Below are positions 1 to 54,451 of a stretch of 54,451 nucleotides of DNA, piece after piece. The stretch is from contig NZ_KE386495.1 of NCBI RefSeq assembly GCF_000427425.1, forward strand, positions 616,521-670,971, read 5' to 3'. Numbering within the stretch: the first letter of the stretch is position 1; every line of letters begins with the position of its first letter. Both the position numbers and the translations under genes were made by a program. This DNA is from Caldanaerobius polysaccharolyticus DSM 13641 (GTDB lineage Bacteria > Bacillota > Thermoanaerobacteria > Thermoanaerobacterales > Caldanaerobiaceae). Below the pieces are notes generated by a model. That model did not search any database. It worked only from the letters and a program-made list of their open reading frames with translations, and was not told the origin of the DNA.

Positions 1-58
<58 letters not shown>

Positions 59-68
<10 letters not shown>

Positions 69-260
69 CTCTTTATCTATCACTTAACACATTTGTATCC
101 CGCTCACTGTTTAATTGGCAAGGTCCGTTAGCCTCTCGGCTGACAGCTTCTTATTTTATCACCTGCGCCGCTTCCTGTCAAGAGCTTTTTTTTGCTCCCT
201 CGCGACGCTTCTATAGCTTACCACCATTTTGACCTTTTGTCAAGGGGCTTCTTCTTTCGC
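59..260. repeat. Left arm of ~200-bp inverted repeat (rrn promoter/leader, overlaps gyrA 3' end)
   Basis: Its reverse complement matches 54250-54451 with only five differences that I could find: three substitutions and two single-base indels. It covers the last seven codons of gyrA including the stop, two promoter-like pairs, the rRNA leader and the 16S 5' edge. The match stops sharply at position 260, inside gyrA. Confidence 0.93.
153..243 (-). promoter_or_regulatory. Two tandem promoters of the left rRNA operon
   Basis: On the minus strand the upstream promoter has TTGACA (238-243) and TAAGCT (215-220) with a 17-bp spacer. The downstream promoter has TTGACA (176-181) and TAAAAT (153-158), also with 17 bp. 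The upstream -35 hexamer contains the gyrA stop codon (CCT TGA CA). The downstream pair is near consensus. The upstream -10 is poor, although the overlapping TATAGA could serve with non-ideal spacing. A leader of about 80 nt with a small AGCC-GAGA-GGCT hairpin separates the promoters from 16S. Confidence 0.75.
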
Positions 261-2678
261 AATCCTGTCTATGGATGTTACTACATCTCCATTTACATTC
301 ATGAGCTTAACTCCTTGTGCGTTTCTATGCATAACAGGGATGCTGGATACCGTAGTCCTGATCAATATGCCGTTTGACGTTATTAGCATTACTTCGTCAT
401 CATCTCTAACCATCATTATCTCTACCAACTCTCCACTCTTTTCTGTAATGTTATTAGCTATTATACCTTTTCCACCTCTCGATTGTATTCTGAATTCATT
501 GAGTTCAGTCCTTTTGCCGTATCCATTTTTAGTTACTAATAACACCTTGGCGTCTTTATCTACCAGATCCATCCCTACTACGCAGTCATCACATTCTAGA
601 GAGATGGCCTTTACGCCGCTGGCATTTCGACCCATCGCTCTTACGTCTTTTTCGCTAAATCTTATAGACATACCTCTCTTAGTCCCCACGATAAGCTCAT
701 CTTCGCCCTTCGTGAGCTTTACGCTTATGAGCTCATCGGAGTCGTTTAGCTTTATAGCGATGATACCATCTCTCCTTATGTTTTCAAATTCTGATAAGCG
801 GGTCTTTTTTATGAGGCCGTTTTTTGTCACCATAGCCAGGTAACTTTGCCTTACAGATTCTTTATTTATGCCTCCTAAAGATATGACCGCGTTTATTCTC
901 TCACCAGGCTTCAATGATATAAGGTTTATAATCGCAGTTCCTCTGGCTTGCCTTCCAGCTTCGGGAATATCATAAGTCTTGAGCTTGTACACGTATCCCA
1001 TGTTTGTAAAGAACAATATATGGTCATGGGTTGTGGTGGTAAATATATTCTGTACAAAATCCTCTTCTTTCGTTTCCATGCCTACTATCCCTTTACCGCC
1101 CCTCTTCTGTGTCCTGTAGGCATCTAGAGGAATCCTTTTAATATATCCAAAATGCGTAAGAGTAACCACCATATCCTGTTTCTCCACCAGGTCTTCAAAA
1201 TCCATTTCGTCGCTCTTGTTGGTTATAACGGTTCTCCTCTCGTCAGCAAATTTCTCCTTTATTTCGCTTAACTCTCTCTTTATAATATCCATGACCATCC
1301 ATTCATTAGCCAGTATATCCTCGTAATGGTGAATTTTTTTTACTAAATCATCGTATTCCTCGTCAATTTTCTTTCTCTCAAGCCCTGTCAGCCTCTGTAG
1401 CCTCATATCCAGAATAGCTTGCGCCTGCACGTCGGAAAGGCCGAAATTTTTCATAAGTCCTTCCTTTGCCTGCTGGACAGTAGGTGAAGACCTTATAAGG
1501 TTTACAATAGCGTCTATATGGTCTAGGGCTATTTTCAGGCCTTCCAGTATATGGGCCCTAGCCTTAGCTTTATTAAGGTCGTAGCGCGTCCTTCTCACTA
1601 TGACCTCTTTTTGATGCTCAATGTAGTAGGAAATTATCTCTTTAAGGTTTAATATTTTAGGCTGACCATCTACCAGAGCCAACATTATGACGCCAAAGGT
1701 ATCCTGCATCTGAGTATGGGCATAAAGACGATTCAAAATCACATTGGGATTAGCGTCCTTTTTTAGCTCTATAACTATCCTCATGCCTGACCTGTCGCTT
1801 TCGTCCCTTAAATCAGCTATACCCTCAATCTTTTTATCTCTTACCAACTCAGCTATTTTCTCTACAAGCCTGGCTTTATTGACCATATAGGGTATCTCTT
1901 TAACTATGATCCTGGTCTTTGTAGATGAAATCTGTTCAATTTCCGTTTTGGCCCTTACAACGATTTTCCCTTTTCCAGTAGCATAAGCCTCTTTAATCCC
2001 CTCATATCCAAGTATAATACCACCTGTGGGGAAATCCGGTCCTTTAATGTACTTCATCAGCTCGTCCAGAGTGATATCAGGGTTTTCAATGGTTTTGATG
2101 ACGGCGTCAATTGCCTCCCCCAGGTTGTGAGGCGGGATATTTGTAGCCATACCTACAGCGATGCCCTGAGAGCCATTGACCAACAAATTTGGAAAACGAG
2201 AAGGCAACACCGTAGGCTCCTGAAGCGTTCCCTCAAAATTGGGCATAAAATCCACAGTCTCTTTGTCCAGATCTGTAAGCATCTCCACTGCAATTTTTGA
2301 AAGCCTCGCCTCAGTATACCTTTGGGCAGCGGCCGGATCGCCATCTATACTTCCAAAATTCCCATGGCCGTCAACCAAGGGGTACCTGATGGAAAAATCC
2401 TGCGCTAGCCTTACCAGCGTTTCGTATATAGCTGCATCTCCATGAGGGTGGTACTTGCCCATGACGTCGCCCACGATAAAGGCGCTTTTTCTGTACCCTT
2501 TATCAGGCATAAGGCCTAGCTGATTCATGGAGTACAGTATTCTCCTGTGAATGGGCTTTAATCCATCTCTTACATCAGGTAAGGCTCGTCCCACGATTAC
2601 GCTCATTGCGTAATCGATATAGGACCTTCTCATCTCATCTTCTATGTTTACAGGTAATATATTCTCTTCTATTGCCAT
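240..2678 (-). CDS. gyrA: DNA gyrase subunit A
   Basis: This is the breakage-reunion subunit of gyrase, which with GyrB introduces negative supercoils. The 812-residue length is usual. The catalytic tyrosine is Y121 in [10 protein letters not shown]. The GyrA-box QKRGGKG in the C-terminal beta-pinwheel marks it as gyrase rather than topoisomerase IV ParC. In the quinolone-determining stretch [11 protein letters not shown], Ala82 replaces the usual serine (E. coli S83) and Glu86 stands where E. coli has D87. The ATG start has GAGGTGAT upstream and follows gyrB by 15 bp, so the two are probably one transcript. The stop codon lies inside a -35 element of the following rRNA promoter. Confidence 0.98.
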
Positions 2679-2693
2679 ACGATCACCTCAAAA

Positions 2694-4906
<2,213 letters not shown>

Positions 4907-4922
4907 AAACGTCACCTCTAAA

Positions 4923-5999
4923 TCAAAACTCTTTAATCTGACCGCTGTCAACCAGATATCTCTTCCCACATATAAAAAGGTCATCCTGTATATGGGTCCC
5001 TGTTATAATAGCCTGGTAATTGCTTAAAGAAGACAAGAGCGAACGCTGCCTTTCTGAATCCAACTCTGATAGGACGTCGTCTAAAAGCAATATAGGGTAT
5101 TCACCGATACTTTCTCTAAAAATCTCCATTTCTGCCAGCTTCAAACTCAATATCAAAGAACGCTGCTGTCCCTGTGATGCAAAATAGCGTGCATCCACGC
5201 CATCGATTAAAAACACAATATCGTCTCTATGAGGCCCACATGTGGTCGTCTTGAATTTAATGTCGTTGTGAATTGACTCTCTCAATTTTTCCCGGTAGTT
5301 GCGCTCTAAATCCCCTGTTTTTTTTACAGTAGATAGGTAATTTATCTGTACTTTTCCCACTTCCGGCATGAAATCCGGATGTACGCGTTTTATGGCTTTA
5401 GATAATTTATCGACAAATGCCATTCTTTCCTTTACGATCCGTGAACCGTACCATGCCAGCTGTTCATCCCAGATTTTTACCATATCGTACTGCTTTTGGT
5501 TTTTTAGTATATTGTTCCTCTGCTTTAAAACCCTGAAGTACTGTAACATATTGTGGTAATAATCCGGTTTTATCTGCACTAGATCCATGTCAACAAAACG
5601 CCTTCTATCAGAAGGTCCCTGTTTTAGCAATTTAAGATCGTCAGGTATAAACACCACTACATTCAAATTTCCAAAGAGATCGCTTATCTTCTGAACTGAA
5701 GTCCCATTAACGCGTATGTACTTCTTATCGCCCTTTTTGTAATAAACCTCTATGACTTTATCCACGCTACTATTATGAACACTACACCTTATGAAAAAGT
5801 CATTTCGCTGAAACATTACCATGTCGTCGTTTTTGGCGTTTTTGTAGGATTTGCCTAAAGCGCAAATGGTTATCGCTTCTAACAGATTAGTCTTTCCCTG
5901 GGCATTTTTACCTAAAATGATATTAAGGCCATCGCTAAACGATGCCTGAGCGTGTTCAAAATTTCTGAAGTTGTTTATCTCAAGGCCTTTTAAAAACAA
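4923..5999 (-). CDS. recF: DNA replication and repair protein RecF
   Basis: This SMC-like ATPase acts with RecO and RecR to load RecA at gaps. Its 358 residues are typical. The Walker A motif is GKNAQGKTN near residue 30, the ABC signature is SQGQQRSLILSLKLAE, and Walker B is PILLLDDVLSELD near residue 305. The start is TTG, five bases after GAGGTGATT, and no upstream ATG is available. It sits between yaaA and remB in the conserved dnaA-gyrA cluster. Confidence 0.97.
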   Translation of the reverse strand: MFLKGLEINNFRNFEHAQASFSDGLNIILGKNAQGKTNLLEAITICALGKSYKNAKNDDMVMFQRNDFFIRCSVHNSSVDKVIEVYYKKGDKKYIRVNGTSVQKISDLFGNLNVVVFIPDDLKLLKQGPSDRRRFVDMDLVQIKPDYYHNMLQYFRVLKQRNNILKNQKQYDMVKIWDEQLAWYGSRIVKERMAFVDKLSKAIKRVHPDFMPEVGKVQINYLSTVKKTGDLERNYREKLRESIHNDIKFKTTTCGPHRDDIVFLIDGVDARYFASQGQQRSLILSLKLAEMEIFRESIGEYPILLLDDVLSELDSERQRSLLSSLSNYQAIITGTHIQDDLFICGKRYLVDSGQIKEF

Positions 6000-6011
6000 G
6001 GAATCACCTCA

Positions 6012-6218
6012 TCAGGTAACCAGTATGTCTTCGCAGCCTTCTACACTAATTATATCACCTTTTTTAATTTTTTTCCCCCTTTGCAAACACACGTTTCCGT
6101 TTACTTTGACGCGCCCCTCTCCTATCATCAGTTTAGCCTGGCCACCTGTAGGAACCACATTGGCCAGCTTGAGGAGCTGATCGAGCTTAATGTAATCTGT
6201 ATTTATCTTCACTTCCAC
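6012..6218 (-). CDS. yaaA: S4-domain RNA-binding protein YaaA/RlbA
   Basis: This single S4 domain of about 68 residues carries the family pattern LDQLLKLANVVPTGGQAK and RVKVNGNVCLQRGKKIKKGD. In B. subtilis the homologue lies between dnaN and recF and has been linked to ribosome assembly. A GTG at 6227 overlaps the dnaN stop, but the GTG at 6218 has GAGGTG six bases upstream, so I prefer the shorter form. Translational coupling with dnaN is likely because the ribosome site overlaps the dnaN stop. Confidence 0.9.
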   Translation of the reverse strand: MEVKINTDYIKLDQLLKLANVVPTGGQAKLMIGEGRVKVNGNVCLQRGKKIKKGDIISVEGCEDILVT

Positions 6219-6223
6219 TCCTG

Positions 6224-7333
6224 TCACCTCGCAAGTTTCACGGGCAAGATGAAGTATATATAACTATTTCCACTTATTGGCTTTATTATACATGGCCCAA
6301 CGCTATTTGTAAATTCCATATAAATGCTATCGTCGTCAATAGCCCTCAATATATCTAGCATATACCTCGTATTAAATCCTATTTCTATATCAGATCCTTC
6401 TACATTGGCAGGTATCTCCTCGTAAACCTTGCCAAATTCTGAATTTGAAGTAATCTTTATCCTGTTATCATTTATATAAACCCTCACAGTGTTGCTTTTG
6501 TCATCCCTGTGTATTACGGAAGCCCGCTCAATGCAGTCCTGTAATTCCTTGGTATCTGCGATGACCCTCGTCTTGTATTCTATCGGAATTATCTTCTCAT
6601 AATTAATAAAATTACCATTTAACAGGCGAGAAACAATTGTTATGCGCTCAGCCTCTATTTGAACGCTTTTATCATCAAAAAATACCGTTATATCCCCATC
6701 TATATCCGATAGTATCTTTGATATCTCCGAAAGGTTCCTACCAGGTATTATCGCGCTTATGTCGCTGGGACCTGTCTTTATCTCGTCATTTCTTATAGCA
6801 AGCCTGAATCCGTCCAGTGCTACAAGCCTTATCTGATTGCCATTTACAGAAAGCAGTTCGCCGGTAAAAACAGGTTTTGTCTCGTCCTGTGTCACTGCGA
6901 ATATAGTCTTCTTTATCATATTGTTAAATTTCTTAGCTTCGACGAGGAGAAATTCGTCAGATGTAATCTTCTGGATTTCAGGAAACTCTGAAGGATCTAA
7001 TCCCATTATCTCAAATTTCGAATATCCTGATTCTAATGTGACGATATTGCTCTCTCCATTGGAACACCGTATGGTAACGCGGTTGTCAGGTAACTTCCTC
7101 ACTATGTCCCCGAATATCTTAGAAGGTACGACGATACAACCCTCTTCCTTTATTTCAGCTTCCAGGCTGCATTTTATGGCAAGTTCGGTGTTATTACCTG
7201 TCAGTGTTAACGTACTTCCTTCTGTTTTTAATAGTATACCCTCTAGCACAGGAAGGGTGGATCTGTCGGAAACAGCCCTTTGAGCGTTATTCACAGCTGT
7301 GCTAAGTTTATTTCTCTCGCAGACTATGTGCAT
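6224..7333 (-). CDS. dnaN: DNA polymerase III beta subunit (sliding clamp)
   Basis: The 369 residues have the three-repeat clamp architecture, ending with SYIYFILPVKLAR, close to the canonical clamp C-terminus. The N-terminus (MHIVCERNKLSTAVNNAQRA) and the internal VVPSKIFGDIVRKLP segment are typical. The protein forms the ring that tethers polymerase and recruits mismatch repair and initiation regulators. The ATG at 7333 follows GGAGAGA. It lies downstream of dnaA across a 191-bp spacer that is itself part of the origin. Confidence 0.98.
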   Translation of the reverse strand: MHIVCERNKLSTAVNNAQRAVSDRSTLPVLEGILLKTEGSTLTLTGNNTELAIKCSLEAEIKEEGCIVVPSKIFGDIVRKLPDNRVTIRCSNGESNIVTLESGYSKFEIMGLDPSEFPEIQKITSDEFLLVEAKKFNNMIKKTIFAVTQDETKPVFTGELLSVNGNQIRLVALDGFRLAIRNDEIKTGPSDISAIIPGRNLSEISKILSDIDGDITVFFDDKSVQIEAERITIVSRLLNGNFINYEKIIPIEYKTRVIADTKELQDCIERASVIHRDDKSNTVRVYINDNRIKITSNSEFGKVYEEIPANVEGSDIEIGFNTRYMLDILRAIDDDSIYMEFTNSVGPCIIKPISGNSYIYFILPVKLAR

Positions 7334-7537
7334 AATTCTCTCCTTTCTTTTTTTATTTTGGGATAGTAGATAATAGTAGATGCCTGTTGATTTGTGGATA
7401 TTTTTATATTTTGCGAAAGAATAAATAAAAAATAATGTTGATATTTAGTTTGATGTTATCAACATTGTTAAATATAAAAAATAGAGAAAAAAGTTATCCA
7501 CAGCTACCTGTGGATATGTGGATATTAATTATCCACA
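7334..7537. other. oriC: Origin, dnaA-dnaN side: DnaA boxes, AT-rich unwinding region and DnaA-trio-like element
   Basis: DnaA boxes on the plus strand are TGTGGATAT at 7393-7401, 7509-7517 and 7517-7525 and TTATCCACA at 7494-7502 and 7529-7537. The last one lies inside the dnaA 3' end. Between them is a strongly AT-rich run (7402-7490). Next to the 7393 box, toward dnaN, is a short GC-containing spacer and then TAGTAG-A-TAATAGTAG (7364-7379). This box, spacer, trio order and orientation matches the B. subtilis basal unwinding system. The unwinding function is inferred. Confidence 0.85.
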
Positions 7538-8862
7538 ATTTTTTTCTTTATTTTGTTTATTTCGTCTCTAAGAGCGGTATCATCTTTAATGTCATTGGAT
7601 ATTTTTTCATAAGCGTGTATGACTGTTGTGTGATCTCTACCGCCAAATTCCTCTCCTATCTTAGGCAGCGATTCATCGGTCATTTCCCTGCAAAGGTACA
7701 TAGCGATTTGCCTCGGGTATGTTATGTTTCTGGATCTCCTCTGGGATTTAAAGTCCTCTACTTTGAGGTTGAAGTGCTCTGCTACCACCTTTTGTATTAC
7801 CTGTATTGTCACCTTCTTTGCTTTGGGTGTAGCTATGTCTTTTAGGGCTTCTTGTGCCACTTGTTCGTCTATTACTCCCCCTGCTAGGGACGAATACGCT
7901 ATTAACTTTATCAGGGCTCCTTCCAGTTCTCTTATGTTTGACGTGATATGGTTTGCTATAAATAACAGAATCTCATTGGGGATCTCGATGTTTTCGCTTT
8001 CTGCTTTTTTCTTTAGTATAGCTACCCTAGTTTCCAGGTCTGGTGGCTGTATGTCAGCGATCAGTCCCCACTCGAAGCGGGACCTTAGACGGTCTTCCAG
8101 CGTTGGGATCTCTTTTGGAGGCCTATCGCTGGATATGATTATCTGCTTGTTTGTCTCATGGAGGGAATTAAATGTGTGGAAAAACTCTTCCTGCGTGCTT
8201 TCCTTCCCAGCGATGAACTGTATATCGTCTATGAGCAATACATCTACATTCCTGTATTTATTTCTGAAGGATTCATTGTCGTGATTCTTTATGGCGTTGA
8301 TCAGTTCGTTGGTGAACTTTTCTGAAGTCACGTACATACAGTTCATATTCTGATTGTGTTCTGTGATGTAGTGCCCGATGGCGTGCATGAGGTGGGTCTT
8401 ACCCAGTCCAACACCGCCGTATATGAACAGAGGGTTGTAGGCGTGAGCAGGGTCTTTTGCCACGGCTAGTGCCGCCGCATGGGCAAACCTGTTGCCGTTT
8501 CCAACTACAAAAGAGTCAAAGGTGTATTTGGGATTCAGGTTGCTTGCCGCTAGCGTTTTTTCTTTTTTTCTGTTTTTTGCGTTGTAAGATTCCTTTAAAG
8601 CTTCCAGTTCTTCATCGGAAGCTATTATGTATTTTATTTTTATGCGCTGGGATGTAAACTTATAGAAAGCTTCTTCTATTAAATTATCGTACCTGTTTTT
8701 TAGTACGTTTCTTGTAAAGAAGTTGGGGACCGCAACTATCAAATTTCCGTCTTCTATGGCTACTGGATGCATGAACTTGAGCCACGTGTCAAAACCTACT
8801 TCTGATATCTGGCTTTTTGAATAATCAAGGACCTTTTGCCAGTTTTCATAAAGATCTAGCAT
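7525..8862 (-). CDS. dnaA: Chromosomal replication initiator DnaA
   Basis: This AAA+ ATPase binds DnaA boxes and opens the origin. The order is domain I ([17 protein letters not shown]), a short linker, AAA+ with Walker [16 protein letters not shown] and Walker [15 protein letters not shown], then domain IV with the DNA-binding signature around [16 protein letters not shown]. The product is 445 residues from ATG 8862, which has AGGGGG seven bases upstream. A longer frame to 8919 lacks a ribosome site. DnaA boxes flank the gene on both sides, so autoregulation is likely. Confidence 0.98.
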
Positions 8863-9160
8863 TCTTTTTCCCCCTAGTAAGGAATTATTTACTGTGGATT
8901 TGTTAATAATATAAATCACATATTGTGGATATTATGGATAATGCGGCTGTCTTAAATTGCTGTGGATAAAATTATTTACACTGTCAACGCTGGATTTATG
9001 AGGCTTCAAGCGAATGTATCCCGAAAAATAAACAAGTTTTCCACATAGTTTTCCACAACTTGTGGATAAACACAGTTGTCCACAACCCCTTATTATATTA
9101 TCAAATAATCGGTTCAGTATCAATTACTTATTCACATATCCACAGGGGCTGTGATTGGTG
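8863..9160. other. oriC: Origin, dnaA upstream region: DnaA-box cluster
   Basis: This gene-free stretch is packed with DnaA boxes. TGTGGATAA occurs at 8961-8969 and 9061-9069 and TGTGGATAT at 8924-8932. Near-boxes are TGTGGATTT (8893), TATGGATAA (8934), TTTTCCACA (9037 and 9049), TTGTCCACA (9076) and ATATCCACA (9136). Both orientations occur. The dnaA promoter must also lie here; a minus-strand TTGACA (8982-8987) is a candidate -35, but I see no convincing -10 at proper spacing. An open frame across this region is an artefact of the AT-rich repeats. Confidence 0.92.
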
Positions 9161-9189
9161 TTGACATGGTTTATATATACAGTTATAAT
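9161..9189 (+). promoter_or_regulatory. Consensus sigma-A promoter of the rpmH operon
   Basis: TTGACA (9161-9166) and TATAAT (9184-9189) are both perfect and are separated by exactly 17 bp. It would start transcription about 30 nt before the L34 start codon and drives the rightward ribosome/membrane-insertion operon. It sits immediately beside the last DnaA box of the origin, so DnaA binding could influence it. Confidence 0.9.
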
Positions 9190-9225
9190 CATAAATATAG
9201 TTGGGTAGATTGGGAGGTGTTTTTT

Positions 9226-9360
9226 TTGCTGAGGACGTATCAGCCTAAAAGAAGGCGCAGAAAAAGGGTACACGGTTTTAGGAAGAGGATGAGTACCAGA
9301 AGCGGTAGAAAGGTATTAAAGAGGAGAAGGTTAAAAGGCAGAAAGAGATTAGCTGTATAA
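9226..9360 (+). CDS. rpmH: 50S ribosomal protein L34
   Basis: The protein has exactly 44 residues, the normal L34 length, and is extremely basic: [20 protein letters not shown] followed by [18 protein letters not shown]. The start is TTG at 9226, six bases after GGGAGGTG. A longer in-frame opening upstream (9151) would add a non-homologous N-terminus and is rejected. It is the first gene rightward of the origin and is followed by rnpA, the universal bacterial arrangement. Confidence 0.96.
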
Positions 9361-9378
9361 GGCCCATTGTGGCCTTTT
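9359..9378 (+). terminator. Attenuator-like hairpin between rpmH and rnpA
   Basis: AAGGCC and GGCCTT form a 6-bp stem around a CATTGT loop, followed by only a short TTCT. It is too weak to be a full terminator but suits partial termination. That would give more L34 than RNase P protein from one promoter. Confidence 0.5.
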
Positions 9379-9399
9379 CTGCGAATTTGAGGAGATTTT

Positions 9400-9738
9400 A
9401 TGTCAGGCACTGTAAAGTTAAAAAGCTCCGCGGATTTTAAGTTTGTCTTTGAAAATGGCAAGTATATATCTAATGACTTTTTCGTCGTTTATTACGTCAA
9501 AAACGGGTTTGACTGTAATCGAGTGGGTTTTTCTTCTTCCAAAAAGATCGGGTCTAAGGTGAAGCGCAACAGAGCCAGGAGGTTGCTCAAGGAAGTTTAC
9601 AGGTTAAATGAGAGCCGTGTCAAGAGAGGTTACGATATGGTATTGATTGCGAGGGATGGGATACAAGGTGCAGATTTTGCAAGACTTCAGGATACCTTTG
9701 TGTGTACGCTTAAGAGGTGTAATTTAATTGAAGATTAA
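9400..9738 (+). CDS. rnpA: Ribonuclease P protein component
   Basis: This basic 112-residue cofactor of the catalytic RNase P RNA matures tRNA 5' ends. The family signature is clear in [15 protein letters not shown] near residue 55, with the RNR motif. The N-terminal [15 protein letters not shown] is also typical. It begins at ATG 9400 after GAGGAG and overlaps yidD by about 11 bp at its 3' end, suggesting coupled translation. Confidence 0.97.
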
Positions 9739-9943
9739 GCGGATAGTATTGTCTCTGATAAGGTTTTACCAGGTGTACATTTCCCCTGTAAGGCCTGGTA
9801 AGTGTAGATTTCGTCCTACGTGTTCGCAGTATACTGTAGAAGCCGTAGAGAAGTACGGGGTTATCAAAGGGTTGGCACTAGGCTTATGGAGGATATTAAG
9901 GTGTAATCCTTTTTTTAAAGGTGGTTATGACCCTCTAAAATAG
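9728..9943 (+). CDS. yidD: Membrane protein insertion efficiency factor YidD
   Basis: This 71-residue protein matches the family well. The core [20 protein letters not shown] is followed by [11 protein letters not shown] and ends with [18 protein letters not shown]. It is thought to assist YidC-dependent insertion at the inner face of the membrane. The start is a TTG within the end of rnpA, consistent with translational coupling in the rnpA-yidD-yidC operon. Confidence 0.95.
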
Positions 9944-9961
9944 CAGGAGGAGGTTATTTGT

Positions 9962-10633
9962 TTGGGTGTAACTGAAATACTGGGTTATATATTTCGGTTT
10001 ATATACTCTTTTACACACAACTATGGTATAGCTATAGTGGTGTTTACGGTGCTGGTAAAAGGCGTGCTTTTACCTTTTTCATTTCAACAGTTTCACTCTA
10101 TGAAAAAGATAAGCGAGATTCAGCCTATTATCGCTAAACTGCAGGAGAAGTATAAAAACGATAAAGAAAAATTGAATCAGGAGATAATGAAGGTTTATCA
10201 GGAAAATAAGGTTAATCCGTTAGGATGCGGTTTACCGGTTATAATATCGTTTATAATTTTGGTGCCTATGTACAATTTGTTGAGGACGTATTCTGAATTT
10301 AAAGGGGTTCCTTTTCTTTGGTTTCCGGATTTGTCCAAGCCGGACCCCACATTTATACTTCCTGTATTAACTGGCATAACGATGTACCTTTCTTCTATTA
10401 CTGCGACGCCTCCCGGTACTACCCAGAATACTTCGCAGAATAAAACCATGAGCATATTTATGAGCGTATTTTTTACGTGGATGACGATAAGTCTTCCTTC
10501 AGGTCTTGCGGTGTACTGGATTATAAGCAACGTGTTTCAAATTGTCCAGCAACTTATTTTTATAAAGATGCTTTACACAGCAGAAAGCACAGTGGCGGTG
10601 AGTTCAGTTAAAAAAGACAGCAGAGGCAAATAA
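9962..10633 (+). CDS. yidC: Membrane protein insertase YidC/SpoIIIJ/OxaA
   Basis: This 223-residue insertase has the Gram-positive form without the large periplasmic domain. A first membrane segment (YGIAIVVFTVLVKGVLLPF) carries the positively charged residue of the hydrophilic groove. A charged cytoplasmic coiled hairpin follows (QPIIAKLQEKYKNDKEKLNQ), then three further membrane segments. There is no obvious lipoprotein signal, unlike B. subtilis SpoIIIJ. The start is TTG 9962 after AGGAGGAGG. In spore formers a homologue is needed for SpoIIIA/SpoIIQ channel function. Confidence 0.94.
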   Translation: MGVTEILGYIFRFIYSFTHNYGIAIVVFTVLVKGVLLPFSFQQFHSMKKISEIQPIIAKLQEKYKNDKEKLNQEIMKVYQENKVNPLGCGLPVIISFIILVPMYNLLRTYSEFKGVPFLWFPDLSKPDPTFILPVLTGITMYLSSITATPPGTTQNTSQNKTMSIFMSVFFTWMTISLPSGLAVYWIISNVFQIVQQLIFIKMLYTAESTVAVSSVKKDSRGK

Positions 10634-10646
10634 AGGGGGATGTGGT

Positions 10647-11264
10647 ATGATCGTTGTGGAGAGAAGTGCTAAGAGCGTAGAAGATGCGGTAAATCAGGTG
10701 TTGAAAGAGTACAATGTAAGCAGAGAAGATGTGGCAGTTGAGGTGCTGGAGGCAGGAAACAAAGGTTTTTTAGGGATATTGGGCAACAGGCAGGCGAGGG
10801 TCAGGGTTTCTATCAAAACTCCTTTAGATCATGTAAAGGCTTTTTTGGACAGTGTAGTTGAAAAAATGGGCCTTAGGGTGGTTTACGACATAAAGGAAGA
10901 AGGCGGTCACGTAAAGGTTAATTTTTCCGGTGAGAATGTGGGTTTAATGATAGGAAGGCGAGGGGAAAACCTGGATGCATTGCAACACCTGTGCAATATC
11001 GTCGCTAACAGGTATAATAGCACGGGGTACATCCGGGTTTTACTGGACGCTGAAAATTACAGGCTTAAAAGGGAAGAAGCGTTGAAAAAGCTGGCTTACA
11101 GGATGGCCAGAAAGGCCATTGAGACGGGCAAAAACGTGGTACTGGAACCTATGACATCGTACGAGAGGAGGATCATACATCTGGCACTTCAAGGAATGCC
11201 GGATATACAGACTTATAGCCAGGGTGAAGAGCCTTATAGAAAAGTGGTTATTGCGGTAAAATAA
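10647..11264 (+). CDS. khpB: RNA-binding protein KhpB/Jag
   Basis: This 205-residue protein has three parts: an N-terminal Jag domain (VVERSAKSVEDAVNQVLKEY, with the GFLGILG turn), a KH domain with GLMIGRRGENLDALQHL near residue 115, and a C-terminal R3H domain (EPMTSYERRIIHLALQ). It partners KhpA as a global RNA chaperone in Firmicutes and is linked to cell-length control and sporulation. The linker between Jag-N and KH is short. It follows yidC by 13 bp with AAAGGGGG before the ATG. Confidence 0.94.
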   Translation: MIVVERSAKSVEDAVNQVLKEYNVSREDVAVEVLEAGNKGFLGILGNRQARVRVSIKTPLDHVKAFLDSVVEKMGLRVVYDIKEEGGHVKVNFSGENVGLMIGRRGENLDALQHLCNIVANRYNSTGYIRVLLDAENYRLKREEALKKLAYRMARKAIETGKNVVLEPMTSYERRIIHLALQGMPDIQTYSQGEEPYRKVVIAVK

Positions 11265-11287
11265 ACCCAGTGTACACTGGGTTTATT
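11260..11287. repeat. Perfect 28-bp palindrome between khpB and mnmE
   Basis: Each 14-bp half-site reads AATAAACCCAGTGT, immediately followed by its exact complement with no spacer. It includes the khpB stop codon and ends 18 bp before the mnmE start. There is no strong U-run after it, so it is a poor intrinsic terminator. It could be an RNA hairpin stabilising the upstream message, a weak terminator, or a dimeric regulator site. Confidence 0.8.
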
Positions 11288-11305
11288 AATTGGAGGAGTT
11301 TTATT

Positions 11306-12682
11306 ATGAATACAGACGATACGATATGCGCTATATCTACTCCCATAGGCGAGGGTGGTATAGGTATTGTGAGGATAAGTGGCCCTGAGGCTTTGGAGAT
11401 TTTAAGCAAAATATTCAGCGCGGGTAAAAAGGTCTTTGATTTTAAAAGCCATACGGTGCACCATGGTTTTATACTGGATCCTAAGGACGGTAAAGTCGTC
11501 GACGAGGTTTTGGTCACGTATATGAAAGCCCCTAAGACGTACACGAGGCAGGATGTGGTGGAGATAAACTGCCACGGAGGAGTTATGCCATTAAAGAAAG
11601 TCCTGGATCTGACCATATCGTGTGGTGCGAGGCTGGCTGAACCTGGGGAATTTACCCTTAGAGCTTTTGTAAATGGCAGAATTGACCTGTCTCAAGCTGA
11701 AGCCGTCATTGACCTCATACGCTCTAAGACTGATCTCTCCCATACGGCATCTATAAATCAATTAAGAGGCGGGATATCTGATAGGGTAAACGCCATTATT
11801 CAAAGGCTTTTGGATCTATACGCTCACATTGAGGCGTTGAACGACTTTCCTGAAGATGAGGTTGAGCCTTTGTACGATGGAGAAATACCTGACGTCATCG
11901 GGCAGTGCATGGAGCAGATTAGAGTCCTCCTTGATACTTACGATTCGGGGAGGATTTTAAGGGAAGGGTTAAATGTGGTCATCGTGGGTAAACCCAATGT
12001 AGGTAAGTCATCGCTTTTAAACGCTATCCTTAAAGAAAACAGAGCTATTGTGACGGATATACCAGGTACAACGAGAGATGCTATTGAGGAGTACGTCAAT
12101 ATAAAAGGCGTTCCAGTTAAGATAGTGGATACAGCAGGCATAAGGAGTACAAAAGACGTAGTAGAGAAAATAGGTGTAGAAAAGTCTTTGGAGTATTTAA
12201 ATAAAGCTGACCTGATATTGTTTGTGGTAGATGCCTCTGGGCCCATTGATGAATCGGATTTGAATATCATTGAGCATTTAAAGCGAAAAGAGGTTATTGT
12301 GGTAGTCAACAAGGTGGATCTTAGTGTGAACATTGAGGTAAAAAGATTAGAGCATCTGGGAGATGTGGTAGAGATATCAGCTAAGACCGGCGAGGGACTT
12401 GATCGCCTGTACGATTTGATATACAGCAGGGGATTTGAGCAGAAGGCATCCTCTGATGGCATTGCAAACAGGGTTTTTATAAATGCAAGGCATAGGTCTT
12501 TGCTCTCTCATGCCCTTGAATCGCTGGAAAATTGCAAGGCTACTTTTGGCAATGGTCTTCCAATGGATTTTGTGTCGATTGATTTAAAGTCGGCTATTGA
12601 TTCTCTCGGCGAAATAACAGGCCGTGTGGTATCAGATGAAGTCCTTCACAACATTTTTGATAGATTCTGCATAGGAAAGTAG
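11306..12682 (+). CDS. mnmE: tRNA modification GTPase MnmE (TrmE)
   Basis: This 458-residue enzyme works with MnmG to make 5-substituted (carboxymethylaminomethyl-type) uridine at the tRNA wobble position. The N-terminal formyl-THF-binding domain begins DTICAISTPIGEGGIGIVRISG. The G domain shows GKPNVGKSSLLN, DIPGTTRDAIEE, DTAGIR and NKVDL. The essential C-terminal CIGK box ends the protein. The ATG at 11306 has GGAGGAG upstream; an earlier in-frame start falls within the palindrome and is unlikely. Confidence 0.97.
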   Translation: MNTDDTICAISTPIGEGGIGIVRISGPEALEILSKIFSAGKKVFDFKSHTVHHGFILDPKDGKVVDEVLVTYMKAPKTYTRQDVVEINCHGGVMPLKKVLDLTISCGARLAEPGEFTLRAFVNGRIDLSQAEAVIDLIRSKTDLSHTASINQLRGGISDRVNAIIQRLLDLYAHIEALNDFPEDEVEPLYDGEIPDVIGQCMEQIRVLLDTYDSGRILREGLNVVIVGKPNVGKSSLLNAILKENRAIVTDIPGTTRDAIEEYVNIKGVPVKIVDTAGIRSTKDVVEKIGVEKSLEYLNKADLILFVVDASGPIDESDLNIIEHLKRKEVIVVVNKVDLSVNIEVKRLEHLGDVVEISAKTGEGLDRLYDLIYSRGFEQKASSDGIANRVFINARHRSLLSHALESLENCKATFGNGLPMDFVSIDLKSAIDSLGEITGRVVSDEVLHNIFDRFCIGK

Positions 12683-12692
12683 GTGATTAAAG

Positions 12693-14567
12693 ATGTATTC
12701 AGCAGGATACTACGACGTTGTGGTGATAGGGGCCGGTCACGCCGGATGTGAAGCTGCTTTGGCAGCTGCCAGGCTGGGACTTAAGACACTGGTTGTCACC
12801 ATAAGCCTGGAAGGGATAGCTATGATGGCGTGCAATCCTTCTATAGGAGGCCCTGCTAAGACAAACCTTGTAAGGGAAGTGGACGCGCTGGGAGGCGAAA
12901 TGGCCGTAAACACCGATAAAGCCATGATACAGGTGAGGACCTTAAATACAGGCAAAGGCCCTGCTGTAAGGGCTTTGAGAGCTCAGTGTGACAAAAAGCG
13001 TTATCAAAGCGAGATGAAGAAGACCCTGGAGAGGCAGGAAAACCTGGATTTAAAGCAGGATGAAGTCGTAAAAATATTTGTAAACGACGGGTGTGTGAGC
13101 GGTGTGCTCTTAAAGTACGGTGCCAGGTACGATACAAAAGCCGTTATAGTTGCTACGGGAACGTATTTAAAAGGCAGGATAATTATAGGGGATATAAACT
13201 ACAGCGGCGGACCTAATGGCCTTTTTCCAGCTAATGAGCTGTCTAAATGTCTTGAAGAGTTAGGCTTTAAGTTGAGGAGGTTTAAAACGGGGACACCTGC
13301 CAGGGTGGATAAAAGGACTGTTGACTTTAGCAAGATGATTCCTCAACCAGGAGATGCAAAGGTCACTCCTTTTTCTTTTTTAAACGATGGACTCAATATA
13401 CCTCAGGTGCCCTGTTGGCTCACTTATACCAATGAGCACACCCACAACGTTATAAGGGAGAACATCCACCTTTCTCCGCTTTACAGCGGTGCTATAAAAG
13501 GGGTGGGACCCCGATACTGTCCCTCTATAGAAGATAAAGTTATGAAATTTCCCGATAAAAAAAGCCATCAAATATTTATTGAGCCTGAAGGCCTGGAGAC
13601 ATATGAAATGTATGTTCAAGGAATGTCCACGAGTATGCCTGAAGAGGTGCAGGTAAATTTTTTAAGGACTGTAAGTGGTTTGGAAAACGTCAAAATAATG
13701 AGAACCGCTTATGCCATCGAGTACGATTGCATTGACTCTACAAAGCTTAAGCATACGCTGGAATCAAAAGAAATAGGCGGCCTGTACTTTGCCGGTCAGA
13801 TAAATGGAACCTCAGGCTATGAAGAAGCTGCAGCTCAAGGCATTATAGCTGGCATTAATGCAGCGCTGAAAATCAAGGGCTTACCGCCTTTTATTCTCGA
13901 TAGATCTGATTCGTATATAGGCACTTTGATTGACGATCTGGTAACAAAGGGGACTAATGAGCCGTACAGAATGCTTACGTCGAGATCTGAGTATCGGCTT
14001 TTGTTAAGGCAGGATAACGCCGATTTGAGGTTGACAGAAAGAGGATATGAGATAGGACTTGTGTCCCGTGAAAGGTATGAAAAGTTTATGGGGAAAAAGG
14101 CCCATATTGAGCAGGAGATACAGAGGCTAAAATCTACCAGGGTGTCGCCATCTCCCCGCGTATGCGAATATCTCGATAAAGTGGGAAGCGCGCCCATAAG
14201 CAGCGGGATAACCTTGTATGAATTGCTGAAGAGACCTGAGATAAATTATGATTCGCTGGCCCAGATAGATGAGGAAAGGCCTATATTGACGCCTGCAGAA
14301 GCTGAAGAAGTGGAAATACAGGTAAAATACGAAGGGTATATAAAAAAACAACTGCAGCAGGTAGAGCAGTTTAAAAAACTGGAAGGAAAGAGATTGCCTT
14401 CTGATATCGACTACTCTAAAATATACGGGTTAAGCCTTGAGGCAAGGCAAAAATTAAATGATATAAAGCCTGTGTCTATTGGCCAAGCGTCCAGGATATC
14501 TGGCGTATCGCCGGCGGATATAGCTGTGCTGTTGGTTTATTTGGAGAAAGGCAGGAAAAAGGAATGA
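12693..14567 (+). CDS. mnmG: tRNA uridine-5-carboxymethylaminomethyl modification enzyme MnmG (GidA)
   Basis: This FAD enzyme, 624 residues, is the partner of MnmE. The FAD-binding [20 protein letters not shown] is near the N-terminus. The conserved [14 protein letters not shown] segment contains a catalytic cysteine, and [17 protein letters not shown] is the second family signature. The C-terminal tRNA/MnmE-binding helices are present, so the protein looks complete. It ends with an ATGA overlap into rsmG. Confidence 0.97.
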
Positions 14568-15283
14568 ATGAAGTCGTTGACGTCCTCTACAGCACCTGTA
14601 GGGAATTAGGCGTAAGTTTGGAAGAGTTTCACGTGAAACAATTATTAGAGTACATGGAATTGATAAAAGACTGGAATAAAAAAGTTAACCTAACGCGCAT
14701 AACCGATGACAGAGAGATGATGGTAAAGCACTTTGCCGATTCCCTTGCTATTGTAGGGATAGAGACATTACCTCACGAAGGGAAAGGGATAGATGTAGGA
14801 ACAGGAGCAGGGTTTCCCGGGATTCCACTGAAAATTTATTACCCTGGTATCCAAATGACGCTTCTCGACTCGTTGAAAAAGAGGATTGATTTTTTATCCG
14901 AAGTTATAAGACGCCTTGGCTTAAAGGACGTGGAGCTGGTGCATGGGAGGGCAGAAGACGTGGCCAAAGAAAAGGCTCATCGTCAAGTTTATGACTTCTG
15001 CTTTTCTCGTGCCGTAGCCCCTTTAAATGTCCTGTGTGAGTATTGCCTTCCCTTTGTAAAGATTGGCGGAACGATGATGGCTATGAAGGGGAGGAATGTG
15101 GCAGATGAACTTAAAGAGTCAAAAAAAGCGATGGAACTGCTGGGTGGAAAGCTGTTAAAGGTGGTAGAATATAAATTACCGCCAGATATTGTGCACTGTG
15201 TTGTGATTATAAAAAAGGTCAAACCGACCCCTGATAAGTACCCGAGAAAAGCAGGCATACCGGTGAAATCACCTTTAAAGTAA
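14564..15283 (+). CDS. rsmG: 16S rRNA (guanine-527-N7)-methyltransferase RsmG (GidB)
   Basis: This 239-residue SAM-dependent methyltransferase has the family motif I as [16 protein letters not shown] near residue 75, and [10 protein letters not shown] and FSRAVAPL downstream. Loss of the enzyme in other bacteria gives low-level streptomycin resistance. Translation is coupled to mnmG by an ATGA overlap. A parS site is embedded in its coding sequence, encoding FHVKQ at about residues 22-26. Confidence 0.96.
14625..14640. promoter_or_regulatory. parS: parS centromere site (15/16 match), inside rsmG
   Basis: AGTTTCACGTGAAACA matches the B. subtilis consensus TGTTTCACGTGAAACA in 15 of 16 positions, with an intact palindromic core. 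It lies about 3.5 kb upstream of parB (Spo0J), whose product would nucleate here and spread. The location in rsmG close to oriC is as expected for Firmicutes. Confidence 0.93.
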
Positions 15284-15293
15284 AGGTATTTTT
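15271..15293 (+). terminator. Weak hairpin at the end of rsmG
   Basis: ACCTTTA and TAAAGGT form a 7-bp stem with an AAG loop, followed by ATTTTTG. It overlaps the rsmG stop codon. The stem is A/T-rich, so termination is probably inefficient, but a separate noc transcript downstream is plausible. Confidence 0.4.
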
Positions 15294-15378
15294 GTAGGAA
15301 ATAAAGAAGGAATTTCCAAAAATGTATAGAATATAATATATAGTTATGAAATGTAAGAATTTTAAAGAGGTGATAGCT

Positions 15379-16179
15379 GTGGGCCATGTGGCGATTCAGA
15401 ATGAGGTAGAGTATATACCTATACACATGATATTGCCTAACCCTTATCAACCGAGAAAGCATTTTAGCGACAGCAGTTTGGAAGAATTAAAAAACTCTAT
15501 TTTGACTTACGGAGTGTTGCAGCCTATAAGCGTTAGAAAAATTGCCGAAGACAGGTACGAGCTGATAGCCGGTGAGAGAAGGCTTAGGGCTTCCAAACTG
15601 GCCGGAATGGAAGTCATTCCAGCAGTAGTGTTGAAGGCAGACGATGTGGATTCAGCTGTAATCGCCCTTATAGAAAACCTTCAGCGAGAAGATTTAAATT
15701 TTTTGGAAGAAGCAGAAGGCTACCTTAACCTTTTGGACAATTACCATTTTACTCAGGAAGAGTTAGCTCAGAAAATCGGCAAAAGCCAGTCTACTATAGC
15801 GAATAAAATAAGGCTTTTAAAGCTTTCGCCAGAGGTTCTTGAGGTCATTAAAAGTAATAATTTGACAGAAAGGCACGCCAGGGCTTTGCTGCGCCTAAGT
15901 GATACTAAAACCCAGTTAAACGTGTTAAAGCAGGTGGTAAAGAGAAAATTAAACGTAAAAGAGACCGAAGCGCTTATCAACAGGATTCTGGATTCACTGC
16001 AAAACAAAGAAAAATTGGAAAAGAAAAGAAAGCTGATAAAGGCATTAAAGGATGTTCGAATATATATAAATACCATTAAGCAAGCGGTAGATCTTATGAA
16101 TAAAAACGGAGTTAAAGCGGTCTTAAGTCAGGTAGATAGTGATGATTATGTAGAGTTTATTGTCAGGATTTCTCGGTAA
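15379..16179 (+). CDS. noc: Nucleoid occlusion protein Noc (ParB family)
   Basis: This 266-residue ParB paralogue has an N-terminal CTPase/ParB box (IAGERRLRASKLAGMEVIPAVV and ALIENLQREDLN), then a helix-turn-helix (TQEELAQKIGKSQSTIANKIRLL) and a basic C-terminal dimerisation region. Its position after rsmG, separate from parA-parB, is that of Noc, which prevents septation over the nucleoid. The start is GTG 15379 with AGAGGTGAT upstream. An ATG 33 bp earlier lacks a ribosome site. Its 3' end overlaps the convergent GAF gene by 17 bp. Confidence 0.9.
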   Translation: MGHVAIQNEVEYIPIHMILPNPYQPRKHFSDSSLEELKNSILTYGVLQPISVRKIAEDRYELIAGERRLRASKLAGMEVIPAVVLKADDVDSAVIALIENLQREDLNFLEEAEGYLNLLDNYHFTQEELAQKIGKSQSTIANKIRLLKLSPEVLEVIKSNNLTERHARALLRLSDTKTQLNVLKQVVKRKLNVKETEALINRILDSLQNKEKLEKKRKLIKALKDVRIYINTIKQAVDLMNKNGVKAVLSQVDSDDYVEFIVRISR

Positions 16180-16630
16180 TTTCTCTTAATATATCTTCTA
16201 AGAATTCCCTGTCGCATTCATCAAAAGCTGAAAGCTCATCGCTATCTATGTCTATCTCTCCTATGATTTCACCGCTTTTATTGTATAAAGGTACTACGAT
16301 TTCAGACCTAGTCTCGATGCTACATGCCAGGTAGTTGCTTTCTTTTGATACATCATCTACGATTATAGCCCTCTTTTGAGCCACAGCGCTGCCACATACG
16401 CCCTGGCCAATTTTAATTTTTTGGTGTTGGGTGGGTTTACCTAGATATGGTCCCAGTTGCAATACGCCATCTCTTAGGAAATAAAAACCCACCCAATTGT
16501 AATAAGGTATGTTCTGTTTTAATAGTTTGACGATCTCACTATAAACTTCATGTTCACTGGTTTTTGATATGATGTATTTAGCCTTTTCGCTCAGATCTGC
16601 AAACAGCGCTTTTTTTTCGCTGACATTCAT
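16163..16630 (-). CDS. GAF-domain protein, free methionine-(R)-sulfoxide reductase-like
   Basis: This single GAF domain of 155 residues has the fRMsr pattern: NWVGFYFL, LQLGPYLGKP, GQGVCGSAV, a LACSIETRSEIVVPL segment and GEIDIDSDELSAF. The enzyme family reduces free Met-R-sulfoxide using cysteines equivalent to E. coli C84, C94 and C118. C79 and C103 here match the last two, but the C84 position is His69. It may use another resolving partner or may have become a sensor. It is encoded on the lagging strand, convergent with noc. Confidence 0.82.
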   Translation of the reverse strand: MNVSEKKALFADLSEKAKYIISKTSEHEVYSEIVKLLKQNIPYYNWVGFYFLRDGVLQLGPYLGKPTQHQKIKIGQGVCGSAVAQKRAIIVDDVSKESNYLACSIETRSEIVVPLYNKSGEIIGEIDIDSDELSAFDECDREFLEDILREITEKS

Positions 16631-16678
16631 AAGATCAACTCCTCTCTTATCGATTATATCACAGGGTCTTTTAACTGG

Positions 16679-16963
16679 TCAAAACTTGTTAAATAAAAGT
16701 GCCAGCCCTACTACGATAAATGCTATTCCTGACCCCATTTGAATCAGATTTTGAGGAAGGTATTTGTTTATAAAAGTGCCACCTATCACGCCGATGAAGG
16801 CACTTAAAATCAGAGCTAGAGACGCACCTATATAAACCCCCAGCCTGTTATTGTACTTGCTGGCCAACAACATGGTAGATAGTTGGGTTTTATCTCCCAG
16901 CTCAGCTAGAAAAACCAGAAAAAAGGACAATATCACTTCTCTGTGCATATGGTCACACCTCAC
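16679..16963 (-). CDS. Half-size TMEM165/GDT1 (UPF0016) family membrane protein
   Basis: This 94-residue protein has three predicted membrane segments and one copy of the family signature in FLAELGDKTQLSTMLLA. Eukaryotic members have two such halves and move Mn2+/Ca2+/H+, and the acidic ExGD residues are essential. Single-motif bacterial proteins must dimerise to make a full transporter. The start is GTG, overlapping the stop of the upstream membrane gene, so the two are translationally coupled. The transported ion is not deducible here. Confidence 0.85.
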   Translation of the reverse strand: MRCDHMHREVILSFFLVFLAELGDKTQLSTMLLASKYNNRLGVYIGASLALILSAFIGVIGGTFINKYLPQNLIQMGSGIAFIVVGLALLFNKF

Positions 16964-17253
16964 TTTTTAACTGATAGTTTCAAGACATTTTTCGATATTT
17001 TCTTCTTTTGTTTCACGTGAAACAGTGCTATAATATACACCAGATAGCGTGCCAATATGGTAGCGGAAAACAGAGATGATGCGAAGGGATATAAAACTTC
17101 GTCAATATCCAGAGCGCGAAAGAGGTATATGTGCAGTAAAGCAGGAGCGGATATCACGCCTCTTAAGGGAATTTGGATGGGATTCAACACGGCAGCCCAC
17201 GAGAAAAACATCCACATCAACAAAATGTACAAAAATTTTCCTTTTTTCATCAT
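16960..17253 (-). CDS. Small uncharacterised membrane protein
   Basis: I do not recognise this 97-residue protein. It has a positive N-terminus (MMKKGKFLYILLMWMFFSW), two or three hydrophobic segments and a basic C-terminal tail (HVKQKKKISKNVLKLSVKK). ATG 17253 has AAAAGGTG seven bases upstream. Its stop overlaps the start of the GDT1-like gene, so the products may act together. A perfect parS site is embedded in its C-terminal coding region, so its sequence is constrained by chromosome segregation as well as by protein function. Confidence 0.65.
   Translation of the reverse strand: MMKKGKFLYILLMWMFFSWAAVLNPIQIPLRGVISAPALLHIYLFRALDIDEVLYPFASSLFSATILARYLVYIIALFHVKQKKKISKNVLKLSVKK
17009..17024. 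promoter_or_regulatory. parS: parS centromere site (perfect 16/16)
   Basis: TGTTTCACGTGAAACA is identical to the B. subtilis parS consensus. It lies about 310 bp upstream of parA, inside the 3' part of a divergent membrane-protein gene. ParB nucleated here could spread over the parA promoter, giving a simple route to autoregulation of parAB. Confidence 0.96.
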
Positions 17254-17335
17254 TTTTTTACACCTTTTAAGACTTGTTTTATTCATGTATATTTAGCTAT
17301 GATAAAAAGTATGTTACAAAGCGGGTTAGATATTT

Positions 17336-18109
17336 ATGGGAAAAATATTGGCTATTGCAAATCAAAAAGGCGGTGTAGGCAAGAGCACGACGGTTATAAA
17401 TCTGGGGGCAGCCCTGGGCCTTAAAGGGAAGAAGGTCTTAATTGTGGACATGGATCCCCAGGGCAACGCCACCAGCGGTCTTGGCATTGATAAGGCCAGT
17501 AATGAGATTACTGTATACGATGTGATTGCGGGAAAAGCGCCATGGGAGAAAGCCATAATAAAGACCAGCTATGATAATCTATACCTCTTGCCTTCCGACG
17601 TAAATTTGGCGGGTGCCGAAGTGGAACTGGTTGACGTCGCTAAGAGAGAACATAAGTTAAAAGCGGCCATTGAGCCTATAAAAGAGAGATTTGACTATAT
17701 ACTCATTGATTGCCCGCCATCGCTAGGGCTTTTGACTATAAATGCACTGGCGGCATGTGATGGGGTTATTGTGCCTATACAATGTGAATATTTTGCCATG
17801 GAAGGAGTGGCGCAGCTTCTAAACACGTTAAAAATCGTCCAGAAGCATATTAACGAGCATTTGACCGTAGAGGGTGTGTTGCTCACTATGTACGATGGTA
17901 GGACGAATCTTTCTGTACAGGTAGCCGAGCAGATTAAAAAGCATTTTGGCAGTAAGGTTTATAGATCTGTGATACCAAGAAACATAAGGCTAGGCGAAGC
18001 GCCCAGTTACGGTATGCCGATTCAATACTACAGCCCAAGGTCAAAAGGCTCTGAAGCTTATAATGACCTTGCCGCTGAAATACTGGAGAGGGATGTGAGA
18101 GATGAATAG
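17336..18109 (+). CDS. parA: Chromosome partitioning ATPase ParA (Soj)
   Basis: This 257-residue deviant Walker ATPase has KGGVGKSTTVINLGAALG at the N-terminus, DMDPQGNATSGLG as Walker A', and DYILIDCPPSLGLLT as Walker B. In spore formers Soj regulates DnaA and, with Spo0J, organises the origin. The ribosome site is weak (AGCGGG about ten bases away). A possible promoter (TTGTTT, 18 bp, TATGAT) lies just upstream. It overlaps parB by eight bases. Confidence 0.96.
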   Translation: MGKILAIANQKGGVGKSTTVINLGAALGLKGKKVLIVDMDPQGNATSGLGIDKASNEITVYDVIAGKAPWEKAIIKTSYDNLYLLPSDVNLAGAEVELVDVAKREHKLKAAIEPIKERFDYILIDCPPSLGLLTINALAACDGVIVPIQCEYFAMEGVAQLLNTLKIVQKHINEHLTVEGVLLTMYDGRTNLSVQVAEQIKKHFGSKVYRSVIPRNIRLGEAPSYGMPIQYYSPRSKGSEAYNDLAAEILERDVRDE

Positions 18110-18941
18110 AAGGGGTTTAGGAAAAGGCCTTGAAGCGCTGTTGCCTCGAGGAATGGAAGATGAAAACGAGATTCAGTATATTGACGTGGACAAGATACGT
18201 TCCAACAAGTCACAACCTAGGAAATACTTTGACGAGCGCAGTTTAAAAGAGCTGGCCGATTCCATAAAAGAACACGGCATGATTCAACCTGTAATAGTAA
18301 AGGCTCAAGGCGGCGGATATGTGATAATAGCAGGGGAGAGAAGGTGGAGGGCAGCCAGGCTGCTAGGCATGAAGGAGATACCTGCTGTTGTGAAAAACGT
18401 AAGCGATGAAGAAGTGCTGCAGCTGGCATTAATCGAAAACTTGCAGAGAGAGGATTTAAACCCCATAGAGGAGGCCATGGCGTATAAGGCCTTAATAGAG
18501 GAACACGGCATGACCCAAGAGGATGTTTCACAAAGGATAGGGAAGAGCAGATCTGCCATCGCTAACAGTATAAGGCTTTTGAACCTTGACCAACGCGTGA
18601 TTGATTACCTTATTACAGGGGAGTTGACTACAGGACATGCTAGGGCTTTGTTATCACTGGAAGAAGGAGATGCCCAGTTTGAGGCAGCTAAAAAAGTCAT
18701 CAAAGAGGGCTTGAATGTCAGGCAAACAGAAAGCCTGGTAAAGAGGATGTTAAGTGGGCCTAGCAAAAATAAAAGGGTAAATGAAAGCAATACCACTTAT
18801 AGGTTTATACAGGAAGACATGGAGAAGGCATTGGGGACCAAGATAACGATAAAGAAAAGCAAAAACAAAGGCAGAATAGAGATAGAGTTTTATTCAGATG
18901 AAGACCTCCAGCGAATTTACGAGTATCTGTGTAACAGGTGA
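18102..18941 (+). CDS. parB: Chromosome partitioning protein ParB (Spo0J)
   Basis: This 279-residue CTP-dependent DNA clamp has the box II region IAGERRWRAARLLGMKEIPAVV and ALIENLQREDLNPIEEA, then a helix-turn-helix (TQEDVSQRIGKSRSAIANSIRLL) and a C-terminal dimerisation domain. It loads at the two parS sites nearby. The start overlaps the parA stop, with GAGAGGGATG upstream. It is closely related in layout to noc 2 kb upstream, consistent with the known duplication origin of Noc. Confidence 0.96.
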   Translation: MNRRGLGKGLEALLPRGMEDENEIQYIDVDKIRSNKSQPRKYFDERSLKELADSIKEHGMIQPVIVKAQGGGYVIIAGERRWRAARLLGMKEIPAVVKNVSDEEVLQLALIENLQREDLNPIEEAMAYKALIEEHGMTQEDVSQRIGKSRSAIANSIRLLNLDQRVIDYLITGELTTGHARALLSLEEGDAQFEAAKKVIKEGLNVRQTESLVKRMLSGPSKNKRVNESNTTYRFIQEDMEKALGTKITIKKSKNKGRIEIEFYSDEDLQRIYEYLCNR

Positions 18942-18994
18942 AGCTGTGCATAATATAATGGTTTAGTAAAGGAAATCTATGGGGGGCTTGATCT

Positions 18995-20140
18995 GTGATA
19001 TACCTGGATAATGCAGCTACATCATGGCCAAAACCGCAGAGCGTATATAACGAGGTGTACGATACCATGGTCAAATGCGGTGCAAATCCAGGGAGAGGTA
19101 GCCATAGACTATCTTTAGAAGCATCGCGCATTGTCTACAGTACGAGAGAGAGACTGGCTAAGTTTTTAAACGCCAGCAGCTCTATGAATATATCGTTTAC
19201 GTTAAACTGTACCATGGCCTTAAATACAGCGATAAAAGGGGTTTTAAAAGAAGGAGACCACGTGTTGATCACATCTATGGAGCATAACTCGGTTGTAAGG
19301 CCATTAAATGCGTTAAAAACTAAGGGAATTAGCTATGATATTGTATGGTGCAGTAAAGAAGGCCTTTTAGATCCTGATGACGTGAGAAAAGCTATAAAAA
19401 GCAATACAAAGCTTATAATAACCACCATGGCATCCAATGTCTGCGGGGCCTTGATGCCTGTAGAGGATATATGTTCTATCGCTGGGACCAATGGCATAAT
19501 ATACCTTGTGGATGCAGCTCAAGGTCTAGGGTCGATAAATTTGGATGTGAAAAAATGGGGTATAGACATGGTGGCTTTTCCAGGGCATAAAGGCCTTTTA
19601 GGTCCCCAAGGCACCGGTGGGCTGTACGTAAAAAGTGGATTGAGATTAAATACCATTATAGAAGGAGGCACAGGCAGTCACTCTGATTTAGATGAGCAGC
19701 CTCAAGAGCTACCTGATAAACTAGAAAGCGGCACACTTAACACTCCCGGCATTGCGGGATTGGGAGCAGGTGTTAAGTATATTCAAGAAAATGGCATAGA
19801 AAAAATACGGGCTCACGAGATTTACCTGACACAGTGCCTTATAGAAGGGCTAAAAGGTATAAAAGGCGTTGTGATCTATGGCCCTGTGGACAGTAAAGAG
19901 AGGATCGGAGTGGTGAGTGCTAATATCGATAACGTGGATTCTACATTGGTGGGGCATATACTGGATTCCAGATATGGGATAGCTACGAGAAGCGGTTTGC
20001 ATTGTTCGATTTTGGCCCACAAGACCATGGGCACGGAAAAGCAAGGGACGGTCAGATTTAGCATCGGGCCATTTAATACCCTTGACGAAATCAATTATAC
20101 CATAAAAGCTGTATACGAAATCGCTAAAAATTTTGCATAG
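18995..20140 (+). CDS. Cysteine desulfurase-like class V PLP enzyme
   Basis: The 381 residues have the fold-type I layout. YLDNAATSWPKP starts the protein, the PLP aspartate is in IYLVDAAQGLGS, the Schiff-base lysine is about K199 in GHKGLLGPQG, and the catalytic cysteine is about C337 in SGLHCSILAHKTMG. This resembles the standalone NifS/SufS-like group that includes many Firmicute proteins annotated as cysteine desulfurase. No scaffold gene is next to it, so sulfur transfer to a specific pathway is unproven. The GTG start follows GGGGGG. Confidence 0.88.
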   Translation: MIYLDNAATSWPKPQSVYNEVYDTMVKCGANPGRGSHRLSLEASRIVYSTRERLAKFLNASSSMNISFTLNCTMALNTAIKGVLKEGDHVLITSMEHNSVVRPLNALKTKGISYDIVWCSKEGLLDPDDVRKAIKSNTKLIITTMASNVCGALMPVEDICSIAGTNGIIYLVDAAQGLGSINLDVKKWGIDMVAFPGHKGLLGPQGTGGLYVKSGLRLNTIIEGGTGSHSDLDEQPQELPDKLESGTLNTPGIAGLGAGVKYIQENGIEKIRAHEIYLTQCLIEGLKGIKGVVIYGPVDSKERIGVVSANIDNVDSTLVGHILDSRYGIATRSGLHCSILAHKTMGTEKQGTVRFSIGPFNTLDEINYTIKAVYEIAKNFA

Positions 20141-20151
20141 GAGGTTAAGCA

Positions 20152-20646
20152 ATGGACCTTTTAAAGCTATTAAAATTATCGCCGGTGGAATTGGCCACAG
20201 CACTTATAGCGATTATATTTTTTATTCTCTTTTTATCCGTGCTTATAAAAGTCAAAAGATTGGAAAGGCGTGTAAGTGGTTTTGTAGGAGCAGAAAACGG
20301 CGCAGACATTGAAAAGGCACTTGGAAACTATGTACTGGAAATAAAAAAAGCGATGGATAAGATCGACGGGTTTCAGGAGCAGATAAACGACATCACAAAG
20401 AAGCTGGAGTTGAGCATAAAAAAAGTGGCTATTGTGCGTTATAACGCTTTTGATGAGGTGGGCGGTGACTTAAGTTTTTCTATAGCGCTTCTTGATGATC
20501 ACGATGACGGAGTGGTTATAACAGGTATATACGGGAGAAATGAAACCACTACTTACGCCAAGCCTATAAGAAATGGCACATCTAATTATAAGCTCTCTGC
20601 GGAAGAAATTGACGTGATAGAAAAGGCGAAAAGAAAGTTTATATAG
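20152..20646 (+). CDS. DUF4446 family membrane-anchored protein
   Basis: This 164-residue protein has one N-terminal membrane segment (ELATALIAIIFFILFLSVLI), a coiled-coil stretch, then a globular domain with IKKVAIVRYNAFDEVGGDLSFSIALLD. That conserved pattern is the hallmark of DUF4446. No function is known. The ATG follows GGAGG, 11 bp after the cysteine-desulfurase-like gene. The family is common in sporulating Firmicutes near parB, so a chromosome- or membrane-related role is conceivable but unproven. Confidence 0.85.
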   Translation: MDLLKLLKLSPVELATALIAIIFFILFLSVLIKVKRLERRVSGFVGAENGADIEKALGNYVLEIKKAMDKIDGFQEQINDITKKLELSIKKVAIVRYNAFDEVGGDLSFSIALLDDHDDGVVITGIYGRNETTTYAKPIRNGTSNYKLSAEEIDVIEKAKRKFI

Positions 20647-20702
20647 TATATAGGGAATAATGAATACACTTCCGGTTATAATACATCAGGAGGTGTATTT
20701 TT

Positions 20703-20948
20703 TTGTTAATCGCAGTAGATCGAGGGATGGAAGACATAAAAGCGCTGCTTGAACAATGTGGGTATGAGGTTACCTATGTGGACACAGGGATTCCCTGCGA
20801 TGTGTACATCTACGGCGATAGGTTTGATCAAAGCCTGGATCAAATCAGAACAGGTGATAGGGGCACATTATTGATTAGGGCGTCGATGGGGTATGAAAAC
20901 ATATTGAATGCCATAAGGACGCGCCTTATAACGCCGCTGTTTGAGTAA
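20703..20948 (+). CDS. Small YkuS/UPF0180-like protein
   Basis: This 81-residue soluble protein begins LIAVDRGMEDIKALLEQCGY, resembling the start of the YkuS/UPF0180 family, where an N-terminal strand, a helix and a GY[ED]V turn are conserved. Function is unknown. TTG 20703 follows AGGAGGTG. A TATAAT at about 20677 could start a new transcript carrying this gene and cphBA. It lies nine bases before cphB, so it may belong functionally with cyanophycin metabolism, though that is only context. Confidence 0.6.
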   Translation: MLIAVDRGMEDIKALLEQCGYEVTYVDTGIPCDVYIYGDRFDQSLDQIRTGDRGTLLIRASMGYENILNAIRTRLITPLFE

Positions 20949-20957
20949 GGTGATGGT

Positions 20958-21770
20958 ATGGATGAAAAGGTAAAAGGCAATCTGATCATTATAGGAGGTG
21001 CAGAGGACAAAGAGGGAGAGTGTGCAATACTCAATTACGTGGCGAGTACCGTAAAAAAAAGCAAAAATTCCATGCTTATAATAACCACAGCTACTCAAAA
21101 GCCACAGGAAGTTTTCAGCACGTATGAAAGGGTTTTTAAAAGGCTGGGGATAGGAGAAGTTGATACGCTGGACATAAATGATAGGGAAAAGGCCAACGAT
21201 AGCGTTAATGTAACTAAGGTGTACAACGCGGGAGGTATTTTTTTTACTGGCGGTGATCAGCTCAGGATAACCAGCATATTAGGTGGCACAAAGGTCAATG
21301 ATGCCTTAGCAGATGTGTACAAAAAAGGAACGGTTATTGCCGGGACCAGCGCCGGTGCTTCTGCTATGAGCAGTACCATGATAGTAGGTGGAGAGGCGGA
21401 TACGCCAAAAAAAAGCGGTCTTTCCATGGCACCAGGGCTATCTTTTATACATGAAGTAGTCATAGATCAACATTTTGCCCAAAGGGGGAGAATAGGAAGG
21501 CTTCTTTACGCTGTAGCTCAGAACCCGTATACCCTGGGTATAGGCATCGATGAAGATACAGCCATTGTGGTGGATGGAAAGGGTCTATTTCACGTCATAG
21601 GTAACAACAGCGTAACGGTGGTTGATGCCAAAAATATAAGGCATTCAAACATATCAGAGTTGAATCAGGGCGATGTACTGGAACTTATAGGGGTGACATT
21701 ACACGTCTTGTCACCGGGGTCGGGATTTGATCTTACAAGAAGGGAACCGATTTTAAAAGGAGGTTTGTAG
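20958..21770 (+). CDS. cphB: Cyanophycinase
   Basis: This 270-residue serine exopeptidase of the S51 family cleaves cyanophycin into beta-Asp-Arg dipeptides. The nucleophile is about S131 in GTSAGASAMSSTM. IIGGAEDKEG, GIFFTGGDQLRI and DQHFAQRGRIGRL are family signatures. There is no signal peptide, so it acts on intracellular granules. It lies 18 bp upstream of cphA, a standard degradative/biosynthetic pair. The family is close to peptidase E, but the neighbouring cphA makes cyanophycinase the best call. Confidence 0.95.
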   Translation: MDEKVKGNLIIIGGAEDKEGECAILNYVASTVKKSKNSMLIITTATQKPQEVFSTYERVFKRLGIGEVDTLDINDREKANDSVNVTKVYNAGGIFFTGGDQLRITSILGGTKVNDALADVYKKGTVIAGTSAGASAMSSTMIVGGEADTPKKSGLSMAPGLSFIHEVVIDQHFAQRGRIGRLLYAVAQNPYTLGIGIDEDTAIVVDGKGLFHVIGNNSVTVVDAKNIRHSNISELNQGDVLELIGVTLHVLSPGSGFDLTRREPILKGGL

Positions 21771-21788
21771 CTTTTAACAGCATTTGCC

Positions 21789-24428
21789 ATGAAAATTTTA
21801 AATTTAAATGTGTACAGGGGCAGGAACATATACTGCCATAGGCCCGTGATTAAAATGCTGGTAGACCTGGAAGGATACGACGATATACCTACTAAAGACA
21901 TTGAAAGCCTTAATGAAAGGTTGCTGAGCTTATTGCCTGGGCTGAAAGATCATTATTGTAGTGCTGGAAAACCTGGAGGGTTTGTTCAAAGGCTAAATGA
22001 AGGCACATATTTGGCCCATGTGGTGGAGCATGTTATATTGGAACTTCAACACGTATTAGGATACGACGTAAGATATGGTAAAGCAAGGCAGACAGGTGAT
22101 GGCATATACTATGTGGTGTACGAATATATGTTGGAGGAATGCGGTGTAAGAGCAGGTAAACTGGCTGTGGAGTTGCTAAACGGGTTAATAAAAGGAGAGG
22201 TTTTAGACCTAGACAAAAGGATTTCAGATCTTAGAAAAGTGATATCCGAATTCGAGTTGGGACCAAGTACCAAGGCCATAGCGGAAGAAGCCAAAAGGCG
22301 GGGTATACCTGTTACCAGGATTGGCAACAGCAGCATATTGAGATTGGGATATGGAAAATACCAAAAGCTGATAGAAGGGACTATAACTGAGAATACCAGC
22401 TGTATAGCTGTGGACATATCCTGTGATAAACAGCTGACCAAAAAACTGCTAGAGGAAAGAGGTATACCTGTGCCAGAAGGCTATGAGGTTTTCTCCGAAG
22501 AGGATGCGGTATCTGTAGCCCGGGAACTGGGATATCCTGTTGTGGTAAAGCCCTTAAACGGCAACCAGGGAAAAGGGGTGTGTTTAAACCTGGGGTGTGA
22601 TGAAGATGTGAGGATAGCGTACAGGATTGCGAAGGGGTATTCTAACAATGTTATCGTAGAAAAGCACGTGCAGGGGCGCCACTACAGGGTGCTGGTAGTC
22701 AAGGATAAAGTAGCAGCTGTTTCAGAGAGGATACCTGCTCATGTGATAGGCGATGGCAAAAGCACCATAAGGCAACTTATCGATAAGCAAAACCAGGACC
22801 CTGCAAGGGGCGAAGGGCATGAAAAACCCCTGACGAAAATCAGGATTGACCCTGTAGCTATGATGGTGTTAAAAAGGCAGGGAAAAGGGCTGGACTATAT
22901 ACCCCTTAAAGGCGAGAAAATTTACATACGGGATAACGATAATTTGAGCACAGGGGGAATAGCTGTAGATACAACCGACCAAATACACCCTGACAATGTG
23001 GCTTTGGCGATAAGAGCGGTGCAGGCCATCGGCCTGGATATCGCCGGTGTGGATATAACTACGCCTGATATATCAAAACCTATCGTCACAACAGGAGGAG
23101 CGGTGATAGAAGTAAACGCATCTCCTGGGATAAGGATGCACTATTTCCCTCAACATGGAGAGCCAAGGGATGTGGCTAAAGCCATTGTGGACTTGCTTTA
23201 TCCTGAGGGCTGTAAAAGCACTATACCTATTGTATCTGTTACAGGTACTAATGGTAAAACCACGACTACCAGGATGATTGCTCATATTTTGAGCACTTAT
23301 GGCTATACAGTAGGCATGACCACTACAGATGGCATATATGTGGATAACAAATTGATATTAAAGGGGGATAACACAGGGCCTATAAGCGCAGCAACTGTTC
23401 TGGGGGATAGAAATATCGATGCGGCAGTGCTGGAAACGGCAAGAGGCGGCATAATAAGGTCGGGACTGGGTTACGATTTAAGCGATGTGGGGATTATAAC
23501 AAATATAACAGAGGATCACCTGGGATTGGACGGAGTAGAAACCCTTGAAGATATGGCTTTTGTGAAGTCTCTGGTGGTTGAGGCTGTAAAAAGCGACGGA
23601 TATGCTGTGTTAAATGCAGACGATAAGATGACGTGCTATGTAGAAAAAAGAGTAAAGTGCCGTAAAGTGTATTTTTCCATGAATGAAAATAATATACTGG
23701 TTAAAAAGCACATATTGTCTGGTGGAACTGCCGTATACCTCAAAGATAATGTGATAATGATCGCCAGTAAGGATTCAATAATACCTGTGATAGACATCAG
23801 GGATATACCGGCGACGTTCAACGGCAATGTAAAGTTCAACGTGGAAAACAGCCTTGCAGCCACTGCTGGCTGCTGGGTTTTGGGCGTGCCTGTAAAAGAT
23901 ATTTCAAAGGGCCTTTCTACATTCTATTGCGATCAAAAACACAACCCTGGCAGGTTTAATATATTTAATATAGGTAATTTCAGGGTACTAGTAGATTACG
24001 GGCACAACTTGGAAGGGTATAAGTCGGTGATTGATGCTGCCTGGAAGATGGGCGCAGATAGGTTGATAGGGATAATAGGAGTGCCTGGTGATAGGTCAGA
24101 CGACAGCATATATAGGATAGGTGAGATGTGCGGGAAGGCTTTTGACGTGATATACATAAAAGAGGATCAGGATCTAAGGGGGAGAAAGCCTGGCGCTGTA
24201 GCTGAGATACTGAAGATAGGAGTTGAGGCTACAGGAAAAGGGAAGGAAATAAACACGATTTTGTCAGAGAGTAAGGCGTTAGAGGCTGCCATGCTTAACG
24301 CTATTCCTGGAGACCTTATTGCGGTATTTTACGAGGATTACGATGGGATAGTAGAAACTATAAAAAGAGTTGCCCGCATGATGAACAAAAAAGTAGATGC
24401 CCAGATTATGGCATCACAGAAAATTTGA
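21789..24428 (+). CDS. cphA: Cyanophycin synthetase
   Basis: This 879-residue enzyme polymerises aspartate and arginine into cyanophycin using ATP. The order is an N-terminal domain (MKILNLNVYRGRNIYCHRPV), an ATP-grasp domain (PVVVKPLNGNQGKGVCLNL, then VIEVNASPGIRMH) that adds Arg or Asp, and a Mur-ligase-like domain with VTGTNGKTTTTRM near residue 485. Length and order match CphA1. The start has no good ribosome site close by (the nearest GGAGG is about 23 bases upstream), so coupling to cphB is likely. A terminator follows at once. Confidence 0.96.
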   Translation: MKILNLNVYRGRNIYCHRPVIKMLVDLEGYDDIPTKDIESLNERLLSLLPGLKDHYCSAGKPGGFVQRLNEGTYLAHVVEHVILELQHVLGYDVRYGKARQTGDGIYYVVYEYMLEECGVRAGKLAVELLNGLIKGEVLDLDKRISDLRKVISEFELGPSTKAIAEEAKRRGIPVTRIGNSSILRLGYGKYQKLIEGTITENTSCIAVDISCDKQLTKKLLEERGIPVPEGYEVFSEEDAVSVARELGYPVVVKPLNGNQGKGVCLNLGCDEDVRIAYRIAKGYSNNVIVEKHVQGRHYRVLVVKDKVAAVSERIPAHVIGDGKSTIRQLIDKQNQDPARGEGHEKPLTKIRIDPVAMMVLKRQGKGLDYIPLKGEKIYIRDNDNLSTGGIAVDTTDQIHPDNVALAIRAVQAIGLDIAGVDITTPDISKPIVTTGGAVIEVNASPGIRMHYFPQHGEPRDVAKAIVDLLYPEGCKSTIPIVSVTGTNGKTTTTRMIAHILSTYGYTVGMTTTDGIYVDNKLILKGDNTGPISAATVLGDRNIDAAVLETARGGIIRSGLGYDLSDVGIITNITEDHLGLDGVETLEDMAFVKSLVVEAVKSDGYAVLNADDKMTCYVEKRVKCRKVYFSMNENNILVKKHILSGGTAVYLKDNVIMIASKDSIIPVIDIRDIPATFNGNVKFNVENSLAATAGCWVLGVPVKDISKGLSTFYCDQKHNPGRFNIFNIGNFRVLVDYGHNLEGYKSVIDAAWKMGADRLIGIIGVPGDRSDDSIYRIGEMCGKAFDVIYIKEDQDLRGRKPGAVAEILKIGVEATGKGKEINTILSESKALEAAMLNAIPGDLIAVFYEDYDGIVETIKRVARMMNKKVDAQIMASQKI

Positions 24429-24989
24429 GGGCCTGTATAAGGCTCTCTCTTTTTTTAAGTTTTGAACAGCATAGCACAGTCCTTTTGATATGTAATCAGC
24501 CATTTTTATCACCAAGTTGAGGCGCGTATTTTGCAGCACAAAGAATTCCATAAAGCCGCTCATATTCACGATGCCGTTTATGTGAAAGTCGCCTATTTCG
24601 GGCAATTGCTTGTTGACTCCAGCTCCGGGCTTTATAGGGCCTGGGCCAAAAGTGACGTATCCTACGTTTTCTAATTTGCCGAGACATGCGTCTACAGTTA
24701 TCACAAAGGGCTGTTCTACTTTTTTTAATACCTCAATGGATTGGCACAGGTTTTTAGCATGTACCGGTTCATCTAAAGTCCCGAATATGTACACCCCTTG
24801 GGATTCCAATTTTTTGTCTTTTAAGCTTTGACCTACAAGAGGGCCAAGGCAATCGCCTGTGGCTCTATCTGTGCCTATGCACAGTATTATGATATTGCGT
24901 TGCGGTTCACAGGTTTCCTTTATTCCCCTGTAAAGGGCATGTTGAAATTCGTGAAGGTTTTCGCTGTTGTATGCGTTGTAATAAGCCAT
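24414..24989 (-). CDS. yyaC: Sporulation protein YyaC (GPR-related, DUF1256)
   Basis: This protein of about 191 residues has the family signature IILCIGTDRATGDCLGPLVG and downstream FGTLDEPVHAKNL and ITVDACLG. The fold resembles the germination protease GPR and hydrogenase maturation proteases. In B. subtilis YyaC is made during sporulation. The start is the ATG with GAGGTG upstream; an earlier GTG lies inside that ribosome site. It converges on cphA, overlapping its end by 15 bp. Confidence 0.9.
   Translation of the reverse strand: MAYYNAYNSENLHEFQHALYRGIKETCEPQRNIIILCIGTDRATGDCLGPLVGQSLKDKKLESQGVYIFGTLDEPVHAKNLCQSIEVLKKVEQPFVITVDACLGKLENVGYVTFGPGPIKPGAGVNKQLPEIGDFHINGIVNMSGFMEFFVLQNTRLNLVIKMADYISKGLCYAVQNLKKERALYRPSNFL
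24427..24457 (+). terminator. Intrinsic terminator after cphA
   Basis: GAGGGCC and GGCTCTC pair as a 7-bp stem (one G-U) around TGTATAA, followed by TCTTTTTTT. It starts at the cphA stop and lies within the 3' coding end of convergent yyaC. Confidence 0.85.
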
Positions 24990-25096
24990 ATAATACACCT
25001 CAAATATTATGATTGACGCTTAGTTTGGATTTGATTCATATTTTCGTGCAAAGGTTATGCTTTCATGATAAAATATTAAAAGGGGTGAGATTAATA

Positions 25097-25921
25097 ATGC
25101 CGCAAAAGTGGATAGATGTGGCGACCATCGCCGTGAAAATCATAATAGCGTTTATTGTCACAAAGGTTGCCCTGTTGATTTTATATAAAGCTATTGATAA
25201 CTTTTTTAAAAATTACAAGGACAGCAAGTTTAACATATCCAATAGGAAAATAAAGACGATGGGAAGGCTTATAAAAAACATCTCTAAGTACGCTGTTTAT
25301 TTTATATTTATAACAGTAGTGCTAAGCTTTTTTAACATAAAAATTGAGTCGTTGTTGACAGTAGCAGGCATAGGAGGGTTGGCGATAGGGTTTGGGGCTC
25401 AGAGCTTGGTAAAAGACGTGATTACGGGCTTTTTCATCCTGTTTGAGGACCAGTTTGGAGTGGGTGATTACATAACCATTGACAAGTACAGCGGTGTGGT
25501 GGAAGAAGTGGGGCTGCGCGTGACTAAAATAAGGGATTTTTCTGGTGCGGTGCATATAATTCCCAATGGGCAGATAACCTCGGTAACCAATTACAATGCA
25601 GGCAATGCCAGGGCCTTGGTAGAAGTGACCGTAGCATACCAGCAAGACCTTAAGAAAGTCATGGAAGTGCTAAAAGTTGTATGCGATAAAGTGAAGGAAG
25701 ATATGTCTGACAAAATTGTAGATGGCCCCTATGTTCTGGGAGTGAGCAACCTGGGCTTACACGGCGTGAGCATCAGCGTGGTAGCTATGACAAAGCCCAT
25801 GAAGCACTGGGAGGTAGAGAGGGAATTGAGGCTTAAGATAAAGGACGCTTTTGACAAAGAAGGTATTGAGGTGCCATTTAACAAATTTACGCCGTATAAC
25901 GGCGATGAGGGCAAGGGGTGA
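25097..25921 (+). CDS. Small-conductance mechanosensitive channel, MscS family
   Basis: This 274-residue channel has three membrane helices. TM3 carries the small-residue-rich AGIGGLAIGFGAQSLVKDV, and FEDQFGVGDYITI starts the cytoplasmic beta domain. A C-terminal alpha/beta domain follows. It releases solutes on hypo-osmotic shock and matches the short Firmicute YkuT type. ATG 25097 is preceded by AGGGGTGAG. A longer reading back to 25013 would add an unrelated tail without a ribosome site. Confidence 0.93.
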   Translation: MPQKWIDVATIAVKIIIAFIVTKVALLILYKAIDNFFKNYKDSKFNISNRKIKTMGRLIKNISKYAVYFIFITVVLSFFNIKIESLLTVAGIGGLAIGFGAQSLVKDVITGFFILFEDQFGVGDYITIDKYSGVVEEVGLRVTKIRDFSGAVHIIPNGQITSVTNYNAGNARALVEVTVAYQQDLKKVMEVLKVVCDKVKEDMSDKIVDGPYVLGVSNLGLHGVSISVVAMTKPMKHWEVERELRLKIKDAFDKEGIEVPFNKFTPYNGDEGKG

Positions 25922-25929
25922 TGTGGTGA

Positions 25930-26136
25930 ATGAAGGGTTATTATCTAGGCGATATAGTTATGATGAAAAAGCCCCATCCCTGTGGGAACAACCAGTGGGA
26001 GATAATAAGGTTGGGTGCTGATATTAGGATAAGGTGCACCAAGTGCGGTCGCCTGGTGCTTTTGCCCAGGTCAAAATTTGAAAAAAGGTTGAAGAAAATA
26101 TTGCAGAGCTCTGTTGAAAATCAGGAACAACAATGA
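25930..26136 (+). CDS. DUF951 family zinc-ribbon-like protein
   Basis: This 68-residue protein matches DUF951: YYLGDIVMMKKPHPCG, then W-E-I-I-R-LGADIRIRC, then CGRLVLLPRSKFEKR. Three cysteines, C-x(17)-C-x-x-C in outline, plus a His suggest a small metal-binding or RNA-binding fold. A homologue is found near rpsF in many Firmicutes (yyzM region of B. subtilis). It begins nine bases after mscS and is probably co-transcribed with it. Confidence 0.88.
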   Translation: MKGYYLGDIVMMKKPHPCGNNQWEIIRLGADIRIRCTKCGRLVLLPRSKFEKRLKKILQSSVENQEQQ

Positions 26137-26200
26137 TATAATGTATAAACGTGTATCCTTGGTCCATAGAGGGCCCATAAGTCCAGAAGGAGGTGAATCC

Positions 26201-26488
26201 ATGAGATCGTACGAGTTTGTCTGCGTTTTAAAGCCAGAAATAGAGGAAGAGAGAAGAAATAGCCTGTTGGAAAAATTCAAGTCTATAATAGCAAACCAGA
26301 AAGGCGAAGTGACAAGTGTAGACGAATGGGGCATGCGAAGGCTTGCTTATCCGATAAAGAAGTTTAACGAGGGATATTACGTTTTTATGGAGTTTAATGG
26401 CGAGAGCCAGGTACCTGGTGAGCTGGAAACGGCCTGTAAAGTTACCGATGAGGTACTGAGATATCTCATCGTTAAAAAGGGAGAGTAA
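26201..26488 (+). CDS. rpsF: 30S ribosomal protein S6
   Basis: This 95-residue S6 has YEFVCVLKPEIEEERR at the N-terminus, WGMRRLAYPIKKFNEGYYVFMEF in the core and VLRYLIVKK at the end. ATG 26201 follows AAGGAGGTG. An upstream in-frame ATG at 26114 overlaps the DUF951 gene and is rejected. It heads the canonical rpsF-ssb-rpsR operon. Confidence 0.97.
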   Translation: MRSYEFVCVLKPEIEEERRNSLLEKFKSIIANQKGEVTSVDEWGMRRLAYPIKKFNEGYYVFMEFNGESQVPGELETACKVTDEVLRYLIVKKGE

Positions 26489-26494
26489 AATCAA

Positions 26495-26926
26495 ATGATT
26501 AATGTGGCTGTCTTGATAGGTCGCCTGACAAAAGACCCTGTGCTCAGGTTTACACCTGGCAGTGGGGTTCCTGTGGTCACTTTTACTCTGGCGGTGGACA
26601 GAAATTTTACCAATCAACAGGGCGTGAGGGAGGCCGATTTTATACCTATAGTGGCGTGGAGAAAGCTGGCAGAAACCTGTGCCAACAATCTGACCAAAGG
26701 GAGATTAGTAGCGGTAACAGGGAGAATCCAGACGCGCACATGGGATGATCAAGAAGGAAGAAGGCATTTTGTTACGGAAGTGGTCGCAGATAACGTCAGG
26801 TTTTTGGATTGGGGCAACAGCAAGAGGGCCGATACAGGCCAAGGCCAGGAAAGCGAGATAATCCACGATATAGATTCACTGGATGGCTTTGTGCCCGTTG
26901 AAGGGGAAGACGATCTTCCGTTCTGA
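26495..26926 (+). CDS. ssb: Single-stranded DNA-binding protein
   Basis: This 143-residue SSB has an OB-fold beginning [20 protein letters not shown], then [21 protein letters not shown]. After a short linker it ends in the acidic tip EDDLPF that recruits replication and repair proteins. The linker is shorter than in B. subtilis SsbA. It is six bases downstream of rpsF. Confidence 0.97.
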
Positions 26927-26940
26927 AAGGAGGTAATAGT

Positions 26941-27189
26941 GTGAGCAAGGAAGACGCAAAGACCGAAAAGAAGAGAAACAGGAAAAAGAAAAAGGTGTGC
27001 AGTTTTTGCGAGGATAAGATAGAAGTGGTTGATTATAAAGACATAAACAGGTTAAGAAAGTACATGTCCGAAAGGGCCAAGATTTTGCCCAGAAGGATAA
27101 CGGGTAACTGCGCAAAACACCAGCGGCAGCTTACCACTGCCATTAAAAGAGCAAGGCATATAGCTTTGCTTCCATTTACAACCGAATAA
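26941..27189 (+). CDS. rpsR: 30S ribosomal protein S18
   Basis: This basic 82-residue S18 has a lysine-rich N-terminus followed by [28 protein letters not shown] and [24 protein letters not shown]. The CxxC plus later C-x-x-H pattern marks a zinc-binding (C+) paralogue. The start is GTG after AAAGGAGG. A strong terminator follows. Confidence 0.97.
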
Positions 27190-27198
27190 TGTTATAAT

Positions 27199-27223
27199 AA
27201 AAGAGGGCAAAGCCCTCTTTTTT
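27199..27223 (+). terminator. Intrinsic terminator after rpsR
   Basis: A 9-bp stem AAAGAGGGC/GCCCTCTTT with an AAA loop is followed by a T run. It separates the rpsF-ssb-rpsR operon from yybS-gdpP. Confidence 0.93.
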
Positions 27224-27247
27224 GTAGTGTTGAAAAGGAGTGTATCC

Positions 27248-28204
27248 ATGGGTAATAACACAAAAGCAATTGTAGAAGGGGCAATGCTCGCAGGTATTGC
27301 CGCAATAATGGCGATAGCCAGTACGTATGTGCCTTTTTTGTCTCTCTTTTATATTGTATTTCCCGTTCCCATAGCTATAGCAGGGTACAAGTACGGCCTG
27401 AAGATTAGCATTTTGTCGTTGCTGGTGGCGTCTTTGATAATTGCCGTATTGTCACATCCGCTGTCATTCCTTGGAAGCATTGCTTTGGGGATAGTTGGCG
27501 TAGGGATAGGGTATTTTCAACATAAAAAAGCGCCTGCTGCAACGGCATTGATAGGGGTATTCTTTTTGGCGCTATTTACCATGCTCTTAGAGCTATGGGT
27601 TGCTTTTAAGTTCATGGGAATCGACGTAATATCGCAAATCGTGGATATGTTTAAACAGGCTACACAATTAAACATGGATATTTACAAGAGAATAGGTGTG
27701 TCGGGGCAAACGCTACAGGACATGGATGCATTGACCAAGTACATGCTGAACACCCTTAAAACCCTTATGCCATTTATAATCATAGCGTCGGTGTCTTTAA
27801 TGGTGTTTGTCAACTACATTGTTACAAACTTTATATTAAAGCGATTGGGTTATAAAGATATTGTAACCCTCCCTCCATTTTCTACGTGGCTTATGCCCAA
27901 GAGCGCAGCGATTGTGTTTTCGGTATTTATAGCTGCTGGGTTTTTTATCAAAGCCGAAAGCATGGGGAAAGATATGGTTCAGGTGTGGAGCAATTTGCTA
28001 GCATTGGGATTTATGGCGTTTTTTATCGATGGACTATCGCTGGTTTCCTTTTATATGAAAAAGGTGGGCATGAGCAGGTTTTTTCAAGCTGTTATATTTA
28101 TAATGCTCTTGTTTTACAGCTATTTCAATATTCTAGTTTTTATGGCAGGCTTGCTGGATGCGGGTATGGATTTCAGGCGCCTCAGGGGAGATTCCAGGAG
28201 GTAA
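27248..28204 (+). CDS. yybS: YybS family (DUF2232) membrane protein
   Basis: This 318-residue polytopic protein has about eight membrane segments. The first (EGAMLAGIAAIMAIASTYVP) and second (LFYIVFPVPIAIAGYKYG) have the DUF2232 pattern, which resembles ECF-transporter S components. It lies immediately before gdpP-rplI-dnaB, as in B. subtilis. Its substrate is unknown. ATG 27248 follows AAAAGGAG. Confidence 0.9.
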   Translation: MGNNTKAIVEGAMLAGIAAIMAIASTYVPFLSLFYIVFPVPIAIAGYKYGLKISILSLLVASLIIAVLSHPLSFLGSIALGIVGVGIGYFQHKKAPAATALIGVFFLALFTMLLELWVAFKFMGIDVISQIVDMFKQATQLNMDIYKRIGVSGQTLQDMDALTKYMLNTLKTLMPFIIIASVSLMVFVNYIVTNFILKRLGYKDIVTLPPFSTWLMPKSAAIVFSVFIAAGFFIKAESMGKDMVQVWSNLLALGFMAFFIDGLSLVSFYMKKVGMSRFFQAVIFIMLLFYSYFNILVFMAGLLDAGMDFRRLRGDSRR

Positions 28205-28208
28205 TTCT

Positions 28209-30173
28209 ATGTTAAATAAGAAAATAACCCGGTTTCTTTACTGTAACCTTAGGGCATTTGTGCTGATGACAGCTCTGTTGATCGCCATAATAACCTATTA
28301 CAACCTTTTTTTGGGAAGCATTTTCCTCGTCGCTTTTTTGGCGTTGATCGTGCGAGTCTACGATGACATAAAAGAAGAAAGGGAAAAGCTGTGGAAAGAG
28401 ATAGAGGATACAGCGATTCAGCTGGATACTGTCGTAAAAAAGTCTGTTGAGCACCTGCCTTTAGCAGCAGTGGTCGCTGATAGGACAGGAATAATATGGC
28501 GTAATTCGTATTATATTCAGAGCTTTAATGGCAACAGCGATGTGGAAAAGAAAATAATTCAATATATAAACCAGGGACCTGCTAAAAAAAGCGGTGAGGA
28601 TACGATAGAGTTTGAGGGAAAGAAGTACGCGCTGGTTAAAAAATCCGATGAGGTGAAAGGCGATAATTTATTTTTTGTATACCTTTTCGACGTCACAGGG
28701 GAATTCCAGTGGAGGGAGGCTTACGAGGACAGCCTGCCGGTGGTGGGTTTGATTCAGGTGGACAATTACGATGAGGTAATGCAGGGTCTGGATGATCTGG
28801 ATAGAGCCCTTATGGTGGCTGAGATTGACAACAGGCTTAACAAGTGGGCAAATTCCATAGACGCGTGCTTGAGAAAATACGAAAGCGATAGCTATATAGT
28901 GTTTATGACCAATCAGAAGTTAAAACAGGTGGAAGAAAAGAAGTTTGATATACTTGATGATATAAGAGATATCAATGTAGGCAACAGGATACCTGTTACC
29001 CTTAGCATGGGCATCGCTTCTTACAGCGATAATATCAAAAATATATACATGGATTCAGATACAGCTCTGGATCTGGCGTTGGGCAGGGGAGGAGATCAAG
29101 CGGTAGTAAAGAGGCGGGATAGAATAGCTTACTACGGAGGTAAAACCCAGGCTGTGGAACGAAGGACGAGGGTAAAGGCCAGGGTCATCTCCCATGCCCT
29201 GGGACAATTGATATCTGAGTCTTCCAATGTTATCGTGGTAAGCCACAATTTTATGGATATGGACGGCTTAGGGGCAGCTATGGGAATATTGAGAGCCAGC
29301 AGGGAATACAATAAACAAGCCTACGTCCTTTTGGGTACTGTTAATGTCACGGTTGAAGAATTTCTTCACAGGATAATGGAAGATGAAAGGTACAAAGGTT
29401 CGTTTATCCAGGGAGATCACCTGGACGGCCTGCTGGATGAGGGCAGTCTGCTGGTAGTCATAGATACTCAGCGTTCCAGTTATATGGCTTATCCGGATAT
29501 ATTGAAGAAGGTCAACAGGGTTGTGGTGATAGACCACCACAGGAAAACCAATGACTCTATAGATAAAGCTATTCTAACATATATAGAACCTTATGCGTCG
29601 TCTACCAGTGAACTGGTATCAGAGCTTTTGCAGTATATGAAGGACAAAGTGAACATGGAGAAAATCGAAGCAGATGCTTTGATGGCAGGTATAATGCTGG
29701 ATACAAAGAATTTCACCTACAAAGCCGGCGTGAGGACCTTTGAAGCCGCATCTTTTTTGAGGAGGATGGGAGCTGACTCCACCCATGTAGTCCAGGTATT
29801 TAAAGACGATATAAAGACTTTTTCACAAAGAGCTGATATAATAAAAGCGGCGGAATTTACTGACAAAGGTGTTGCCATATCAGTATGCCCTGAAGGCGTG
29901 GACAATCCTCAGCTGTTGATAGCCCAGGCCGCCAATGAGCTTTTAAACATAAAAGGAGTAGAAGCGTCCTTTGTGCTCAGCAGGATAAACGGTACCGTAG
30001 TCATAAGCGGAAGATCACTGGGCGATGTAAACGTACAGGTTATACTGGAGAAATTAGGGGGAGGTGGGCATCTGGGTATTGCTGGTGCTCAATTGCCTGA
30101 TATGACTCTGGATGAAGCAAAAGCGCTGCTTTACCAAGCTATAGATAAGTATTTTGAGGAGGAGAAGGTATGA
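28209..30173 (+). CDS. gdpP: Cyclic-di-AMP phosphodiesterase GdpP (YybT)
   Basis: This 654-residue enzyme hydrolyses c-di-AMP. Two N-terminal membrane helices are followed by a PAS-like domain, a degenerate GGDEF domain (about residues 170-300) and a DHH-DHHA1 phosphodiesterase. The catalytic part shows [17 protein letters not shown], then DTQRSS, then VVVIDHHRK and finally [16 protein letters not shown] 28209 follows CAGGAGG; a longer frame overlapping yybS is rejected. The stop overlaps rplI by four bases. Confidence 0.96.
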
Positions 30174-30613
30174 AAGTCATTCTTTTGAAGGATGTAAAAG
30201 GTTTGGGGAAGAAAGACGATCTGGTAAATGCCAGTGATGGTTATGCCAGAAATTACCTTATACCTAGAGGACTTGCCGTTGAAGCTACTGAGAGCAGTAT
30301 AAAAAATTTAAATGAAAAGAAGCGCAGGGAGGAAGAGAAAAAAAGGGAATGGAAAAAGGAAGCTGAACAGCTGGCTGAGAGGCTGAACGCCACAGGGGTT
30401 GTTATGAAGGTGAAAGCCGGCAATGGGAAAATATTCGGTTCTGTGACGTCAAAAGAAATAGCTGAAAAGCTAAAAGAACAACACGGCATAGATGTAGATA
30501 AGCGCAAAATCGCCTTAGAAGAACCTATAAAATACCCTGGCACTTTTTATGTAGATGTGTGGTTGTACCCTGAAGTTACGGCCAAGCTAAAGGTGATCGT
30601 CGAGGGGGAATAA
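30170..30613 (+). CDS. rplI: 50S ribosomal protein L9
   Basis: This 147-residue L9 has the N-terminal signature [34 protein letters not shown], a long charged helix and the C-terminal domain starting near [14 protein letters not shown]. It is in the conserved gdpP-rplI-dnaB string, with its start overlapping the gdpP stop (ATGA). Confidence 0.97.
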
Positions 30614-30616
30614 CAG

Positions 30617-31945
30617 GTGCAGGTGAGGGTTCCACCCCATAACTTAGAAGCAGAAAAGGCGGTATTGGGTGCGATATTGTTAGAAAAAGATGTGATCGTG
30701 GACGTGGTGGAGCTATTAAAACCCGAAGATTTTTACAGAGAATCCCACAGCATAATATACAGGACTATACTGGAATTATACGATAAAAACCAGCCGGTAG
30801 ACCTGATCACCGTGACCGATGAATTAAATCAACGTAATCTTCTGGAAAAGGTGGGGGGAGCTGCTTATCTTACATCTCTGGTGGCAGGTGTCACCTCAAT
30901 ATCCAATGTAGAGCATTATTGCAGAATCATTGAAGAAAAAGCTGTGATGAGAAGGCTTATAAAGGCTTCTGCGGAAATCATGGATTCAGGGTACAATGAA
31001 TCCGATGACGTTGAAAACATCCTGGATGTGGCTGAGCAGAAGATATTTGATATAGCCCAAAGCCGTAACAGGCAGCCTTTTACTCCCATAAAAGACGTTT
31101 TGATAGAGACTATAGATCGCATAGATGAGCTTTATAAAAACAAAGGCAAAATCATAGGTCTTCCTTCGGGATTTGTGGACCTGGACATGAAAACATCAGG
31201 ATTTCAGCCTTCTGACCTGATACTAATAGCAGCGCGCCCCTCCATGGGTAAAACCGCTATTGCCATGAATATCGTAGAATACGTGGCCGTAAAACAAAAG
31301 GTGCCTGTTATGATATTCAGCTTGGAGATGTCCAAGCAGCAGCTGACTCAAAGGCTGCTTTGCTCCCTTTCTATGGTCGATAGCCATAAGCTAAGGATGG
31401 GGGATTTGACCGAGGAGGATTGGCCTAAATTAGCCGCTGCCGTAGGTGTGCTTTCCGATGCGCCCATTTACATTGACGATACTCCTGCAATTACCACCAT
31501 GGAAGTAAGGGCAAAGTGCAGGAGGCTCAAGCTGGAAAAGGGCCTGGGGTTGGTCGTGATAGATTACCTTCAGCTCATGCAGAGCAATAAGAAGGCCGAG
31601 AGCAGGCAACAGGAGGTATCGGATATATCCAGGTCTTTAAAGGCCTTAGCCAGGGAGATAGATGTGCCGGTCATAGCCCTTTCCCAATTGTCCAGAGCTC
31701 CTGAGACCAGATCTGACCACAGGCCCATGCTCAGCGACTTAAGGGAGTCTGGATCTATTGAGCAGGATGCGGACATCGTAATGTTTTTGTACAGGGAAGA
31801 TTACTACAACCCTGATACGGACAAAAAAAATATAGCTGAGGTCATTATAGCCAAGCAGCGCAATGGCCCTACGGGTACCGTAGAATTGGGATGGCTGGGT
31901 CAGTATACTAAATTTGTGAATTTAGCCAGAAACTTGAAAGAGTGA
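30617..31945 (+). CDS. dnaB: Replicative DNA helicase DnaB (DnaC in Bacillus)
   Basis: This 442-residue RecA-fold hexameric helicase has an N-terminal domain beginning RVPPHNLEAEKAVLGAILL, Walker A ARPSMGKTAIAMNI near residue 205, Walker B LVVIDYLQLM and the DnaB-specific LRESGSIEQDADIV. No intein is present. The start is GTG 30617, three bases after rplI, with GAGGGGGAA upstream. Confidence 0.97.
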   Translation: MQVRVPPHNLEAEKAVLGAILLEKDVIVDVVELLKPEDFYRESHSIIYRTILELYDKNQPVDLITVTDELNQRNLLEKVGGAAYLTSLVAGVTSISNVEHYCRIIEEKAVMRRLIKASAEIMDSGYNESDDVENILDVAEQKIFDIAQSRNRQPFTPIKDVLIETIDRIDELYKNKGKIIGLPSGFVDLDMKTSGFQPSDLILIAARPSMGKTAIAMNIVEYVAVKQKVPVMIFSLEMSKQQLTQRLLCSLSMVDSHKLRMGDLTEEDWPKLAAAVGVLSDAPIYIDDTPAITTMEVRAKCRRLKLEKGLGLVVIDYLQLMQSNKKAESRQQEVSDISRSLKALAREIDVPVIALSQLSRAPETRSDHRPMLSDLRESGSIEQDADIVMFLYREDYYNPDTDKKNIAEVIIAKQRNGPTGTVELGWLGQYTKFVNLARNLKE

Positions 31946-31949
31946 TGTT

Positions 31950-32627
31950 ATGGAGAAATGGGAGTATTTAAGGAGGATTCCTTTATTTAGCGATCTTAAG
32001 GAAGCGCTCATTAAGCAGATCGCTGATATAGCGACAATAAAAAACGTAAAAGAAGGGACGATAATTTTTCAGCAGGGCGATCCCGGTGAGGCTGTATACG
32101 TGGTCAAAGAGGGCAGCGTCAAGATATCCATGGTAGACGAGGATGGCAAGGAGTATATAATACACATAATGAAAGAAGGGGAGGTATTTGCCGAAGCTAC
32201 CTTGTTTAACAGCGGCCCATATCCTGCCAATGCGGAGGCGGTGGACGACGCGGCGCTTATAGTGCTTAATAACGCAAAGCTTGAAGACCTTATAAAGTCT
32301 AATAGCGAGCTGGCTTTAGAGCTTATAAAGGTCATGGCAAAGAGGTTACAGGATGTGAGCAAACAGATAAACAGCCTGGCTCTCAGGGATGCTATAGGGA
32401 GAACCATATCTGTGCTCATAAGGCTGGCAGAAGAAAAAGGGGAAAAGGTAGAGAAAGGGGTGGTAATTAAAGATATATCAAGGCAGGATCTGGCCAGCAT
32501 GGTGGGTACTACCCGGGAGACTGTAACCAGGATATTGAATCAGATGAGCAGGGGGAAACTTCTGGAATTAGACAGGCAGAAGATCATTATTAAGGATGTG
32601 AGAATGCTAAATTCTTATCTGAGGTGA
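31950..32627 (+). CDS. CRP/FNR family transcriptional regulator
   Basis: This 225-residue protein has an N-terminal cyclic-nucleotide-binding-fold domain (FQQGDPGEAVYVVKEGSVKI, then GEVFAEATLFNSGPYPANAEA) and a C-terminal winged helix with ISRQDLASMVGTTRETVTRIL. The phosphate-binding Arg-Ser/Thr of true CRP is replaced by Pro-Ala, so cAMP is unlikely as ligand. No cysteines are visible, so an FNR-type Fe-S cluster is also unlikely. It begins four bases after dnaB and five before the PspA cluster, which it may regulate. Confidence 0.88.
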   Translation: MEKWEYLRRIPLFSDLKEALIKQIADIATIKNVKEGTIIFQQGDPGEAVYVVKEGSVKISMVDEDGKEYIIHIMKEGEVFAEATLFNSGPYPANAEAVDDAALIVLNNAKLEDLIKSNSELALELIKVMAKRLQDVSKQINSLALRDAIGRTISVLIRLAEEKGEKVEKGVVIKDISRQDLASMVGTTRETVTRILNQMSRGKLLELDRQKIIIKDVRMLNSYLR

Positions 32628-32631
32628 TCGC

Positions 32632-33141
32632 ATGGGTTTTTTTGATTTCTTTAAGCCCAAAAAACAGGTAAAGGTGAGAAAGCGCAATTTTTTTAATATT
32701 CAGGTGGGAGATATAGTAACATATGACGATATAGATTATATCGTACAGCAGGTATTGGAGTACGTAGAAGATGGTTACAGGTGGTATGACTATCAAATAG
32801 TAGACAACGACCGAAGCCTTTGGCTGGGAGTCGATGATGATGACGGAGTAAAGCTGGCTATATACGAAGAAGTATATGACCTGAATGTGGATGGGTTTCC
32901 CAGAACCGTCAGCTATAAAGGCATTGAATATAAAAGGGTTGAAATGGGAGATGCCCATGTGGTGGCGAGATCTGATTACGCAGGAGACAGGGTGGTAAAC
33001 GTCAGGTATGCTGATTATGTGAGCGTAGATGGCAAAAAGTATTTATCACTAGAAGAATGGAATAATGAATATGAGGCCAGTATAGGATATCCCATAAAGC
33101 AGTTTCAGATAAAAATATTACCTGGGTTAAAGGAGGATTAG
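32632..33141 (+). CDS. DUF4178 domain protein
   Basis: This soluble 169-residue protein starts MGFFDFFKPKKQ and contains NIQVGDIVTYDDIDYIV, WYDYQIVDNDRSLWLGVDDDDG and KGIEYKR, a beta-rich pattern matching DUF4178. Family members recur beside PspA, DUF350 and membrane aminopropyltransferases. Its role is unknown; the context suggests envelope stress. The ATG follows GAGGTGAT, and it is two bases from pspA. Confidence 0.82.
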   Translation: MGFFDFFKPKKQVKVRKRNFFNIQVGDIVTYDDIDYIVQQVLEYVEDGYRWYDYQIVDNDRSLWLGVDDDDGVKLAIYEEVYDLNVDGFPRTVSYKGIEYKRVEMGDAHVVARSDYAGDRVVNVRYADYVSVDGKKYLSLEEWNNEYEASIGYPIKQFQIKILPGLKED

Positions 33142-33143
33142 CG

Positions 33144-33803
33144 ATGGGTATTTTTGAGAGAATCGCAATGCTGGTAAAGTCTAATATAAATGATCTCATA
33201 GACAGGGCCGAGGACCCTGAAAAAATGGCGAAACAGGTTATTGTAGAGCTGGAGGAGGCATTAGAGGAGGCAAAATCCGGTGTAGCAGCTGCTATTGCGG
33301 AAGAAAAACGCTTAAAAGCCTTAGTGGAAGAGCACAAGTATGAATCAGAGAAGTGGCAAGAAAGAGCAGAAAAAGCTGTGCTCAAAGGGGATGATGAGCT
33401 GGCAAAAGAAGCCCTTAGGCGCAAGAAAAGTCATGACCAAGATCTGGCTCATTTTACGGAACTCTATGAAAGACAGCAAAAACAGGTAGTGGAGATGAAA
33501 GAGAACCTTTATGAGCTGGAGAAAAAAATAGAGGATGCCAAAAGGAGAAGGGATACCCTTATAGCCAGGAATAGGGCCGCTGAAGCGCAGCGAAAGATAT
33601 CGCAGACGTTGGCTGCTGCAGGCAAGAAAAACCCTATGGATATATTGGAAAAAATGGAGGAAAAAGTGGAGAGAATAGAGGCTGAAGCTCAGGTTTATGA
33701 AGAGATGGAAAAAGATACGTTGGAGGAAAAGTTCAAGGCATTAGACGAAGAAGACGATGTGGATAAAGATCTGGCGGAGCTCAAGAAAAAATTGGGCAAA
33801 TAG
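33144..33803 (+). CDS. pspA: Phage-shock protein A / IM30 family protein
   Basis: This 219-residue, almost wholly alpha-helical protein has the PspA start MGIFERIAMLVKSNINDLID, then EDPEKMAKQVIVELEEAL, and long coiled coils rich in E, K and A. Family members are bacterial ESCRT-III relatives that form rods on stressed membranes. No PspF-type regulator is adjacent; the CRP-like gene two positions upstream is the obvious candidate. RBS AAGGAGG. Confidence 0.95.
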   Translation: MGIFERIAMLVKSNINDLIDRAEDPEKMAKQVIVELEEALEEAKSGVAAAIAEEKRLKALVEEHKYESEKWQERAEKAVLKGDDELAKEALRRKKSHDQDLAHFTELYERQQKQVVEMKENLYELEKKIEDAKRRRDTLIARNRAAEAQRKISQTLAAAGKKNPMDILEKMEEKVERIEAEAQVYEEMEKDTLEEKFKALDEEDDVDKDLAELKKKLGK

Positions 33804-33821
33804 CCATATGGGTGAAATTAT

Positions 33822-34307
33822 ATGGATTACTTTGCATTTATGGAAAAGGTATTTCCAGTTGTACTTATTATAGTAGTGATTGTAGTGGTATTTTCAACGT
33901 TTGGTTTCGGAAAGGCCACAAGTGTTCAGCTTAGCAAGATGTTCGTACCTGTCACTGATACTAGTCGATTAATAGTCAATGGATCTACTTATACCAACAC
34001 AAATGAGAAGATATACTTTTCAAATGCCGATGTCAAGACCACCTTTGACAAAATACAATCTGTAAGCAAGCCTCAGAGCGCTGATTTAGGGGAAATTGCA
34101 GTTATGAAGTACGGAAAAACTTACTTTATACTGCAGAGCGCTTCATATAAGGGCGTTAACGGCACGGCGATCTTTGTAAACACGGAGCGAGAAGCATATC
34201 AATGGCATTACCCGTATATGGTAGACCTCTTCGGTGGCGGTAGGATAAGGCCTGGCAGCTTCGGATTTCCCTCTGTGAGAGGTGGAGGCATTGGAGCTGG
34301 AAAGTAA
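33822..34307 (+). CDS. Membrane-anchored protein of the PspA cluster (possibly DUF4247-like)
   Basis: This 161-residue protein has one N-terminal hydrophobic helix (VFPVVLIIVVIVVVFSTFGFG) and then a predicted extracytoplasmic domain. It ends in a glycine-rich tail (GGGRIRPGSFGFPSVRGGG). I recognise it only tentatively as DUF4247-like. The placement between pspA and DUF350 makes a membrane-surface role in the same response likely. Small Gly/Pro/Arg-rich tails like this are often disordered. Confidence 0.6.
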   Translation: MDYFAFMEKVFPVVLIIVVIVVVFSTFGFGKATSVQLSKMFVPVTDTSRLIVNGSTYTNTNEKIYFSNADVKTTFDKIQSVSKPQSADLGEIAVMKYGKTYFILQSASYKGVNGTAIFVNTEREAYQWHYPYMVDLFGGGRIRPGSFGFPSVRGGGIGAGK

Positions 34308-34324
34308 GAGGGGGAGGTGATATA

Positions 34325-34528
34325 ATGAACCTATGGGACCAAATCTTATCAACGCTTATATTCGGCTTTATTGGGATATTTCTGATGGGTATAGCTTATA
34401 AAATCATGGATAGGTTTATACCTGCAGATTTAAATAAAGGCATTGAAGAGGGTAATTTAGCTGCGGGTGTGGTGATTGCAGGTATCTTTATAGGCATAGG
34501 TATAATCGTAGCTTATGCTATAGCTTAG
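34325..34528 (+). CDS. DUF350 small membrane protein
   Basis: This 67-residue protein has two membrane segments (LIFGFIGIFLMGIAYKIMDR and AAGVVIAGIFIGIGIIVAYAI) and a polar loop containing the DUF350-like LNKGIEEGNLAAG. E. coli YjfL, beside the PspA paralogue YjfJ and the glutathionylspermidine-synthetase-like YjfC, is of the same family. It usually occurs as a two- or four-helix protein of unknown function. GGGGGAGGTGAT precedes the ATG. Confidence 0.88.
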   Translation: MNLWDQILSTLIFGFIGIFLMGIAYKIMDRFIPADLNKGIEEGNLAAGVVIAGIFIGIGIIVAYAIA

Positions 34529-34540
34529 GGAGGTATATTT

Positions 34541-36043
34541 TTGGCAAAGATCCGCGCGTTGCTGATCTCTGTTTTCTTAGTAGCGTTGTGTGGTATCGTT
34601 TATGAGCTTTCTATAGGCAATGTATCCACATACCTTTTGGGCAACAGCGTATTGCAGTATTCTCTTACTATCGGGTTTTTTATGTTTTCAATGGGAATAG
34701 GTTCATATCTGTCAAAATATATAAAAAGCGAATTAATAAGTATTTTTATATACATTGAATTGTCAATTGCAGCTGTTGGCGGTACTTCCTCTGTACTGCT
34801 CTTTTATTCTTATGGCTTTACTAACATTTATACAATGGTCATGATATTGATAACAGCCATTATAGGTATTATGGAAGGGCTTGAGATACCTGTAATAACC
34901 AGGATTATTGAGGAAAATTACAGAGATATTAAGATAAGCTTATCCCATGTGCTAAGCTTTGATTACCTCGGTGCACTTATAGGATCTTTGGCTTTTTCTC
35001 TGGTTTTGATCCCTCGGCTGGGGATAATTACGACGCCTTTTGTGTTTGCCCTTTTAAATCTTTTTGTAGCAGCTATAAACATATGGGTTTTTTATAGTGA
35101 AGTGAAAAGGCGCAGGTGGTTGGTTGTATCGGCGGCGATTACCGGTATAATATTAGTTGCAGGGATTATTTTTTCGCCTAAGATTAGCAATGTGTTGGAG
35201 CAAAAATTGTACAGCGATCCTGTGGTTCTGGTAAAGCAGACACCGTATCAAAAGCTGGTTATAACCAGAAGAGGGGACGATCTGCGGCTTTACATAGATG
35301 GAAATCTGCAGTTTAGCTCAGTGGATGAATACAGATATCATGAAGCCTTAGTGCTGCCGGCCATGAGCCTTCTAAAGGATAGAAGCCATGTGCTGATAAT
35401 AGGCGGTGGGGATGGTTTAGCTGCCAGAGAGGTATTGAAATACGACGATGTCAAGAGTATAACACTGGTGGATCTGGATAAAGGCATGACTGATTTGTTT
35501 TCAAAGGATGGAGATCTCATAGAGTACAACAAAAATTCCTTAAATAACCCTAAAGTAAATATAGTGAATCAGGATGGATTTAAATACCTGGAGAAAACAA
35601 AAAATCATTTTAACTTTATTATAGTAGATCTTCCCGATCCCAACAGTGAAGAGTTATCCAGGCTATACTCTCTGAGTTTTTACCGATTGATGAAGAAGCA
35701 TCTTACCGATGATGGCATTGCTGTCGTCCAGAGTACATCGCCATATTTTGCGCCTAAGGTCTTTTGGTCTATAAACAAGACCATAAAAGCAGCAGGCTTG
35801 AATGTGTATCCATACCACCTAAATGTGCCTTCATTTGGCGATTGGGGCTTTAATATGGCGTCAAAGAAGAAATTAAACATAGATGACATAAAGGTCAGAG
35901 TAAAAACCCGCTATCTTGATGATCAGGTGATTAAGGCCATGTTTTCCTTTGGGAAAGACGAAATGGCATCGGATGTAGGCATAAACAGGATTACCAATCC
36001 CATCATTTTACGGTATTACCAGGAGAGCTGGAAGCATTGGTGA
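34541..36043 (+). CDS. Membrane-fused polyamine aminopropyltransferase (spermidine synthase-like)
   Basis: The 500 residues comprise about seven N-terminal membrane helices and a C-terminal spermidine-synthase domain (from about residue 215). Catalytic elements are intact: Q-F-SS-VDEYRYHEAL, the SAM-type loop IIGGGDGLAARE, VDLD, and the aspartate pair in VDLPDP with QDGFKYL before it. Family enzymes transfer aminopropyl groups from decarboxylated SAM. No speD is in this window, so the donor source is unknown. TTG 34541 follows GGGAGG. It is the last member of the PspA cluster. Confidence 0.88.
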   Translation: MAKIRALLISVFLVALCGIVYELSIGNVSTYLLGNSVLQYSLTIGFFMFSMGIGSYLSKYIKSELISIFIYIELSIAAVGGTSSVLLFYSYGFTNIYTMVMILITAIIGIMEGLEIPVITRIIEENYRDIKISLSHVLSFDYLGALIGSLAFSLVLIPRLGIITTPFVFALLNLFVAAINIWVFYSEVKRRRWLVVSAAITGIILVAGIIFSPKISNVLEQKLYSDPVVLVKQTPYQKLVITRRGDDLRLYIDGNLQFSSVDEYRYHEALVLPAMSLLKDRSHVLIIGGGDGLAAREVLKYDDVKSITLVDLDKGMTDLFSKDGDLIEYNKNSLNNPKVNIVNQDGFKYLEKTKNHFNFIIVDLPDPNSEELSRLYSLSFYRLMKKHLTDDGIAVVQSTSPYFAPKVFWSINKTIKAAGLNVYPYHLNVPSFGDWGFNMASKKKLNIDDIKVRVKTRYLDDQVIKAMFSFGKDEMASDVGINRITNPIILRYYQESWKHW

Positions 36044-36055
36044 GGAGGTTTTTAT

Positions 36056-37141
36056 ATGAAAAATATCAAATTAGGATTTATAGGGCTTGGTTACATAGGG
36101 AAAATACACGCCATTGCATGTTTCGCCATGCCATTGGTTTTCCCAGATTTACCTTTTAAGGTGATTTTAGGGCCTGTTTTCAAAAGAAATTTATCCTCGG
36201 TTCCTTATTTTTTTGAAAGATGCGCTGAAAGCGTCGATGATCTTTTAAACACGGAAGACCTTGTGGCGGTAGATATATGCACTCCTAATTACGTGCACTT
36301 AGATGAAGCTATGAAGGCCATTGACAGGGGACTTGATATTTACCTGGAAAAGCCTATAGGTTTAAACGGGGATGAGGCTTTTAAAATAATGGAGAGCGCA
36401 AAGAAAAAAGGCGTCATAAATCAGACCGCTCTTATGTACCGGTTTATGCCCGCAGTGGCTCAAGCCAGGGATATGATAAACAACGGTGAAATAGGGCAGA
36501 TTTTAAATTTCAAAGCCACTATGTTGCATTCCGGTTATCTGGACCCGCTGCGACCTATATCGTGGAAGCTAAAAAAAGCCACGAGCGGAGGCGGTGCTAT
36601 ACTGGATATGGGCATTCACCTGGTAGATGCGGTGAGGTTTATGTTAGGAGAGATTAAGTCTTTGAAAGCTGAGTCCAGGACGTATTTTAAAGAGAGGCCC
36701 TCTCATGGTGCTGGCGTTTTGGAGGAAGTTGATGTGGACGATTGGACTGCTGTAGACGTGGAACTTAAGTCAGGTGCGTGGGGCCGCATAGAAGCCTCTA
36801 GAATATCTGCGGAAATGGAGGAAGAAACCCGCTTTGAGATATATGGGACCTATGGCTCTATAAAGATTTCTACAAAGCGGCCTGAATACGCTGTTTTGTA
36901 TAAAAAGCGAGAAAATGCGGTGTTCTCAGGGATATACGGCGGCGAGGGTCCTTTTACGAGGTATCTGAGGGGCATTTATCCTGGAGAGAAGTTTTCCATG
37001 GGGTATATGGTGAACATGCACATGGCAAGTCTTATAAATTTTTTTACAAATATCGCGGAAGGCAAGGTGGTCTATCAGGAGACGCCTACATTTAAAGAAG
37101 CGTATAAAGATCAGCTGATTATCGACGAGGTACTTAAGTAG
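36056..37141 (+). CDS. Gfo/Idh/MocA family oxidoreductase
   Basis: This 361-residue NAD(P)-dependent dehydrogenase has an N-terminal Rossmann motif GFIGLGYIGKIHAIA, the catalytic-lysine motif DIYLEKPIG and, in the C-terminal domain, GGGAILDMGIHLVDAVRFMLG with the conserved Asp and His. The family oxidises sugars, inositols and related compounds; the substrate cannot be read from sequence. It begins 13 bp after the aminopropyltransferase with GAGGAGG, so it may be co-transcribed, though a role in the same response is not obvious. Confidence 0.9.
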   Translation: MKNIKLGFIGLGYIGKIHAIACFAMPLVFPDLPFKVILGPVFKRNLSSVPYFFERCAESVDDLLNTEDLVAVDICTPNYVHLDEAMKAIDRGLDIYLEKPIGLNGDEAFKIMESAKKKGVINQTALMYRFMPAVAQARDMINNGEIGQILNFKATMLHSGYLDPLRPISWKLKKATSGGGAILDMGIHLVDAVRFMLGEIKSLKAESRTYFKERPSHGAGVLEEVDVDDWTAVDVELKSGAWGRIEASRISAEMEEETRFEIYGTYGSIKISTKRPEYAVLYKKRENAVFSGIYGGEGPFTRYLRGIYPGEKFSMGYMVNMHMASLINFFTNIAEGKVVYQETPTFKEAYKDQLIIDEVLK

Positions 37142-37150
37142 GTGGTGCCT

Positions 37151-37768
37151 ATGAGAGTTACTAAATACATATCTGAAAGCATGCAAGAGAATTGTTATGT
37201 TCTGGAGGACGAAAAGAGCAAGGCATGTGCCGTGATAGATCCGGGGGATTTCACTGACGACCTGCTGGCGTATATAGGAAACCTTAAGGTGCAGTATATA
37301 CTTTTAACCCATGGGCATTTTGACCACATATGGGGTGTGGAAAAGCTGAAAGCTATTACATCAGCCCCTGTGGCGATTCACCAGGCTGATGGGGATATGT
37401 TGAGAGATCCTGAAAGCAATTTATCGGCCTTTACGGGAAAAAGCATCGCCATAGAGGCTGATGTTCTCCTCAACGATGGAGATTTAATAACCATAGGGGA
37501 GTTAGAGGTTAAGGTATTGCACACGCCGGGGCATACGCCAGGCAGCGTCTGTTATGCCTGTGGTGGAGTGGTGTTTTCAGGTGACACTATATTTGCTGGA
37601 AGCGTGGGGAGAACGGATTTCCCCGGCGGTGACGCTGGCAAGCTTGTGGATTCTGTCGATATGATGATAAAGTCATATCCCGGTGTGGCCCTGTATCCTG
37701 GCCATGGGGAGATGACCACTATGGAGGAATTTGCCAGGAGCTGGGAGAGTTTAAAAAATTGGCTATAA
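37151..37768 (+). CDS. Metallo-beta-lactamase fold hydrolase (glyoxalase II-like)
   Basis: This ~205-residue protein has a complete binuclear metal site: THGHFDHIWG, HTPGHTPGSVCYAC, FSGDTIFAGSVGRTDFPGGD and LYPGHGEMTT. The short form without the glyoxalase II C-terminal domain is common in anaerobes and may act on thioesters. A GTG directly after the previous stop is possible, but the ATG at 37151 has AGGTGG five bases upstream. Its 3' end overlaps asnB by six bases. Confidence 0.9.
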   Translation: MRVTKYISESMQENCYVLEDEKSKACAVIDPGDFTDDLLAYIGNLKVQYILLTHGHFDHIWGVEKLKAITSAPVAIHQADGDMLRDPESNLSAFTGKSIAIEADVLLNDGDLITIGELEVKVLHTPGHTPGSVCYACGGVVFSGDTIFAGSVGRTDFPGGDAGKLVDSVDMMIKSYPGVALYPGHGEMTTMEEFARSWESLKNWL

Positions 37769-39610
37769 AGCGATCTTTACGTGGTATTCTTCAAGCCATG
37801 TATTGACCTGGTACATGTAGGCGAACAGCTGGGCGCTGCCCATGAGCTGGCTAAACCAGGCAGGGCTGTACTCTATAGCGTGGGTCTTTATCAGTTCTTT
37901 TATCCTGTTGAGGTTTAAAAGAGGCAGGATAGGAGAACCGGGGTCTTCAATAATCTGCTTTACCTTTTGTTCTACGGCTTTAAGGTAAGCAGGATGGTGG
38001 GTTTTAGGGTAAGGGCTCTTTTTTCTGTAGAGCACTTCGTCGGGTAACAGCCCTTTTAAAGCCCTCCTCAGTATGCCTTTTTCAATGTTATCACAGGTCT
38101 TAATATCCCACGGTATGTTCCAGGCGTATTCCACTATTCTGTGGTCAGCGTAAGGCACGCGTATTTCCAGACCTGTAGCCATGCTCATGCGGTCTTTTCT
38201 GTCCAGCAACATGGCCATAAACCTGGTCATATTTAAGTACAGCAATTCCTTCATTCGATGCTCATGGCTGCTTTCGCCTTCCATGTGAGGTACTTCTTTT
38301 AAAGCCTCTTGATAGCGCATTTGCACGTATTCTTCGGGGCGAATCGCCTTTAAGACGTCAGGCGACAAAAGCTCACTTCTTTCTCTAACCTTTCTTATCC
38401 AGGGGAATGTGTTTAGTTTGATAATGTCAGGGTTTCTAAACCATGGATATCCTCCAAATACTTCGTCAGCGCACTCTCCTGAAAGAGCCACTGTGGATTC
38501 TTTTTTTATTTCTTTGCAGAACAGGTATAGAGACGAATCTATGTCGGCCATGCCCGGGACATCCCGCGCGACGACCGCTGCTTTTAGCGATTCCACCAGC
38601 TGATCGGTGTCTATGACTACGTTGTGATGGCAGGTGTGAAGATAGTTCGACATCACTTTGATCCAGTGCTTATCTGAATTGGGTTGAAATTCGTTGGCTT
38701 TAAAATAAAGGTCGTTATCCACATAATCCACAGAGTAGGTGTGAATATTTCCCATATCAGAATCTTTAAACCAATTCTGGGCTATAGCGGTGATGGCGCT
38801 GGAGTCCAGCCCGCCTGAGAGCAGAGTGCATACAGGTACATCAGATACCAGTTGCCTTTTGACGGTGTCTTTTAAAAGCCAGCGTATCTTCTGGGCTGTA
38901 GTCTCGACGTCATCGGTATGAGGCTTGCTTTGCAATTGCCAGTACTGACGCTGACGCAGCCCTTTTTTGTCGTATATAAGCCAGTAACCTGGCTTTAACT
39001 CATATATGTCTTTGAAAACGCCTAATCCAGGTGTTCTGCTGGGGCCCATGGCAAACACCTCGGCAAGACCTGTGGCGTCTACCTCAGGTTCTACAAAGGG
39101 GTGGGCCAACAAAGCTTTTATCTCAGATCCAAATAAAAATGAGCTTCCCTTTACCGTGTAAAAAAATGGCTTTACTCCTAGTCTGTCTCTTGCTGCAAAC
39201 AGGAGTTTTTTGCCTTCGTCCCATATGGCAAATGCAAAGATTCCGTTGAGCTTTTCTACGCATCGCGTTCCCCATTGAATATAGGATGCCAGTAGTACTT
39301 CTGTATCTGAGCGTGACGTAAAAGCGTACCCTGTGCTCTCAAGCTCATGTCGAAGTTCAGGGGTGTTGTAGAGTTCGCCGTTATAGACGATGGTGTACTC
39401 GGCGTTGTCCTTTACCCTAGTCATAGGCTGTTTACCCCCTTGAGGATCTATTACTACCAGCCTTTTGTGAACAAAAGCAGCGTGGGTTGAGAGAAAAATC
39501 CCTGATTCGTCAGGACCGCGATGATTTAGCGTCTCGCCTATTTTTGTCAGCAGTTGCTTTTTATCCTTTAAGTCTCGCTCAAAATCCACCCAACCGGCGA
39601 TGCCACACAT
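37763..39610 (-). CDS. asnB: Asparagine synthetase (glutamine-hydrolysing)
   Basis: This 615-residue enzyme has an N-terminal class II glutaminase domain, with nucleophile Cys2 in MCGIAGWVDF followed by LNHRGPDESG and VYNGELYN. The synthetase domain has the PPi-loop LLSGGLDSSAITAIA and GECADEVFGGYPWF. It makes Asn from Asp using Gln and ATP. It is lagging-strand and divergent from the MFS gene. The size fits the AsnB/AsnO (YisO) type of Firmicutes. Confidence 0.95.
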   Translation of the reverse strand: MCGIAGWVDFERDLKDKKQLLTKIGETLNHRGPDESGIFLSTHAAFVHKRLVVIDPQGGKQPMTRVKDNAEYTIVYNGELYNTPELRHELESTGYAFTSRSDTEVLLASYIQWGTRCVEKLNGIFAFAIWDEGKKLLFAARDRLGVKPFFYTVKGSSFLFGSEIKALLAHPFVEPEVDATGLAEVFAMGPSRTPGLGVFKDIYELKPGYWLIYDKKGLRQRQYWQLQSKPHTDDVETTAQKIRWLLKDTVKRQLVSDVPVCTLLSGGLDSSAITAIAQNWFKDSDMGNIHTYSVDYVDNDLYFKANEFQPNSDKHWIKVMSNYLHTCHHNVVIDTDQLVESLKAAVVARDVPGMADIDSSLYLFCKEIKKESTVALSGECADEVFGGYPWFRNPDIIKLNTFPWIRKVRERSELLSPDVLKAIRPEEYVQMRYQEALKEVPHMEGESSHEHRMKELLYLNMTRFMAMLLDRKDRMSMATGLEIRVPYADHRIVEYAWNIPWDIKTCDNIEKGILRRALKGLLPDEVLYRKKSPYPKTHHPAYLKAVEQKVKQIIEDPGSPILPLLNLNRIKELIKTHAIEYSPAWFSQLMGSAQLFAYMYQVNTWLEEYHVKIAL

Positions 39611-39743
39611 GATAAATCACCTCAATTGATTTTTATTATCATGTATATGAACGCCGCCTCCAAGTGTTACATATAGTTTTATAATCAAAATAATTGTGGT
39701 ATAATACATTTATGTCACTTTTACATCACTGCATCAGGGGGTA
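39611..39743. promoter_or_regulatory. Divergent promoter region asnB / MFS exporter
   Basis: The 133-bp gap serves two divergent genes. For the rightward gene an extended -10, TGGTATAAT (ending 39705), is clear, but the -35 is weak. This is a typical setting for activator control. For asnB a GAGGTGATTT ribosome site is present. I see no obvious T-box or other riboswitch. Confidence 0.55.
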
Positions 39744-41162
39744 ATGAAGTATATGGAGTATATGGAGGAAGAATTCAGTAAAGTAGCTTACAAAAACAGG
39801 TACATGATACTTTCAGCTGTGCTAATCGGCAGTATGATGGGCCCGCTGGACGGGAGCGTAGTGAACATAGCGATGCCAACGCTGCAAAGATATTTCCATG
39901 TAGACGTGAGCACCATAAGCTGGGTAGCTATGTCTTATCTTTTGGTGCTGAGCAGTATGCTATTGACCTTTGGCAGGTTAGGGGATATGCTGGGGTATAA
40001 GAGGCTGTTTCAAATAGGGATGGTGCTTTTTGCCACTTCATCGGCTTTATGCGGTTTATCTCCTAACATAGGTGTTCTCATAGTTGCCAGGGGCATTCAG
40101 GCGCTGGGCGCAGGTATGATGATGTCCATGGCGCCTGCTATAATAACCAAGGTATTTCCGCCCAACGAAAGGGGCAAAGCGCTGGGCTTTAACGCCATGG
40201 CGGTGGCCGTGGGTTTGGCTGCGGGACCTACCATTGGGGGATTGCTTATATACGCCTTTTCCTGGAGGGCTATATTTTACATCAACGTTCCCATAGGGAT
40301 AATAGGCTATCTTTGGGCGCAAAAAGTAGTGGTAGAAGATCATAGGCGATCAAAAGAACAGTTTGATGTAATTGGAGCTTTTACCGCTTTTGTGTTTTTA
40401 GTATCGCTGCTTTTATATATAAGCAGAGGAGATGCTATTGGCTGGACTTCATCTGCCGGGATACTGCTTTTAATCATTACAGGGATTTTCCTCGCTGCGT
40501 TTATATACACGGAGTTGAATACAAAAGAGCCTATGCTGGACTTTTCACTTTTTCGCAACAGGTTGTTTACTGCAGGGAATTTAAGCGCCATGTTTAATTT
40601 TATAGCTCAGTTTGTGATGACGTTTTTGACGCCATTTTTCCTCACATTTAAGGGTTTTTCTACGGAGAAGATAGGCTTGATTATGACTGCATTTCCCCTC
40701 ACGGTGTTTGTGGTGGCGCCTATATCAGGATCTCTGACGGATAAATTGGGATCTAGGGTGTTAAGTACGATAGGTGCGCTGGTGTGTTCTGTGGCCTTAT
40801 TTACGATGAGTACGCTGACCGATTCCTCCAGTGCCTTTGACGTTATATGGAGGTTGGCGCTTTTTGGAATAGGCAATGGGATGTTTCAGTCACCTAATAA
40901 TACCGAGATAATGAGTAGCGCTCCTAGGGAAAGGTTAGGGGTAGCATCCAGTGTGCTAGCCACCATGAGAAATGTGGGAATGGTATTAGGCATTGCCATA
41001 GGAGGTGCTATTTATACCTCGCGAAAGGCGTATTTTTCAGAAGTGATGAAACTGGGAGGAGCGACAGCCACGCTTTACGGTTTGAAGGACGCCTACGCGG
41101 TCTCAGTGGCTATAGCTTTGATAAGTGCCCTGCTGTCCTTTGTGAGAGGAAAAAAAAGTTAA
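39744..41162 (+). CDS. MFS multidrug exporter, DHA2 (EmrB/QacA) family
   Basis: The 472 residues form about 14 membrane helices. The first helix has PLDGSVVNIAMPTL, the D1/motif-type seen in EmrB/QacA. GRLGDMLGYKRLF is motif A, and GAGMMMSMAPAIITKVFPPNERGKALG is typical of DHA2. It is probably a proton-coupled drug exporter. The exact start is unsure: ATG 39744 is only two bases from AGGGGG, whereas ATG 39753 is eleven away. It converges with an XRE regulator, overlapping by four bases. Confidence 0.9.
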   Translation: MKYMEYMEEEFSKVAYKNRYMILSAVLIGSMMGPLDGSVVNIAMPTLQRYFHVDVSTISWVAMSYLLVLSSMLLTFGRLGDMLGYKRLFQIGMVLFATSSALCGLSPNIGVLIVARGIQALGAGMMMSMAPAIITKVFPPNERGKALGFNAMAVAVGLAAGPTIGGLLIYAFSWRAIFYINVPIGIIGYLWAQKVVVEDHRRSKEQFDVIGAFTAFVFLVSLLLYISRGDAIGWTSSAGILLLIITGIFLAAFIYTELNTKEPMLDFSLFRNRLFTAGNLSAMFNFIAQFVMTFLTPFFLTFKGFSTEKIGLIMTAFPLTVFVVAPISGSLTDKLGSRVLSTIGALVCSVALFTMSTLTDSSSAFDVIWRLALFGIGNGMFQSPNNTEIMSSAPRERLGVASSVLATMRNVGMVLGIAIGGAIYTSRKAYFSEVMKLGGATATLYGLKDAYAVSVAIALISALLSFVRGKKS

Positions 41163-41545
41163 CGTTTTTTTACCACGTACTTGATAAAATTTACGATGTC
41201 GCTTTTCTCTTTTTGAGATAAAGGAAGACCATTAAATGTGACATTAGGGTATGTGAGTATGTCGTTTAAATCAATAGGCCGGTTCTCCTTAAAATATAGA
41301 AGATGATGGCTTTGTACGTATTCGTCGTCTATCAGGCCTAAAAGCCAATCAAGGGAAACACCAAAATACCTGGCGATTTTCTTTTTGGTATCATCGTCAG
41401 GTCTGCTTTTTCCAGATTCATACTGAGAAACAGTGGATTTTGCGATATTGAATATATCTCCGAATTGCTTTTGAGTTAGTCCGGCTTTTTTTCTTAGCAT
41501 CCTGATTTTTTTGCCCAGCGTGTTTTCACCGATTTCTCTGTTCAT
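41159..41545 (-). CDS. XRE family transcriptional regulator
   Basis: This 128-residue protein has an N-terminal Cro/CI-type helix-turn-helix: IRMLRKKAGLTQKQFGDIF, then KSTVSQYESGKSRPDDDT and IARYFGVSLDWLLGL. An uncharacterised ~55-residue C-terminal region follows. It resembles SinR-like or prophage-repressor-like regulators, although no prophage genes are nearby. It is convergent with the MFS exporter and divergent from the beta-CASP gene, so either could be a target. Confidence 0.88.
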   Translation of the reverse strand: MNREIGENTLGKKIRMLRKKAGLTQKQFGDIFNIAKSTVSQYESGKSRPDDDTKKKIARYFGVSLDWLLGLIDDEYVQSHHLLYFKENRPIDLNDILTYPNVTFNGLPLSQKEKSDIVNFIKYVVKKR

Positions 41546-41744
41546 CTACACACCCCGTATAAAGCGTTCACTGGTTTAGAACTTGGAATTATATTTAATT
41601 TTACTATCATAAGTGTATAGGGTAAATAAAAGTTCATGAATATTGTATTTTTTCTACACCTTGTAGCGTAAAAGTTTTAGAAAGACGAACTTTTTTGTTA
41701 AAGCCCAATAAGGTTGTATAATTGTTATAGCGGAGGTGATACGG
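41546..41744. promoter_or_regulatory. Divergent control region XRE gene / beta-CASP gene
   Basis: On the plus strand TTGTTA (41695-41700) and TATAAT (41717-41722), 16 bp apart, form a likely promoter for the beta-CASP gene. Just upstream, AAAAGTT...AACTTTTT makes an A/T-rich inverted repeat around an 11-bp centre. AAAGTTCATG occurs once more farther left, so these may be regulator sites. The region is AT-rich and otherwise unremarkable. Confidence 0.55.
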
Positions 41745-44237
41745 TTGAAGTTGATTTTTTGCGGCGGCGCTATGGAGGTAGGGGCGTCGTGCTACCTTTT
41801 AAAGGTTGCTGGGAAGAATATACTTCTGGATTGTGGGATAAGGATGTCATCTAATAAGGATTGTTTGCCTGATTTTAGCTTGATACAGGACAACGGCGGG
41901 GTTGACGCTATTTTTATAAGCCATGCTCATATTGACCATACAGGAGCCCTCCCGGCTATTAGCAGGCAGTACCCTAACGCCAGGATATACATGACTCAAC
42001 CTACTAAAGATCTGGTAAGGGTTTTGCTGTACGACAGCTTAAAGATTATGGAGCGAGAAGCTGAAATACCCATATACACCGAAAATCACGTGGTTGAAAT
42101 GCTGGATAGGGTTATGTGCTATTCACCCCATGTAAACATAAAACCCTTTGATGACTGTGACATCACGGCTACATTTTACAGCGCAGGGCATATATTAGGG
42201 GCTGCGTGCATATACCTTAAGACCCCTGAAGGCAGCATTTTTTACAGCGGTGACTTCGCCGGGTTTAAGCAGAATACCATTGAAGGCGCCTCTATACCCA
42301 GGTTAAGGCCTGATGTGGCTATAGTGGAGTCTACCTACGGAGACAGGTTGCACGCCAATAGGGAAATGGAAGAAAAAAGGCTAGTGGATATGGTAAAACA
42401 GGTAGTAGACAGAAAGGGAAATGTGCTGATACCGGCGTTTGCCCTGGGCAGAGCCCAAGAGGTAATACTTATTTTAAAGAAAGCCATGGCCAGGCGTCAG
42501 CTGAGAGGCGTAGAGGTCTTTGTGGACGGACTTGTAAAAGACGTTTGCAGGGTTTACGTGCAAAATCCCAACTACATGAGGAGCCAGTGGGCCAAGAAAA
42601 TCTTTAGAGATGGCGATATCTTTTTTAATGATACCATACACAGGGTGATTTCCCCTGCTATGAGGGATGATATCATTAAAAAAGATAGCGGCTGTATTGT
42701 CATTTCCAGTTCAGGGATGCTGACAGGAGGTCCCAGTCAGATGTACGCCCAAAAATTTGCTGGTGGGGAGAAAAACTTTATTGCGATAACGGGGTATCAA
42801 GATGAGGAAGCACCGGGTAAGCAGCTGGCGGATCTAGCTGATGGTGTTGCTGAAGACAAGGTTATAAAGATTAACGATGAAAGCATAACCGTAAATTGTG
42901 ATGTGGGCAAATACGGTCTTTCAGCTCACGCTGATATGATAGAAATACTGGGATTGGTAGGAAAGCTCAGGCCTAAATCCATTGTGCTGGTCCACGGTGG
43001 TCCTGGTGCTATTGAGAAATTAGGGCACGAAATTATGAAGGAGTTTAAAGCAGATGTGTACACGCCTCAAAATGGCGATGAGATTGAGATTGAGGTAGCC
43101 AGGCCGCGGAAGCAGATGGTAAGTATTGTGTATCCATCTATTAACGCCCAGGTACCCTTAGATGAAGCCCATATGGAAGAATTGTGGAGGTTTATATACT
43201 CTCATATCGGCACAGGAGCTGCATTGAGCGTACAGGACGTCGCCGATATTTGGGGGTATAAAGACCAGAAACTGGAGGCTGTAGGAGAATTGCTGGACAA
43301 TTCCCTGTACTTTGAGCACGACAAGAAGATGATGTTTTTATACCATGCATTGGATTTGGCTGCCATAGAAGAGAGAAAAAAGCCGAAGATCATGGAAATG
43401 AACAGAATGCTAGATATGGCCAATCAGATGTTTACAGCGGATATGGGCGTATACAGAGTAGGGGCAAAGCAAGACGAAGGTCGCGTGCTCATTTATTTTA
43501 ATTTTCCTGAGGTGGCAAGAGGTAGGTATCAGGATATGTTCCAGAAGTTTGAGGAACAGACGGGATGGAAAGTGGAATTAAATGAAAACGTGAATACCTC
43601 TGCGATTAGCAGGGAGGTATTGAAAGCCTTGCCTTCAGGGGTAATGCCCGACGGTAAAATCTCTTATAACGTCATAGAAAAAAGGGTAGACATAAGGATT
43701 AAAGAGAGATTAAGCGAAGGTGAGATGGAGGAAATAAAAGAAAGGTTCATGGAAAATACCGGCATGGAATTAAATATAAATTGTCCCGGAGCTGACGTAG
43801 AGGGTGGGGACAATGATGTAAAAGTTAGTCCTAGCGCCATGGAACAGAATGCTGCGCTAAAGCTCATAGATGAAGAATTTAAGCAAAGTCCTCATAGACC
43901 TCATAAAAAGAGCATAAAAGTCAAGGGAGGTATGAGATATATAGAGCTGTCTTTTATATCCAAGGCTATAGGAGAGCTGTACTCTTCAAAAATAAAGGAA
44001 TTAGAAGATAAAACAGGGTGGACTATAACCATTTCGGCATCGTGCAATCAGATGGAGGTATTAAACGCTGCAGTAGAGCTATGTGAAAAAAGAGGAGTGG
44101 CTTTAAAGAAAAATCCCAGTATATTTGTGGATTCTATGAAAGTGAGGATATACCCTGTACAGACCCAGAAGCCGGAAGTGATAGAAGCCATGTCCGATGA
44201 GCTGAAGGGGCTTACAGGGTTTACCCTTGTGGTGTAA
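41745..44237 (+). CDS. Beta-CASP metallo-beta-lactamase (RNase-like) with a repeat-containing C-terminal extension
   Basis: This 830-residue protein has an MBL/beta-CASP core (about residues 1-450): SHAHIDHTGALP, FYSGDFAGF, VESTYGDR, the Zn motif GLSAHAD and a final VHGGPGAIEKLG, as in CPSF73/KHB-type RNA processing nucleases. The remaining ~380 residues are unlike RNase J. From about residue 577 they contain two tandem repeats of about 100 residues, each with two beta-alpha-beta units ending in TG[WMF] plus a hydrophobic strand. TTG 41745 lies four bases after GGAGGTGAT; a GTG nine bases earlier is inside that site. Confidence 0.88.
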   Translation: MKLIFCGGAMEVGASCYLLKVAGKNILLDCGIRMSSNKDCLPDFSLIQDNGGVDAIFISHAHIDHTGALPAISRQYPNARIYMTQPTKDLVRVLLYDSLKIMEREAEIPIYTENHVVEMLDRVMCYSPHVNIKPFDDCDITATFYSAGHILGAACIYLKTPEGSIFYSGDFAGFKQNTIEGASIPRLRPDVAIVESTYGDRLHANREMEEKRLVDMVKQVVDRKGNVLIPAFALGRAQEVILILKKAMARRQLRGVEVFVDGLVKDVCRVYVQNPNYMRSQWAKKIFRDGDIFFNDTIHRVISPAMRDDIIKKDSGCIVISSSGMLTGGPSQMYAQKFAGGEKNFIAITGYQDEEAPGKQLADLADGVAEDKVIKINDESITVNCDVGKYGLSAHADMIEILGLVGKLRPKSIVLVHGGPGAIEKLGHEIMKEFKADVYTPQNGDEIEIEVARPRKQMVSIVYPSINAQVPLDEAHMEELWRFIYSHIGTGAALSVQDVADIWGYKDQKLEAVGELLDNSLYFEHDKKMMFLYHALDLAAIEERKKPKIMEMNRMLDMANQMFTADMGVYRVGAKQDEGRVLIYFNFPEVARGRYQDMFQKFEEQTGWKVELNENVNTSAISREVLKALPSGVMPDGKISYNVIEKRVDIRIKERLSEGEMEEIKERFMENTGMELNINCPGADVEGGDNDVKVSPSAMEQNAALKLIDEEFKQSPHRPHKKSIKVKGGMRYIELSFISKAIGELYSSKIKELEDKTGWTITISASCNQMEVLNAAVELCEKRGVALKKNPSIFVDSMKVRIYPVQTQKPEVIEAMSDELKGLTGFTLVV

Positions 44238-45114
44238 TCTCCAGGTACCTTTTTAACCCATTGTACAGCGCTTGGGCCACTTTCTGCTTATAGTCTACGT
44301 CTCGCAGGTGGCCCTCGTCTACCCTGTTTTTTATGCATCCAACCTCTACCAATACTCCGGGGTTGCCGTATGACAGCTCTTTTATATTCGCTGCGTGGAT
44401 GCCCAGGCTATTCAAGGGCAATTTTTCTTTCATGGCGCTGTGTAGGGTTTTGGCCAGGTTTAGGCTGTCCTCTGATGGAGGATAATAAAATACTTTAAAG
44501 CCAGAGATTTTGGGGTCATCGATGGTGGTGCCTATAGATATCAGTATACCGGGAGGCAGCTTTGAGATTTTTTTCATCCTTTCAGCAAAGCTTATAGGTT
44601 TATCCCTCGTTATGGTGGCGTTACATTGCATGAGCTTTAGCAACTGGTAGAGATTTTTAGAGATATCCAGTGTAGGTATCTCTTCTTTTAAGCTCGTAGG
44701 GCTTATGGCCCTGGGATTGCATAAAGGGTCCAGATGTACGGTCTTATTTTTGAATAAAGGTATGAGAGGTGACCTGTCTACGTACAGGTATACCCGCGAG
44801 GGTATGCCAGGTACTTCTTTTATTGAGTATCGCGTATGATGGGTGAGGTGGATTATCGCGTCGATGGTATCGCCTTTTGCAGGCTTTAATTCTATTAAGT
44901 CAATGGTGCTGTCTTTTATATTGTAAGTACCTGCGGGCATATTGAATCTGCAGGGTGAAAACTGTAAATAAATGAGCCTGTCAGAGCTTTTCTGCTCTAC
45001 AGCGGGCAGCCCTGTGAATTCAAACACCACTCTGGATTTTAACTGAGAGACGGCTTCTTTGCACGATGAATACGGATCTGTCACAAGATTTGTCATGTAA
45101 AAAGTAGAATGCAA
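44221..45114 (-). CDS. AMIN + amidase_3 homologue with degenerate zinc site (pseudo-amidase)
   Basis: This ~297-residue protein has an AMIN-like beta domain, then a domain clearly aligning with N-acetylmuramoyl-L-alanine amidases: LKEEIPTLDISKNLYQLLK, TITRDKPISFAERMKKI, SGFKVFYYPPSEDSLNLAKTL, GVLVEVGCIKNRVDE. However, the DPGHGG zinc histidine is replaced in HLDPLCNP, and the SIHxN histidine is replaced in SIGTTID. The catalytic-type Glu in LVEVG remains. There is no signal peptide. The start is uncertain: TTG 45114 has GGAGG eight bases upstream, and ATG 45096 is an alternative. Its 3' end overlaps the beta-CASP gene by 17 bp. Confidence 0.8.
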   Translation of the reverse strand: MHSTFYMTNLVTDPYSSCKEAVSQLKSRVVFEFTGLPAVEQKSSDRLIYLQFSPCRFNMPAGTYNIKDSTIDLIELKPAKGDTIDAIIHLTHHTRYSIKEVPGIPSRVYLYVDRSPLIPLFKNKTVHLDPLCNPRAISPTSLKEEIPTLDISKNLYQLLKLMQCNATITRDKPISFAERMKKISKLPPGILISIGTTIDDPKISGFKVFYYPPSEDSLNLAKTLHSAMKEKLPLNSLGIHAANIKELSYGNPGVLVEVGCIKNRVDEGHLRDVDYKQKVAQALYNGLKRYLEITPQG

Positions 45115-45211
45115 TCCTTTCGCCTCCACTTATAAGACCTGATGTATTTACGGTATATTTATATTCACAGGATGTGGATAGGTATGCATATAATTATGTA
45201 GGGGTGAAATT

Positions 45212-45853
45212 GTGTTGAATATAATCCCTATCAGAACGCATATTATTACAGAGAAAGACGATATAGTAGAGGTTGTACATAAATACACCTGTAATATAGC
45301 TGAAAAGGGGGATCTTATAGCTGTATCAGAAAGCGTAGTGGCCATAACCCAAGGCAGGGCTTATCTTCCCGAAAATGTAAAAGCAGGACTGTTGGCCAGG
45401 TTTTTGTGCCGTTTTCCTAAAAGGCACGGGTCATTGACATCCCCTGCTGCTTTCCAGCTGGCGATAAATGACGTGGGAAAAGTGAGGATTCTATTAGGTT
45501 CCCTGGCAGGCGGCATTGGCAGGTTATTGGGCGTGAAAGGCTGGTTTTTTGTCATAGCGGGAAAGCAGGTGGCTATGATAGACGATGTAGCAGGGACCAT
45601 GCCTCCTTATCACAGGCATATCGTGCTGGGACCCAAGGATGCCGATAAGGTATGCCAGAGGATAAAGGATAAAACAGGGATTGATGCGGTAATAGTGGAT
45701 GCCAACGATTTGGGCTGCGTGGATGTAGTAGGCGCTTCTCCTGGTGTGCTTAGGAAAGAGGTCGAAAAGTTATTAAAAAGTAATCCGTCGGGCAATTACG
45801 AGCAGCAAACCCCTATTGTGATTATAAAAAATTATACGTCGATTTTACAATAA
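45212..45853 (+). CDS. Coenzyme F420:L-glutamate ligase-like protein (CofE family)
   Basis: This 213-residue protein resembles CofE/FbiB: EKGDLIAVSESVVAITQGR, then GVKGWFFVIAGKQVAMIDDV and IDAVIVDANDLG. No other F420 biosynthesis gene is visible here, and F420 is not expected in this lineage, so the substrate is probably different, perhaps a glutamyl ligation. Homologues are widespread in clostridia under the CofE name. GTG 45212 follows AGGGGTGA; TTG 45215 is equally possible. Confidence 0.78.
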   Translation: MLNIIPIRTHIITEKDDIVEVVHKYTCNIAEKGDLIAVSESVVAITQGRAYLPENVKAGLLARFLCRFPKRHGSLTSPAAFQLAINDVGKVRILLGSLAGGIGRLLGVKGWFFVIAGKQVAMIDDVAGTMPPYHRHIVLGPKDADKVCQRIKDKTGIDAVIVDANDLGCVDVVGASPGVLRKEVEKLLKSNPSGNYEQQTPIVIIKNYTSILQ

Positions 45854-45919
45854 AATTAATGCTATTTTAACTTATTGTGTGATAAAATATATTTGAACTA
45901 AGCAATAAGGGGGAATACG

Positions 45920-46450
45920 GTGTTTAAATTGATAAATGTCCTCAGCAAATCGGACATCAGGCTTTTTTACATCATCAATAAAAGGGTAAAGTGCAAGCTT
46001 TTAGATAGGATAATGCCTCTAATAACAAACCTGGCCGGTCCGATGGTGGTTGTCCCAGTTACGCTGTTTCTTTACATTTTTAGCAATCAGAATATGATTT
46101 TAAAAAAGATGTCGTTGGAGGCCATGGTGTCCCTCTCTGCCAGCCATCTGGTGGTGCAAGCTTTAAAGCACGCCGTAAGCAGGGAAAGGCCGGCTTTTGT
46201 CCTTGACGATGTGTATACGTTTAAGGATTTCTACGATTATTCCTTTCCCTCGGGGCATACTACTGCTGCCTTTAGCTTGGCTGTATCTACGTTCCTGTTT
46301 TATCAACAGCTAGGGATGTTGCTTATATTTTTAGCCATTATGGTAGGTATATCCAGGATGTACATCGGGGTACACTATCCTTCAGATGTGCTAACAGGGG
46401 CTGTATTGGGTACAGTATTCCCCTTTGTAATACATTCCATCCTGGTATAA
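45920..46450 (+). CDS. PAP2-family membrane phosphatase
   Basis: This 176-residue protein has about five membrane segments and the full three-part phosphatase signature: KHAVSRERP, FPSGHTTAA and SRMYIGVHYPSDVLTG. It probably acts on lipid pyrophosphates such as undecaprenyl pyrophosphate, or on phosphatidic acid. No cytochrome or other fused domain is present. GTG 45920 follows AAGGGGG. Confidence 0.93.
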   Translation: MFKLINVLSKSDIRLFYIINKRVKCKLLDRIMPLITNLAGPMVVVPVTLFLYIFSNQNMILKKMSLEAMVSLSASHLVVQALKHAVSRERPAFVLDDVYTFKDFYDYSFPSGHTTAAFSLAVSTFLFYQQLGMLLIFLAIMVGISRMYIGVHYPSDVLTGAVLGTVFPFVIHSILV

Positions 46451-46477
46451 ATGTTATAGTAAAAAGGGGTTTTTCCA

Positions 46478-47368
46478 TTGAGTAGTTTAGAAGCGAAAAC
46501 AGCTAATTATTTTTATCTTCTTGTCCTCCTCCTGTTATCTACTATAGGTGGATACGTACAGGGGAAAAACATATTTTTAGGACTTGTGACGACTGAATTT
46601 GGCTTTATACTCATACCTGTGGTGTTGTACCTTTTAATTAAGGGCCATGATATGGGAAAGATCTTAAAAGTTAGAAAACTGGAATTTAGACATGCGCTTA
46701 TGGCAATTCCACTGGCATTGGTGGGGTGGCTGGTATCAGAGGCTATAACCATCATTTGGGTATTTCTAGTAGGTAAATGGATAGCCGTGCCTGCCAACCC
46801 TATTCCGGTGCCCTGGGATGGACGTACCTTTGCTTTAGAGATAGCTACAGTGGGTTTTACCGCTGCCCTGTGCGAAGAGCTCTTTTTTAGGGGTTTCTTT
46901 ATGACAGCATACGAAGGATGGGGTAGTGGGCGGGCGATAGTTATGTCCGGTATTTTTTTTGCCCTGCTGCACGTAAATCCAGGGGCTTTGCCGGGTATTG
47001 CGTTTTTGGGGGTTCTTCTAGCGTATTCAGCCTACAGGACCGGTTCTGTATTTATGAGTATGATAATGCATTTTGTATATAATTTTATAAGCATTGTCGT
47101 AATGAAGCTGGGAGGCAGTGCTGAGCAATCAGGTTCAATACCTGTAGAGGCTTTTATAGCATGGATTATCCTAGGGGCTATAGCCTTTTTGATCCTCTTA
47201 AAGATGGTAAAAAGATTAAAAGCTACCACTACGCCTGAATATAAACCGGCATGGAGTGATACGGGTACTTTTTTGCGCCATTCTATCGCTCACTGGCCCA
47301 TGCTCATCAGCTTCATATTCATTATAGGGCAGATGGCTTTTATGAGCCTTTTGAAGATTTTAAATTAG
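46478..47368 (+). CDS. CPBP family intramembrane metalloprotease
   Basis: This 296-residue polytopic protein has the Rce1/CAAX-protease (Abi) motifs: CEELFFRGFF, then FFALLHVNPG and MIMHFVYN. All four catalytic-type residues (EE, H, H) are intact. Bacterial members process peptides or act in immunity to bacteriocins; the target is not deducible. Extra C-terminal helices follow the core. The start is TTG 46478 with AAAAGGGG upstream. It is convergent with murC. Confidence 0.9.
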   Translation: MSSLEAKTANYFYLLVLLLLSTIGGYVQGKNIFLGLVTTEFGFILIPVVLYLLIKGHDMGKILKVRKLEFRHALMAIPLALVGWLVSEAITIIWVFLVGKWIAVPANPIPVPWDGRTFALEIATVGFTAALCEELFFRGFFMTAYEGWGSGRAIVMSGIFFALLHVNPGALPGIAFLGVLLAYSAYRTGSVFMSMIMHFVYNFISIVVMKLGGSAEQSGSIPVEAFIAWIILGAIAFLILLKMVKRLKATTTPEYKPAWSDTGTFLRHSIAHWPMLISFIFIIGQMAFMSLLKILN

Positions 47369-47398
47369 CTGACGGCATTAAGCCGCCAGTTTTTTTAA
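47369..47398. terminator. Bidirectional terminator between the CPBP protease gene and murC
   Basis: CTGACGGC and GCCGCCAG pair (one mismatch) around an ATTAA loop. A T-run follows on the plus strand, and A/T sequence flanks it on the other side. It overlaps the murC stop. Confidence 0.82.
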
Positions 47399-48804
47399 GA
47401 AATTTTTTGCTTTGTGCGCTCTGAATCACAGGAATTTAAGTACATTTCTCCTACTTTATAGACATCTCCAGCTCCCATCGTCATTATTATGTCACCTTTA
47501 GTGGCGTTTTTCTTTAGGGAATTTACCACTTCTTCAAAGGTCTTCAAATATTCCGCCTCTATACCTCTTTCTCTCAGTAGATCTACCAGCATTTTTGAAT
47601 TTACAATTCCGTTGTCCTTTTCTCTGGCGGCGTATATATCGGTTACTATGACATGGTCTGCGCAATCAAAAGCCTGGGAGAATTCATATAAAAGGGCTTT
47701 GGTTCTGCTGAAAGTATGGGGTTGAAATACGCACAGTATTCTGTTGTGAGGATAGTTTAAGGCGGCCTTCAGTGTTGCTTTTATTTCAGTGGGATGATGG
47801 GCATAGTCATCTATGACTGATATGCCGTTTAAATTTCCCTTGTACTCAAACCGCCTATGGGTTCCCCTGAAGTCCTTTATCGCTTTTTTTACTATATCGA
47901 TATTGATGCCCATTGCAATGGACGCAGCGATGGTAGCCAGCGCATTGTATACATTGTGTTTCCCCGGTATGGAAAGTTTAAATTTGCCCAGGTTTTTGCC
48001 TTTATAGTAGAGGTGGAATTCTGGATGGCCGTTGGAATTAAAAACTATATCCTGTGCGGTATAGTCTGCAGGCCTATCTATTCCATAAGTGATGATGTTT
48101 CTATTGTTTACTTTTTTGAGGATATCTCGCACGTGTTCATTGTCATTGCATGCGATTATATATCCATTTTGAGGCACCAGTAATGTAAACTTTAAAAAGG
48201 ATTCCTTTATGTGGTTTATGTCTTTGAAGTAATCCAGGTGATCGCTGTCGATGTTTAATACGATGGCCATGTACGGGAAAAACTTGAGAAAGCTGTCGTA
48301 GTATTCACAGGCTTCGGTGAGGAAATAAGGGCTATTGCCCAGCCTGACATTGCCACCTATATCGTCGATTTCGCCTCCCAGCAGCACAGTAGGATCCAGC
48401 TCAGCCTGTTGCATAGTTATGGCTAACATGGAGGTGGTGGTGGTTTTGCCGTGACAACCGGAAACCGCGATGCCGTAGCTGTAGTTTTTCATCAAAAGGC
48501 CCAGGAGCTCTGCTCTATCAATAACAGGAATGCCTAGTTCTTTTGCTTTTAATATTTCGGTGTTGTCGCTTTTTACAGCAGCGGTATGTACTACCAGGTC
48601 GGCTTTTAGCACATGAAAGGCATCATGTCTCGGGTAGACAGTGATGCCATCTTTCTCCAGTTTATCTGTTATTTTGGAAAGTTTCATGTCACAACCTGTG
48701 ACGTTAAAACCCTCTTTGTTTAAGATTTGAGCTAATCCGCTCATGCTGATGCCGCCTATGCCAACCATATGAATGTTTTTGCATTTACTTAAATCTATAG
48801 ACAT
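47395..48804 (-). CDS. murC: UDP-N-acetylmuramate-L-alanine ligase
   Basis: This 469-residue cytoplasmic peptidoglycan ligase adds L-Ala to UDP-MurNAc. The N-terminal HMVGIGGISMSGLAQIL, ATP-binding AVSGCHGKTTTTSML near residue 112, and DDYAHHPTEIKATLKA are definitive. It is complete. It lies on the lagging strand, divergent from purR, which is unusual for an essential gene but seen in related clostridia. Confidence 0.97.
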   Translation of the reverse strand: MSIDLSKCKNIHMVGIGGISMSGLAQILNKEGFNVTGCDMKLSKITDKLEKDGITVYPRHDAFHVLKADLVVHTAAVKSDNTEILKAKELGIPVIDRAELLGLLMKNYSYGIAVSGCHGKTTTTSMLAITMQQAELDPTVLLGGEIDDIGGNVRLGNSPYFLTEACEYYDSFLKFFPYMAIVLNIDSDHLDYFKDINHIKESFLKFTLLVPQNGYIIACNDNEHVRDILKKVNNRNIITYGIDRPADYTAQDIVFNSNGHPEFHLYYKGKNLGKFKLSIPGKHNVYNALATIAASIAMGINIDIVKKAIKDFRGTHRRFEYKGNLNGISVIDDYAHHPTEIKATLKAALNYPHNRILCVFQPHTFSRTKALLYEFSQAFDCADHVIVTDIYAAREKDNGIVNSKMLVDLLRERGIEAEYLKTFEEVVNSLKKNATKGDIIMTMGAGDVYKVGEMYLNSCDSERTKQKIS

Positions 48805-48979
48805 TTATTGAACTCCTTTCACGCACTGATAATTAAATTATTGCCATTTTTGCGAAGGGTATAACATGAGGTTTCTCATACAATTATATCATATGAATAA
48901 AAATGATATGTAGTTTCTTTATTTGGGAATTTTTTTGTGATAATATTTAAATAAAGATCAATGAGCGGAGGTTTAAAGT

Positions 48980-49816
48980 TTGAAAAGGGCGGAGAGAATT
49001 GCAGCGATAACCAGGGTTCTCTGCGAAACTCCTGGCAAAATACACAATATAAACGAATTTTCGGAAATGCTGAACTGCGCCAGGTCTTCTGTCAGCGAGG
49101 ATATAGATCGTATACGAAGTGCTTTTGAAAAGCTAAATATGGGCAAAATAAGGACTATTTCGGGCGCTGGAGGTGGTATACAGTATATACCTTATGTGGA
49201 CGTAGGGTATTACGAGGAATTTGTCAAACAACTGTGTATGATATTTTCTCAGAAAGACAGGATTATTTCAGGCAATTTTATATATACTTCAGACGTAATA
49301 TATAATCCCATAATGGTGGATAAAATCGCCCAGATACTAGCGTACTCGTTTATCGATGTGTTTGCGGATTACGTGGTGACAGTTGAGACAAAAGGAATAC
49401 CTATAGCTTTTGCTGTGGCTAGATTGCTTAAGTTGCCTCTGGCGGTTATAAGGCAGGAGAATAAGGTGACAGAGGGACCTGTAGTGAGCATAAATTACGT
49501 ATCGGGTTCTACAAGAAACATAAAGACAATGTACCTGCCTAAGAAAGCTATAAAGGCCAACTCCAGCGTGATTATAATAGATGATTTTATGAAGGCAGGA
49601 GGAACGGCCAAAGGCATAGTGGATATGATGAAAGAATTTGAATCTAAAGTGGTGGGTATAGGTGTGTTTATTGCCACAAAAGAACCGCAGCAAAAGCTTG
49701 TGTCACAATACGTATCTGTTTTGCAGTTAAATGGCATCGATGAAAAGCAAGGGCTGATTGACATACAGAGCGGGGATTGGATAAAAAATTTTAAAAAAAT
49801 AGAGGATTTTCAGTAA
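48980..49816 (+). CDS. purR: Purine operon repressor PurR (Bacillus type)
   Basis: This 278-residue protein has an N-terminal winged helix (RAERIAAITRVLCETPGKIHNINEF) and a PRTase-type effector domain with the PRPP-binding loop VIIIDDFMKAGGTAKGI. It represses purine genes, and PRPP relieves this. It stands before spoVG-glmU-prs, and prs makes its effector. The yabJ/ridA gene found here in B. subtilis is absent. TTG 48980 follows GCGGAGG. I see no convincing PurBox pair upstream. Confidence 0.95.
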   Translation: MKRAERIAAITRVLCETPGKIHNINEFSEMLNCARSSVSEDIDRIRSAFEKLNMGKIRTISGAGGGIQYIPYVDVGYYEEFVKQLCMIFSQKDRIISGNFIYTSDVIYNPIMVDKIAQILAYSFIDVFADYVVTVETKGIPIAFAVARLLKLPLAVIRQENKVTEGPVVSINYVSGSTRNIKTMYLPKKAIKANSSVIIIDDFMKAGGTAKGIVDMMKEFESKVVGIGVFIATKEPQQKLVSQYVSVLQLNGIDEKQGLIDIQSGDWIKNFKKIEDFQ

Positions 49817-49864
49817 AAGTGAAGAATATATAGTGTAGACCGATGACGGAAGGTGGTGAACTCC

Positions 49865-50137
49865 TTGAATATCACTGATGTGCGAGTCAGGAAAATAACG
49901 AACGAAGGCAAGATGAAAGCTGTGGTGTCAGTTACCTTTGACGATGAATTTGTCGTTCATGACATTAAGGTGATAGAAGGGCAAAATGGACTGTTTATAG
50001 CCATGCCTAGCAGAAAATCACCTGATGGGGAATTTAGGGATATAGCTCATCCGATAAACGCTGATATGAGGGCGAGATTGCAGACTGCTATTATAGACGA
50101 GTATAGTAAAGTGAAGGATGATAGTAGCCAGGAATAA
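49865..50137 (+). CDS. spoVG: Septation protein SpoVG
   Basis: This 90-residue protein has the family core [20 protein letters not shown], then [23 protein letters not shown]. It is a nucleic-acid-binding regulator affecting septation and sporulation. The TTG at 49865, six bases after AAGGTGGTG, gives the standard MNITDVR start. An upstream GTG lies within that ribosome site. It is followed at once by a terminator. Confidence 0.96.
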
Positions 50138-50143
50138 ATGGGA

Positions 50144-50176
50144 AAATAAAGGGCATAGTCCCTTTATTTTTTTATT
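50144..50176 (+). terminator. Intrinsic terminator after spoVG
   Basis: A perfect 10-bp stem AAATAAAGGG/CCCTTTATTT around CATAGT is followed by a long T-rich tail. It ends just before the glmU promoter. Confidence 0.93.
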
Positions 50177-50179
50177 TTT

Positions 50180-50208
50180 TTGTATACAAGTTCAAGATAT
50201 AATATTAT
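50180..50208 (+). promoter_or_regulatory. Likely promoter of glmU-prs
   Basis: TTGTAT (50180-50185) and TATTAT (50203-50208) have a 17-bp spacer, about 40 bp before the glmU start and directly after the spoVG terminator. It would transcribe glmU and prs together. An overlapping TATAAT lies too close to the -35 to be used with it. Confidence 0.6.
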
Positions 50209-50248
50209 AATAGTTTATGGATTATCAGTGGGGAAGGTTGATGGAATT

Positions 50249-51613
50249 ATGAATGCTGTGATTTTAGCGGCTGGCCTGGGTACCAGGATGAAGTCAAAGC
50301 GGCCAAAGGTGGTCCATGAAATCCTGGGTAAGCCCATGGTGGAATACGTGATTGGGGCTGTCAAAGGCGCTGGGGTGGAGCACATCATCCTGGTCGTAGG
50401 GCACAAGGCCGAAGAGGTAAAAAGTGCGATCAGGTCAGATGTGGATTTTGTGCTCCAACAACCTCAGCTGGGGACAGGACATGCTGTAATGGTCGCCAAG
50501 GAAAGCCTGCCCGATGAAGGGGAAGTTTTAGTTCTGGCTGGCGATACACCTCTCATAACCTCTCAGACCCTTGATAATATGGTAAAATATCACAGAGAAA
50601 AAGGATATGCTGCGACGGTGGTTACAGCGTTGGTAGATGATCCTACGGGATATGGCAGAATCGTAAAGGATGATGGTGGCGATATCGTCAGGATTGTGGA
50701 GCATAAAGATGCTTCTGCCGACGAGCTGGGAATATGCGAGATCAACGCTGGTATGTACTGTTTTGACGTAAAAAAGCTCAAAGAGGTGCTAGGGTCTATT
50801 TCTAATGACAATGCTCAGAAGGAATATTACCTTACAGATGCCATAGCGCTGTTGAGAGAGAAAGGGTACCGCGTAGGTGCATTTTTGGCCGATTCCCACG
50901 AGGTGATGGGTATAAACGATAGGGTGCAGCTGTGGGAAGCATCGTCGATTATGAAAGATCGCGTTCTCAAAAAGCACATGCTAAATGGGGTAACTATTGT
51001 GGATCCCAATAATACCTATATAGGCCCTGATGTAAAGATAGGGCAGGACACGGTGATATATCCAGGTTGCGTAATAGAAGGAGAGGTGGAAATCGGCGAT
51101 GATTGCTATATAGCCGGTTCCAGGTTGATTGACTGCAAAATCGGCCATAGGTGCAATGTGCTGAATTCTGTGATCGTATCTTCACAAGTGAAGGATAATG
51201 TAAATATAGGGCCTTTTGCTTACGTAAGGCCTGAGAGCGTAATAGGCAACAACGTAAAAATCGGGGATTTTGTAGAGATAAAGAAATCGATAATAGGTGA
51301 CAGGACGAAAGTACCCCATCTCACTTACGTAGGCGATGCTCAGATAGGTTCTGAATGCAATTTAGGCTGCGGCACGATTTTTGTAAATTATGACGGAAAG
51401 GTAAAGCATAAGACTGTGGTAGGCGACAGGGTGTTTATAGGATGCAACTCGAATCTGGTAGCTCCTGTTCTCATTGAAGATGACAGCTACATAGCAGCAG
51501 GCTCTACTATAACAGATAATGTGCCGAAGAAAGCTCTGGCTATAGCCAGGGAAAGGCAGGTTATTAAAGAAGGTTGGGTAGATAAAAAATTTAATAAACA
51601 GGAGGATAATTGA
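50249..51613 (+). CDS. glmU: Bifunctional N-acetylglucosamine-1-P uridyltransferase / acetyltransferase
   Basis: This 454-residue enzyme makes UDP-GlcNAc. The N-terminal pyrophosphorylase has [28 protein letters not shown] and [11 protein letters not shown]. The C-terminal left-handed beta helix has hexapeptide repeats with [12 protein letters not shown] and the acetyltransferase segment THxGD-like [14 protein letters not shown] 50249 is the family start; a longer in-frame opening reaches back into the promoter. It overlaps prs by one base (TGATG). Confidence 0.96.
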
Positions 51614-52560
51614 TGAACATACAGGGGAGCAAAATAAAGATTTTTTCTGGCAATGCCAACAGAGAACTGGCAAAGGCCATTGCCGAAAATGTGGGTATAC
51701 CTCTGGGCGATGCAGAGGTTAAAACCTTTAGCGATGGCGAGATATGCGTAAAGTTTAATGAGACGGTGAGAGGTGCTGATGTATTTATAATTCAGCCCAC
51801 ATGTCATCCAGTAAATAATAATCTGATGGAACTTTTAATAATGATAGATGCGTGCAAAAGGGCATCTGCGGGGAGGATCAATGCGGTCATACCCTATTAC
51901 GGTTATGCAAGACAGGATAGAAAAGCTAGGGCGAGGGATCCCATCACGGCGAAGTTGGTGGCGGACTTGATAACCATTGCGGGTGCTGATAGGGTTTTGA
52001 CTATGGACTTGCACGCTGCCCAGATACAAGGTTATTTTAACATACCTACTGACCACCTTTTAGGTGCGCCTATACTGGCGAAGTACGTTATGGGCATGAA
52101 TATCAAGAACCCTGTAGTGGTATCACCTGACCACGGAAGTGCTGGAAGGGCAAGGAATTTTGCGGAGAAACTAGACTGCCCTATGGCTATCATAGACAAA
52201 AGGCGGCCTAAAGAAAATGTGGCGGAAGTCATGAACATCGTAGGTGATGTAAAAGGCAAAACGGCTATATTGATAGACGATATAGTAGATACAGCAGGTA
52301 CCATAACGCTAGGCGCTGAAGCGTTGATAAAAAACGGTGCTGTAGAAGTATACGCAGCTGCAACCCACGGTGTCTTATCAGGACCTGCTATAGAGAGGAT
52401 AGAAGCTTCTCCCATTAAGGAGTTGATAATTACCGATACCATACCTCTGCCTGAGCATAAAAAATCGCCTAAAATTAAGGTCGTGACGGTAGCACCTCTG
52501 TTTGCAGAGGCTATAATAAGGATATATGAAGGTATTTCGGTGAGCAAGTTGTTTGAGTAA
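51613..52560 (+). CDS. prs: Ribose-phosphate pyrophosphokinase
   Basis: This 315-residue PRPP synthetase has [17 protein letters not shown], the flexible-loop [32 protein letters not shown] and the PRPP loop [14 protein letters not shown]. It supplies purine, pyrimidine, NAD, His and Trp synthesis and the effector for PurR. ATG 51613 follows GGAGG and overlaps the glmU stop. A strong terminator follows. Confidence 0.97.
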
Positions 52561-52579
52561 GTGGCGATGAGGCCTTTAC

Positions 52580-52625
52580 ATTGCAAAAAGCGGGGTATGT
52601 GGATGTACAGCCATATACGCCGCTT
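52580..52625 (+). terminator. Long-stem terminator after prs
   Basis: An approximately 18-bp stem with one mismatch and one G-U (AAAAAGCGG... to ...CCGCTTTTT) surrounds an 8-nt loop and ends in a T run. The A run on the far side means that it could also stop leftward transcription. Confidence 0.88.
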
Positions 52626-52634
52626 TTTGTCGTC

Positions 52635-52826
52635 TTAAAATGCTTTTTGAATTCCCAACGCCTTTTCCAGGTCTATTATGTGCTCCTGTTCTACAACAGC
52701 TATTTCCCTTATAACCTGAGATACATCGTATAAGCCAAGGGACTCCAGCTGTTTTATCCTTTCGAGATACCTGGCAAGGGCATCGTATTCGGCCTGCGGG
52801 TTTCACCACTTTACTTTAAGATCATA
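52635..52826 (-). pseudogene. Remnant of a small ferritin/rubrerythrin-like gene with an in-frame TGA
   Basis: On the minus strand, 52802-52635 encodes 55 codons of coding-like sequence: PQAEYDALARYLERIKQLES, then LGLYDVSQVIREIAVVEQEHII and a short end. The amphipathic helices and E-x-E-H pattern resemble a ferritin-like domain. There is no ATG, GTG or TTG in frame after the TGA (52805-52803). Upstream of that TGA the same frame reads KYDLKVKW, again without a start. A one-base nonsense mutation plus loss of the start is the simplest reading. Together with the prs terminator it fills the 346-bp gap between prs and the amidase gene. Confidence 0.6.
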
Positions 52827-52906
52827 TTTTGTTTTTAAGAAGATGTATAAAAAACAGGTGATTATATCGATTTATATAGTAGAAGTTCAAAGGCGGAGGG
52901 ATAATT

Positions 52907-53578
52907 ATGTTGGTTTGTCTAGACCCAGGTCATGGCGGATCAGATCTTGGTGCTATTTCCAACGGTATATATGAGAAGGATATAACACTTAAACTGGCTC
53001 AAAAGGTTAAGGATAATTTGACGAGAAAATACGTCGTGGATGTCCTTTTGACAAGGGAAAAGGACGAAGATGTAAGCCTTAAAGATAGAGCAGATATGGC
53101 TAATAAAGCAAAAGCCAACTTCTTCTTGTCACTGCACGTTAATGCAGGAAAAGGAGAAGGATACGAAGACTACATTTACAATAGCTTAAGCGTAACCTCC
53201 AAAACGGCTGCTTTGAGGGAGATTGTCCACAGCGTATTAGCCAATTTTTACGCTGGTTACCGGTGTATGGATAGGGGTATGAAAAAGGCCAATTATTACG
53301 TCTTAAGAGAAACGGATATGAGCGCTGTACTATGTGAGAACCTTTTTGTGGACAGCGCTTACGATGAAAAACTGTTAAAAGATGAGGCTTTCATAGAAAA
53401 TCTGTCCAGGGCTTATGTGGAAGCTATCGCTATGGCGCTGAATTTAAGCAAAAAAAGCAGCACTTTATACGCTGTGCAGGTAGGGGCGTACTCCAGCATA
53501 ATTTACGCTTCTCGAGTGGCCAATGACCTTAAAGCAAAAGGTTATGATGCTGTTATAAAAGAAATACCCAATCTTTAA
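52907..53578 (+). CDS. N-acetylmuramoyl-L-alanine amidase with partial SPOR domain
   Basis: This 223-residue protein has an intact amidase_3 zinc site: LDPGHGGSDLGA, the NGIYEKDITLKLA glutamate, FFLSLHVNAG and the catalytic Glu in VLCENLFV. It cuts the amide bond of peptidoglycan stem peptides. After residue ~185 comes YAVQVGAYSSIIYASRVAND, the first half of a SPOR domain. The protein then ends, so the second half is missing. There is no signal peptide, as in CwlC-type mother-cell lytic amidases. ATG 52907 follows GGCGGAGGG. Confidence 0.92.
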   Translation: MLVCLDPGHGGSDLGAISNGIYEKDITLKLAQKVKDNLTRKYVVDVLLTREKDEDVSLKDRADMANKAKANFFLSLHVNAGKGEGYEDYIYNSLSVTSKTAALREIVHSVLANFYAGYRCMDRGMKKANYYVLRETDMSAVLCENLFVDSAYDEKLLKDEAFIENLSRAYVEAIAMALNLSKKSSTLYAVQVGAYSSIIYASRVANDLKAKGYDAVIKEIPNL

Positions 53579-53579
53579 A

Positions 53580-53618
53580 CTTAAAGAGGGCCATGCACTA
53601 TTATAAGGCCCTCTTTAA
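53580..53618. terminator. Bidirectional terminator between the amidase gene and queF
   Basis: A perfect 12-bp stem TTAAAGAGGGCC/GGCCCTCTTTAA encloses a ~14-nt loop. It lies between two convergent genes and can act in both directions, although the T runs are short. Confidence 0.85.
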
Positions 53619-53624
53619 TACAGC

Positions 53625-54020
53625 TTAAATATCCTTTTTGTAATTAGCGGTTACTACAGTGGAGATCCCGCCTCTGGCGTTAAAGACGCCTTTTACAGTC
53701 ATTTCAATAGGGTCCAGTAAATCTTTCAAGTCATTTAATATCCTGTTTACCACGTGTTCTTGAAGTATACCTACATTTCTAAATGAGTTTAAATAATATT
53801 TAAGCGACTTTAACTCCACTAGCCTGTCGGAGGGTATATACTTTATAGTAATAGTGCCGAAGTCGGGCAATCCCGTCCACGGGCAGACGGAAGTAAATTC
53901 AGGGTCTATGTATTCTACCTCTGTATTGCTGCCTGGGTATTCAAAGGGTATGGACTCTAATATCTTTGTATCGATGGCTTCATATCCATCTACATCCCAT
54001 CTTTTATCGTACTTGGGCAT
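53625..54020 (-). CDS. queF: NADPH-dependent 7-cyano-7-deazaguanine reductase (preQ0 reductase)
   Basis: This 131-residue type I QueF reduces preQ0 to preQ1 in queuosine synthesis. The active-site cysteine is in [16 protein letters not shown], and the family motif [14 protein letters not shown] and the final GVFNARGGI are intact. No queCDE genes are adjacent, and no preQ1 riboswitch is recognisable in its leader. It converges with the amidase gene and is transcribed from its own promoter. Confidence 0.95.
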
Positions 54021-54084
54021 ATATAAATCAACCTTTCACGAAATGATTATCTAATTTTGTAAACTTATTGTATCGCTGTTTATC

Positions 54085-54113
54085 ATTATAGCATATTAAC
54101 TAATGGATGTAAA
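54085..54113 (-). promoter_or_regulatory. queF promoter
   Basis: On the minus strand TTTACA (54108-54113) and TATAAT (54085-54090) are separated by 17 bp. The leader is about 60 nt. I looked for a preQ1 aptamer in it and saw none. Confidence 0.78.
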
Positions 54114-54117
54114 TAAA

Positions 54118-54140
54118 GTGCCCGGTTTGTTCGGACACTT
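54118..54140. other. Short hairpin upstream of the right rrn promoters
   Basis: AGTGCCCG and CGGACACT can pair with one mismatch around GTTTGTT. It sits between the queF promoter and the first rRNA promoter. It could insulate transcription or bind a regulator; its function is unknown. Confidence 0.4.
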
Positions 54141-54141
54141 G

Positions 54142-54358
54142 TTGACATGCCTGAAAATCAATGCTATAATTATACTTGCTTAAATGTCAATAGTTACTAC
54201 CCCTTGACATAACGTGTAAAGCTGTGGTATATTAATAAAGCCACACGGGGCGAAAGAAGAAGCCCCTTGACAAAAGGTCAAAAGGGTGGTAAGCTATAGA
54301 AGCGTCGCGAGGGAGACAAAAAAAAGCACTTGACAGGAAGCGGCGCAGGTGATAGAAT
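54142..54358 (+). promoter_or_regulatory. Four tandem promoters of the right rRNA operon
   Basis: P1 is TTGACA (54142) with TATAAT (54165), spacer 17 and both hexamers perfect. P2 is TTGACA (54204) with TATATT (54228), spacer 18, with a TGG extended -10. P3 is TTGACA (54267) with TAAGCT (54290), spacer 17, and has a weak -10. P4 is TTGACA (54330) with TAGAAT (54353), spacer 17. P3 and P4 are in the inverted repeat shared with the left end; P1 and P2 are unique to this side. Tandem strong promoters are typical of rRNA operons. Confidence 0.9.
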
Positions 54359-54451
54359 AAGAAGCTGTCAGCCGAGAGGCTAACGGACCTTGCCAATTAA
54401 ACAGTGAGCGGGATACAAATGTGTTAAGTGATAGAAAAGAGTTTACAAGAG
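54250..54451. repeat. Right arm of ~200-bp inverted repeat, containing a gyrA 3'-end fossil
   Basis: This is an inverted copy of positions 59-260. Its first bases read GCG AAA GAA GAA GCC CCT TGA, the last six codons and stop of gyrA, although no gyrA gene is present here. Homology begins abruptly at 54250. Confidence 0.93.
54442..54451 (+). rRNA. rrs: 16S ribosomal RNA, extreme 5' end (partial, inferred)
   Basis: The window ends TTTACAAGAG, identical to the first bases of the left 16S copy just before AGTTTGATCC. The gene itself lies beyond the right edge. The call rests on the repeat match with the left end. Confidence 0.7.

Follow-up and report, generated by a model that had tools for sequence, protein, structure and literature searches.

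Among bacterial operons that contain PspA, a group which includes a 7TM-spermidine synthase has been delineated by Ravi et al. 2024 (PMC11237479), with Shewanella AAN56744-AAN56747 as an example. The initial annotation of the locus analyzed in the present work had linked PspA to membrane polyamine-type chemistry by analogy with E. coli yjfIJKLMC; this link is real, and the five-gene association is already known from PMC11237479. The peptide-spermidine ligases (Pederick 2023, cited in PMC12568646) provide a further point of comparison. What is new here, beyond the published association, is a rule concerning a C-terminal lysine in one of the encoded proteins.

The five-gene cassette and its insertion site

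The locus lies within a 54,451-nucleotide stretch of the genome of Caldanaerobius polysaccharolyticus DSM 13641, referred to below as the window. Its features are the following, where SPE designates the membrane-fused aminopropyltransferase:

30617..31945, + strand: dnaB, flanking the insertion context on the left (ORF map and sister-genome comparison)
31950..32627, + strand: CRP/FNR-family regulator (Pfam cNMP_binding and HTH_Crp_2), a vertically inherited neighbour of dnaB outside the cassette
32632..33141, + strand: DUF4178 protein, 169 aa (Pfam DUF4178, 3.5e-27), predicted to be cytoplasmic, beta-rich
33144..33803, + strand: PspA/IM30 protein, 219 aa (Pfam PspA_IM30, 3.2e-47)
33822..34307, + strand: membrane-anchored protein, 161 aa, with a divergent DUF4247-like domain (sub-threshold DUF4247 match); proposed substrate
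34233..34304, + strand: C-terminal tail of the anchored protein, GGGRIRPGSFGFPSVRGGGIGAGK-COOH (tail rule), whose last Lys is the proposed acceptor
34325..34528, + strand: DUF350 membrane protein of half length, 67 aa (Pfam DUF350, 2.2e-14)
34541..36043, + strand: SPE, a seven-helix membrane domain plus an aminopropyltransferase domain, 500 aa, TTG start (Spermine_synth, 3.9e-42; NCBIfam PRK03612, 5.5e-194)
36056..37141, + strand: Gfo/Idh/MocA oxidoreductase, right flank, directly after CRP in sister genome G001 (Pfam and sister-genome comparison)

The initial annotation treated positions 31950-36043 as a system of six tightly spaced co-directional genes. The six ORFs are present and co-directional at the coordinates it gave, with intergenic gaps of 2-18 nt, but they do not constitute one unit: the co-directional run extends both ways, with gaps of 4 nt between dnaB and CRP upstream and 12 nt before the Gfo/Idh gene downstream, the CRP-like gene is ancestral to the site, and the corresponding site in G001 is empty. 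The gene order in G001 is dnaB-CRP-Gfo-MBL-AsnB-MFS, from which precisely the five cassette genes are absent. The CRP protein has a match in 20 of the 21 genomes surveyed, its gene adjoins dnaB in all five relatives inspected, and genomes throughout the order that have no cassette likewise have dnaB followed by the CRP-like gene. Because of this order-wide neighbour and the empty site, the CRP-like gene is placed outside the cassette and its membership is rejected; nor was it found at any of the other surveyed SPE loci. The cassette consists of five genes (DUF4178-PspA-anchored protein-DUF350-SPE) and is mobile. A six-gene envelope-repair operon controlled by CRP, which is refuted as a conserved unit by these observations, is very improbable, although the tight spacing and the position of CRP directly upstream, where it may be co-transcribed with the cassette, would be compatible with local co-regulation. 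A promoter scan gave 20 sites against 13 expected, an excess that is uninformative. The regulator was correctly said to lack cAMP- and Fe-S-binding residues: sequence inspection finds no cysteine in it, and the Arg-Ser pair that binds cAMP is missing behind its GE motif (GEVFAEATLFNSGPYPANAEA).

Partner genes at SPE loci

The cassette is conserved, with partners that differ in their constancy. DUF350 is found near 66 of 87 SPE loci, and DUF4178, DUF350 and SpeD are all commoner around SPE than PspA, which is near 15 of the 87; SPFH proteins are near 21 others. PspA is therefore linked to the system, as initially stated, but is not a constant partner, and the idea that it is an obligatory core partner is rejected. 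The PspA/IM30 protein of the window scores 161.4 bits, above the gathering score, and is the sole PspA in its genome; G001 has no PspA. The DUF4178 protein is absent from 40 relatives. Its description as beta-rich draws on an AF2 model of a DUF4178-tail fusion homologue. For the DUF4178 and tail-domain fold there was no confident PDB match (best TM about 0.1). An FAD oxidoreductase adjoining SPE has a twin-Arg (Tat) signal in 26 of 27 hits (26 loci), because of which the same operon is taken to export an amine-oxidase-like enzyme.

The membrane-fused aminopropyltransferase

SPE has the Spermine_synth domain, the catalytic Asp pair and the dcAdoMet site that mark the aminopropyltransferase family, and its fold matches that of SpeE in full (Z 35 against 1uir). 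Its catalytic and donor-site residues are intact: Y266/H267/E268, D311, D363, D366, Q257 and W435 are invariant in 85 of 85 members, and D291 and D345 are kept in 84 of the 85. The AlphaFold2 model (pLDDT 90.3) contains seven membrane helices, in agreement with the initial description of an intact aminopropyltransferase on a seven-helix domain. SpeE-domain matches filled the list in the structure search, which gave no informative match for the membrane domain. Among the 588 pattern matches listed for GTDB representatives, 582 encode a relative.

The topology of SPE was derived from the positive-inside rule and the predicted model. The mean K+R count is 10.0 in odd loops and 1.6 in even loops, and odd loops exceed even loops in all 85 members, so the C-terminal domain is predicted to lie outside. 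It counts against catalysis on the outside that the synthesis of dcAdoMet is cytoplasmic and that no route by which it could move outward is known. The presence of dcAdoMet in the cytoplasm favours instead the modification of the tail lysine by a cytoplasmic catalytic domain before export, as do YjfC and YgiC, annotated as soluble-type ligases, which have exported lipoproteins as neighbours and may modify the tails of these; this order of events is nevertheless improbable, given that the helices and the charge bias place the SPE domain outside and that the oxidase partners are Tat-exported. Since SpeD lies within 6.5 kb at 38 of the 87 SPE loci, dcAdoMet is the likely donor. The second SpeD encoded in this genome (G000:C3:1206199) is unsupported as the donor enzyme of the cassette, being surrounded by phage-like genes.

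Because a soluble SpeE-SpeB-SpeD pathway is encoded separately in the same genome, SPE is not required for spermidine; bulk spermidine synthesis is an unlikely purpose for it, and the earlier label of polyamine synthase is doubtful. In the work of Li and colleagues, the fusion enzyme reportedly fails to complement a spermidine synthase mutant. The manufacture or export by SPE of a free polyamine at the membrane, whether spermidine or an unusual one, with the GK tail as a structural or docking partner, would be in keeping with the ordinary SpeE fold, the conserved acceptor-side residues and the speculation in PMC11237479 about membrane polyamine concentration, but is rather unlikely in view of the soluble pathway; other aminopropylation substrates are also suggested by Ravi et al., citing Li et al. 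2019. The evidence favours an extracytoplasmic acceptor for SPE, with the anchored protein as the likeliest candidate.

The anchored protein and its C-terminal lysine

No part of the cassette is more informative than the anchored protein, initially regarded as incidental. Its DUF4247 match scores 13.4 bits, below the Pfam gathering score of 27 bits, and it is matched at E 1e-18 by a tail-trimmed profile of SPE-linked homologues of which it is itself a seed. The tails of SPE-linked anchored proteins are flexible, of Gly/Ser/Arg type, and their terminal lysine is near-universal: where an SPE locus has DUF4178 or DUF350 as well (73 loci), an anchored protein whose tail ends in Gly-Lys or His-Lys is present in 72 cases. 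The carriers of the tail are unrelated (DUF4247-like proteins, lipoproteins, DUF4178 fusions and bare membrane helices of 50-70 aa), yet they share the same end. A strict tail rule is satisfied at 52 loci, compared to 1 of 542 distant genes, and in the window, too, the end residue of an exported Gly/Ser-rich tail is conserved and corresponds to the adjoining enzyme, as would be expected in the proposed YjfM/YjfC-like kind of tail-modifying polyamine system.

The lysine is tied to SPE. Among homologues recognised without use of the tail (n=35, actinomycete tails being outside this kinship search), the end is GK in 31 of 31 next to SPE, and RRR or GRR in 4 of 4 from genomes without SPE. At eight SPE loci, despite ample flanking sequence, neither a recognisable tail nor DUF4178 or DUF350 was found nearby. 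In mycobacteria, the DUF4247 protein Rv2599 seems to end ...GDDA, judging from a published primer (PMC3726780), and the tail rule therefore appears to break in at least one case.

The conserved lysine could instead serve as a docking or sorting signal, but docking leaves its presence on unrelated carriers unexplained. It is also conceivable that SPE aminopropylates a membrane lipid amine and so alters surface charge, the tail protein sensing or presenting the lipid. The proximity of membrane-bound SPE to the membrane-remodelling PspA fits this scheme, which is quite improbable: the operons inspected contained no recognisable lipid enzyme, and neither the terminal lysine nor its loss in the absence of SPE is accounted for.

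A model for the cassette

We propose, with about even confidence, that the cassette is a surface polyamine-modification module in which an outward-facing SPE aminopropylates the C-terminal lysine of an exported tail. The spermidine-synthase fold, carried on its seven-helix membrane domain, would face outward in vivo and use decarboxylated AdoMet to aminopropylate the side-chain amine on the last lysine of the anchored protein. The lysine side chain and putrescine present the same four-carbon amine, and the product would be a membrane-tethered tail with a spermidine-like end group. The donor, which would have to be supplied outside, or the product may cross the membrane through DUF350, the SPE membrane domain or both; DUF4178 may be an adaptor in the cytoplasm, and the membrane-scaffold partner on the cytoplasmic side would be PspA or, in other phyla, an SPFH protein. 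The cassette may be of benefit under envelope stress. The broader claim, that in many bacterial phyla an extracytoplasmic aminopropyltransferase acts on the C-terminal lysine of a surface-anchored tail protein dedicated to it, is plausible but somewhat short of even likelihood.

If the model is true, it introduces a new post-translational modification, C-terminal N-epsilon-aminopropyl-lysine, and supplies the missing acceptor of a widespread family of membrane-fused spermidine synthases. A partner tail that ends in lysine only where SPE is present is a concrete acceptor candidate, and many tiny ORFs, some of them unannotated or labelled 'hypothetical', would be likely substrates.

Comparison with known systems

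SPE shares its fold and its donor-site and catalytic residues with SpeE (Thermus thermophilus 1uir), from which it differs in its fused seven membrane helices, in its conserved DLPDPN and PSFGxWGF motifs, and in not being the housekeeping enzyme. The mycobacterial DUF2617/DUF4247 cluster (CCP45394/CCP45395 in PMC11237479, with Rv2599 as the DUF4247 protein) resembles the window in having a DUF4247 protein in a polyamine-gene setting, but it has no PspA, and Rv2599 seems to be without the GK end.

In the operon group of Ravi et al. 2024, DUF4178, PspA, a lipoprotein or anchored protein, DUF350 and 7TM-SPE share an operon, as they do in the window, where DUF350 is, unlike in that group, of half length. 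The CesT/Tir-like (YjfI/DUF2170) ORF of the group was not found within 31950-36043. The flanks consist of dnaB/CRP and Gfo/Idh. The passages of PMC11237479 consulted make no mention of the C-terminal GK rule, the outward topology or the Tat oxidase.

The E. coli yjfIJKLMC and ygiBC operons, which encode a DUF1190 lipoprotein and an ATP-grasp peptide-spermidine ligase, resemble the window in that an exported protein with a Gly/Ser/Arg tail, in which there is an RGG motif, has a polyamine enzyme as its neighbour, and yjfIJKLMC includes PspA and DUF350 as well. Of 11 DUF1190 tails, 10 have GG at the end, the genes beside them are peptide-spermidine ligases by RefSeq name, and no DUF1190/ligase system was found among the 22 SPE genomes tested. 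The tails of YjfM and YgiB end in Gly-Gly, whereas that of the window ends in Gly-Lys; correspondingly, the E. coli enzyme is an ATP-grasp ligase that joins spermidine to a carboxyl group, while the enzyme of the window is an aminopropyltransferase, which acts on amines. If the model is true, SPE is the amine-directed counterpart of the carboxyl-directed ligases, and the two operon families, one pairing SPE with GK tails and the other an ATP-grasp ligase with GG tails, may be joined in a single idea, that of polyamine-capped surface tails coupled to membrane maintenance by PspA or SPFH proteins.

Extent of the gene unit

Six tightly packed, co-directional open reading frames lie on the + strand at 31950-36043 of the window, as described in the initial annotation; the gaps between them are 4, 2, 18, 17 and 12 nt. 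The families named there (CRP, DUF4178, PspA, DUF350 and an aminopropyltransferase, the synthase being PRK03612-type) were matched by Pfam and NCBIfam; the fourth frame, which encodes the anchored protein, gave only a sub-threshold match to DUF4247 in these databases. The borders assigned to the run are not its ends, since dnaB ends 4 nt before the CRP gene and a Gfo/Idh gene starts 12 nt after the synthase gene.

The CRP-like regulator, which had been counted as a sixth member of the unit, also occurs where the cassette does not. The protein was matched in 20 of 21 genomes, and its gene directly follows dnaB in all five relatives whose region was read; DUF4178 was not found in 40 relatives, including the sister species of the genus. 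The gene order in the sister-species genome (G001), rplI-dnaB-CRP-Gfo-MBL-AsnB-MFS, is that of the window minus five genes, and no PspA was found anywhere in that genome, while the window's PspA is the sole PspA of its own. Because CRP is widespread and the G001 order lacks just those five genes, CRP is a resident gene and the unit is a five-gene cassette, DUF4178-PspA-anchored protein-DUF350-SPE (SPE being the membrane aminopropyltransferase), which was inserted here or else lost in the other genomes. GC content is slightly lower in the cassette (0.404) than in its flanks (0.443 and 0.453). A near-identical order, DUF4178-PspA-anchored-half DUF350-SPE, is found at surveyed locus L049, where SPE is 51% identical.

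The SPE enzyme and its topology

The description of the enzyme as a catalytically intact aminopropyltransferase fused to seven membrane helices is borne out in both parts by an AlphaFold2 model and by residue conservation. The model (pLDDT 90.3) contains seven helices followed by a complete SpeE domain, which matches 1uir with Z 35 and rmsd 2.0 over 272 residues, and across 85 members the donor and catalytic residues vary little or not at all; the two structure models of this study were built from 12 and 15 sequences. The mean number of K+R is 10.0 in the N-terminus and loops 2-3, 4-5 and 6-7 and 1.6 in loops 1-2, 3-4 and 5-6, with the same bias in 85/85 members, and this positive-charge pattern, taken with the seven helices, would place the catalytic domain outside the cell. 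Independently of the charge pattern, tail proteins bearing a lipobox (L046, L047, L050 and L051) are exported, and an FAD oxidoreductase with a Tat-type signal adjoins SPE in 26 loci (Novosphingobium example, TRRQVLAGAAVGAGATALLGGC).

Partners of SPE

A profile search of GTDB genomes gave at least 582 SPE relatives among the 588 pattern matches listed, and the loci of the best 80 are spread over many phyla. Locus counts refer to these best 80 plus loci found earlier, a non-random sample in which L055 and L074 are identical in sequence; partners were counted up to 6.5 kb away in the 87 loci with full-length SPE. DUF4178 is present in 69/87, DUF350 in 66, SpeD in 38, PspA in 15 and a KCH-type potassium channel in 9. 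SPFH occurs in 21 loci, none of them among the 15 with PspA (sample L046-L149). Given the zero overlap between the two sets, PspA accompanies SPE in a lineage-dependent way and alternates with SPFH, which suggests that the two are interchangeable membrane scaffolds.

The genome carrying the window has a second SpeD-like gene (L068:8871-10576; G000:C3 about 1204871-1206576), directly after an ATP-grasp gene and with phage-like neighbours (holin, amidase, ribonucleotide reductase); since SpeD homologues of phages include arginine/ornithine decarboxylases (PMC10407285), its activity is uncertain. Immediately upstream of SpeD in two DUF4178-tail-fusion operons (L065:10855-11190 and L070:5619-5930) is a protein of 103-111 aa with two zinc-ribbon-like Cys pairs. 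Long DUF4178 proteins of about 430-450 aa (L096, L110, L117, L121), composed, from the N-terminus onward, of a zinc ribbon, DUF4178 and a beta-rich domain with one helix before and one after it, many with an acidic EDDDE-like tail at the end, look like membrane-spanning sensors or scaffolds.

The C-terminal tail of the anchored proteins

Reading of the anchored proteins across loci revealed one common feature, the C-terminus. Bacillota tails have the form (V/I)RxGS...GGG...GK; Campylobacterota and Gammaproteobacteria have a bare 49-68 aa helix plus tail with GK at the end; tails in Acidobacteria and Gemmatimonadota read SVRDNPGxYR...GGK or YHK; and those in Betaproteobacteria and Bacteroidota are Gly/Ser-rich or polar and end in HK. 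In a Solitalea locus (L128) the genes for DUF4178, DUF350 and a 53-aa tail protein are duplicated, and SGYTRSYYHK is the end of both tails. The Lys that ends the exported tail is proposed here as the residue that SPE would aminopropylate.

A strict rule, requiring a [GH]K end, Gly/Ser/Asn/Thr-rich last 20 residues and a preceding membrane helix, selects a tail on the SPE strand in 52/87 loci, one of them (L098) in doubt, as its ORF overlaps the start of SPE, compared with 1/542 among genes more than 4 kb away. The opposite strand yields 7 ORFs in total, which are not pure noise, since several probably represent true tails from divergently oriented operons. Inspection of the remaining loci adds 22 tails, giving 74/87, and a tail is present in 72 of the 73 loci with DUF4178 or DUF350; in the exception, L119, SPE lies only 1.4 kb from a contig end. 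Since the pattern was already known when this relaxed count was made, two controls weigh more. A profile of the anchored domain, trimmed of its tail, found 35 homologues, of which all 31 that adjoin SPE end in GK, although 19 of these were profile seeds picked among GK-ending proteins, so that 12 are independent. The other four, from genomes with soluble SpeE only, end in RRR or GRR and sit in Paenibacillus-like DUF4178-DUF350-PspA-lipoprotein operons.

In the model of a fused homologue the last 11 residues have pLDDT below 50 (AlphaFold2), consistent with a flexible tail. Plasmid pAMCP48-600 of Alteromonas mediterranea (L162) encodes a different lipoprotein, of 510 aa, with an RGPSSGK end; this variant comprises SPE, SpeD, a TelA-like toxic anion resistance protein, DUF4178, the GK-ending lipoprotein and DUF350. 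Counting against the tail-lysine proposal, Rv2599 apparently ends GDDA, as deduced from a primer (PMC3726780), and at 8 SPE loci, although the flanking sequence is ample, no tail and no partners lie nearby.

Comparison with known systems

The cassette belongs to a published group of PspA operons that also encode DUF4178, DUF350, a lipoprotein and a 7TM-spermidine synthase, usually together with a CesT/Tir-like gene (Ravi et al. 2024, PMC11237479). Ravi et al. also raise aminopropylation of substrates other than putrescine, with reference to Li et al. 2019 (Biochem J 476:2579). A parallel exists in E. coli, where YjfM is encoded beside YjfC and YgiB beside YgiC, YjfC and YgiC being named in RefSeq as peptide-spermidine ligases (Pederick et al. 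2023, as cited in PMC12568646). The YjfM and YgiB tails end Gly-Gly, whereas SPE-linked tails end GK or HK; among DUF1190 proteins the GG end follows an RGG[FWY]G motif in 10/11, the Vibrio campbellii protein ending GS. A carboxyl-acting ligase would suit a terminal Gly and an amine-acting aminopropyltransferase a terminal Lys. Li et al. in 2019 reportedly found that the fusion failed to rescue a spermidine synthase mutant and may aminopropylate another substrate. Four points were not found in the available portions of published accounts of such systems: the tail rule, the way it depends on SPE, the predicted outward topology and the resemblance to GG-tail ligase systems. They make the question of what SPE acts on directly testable.
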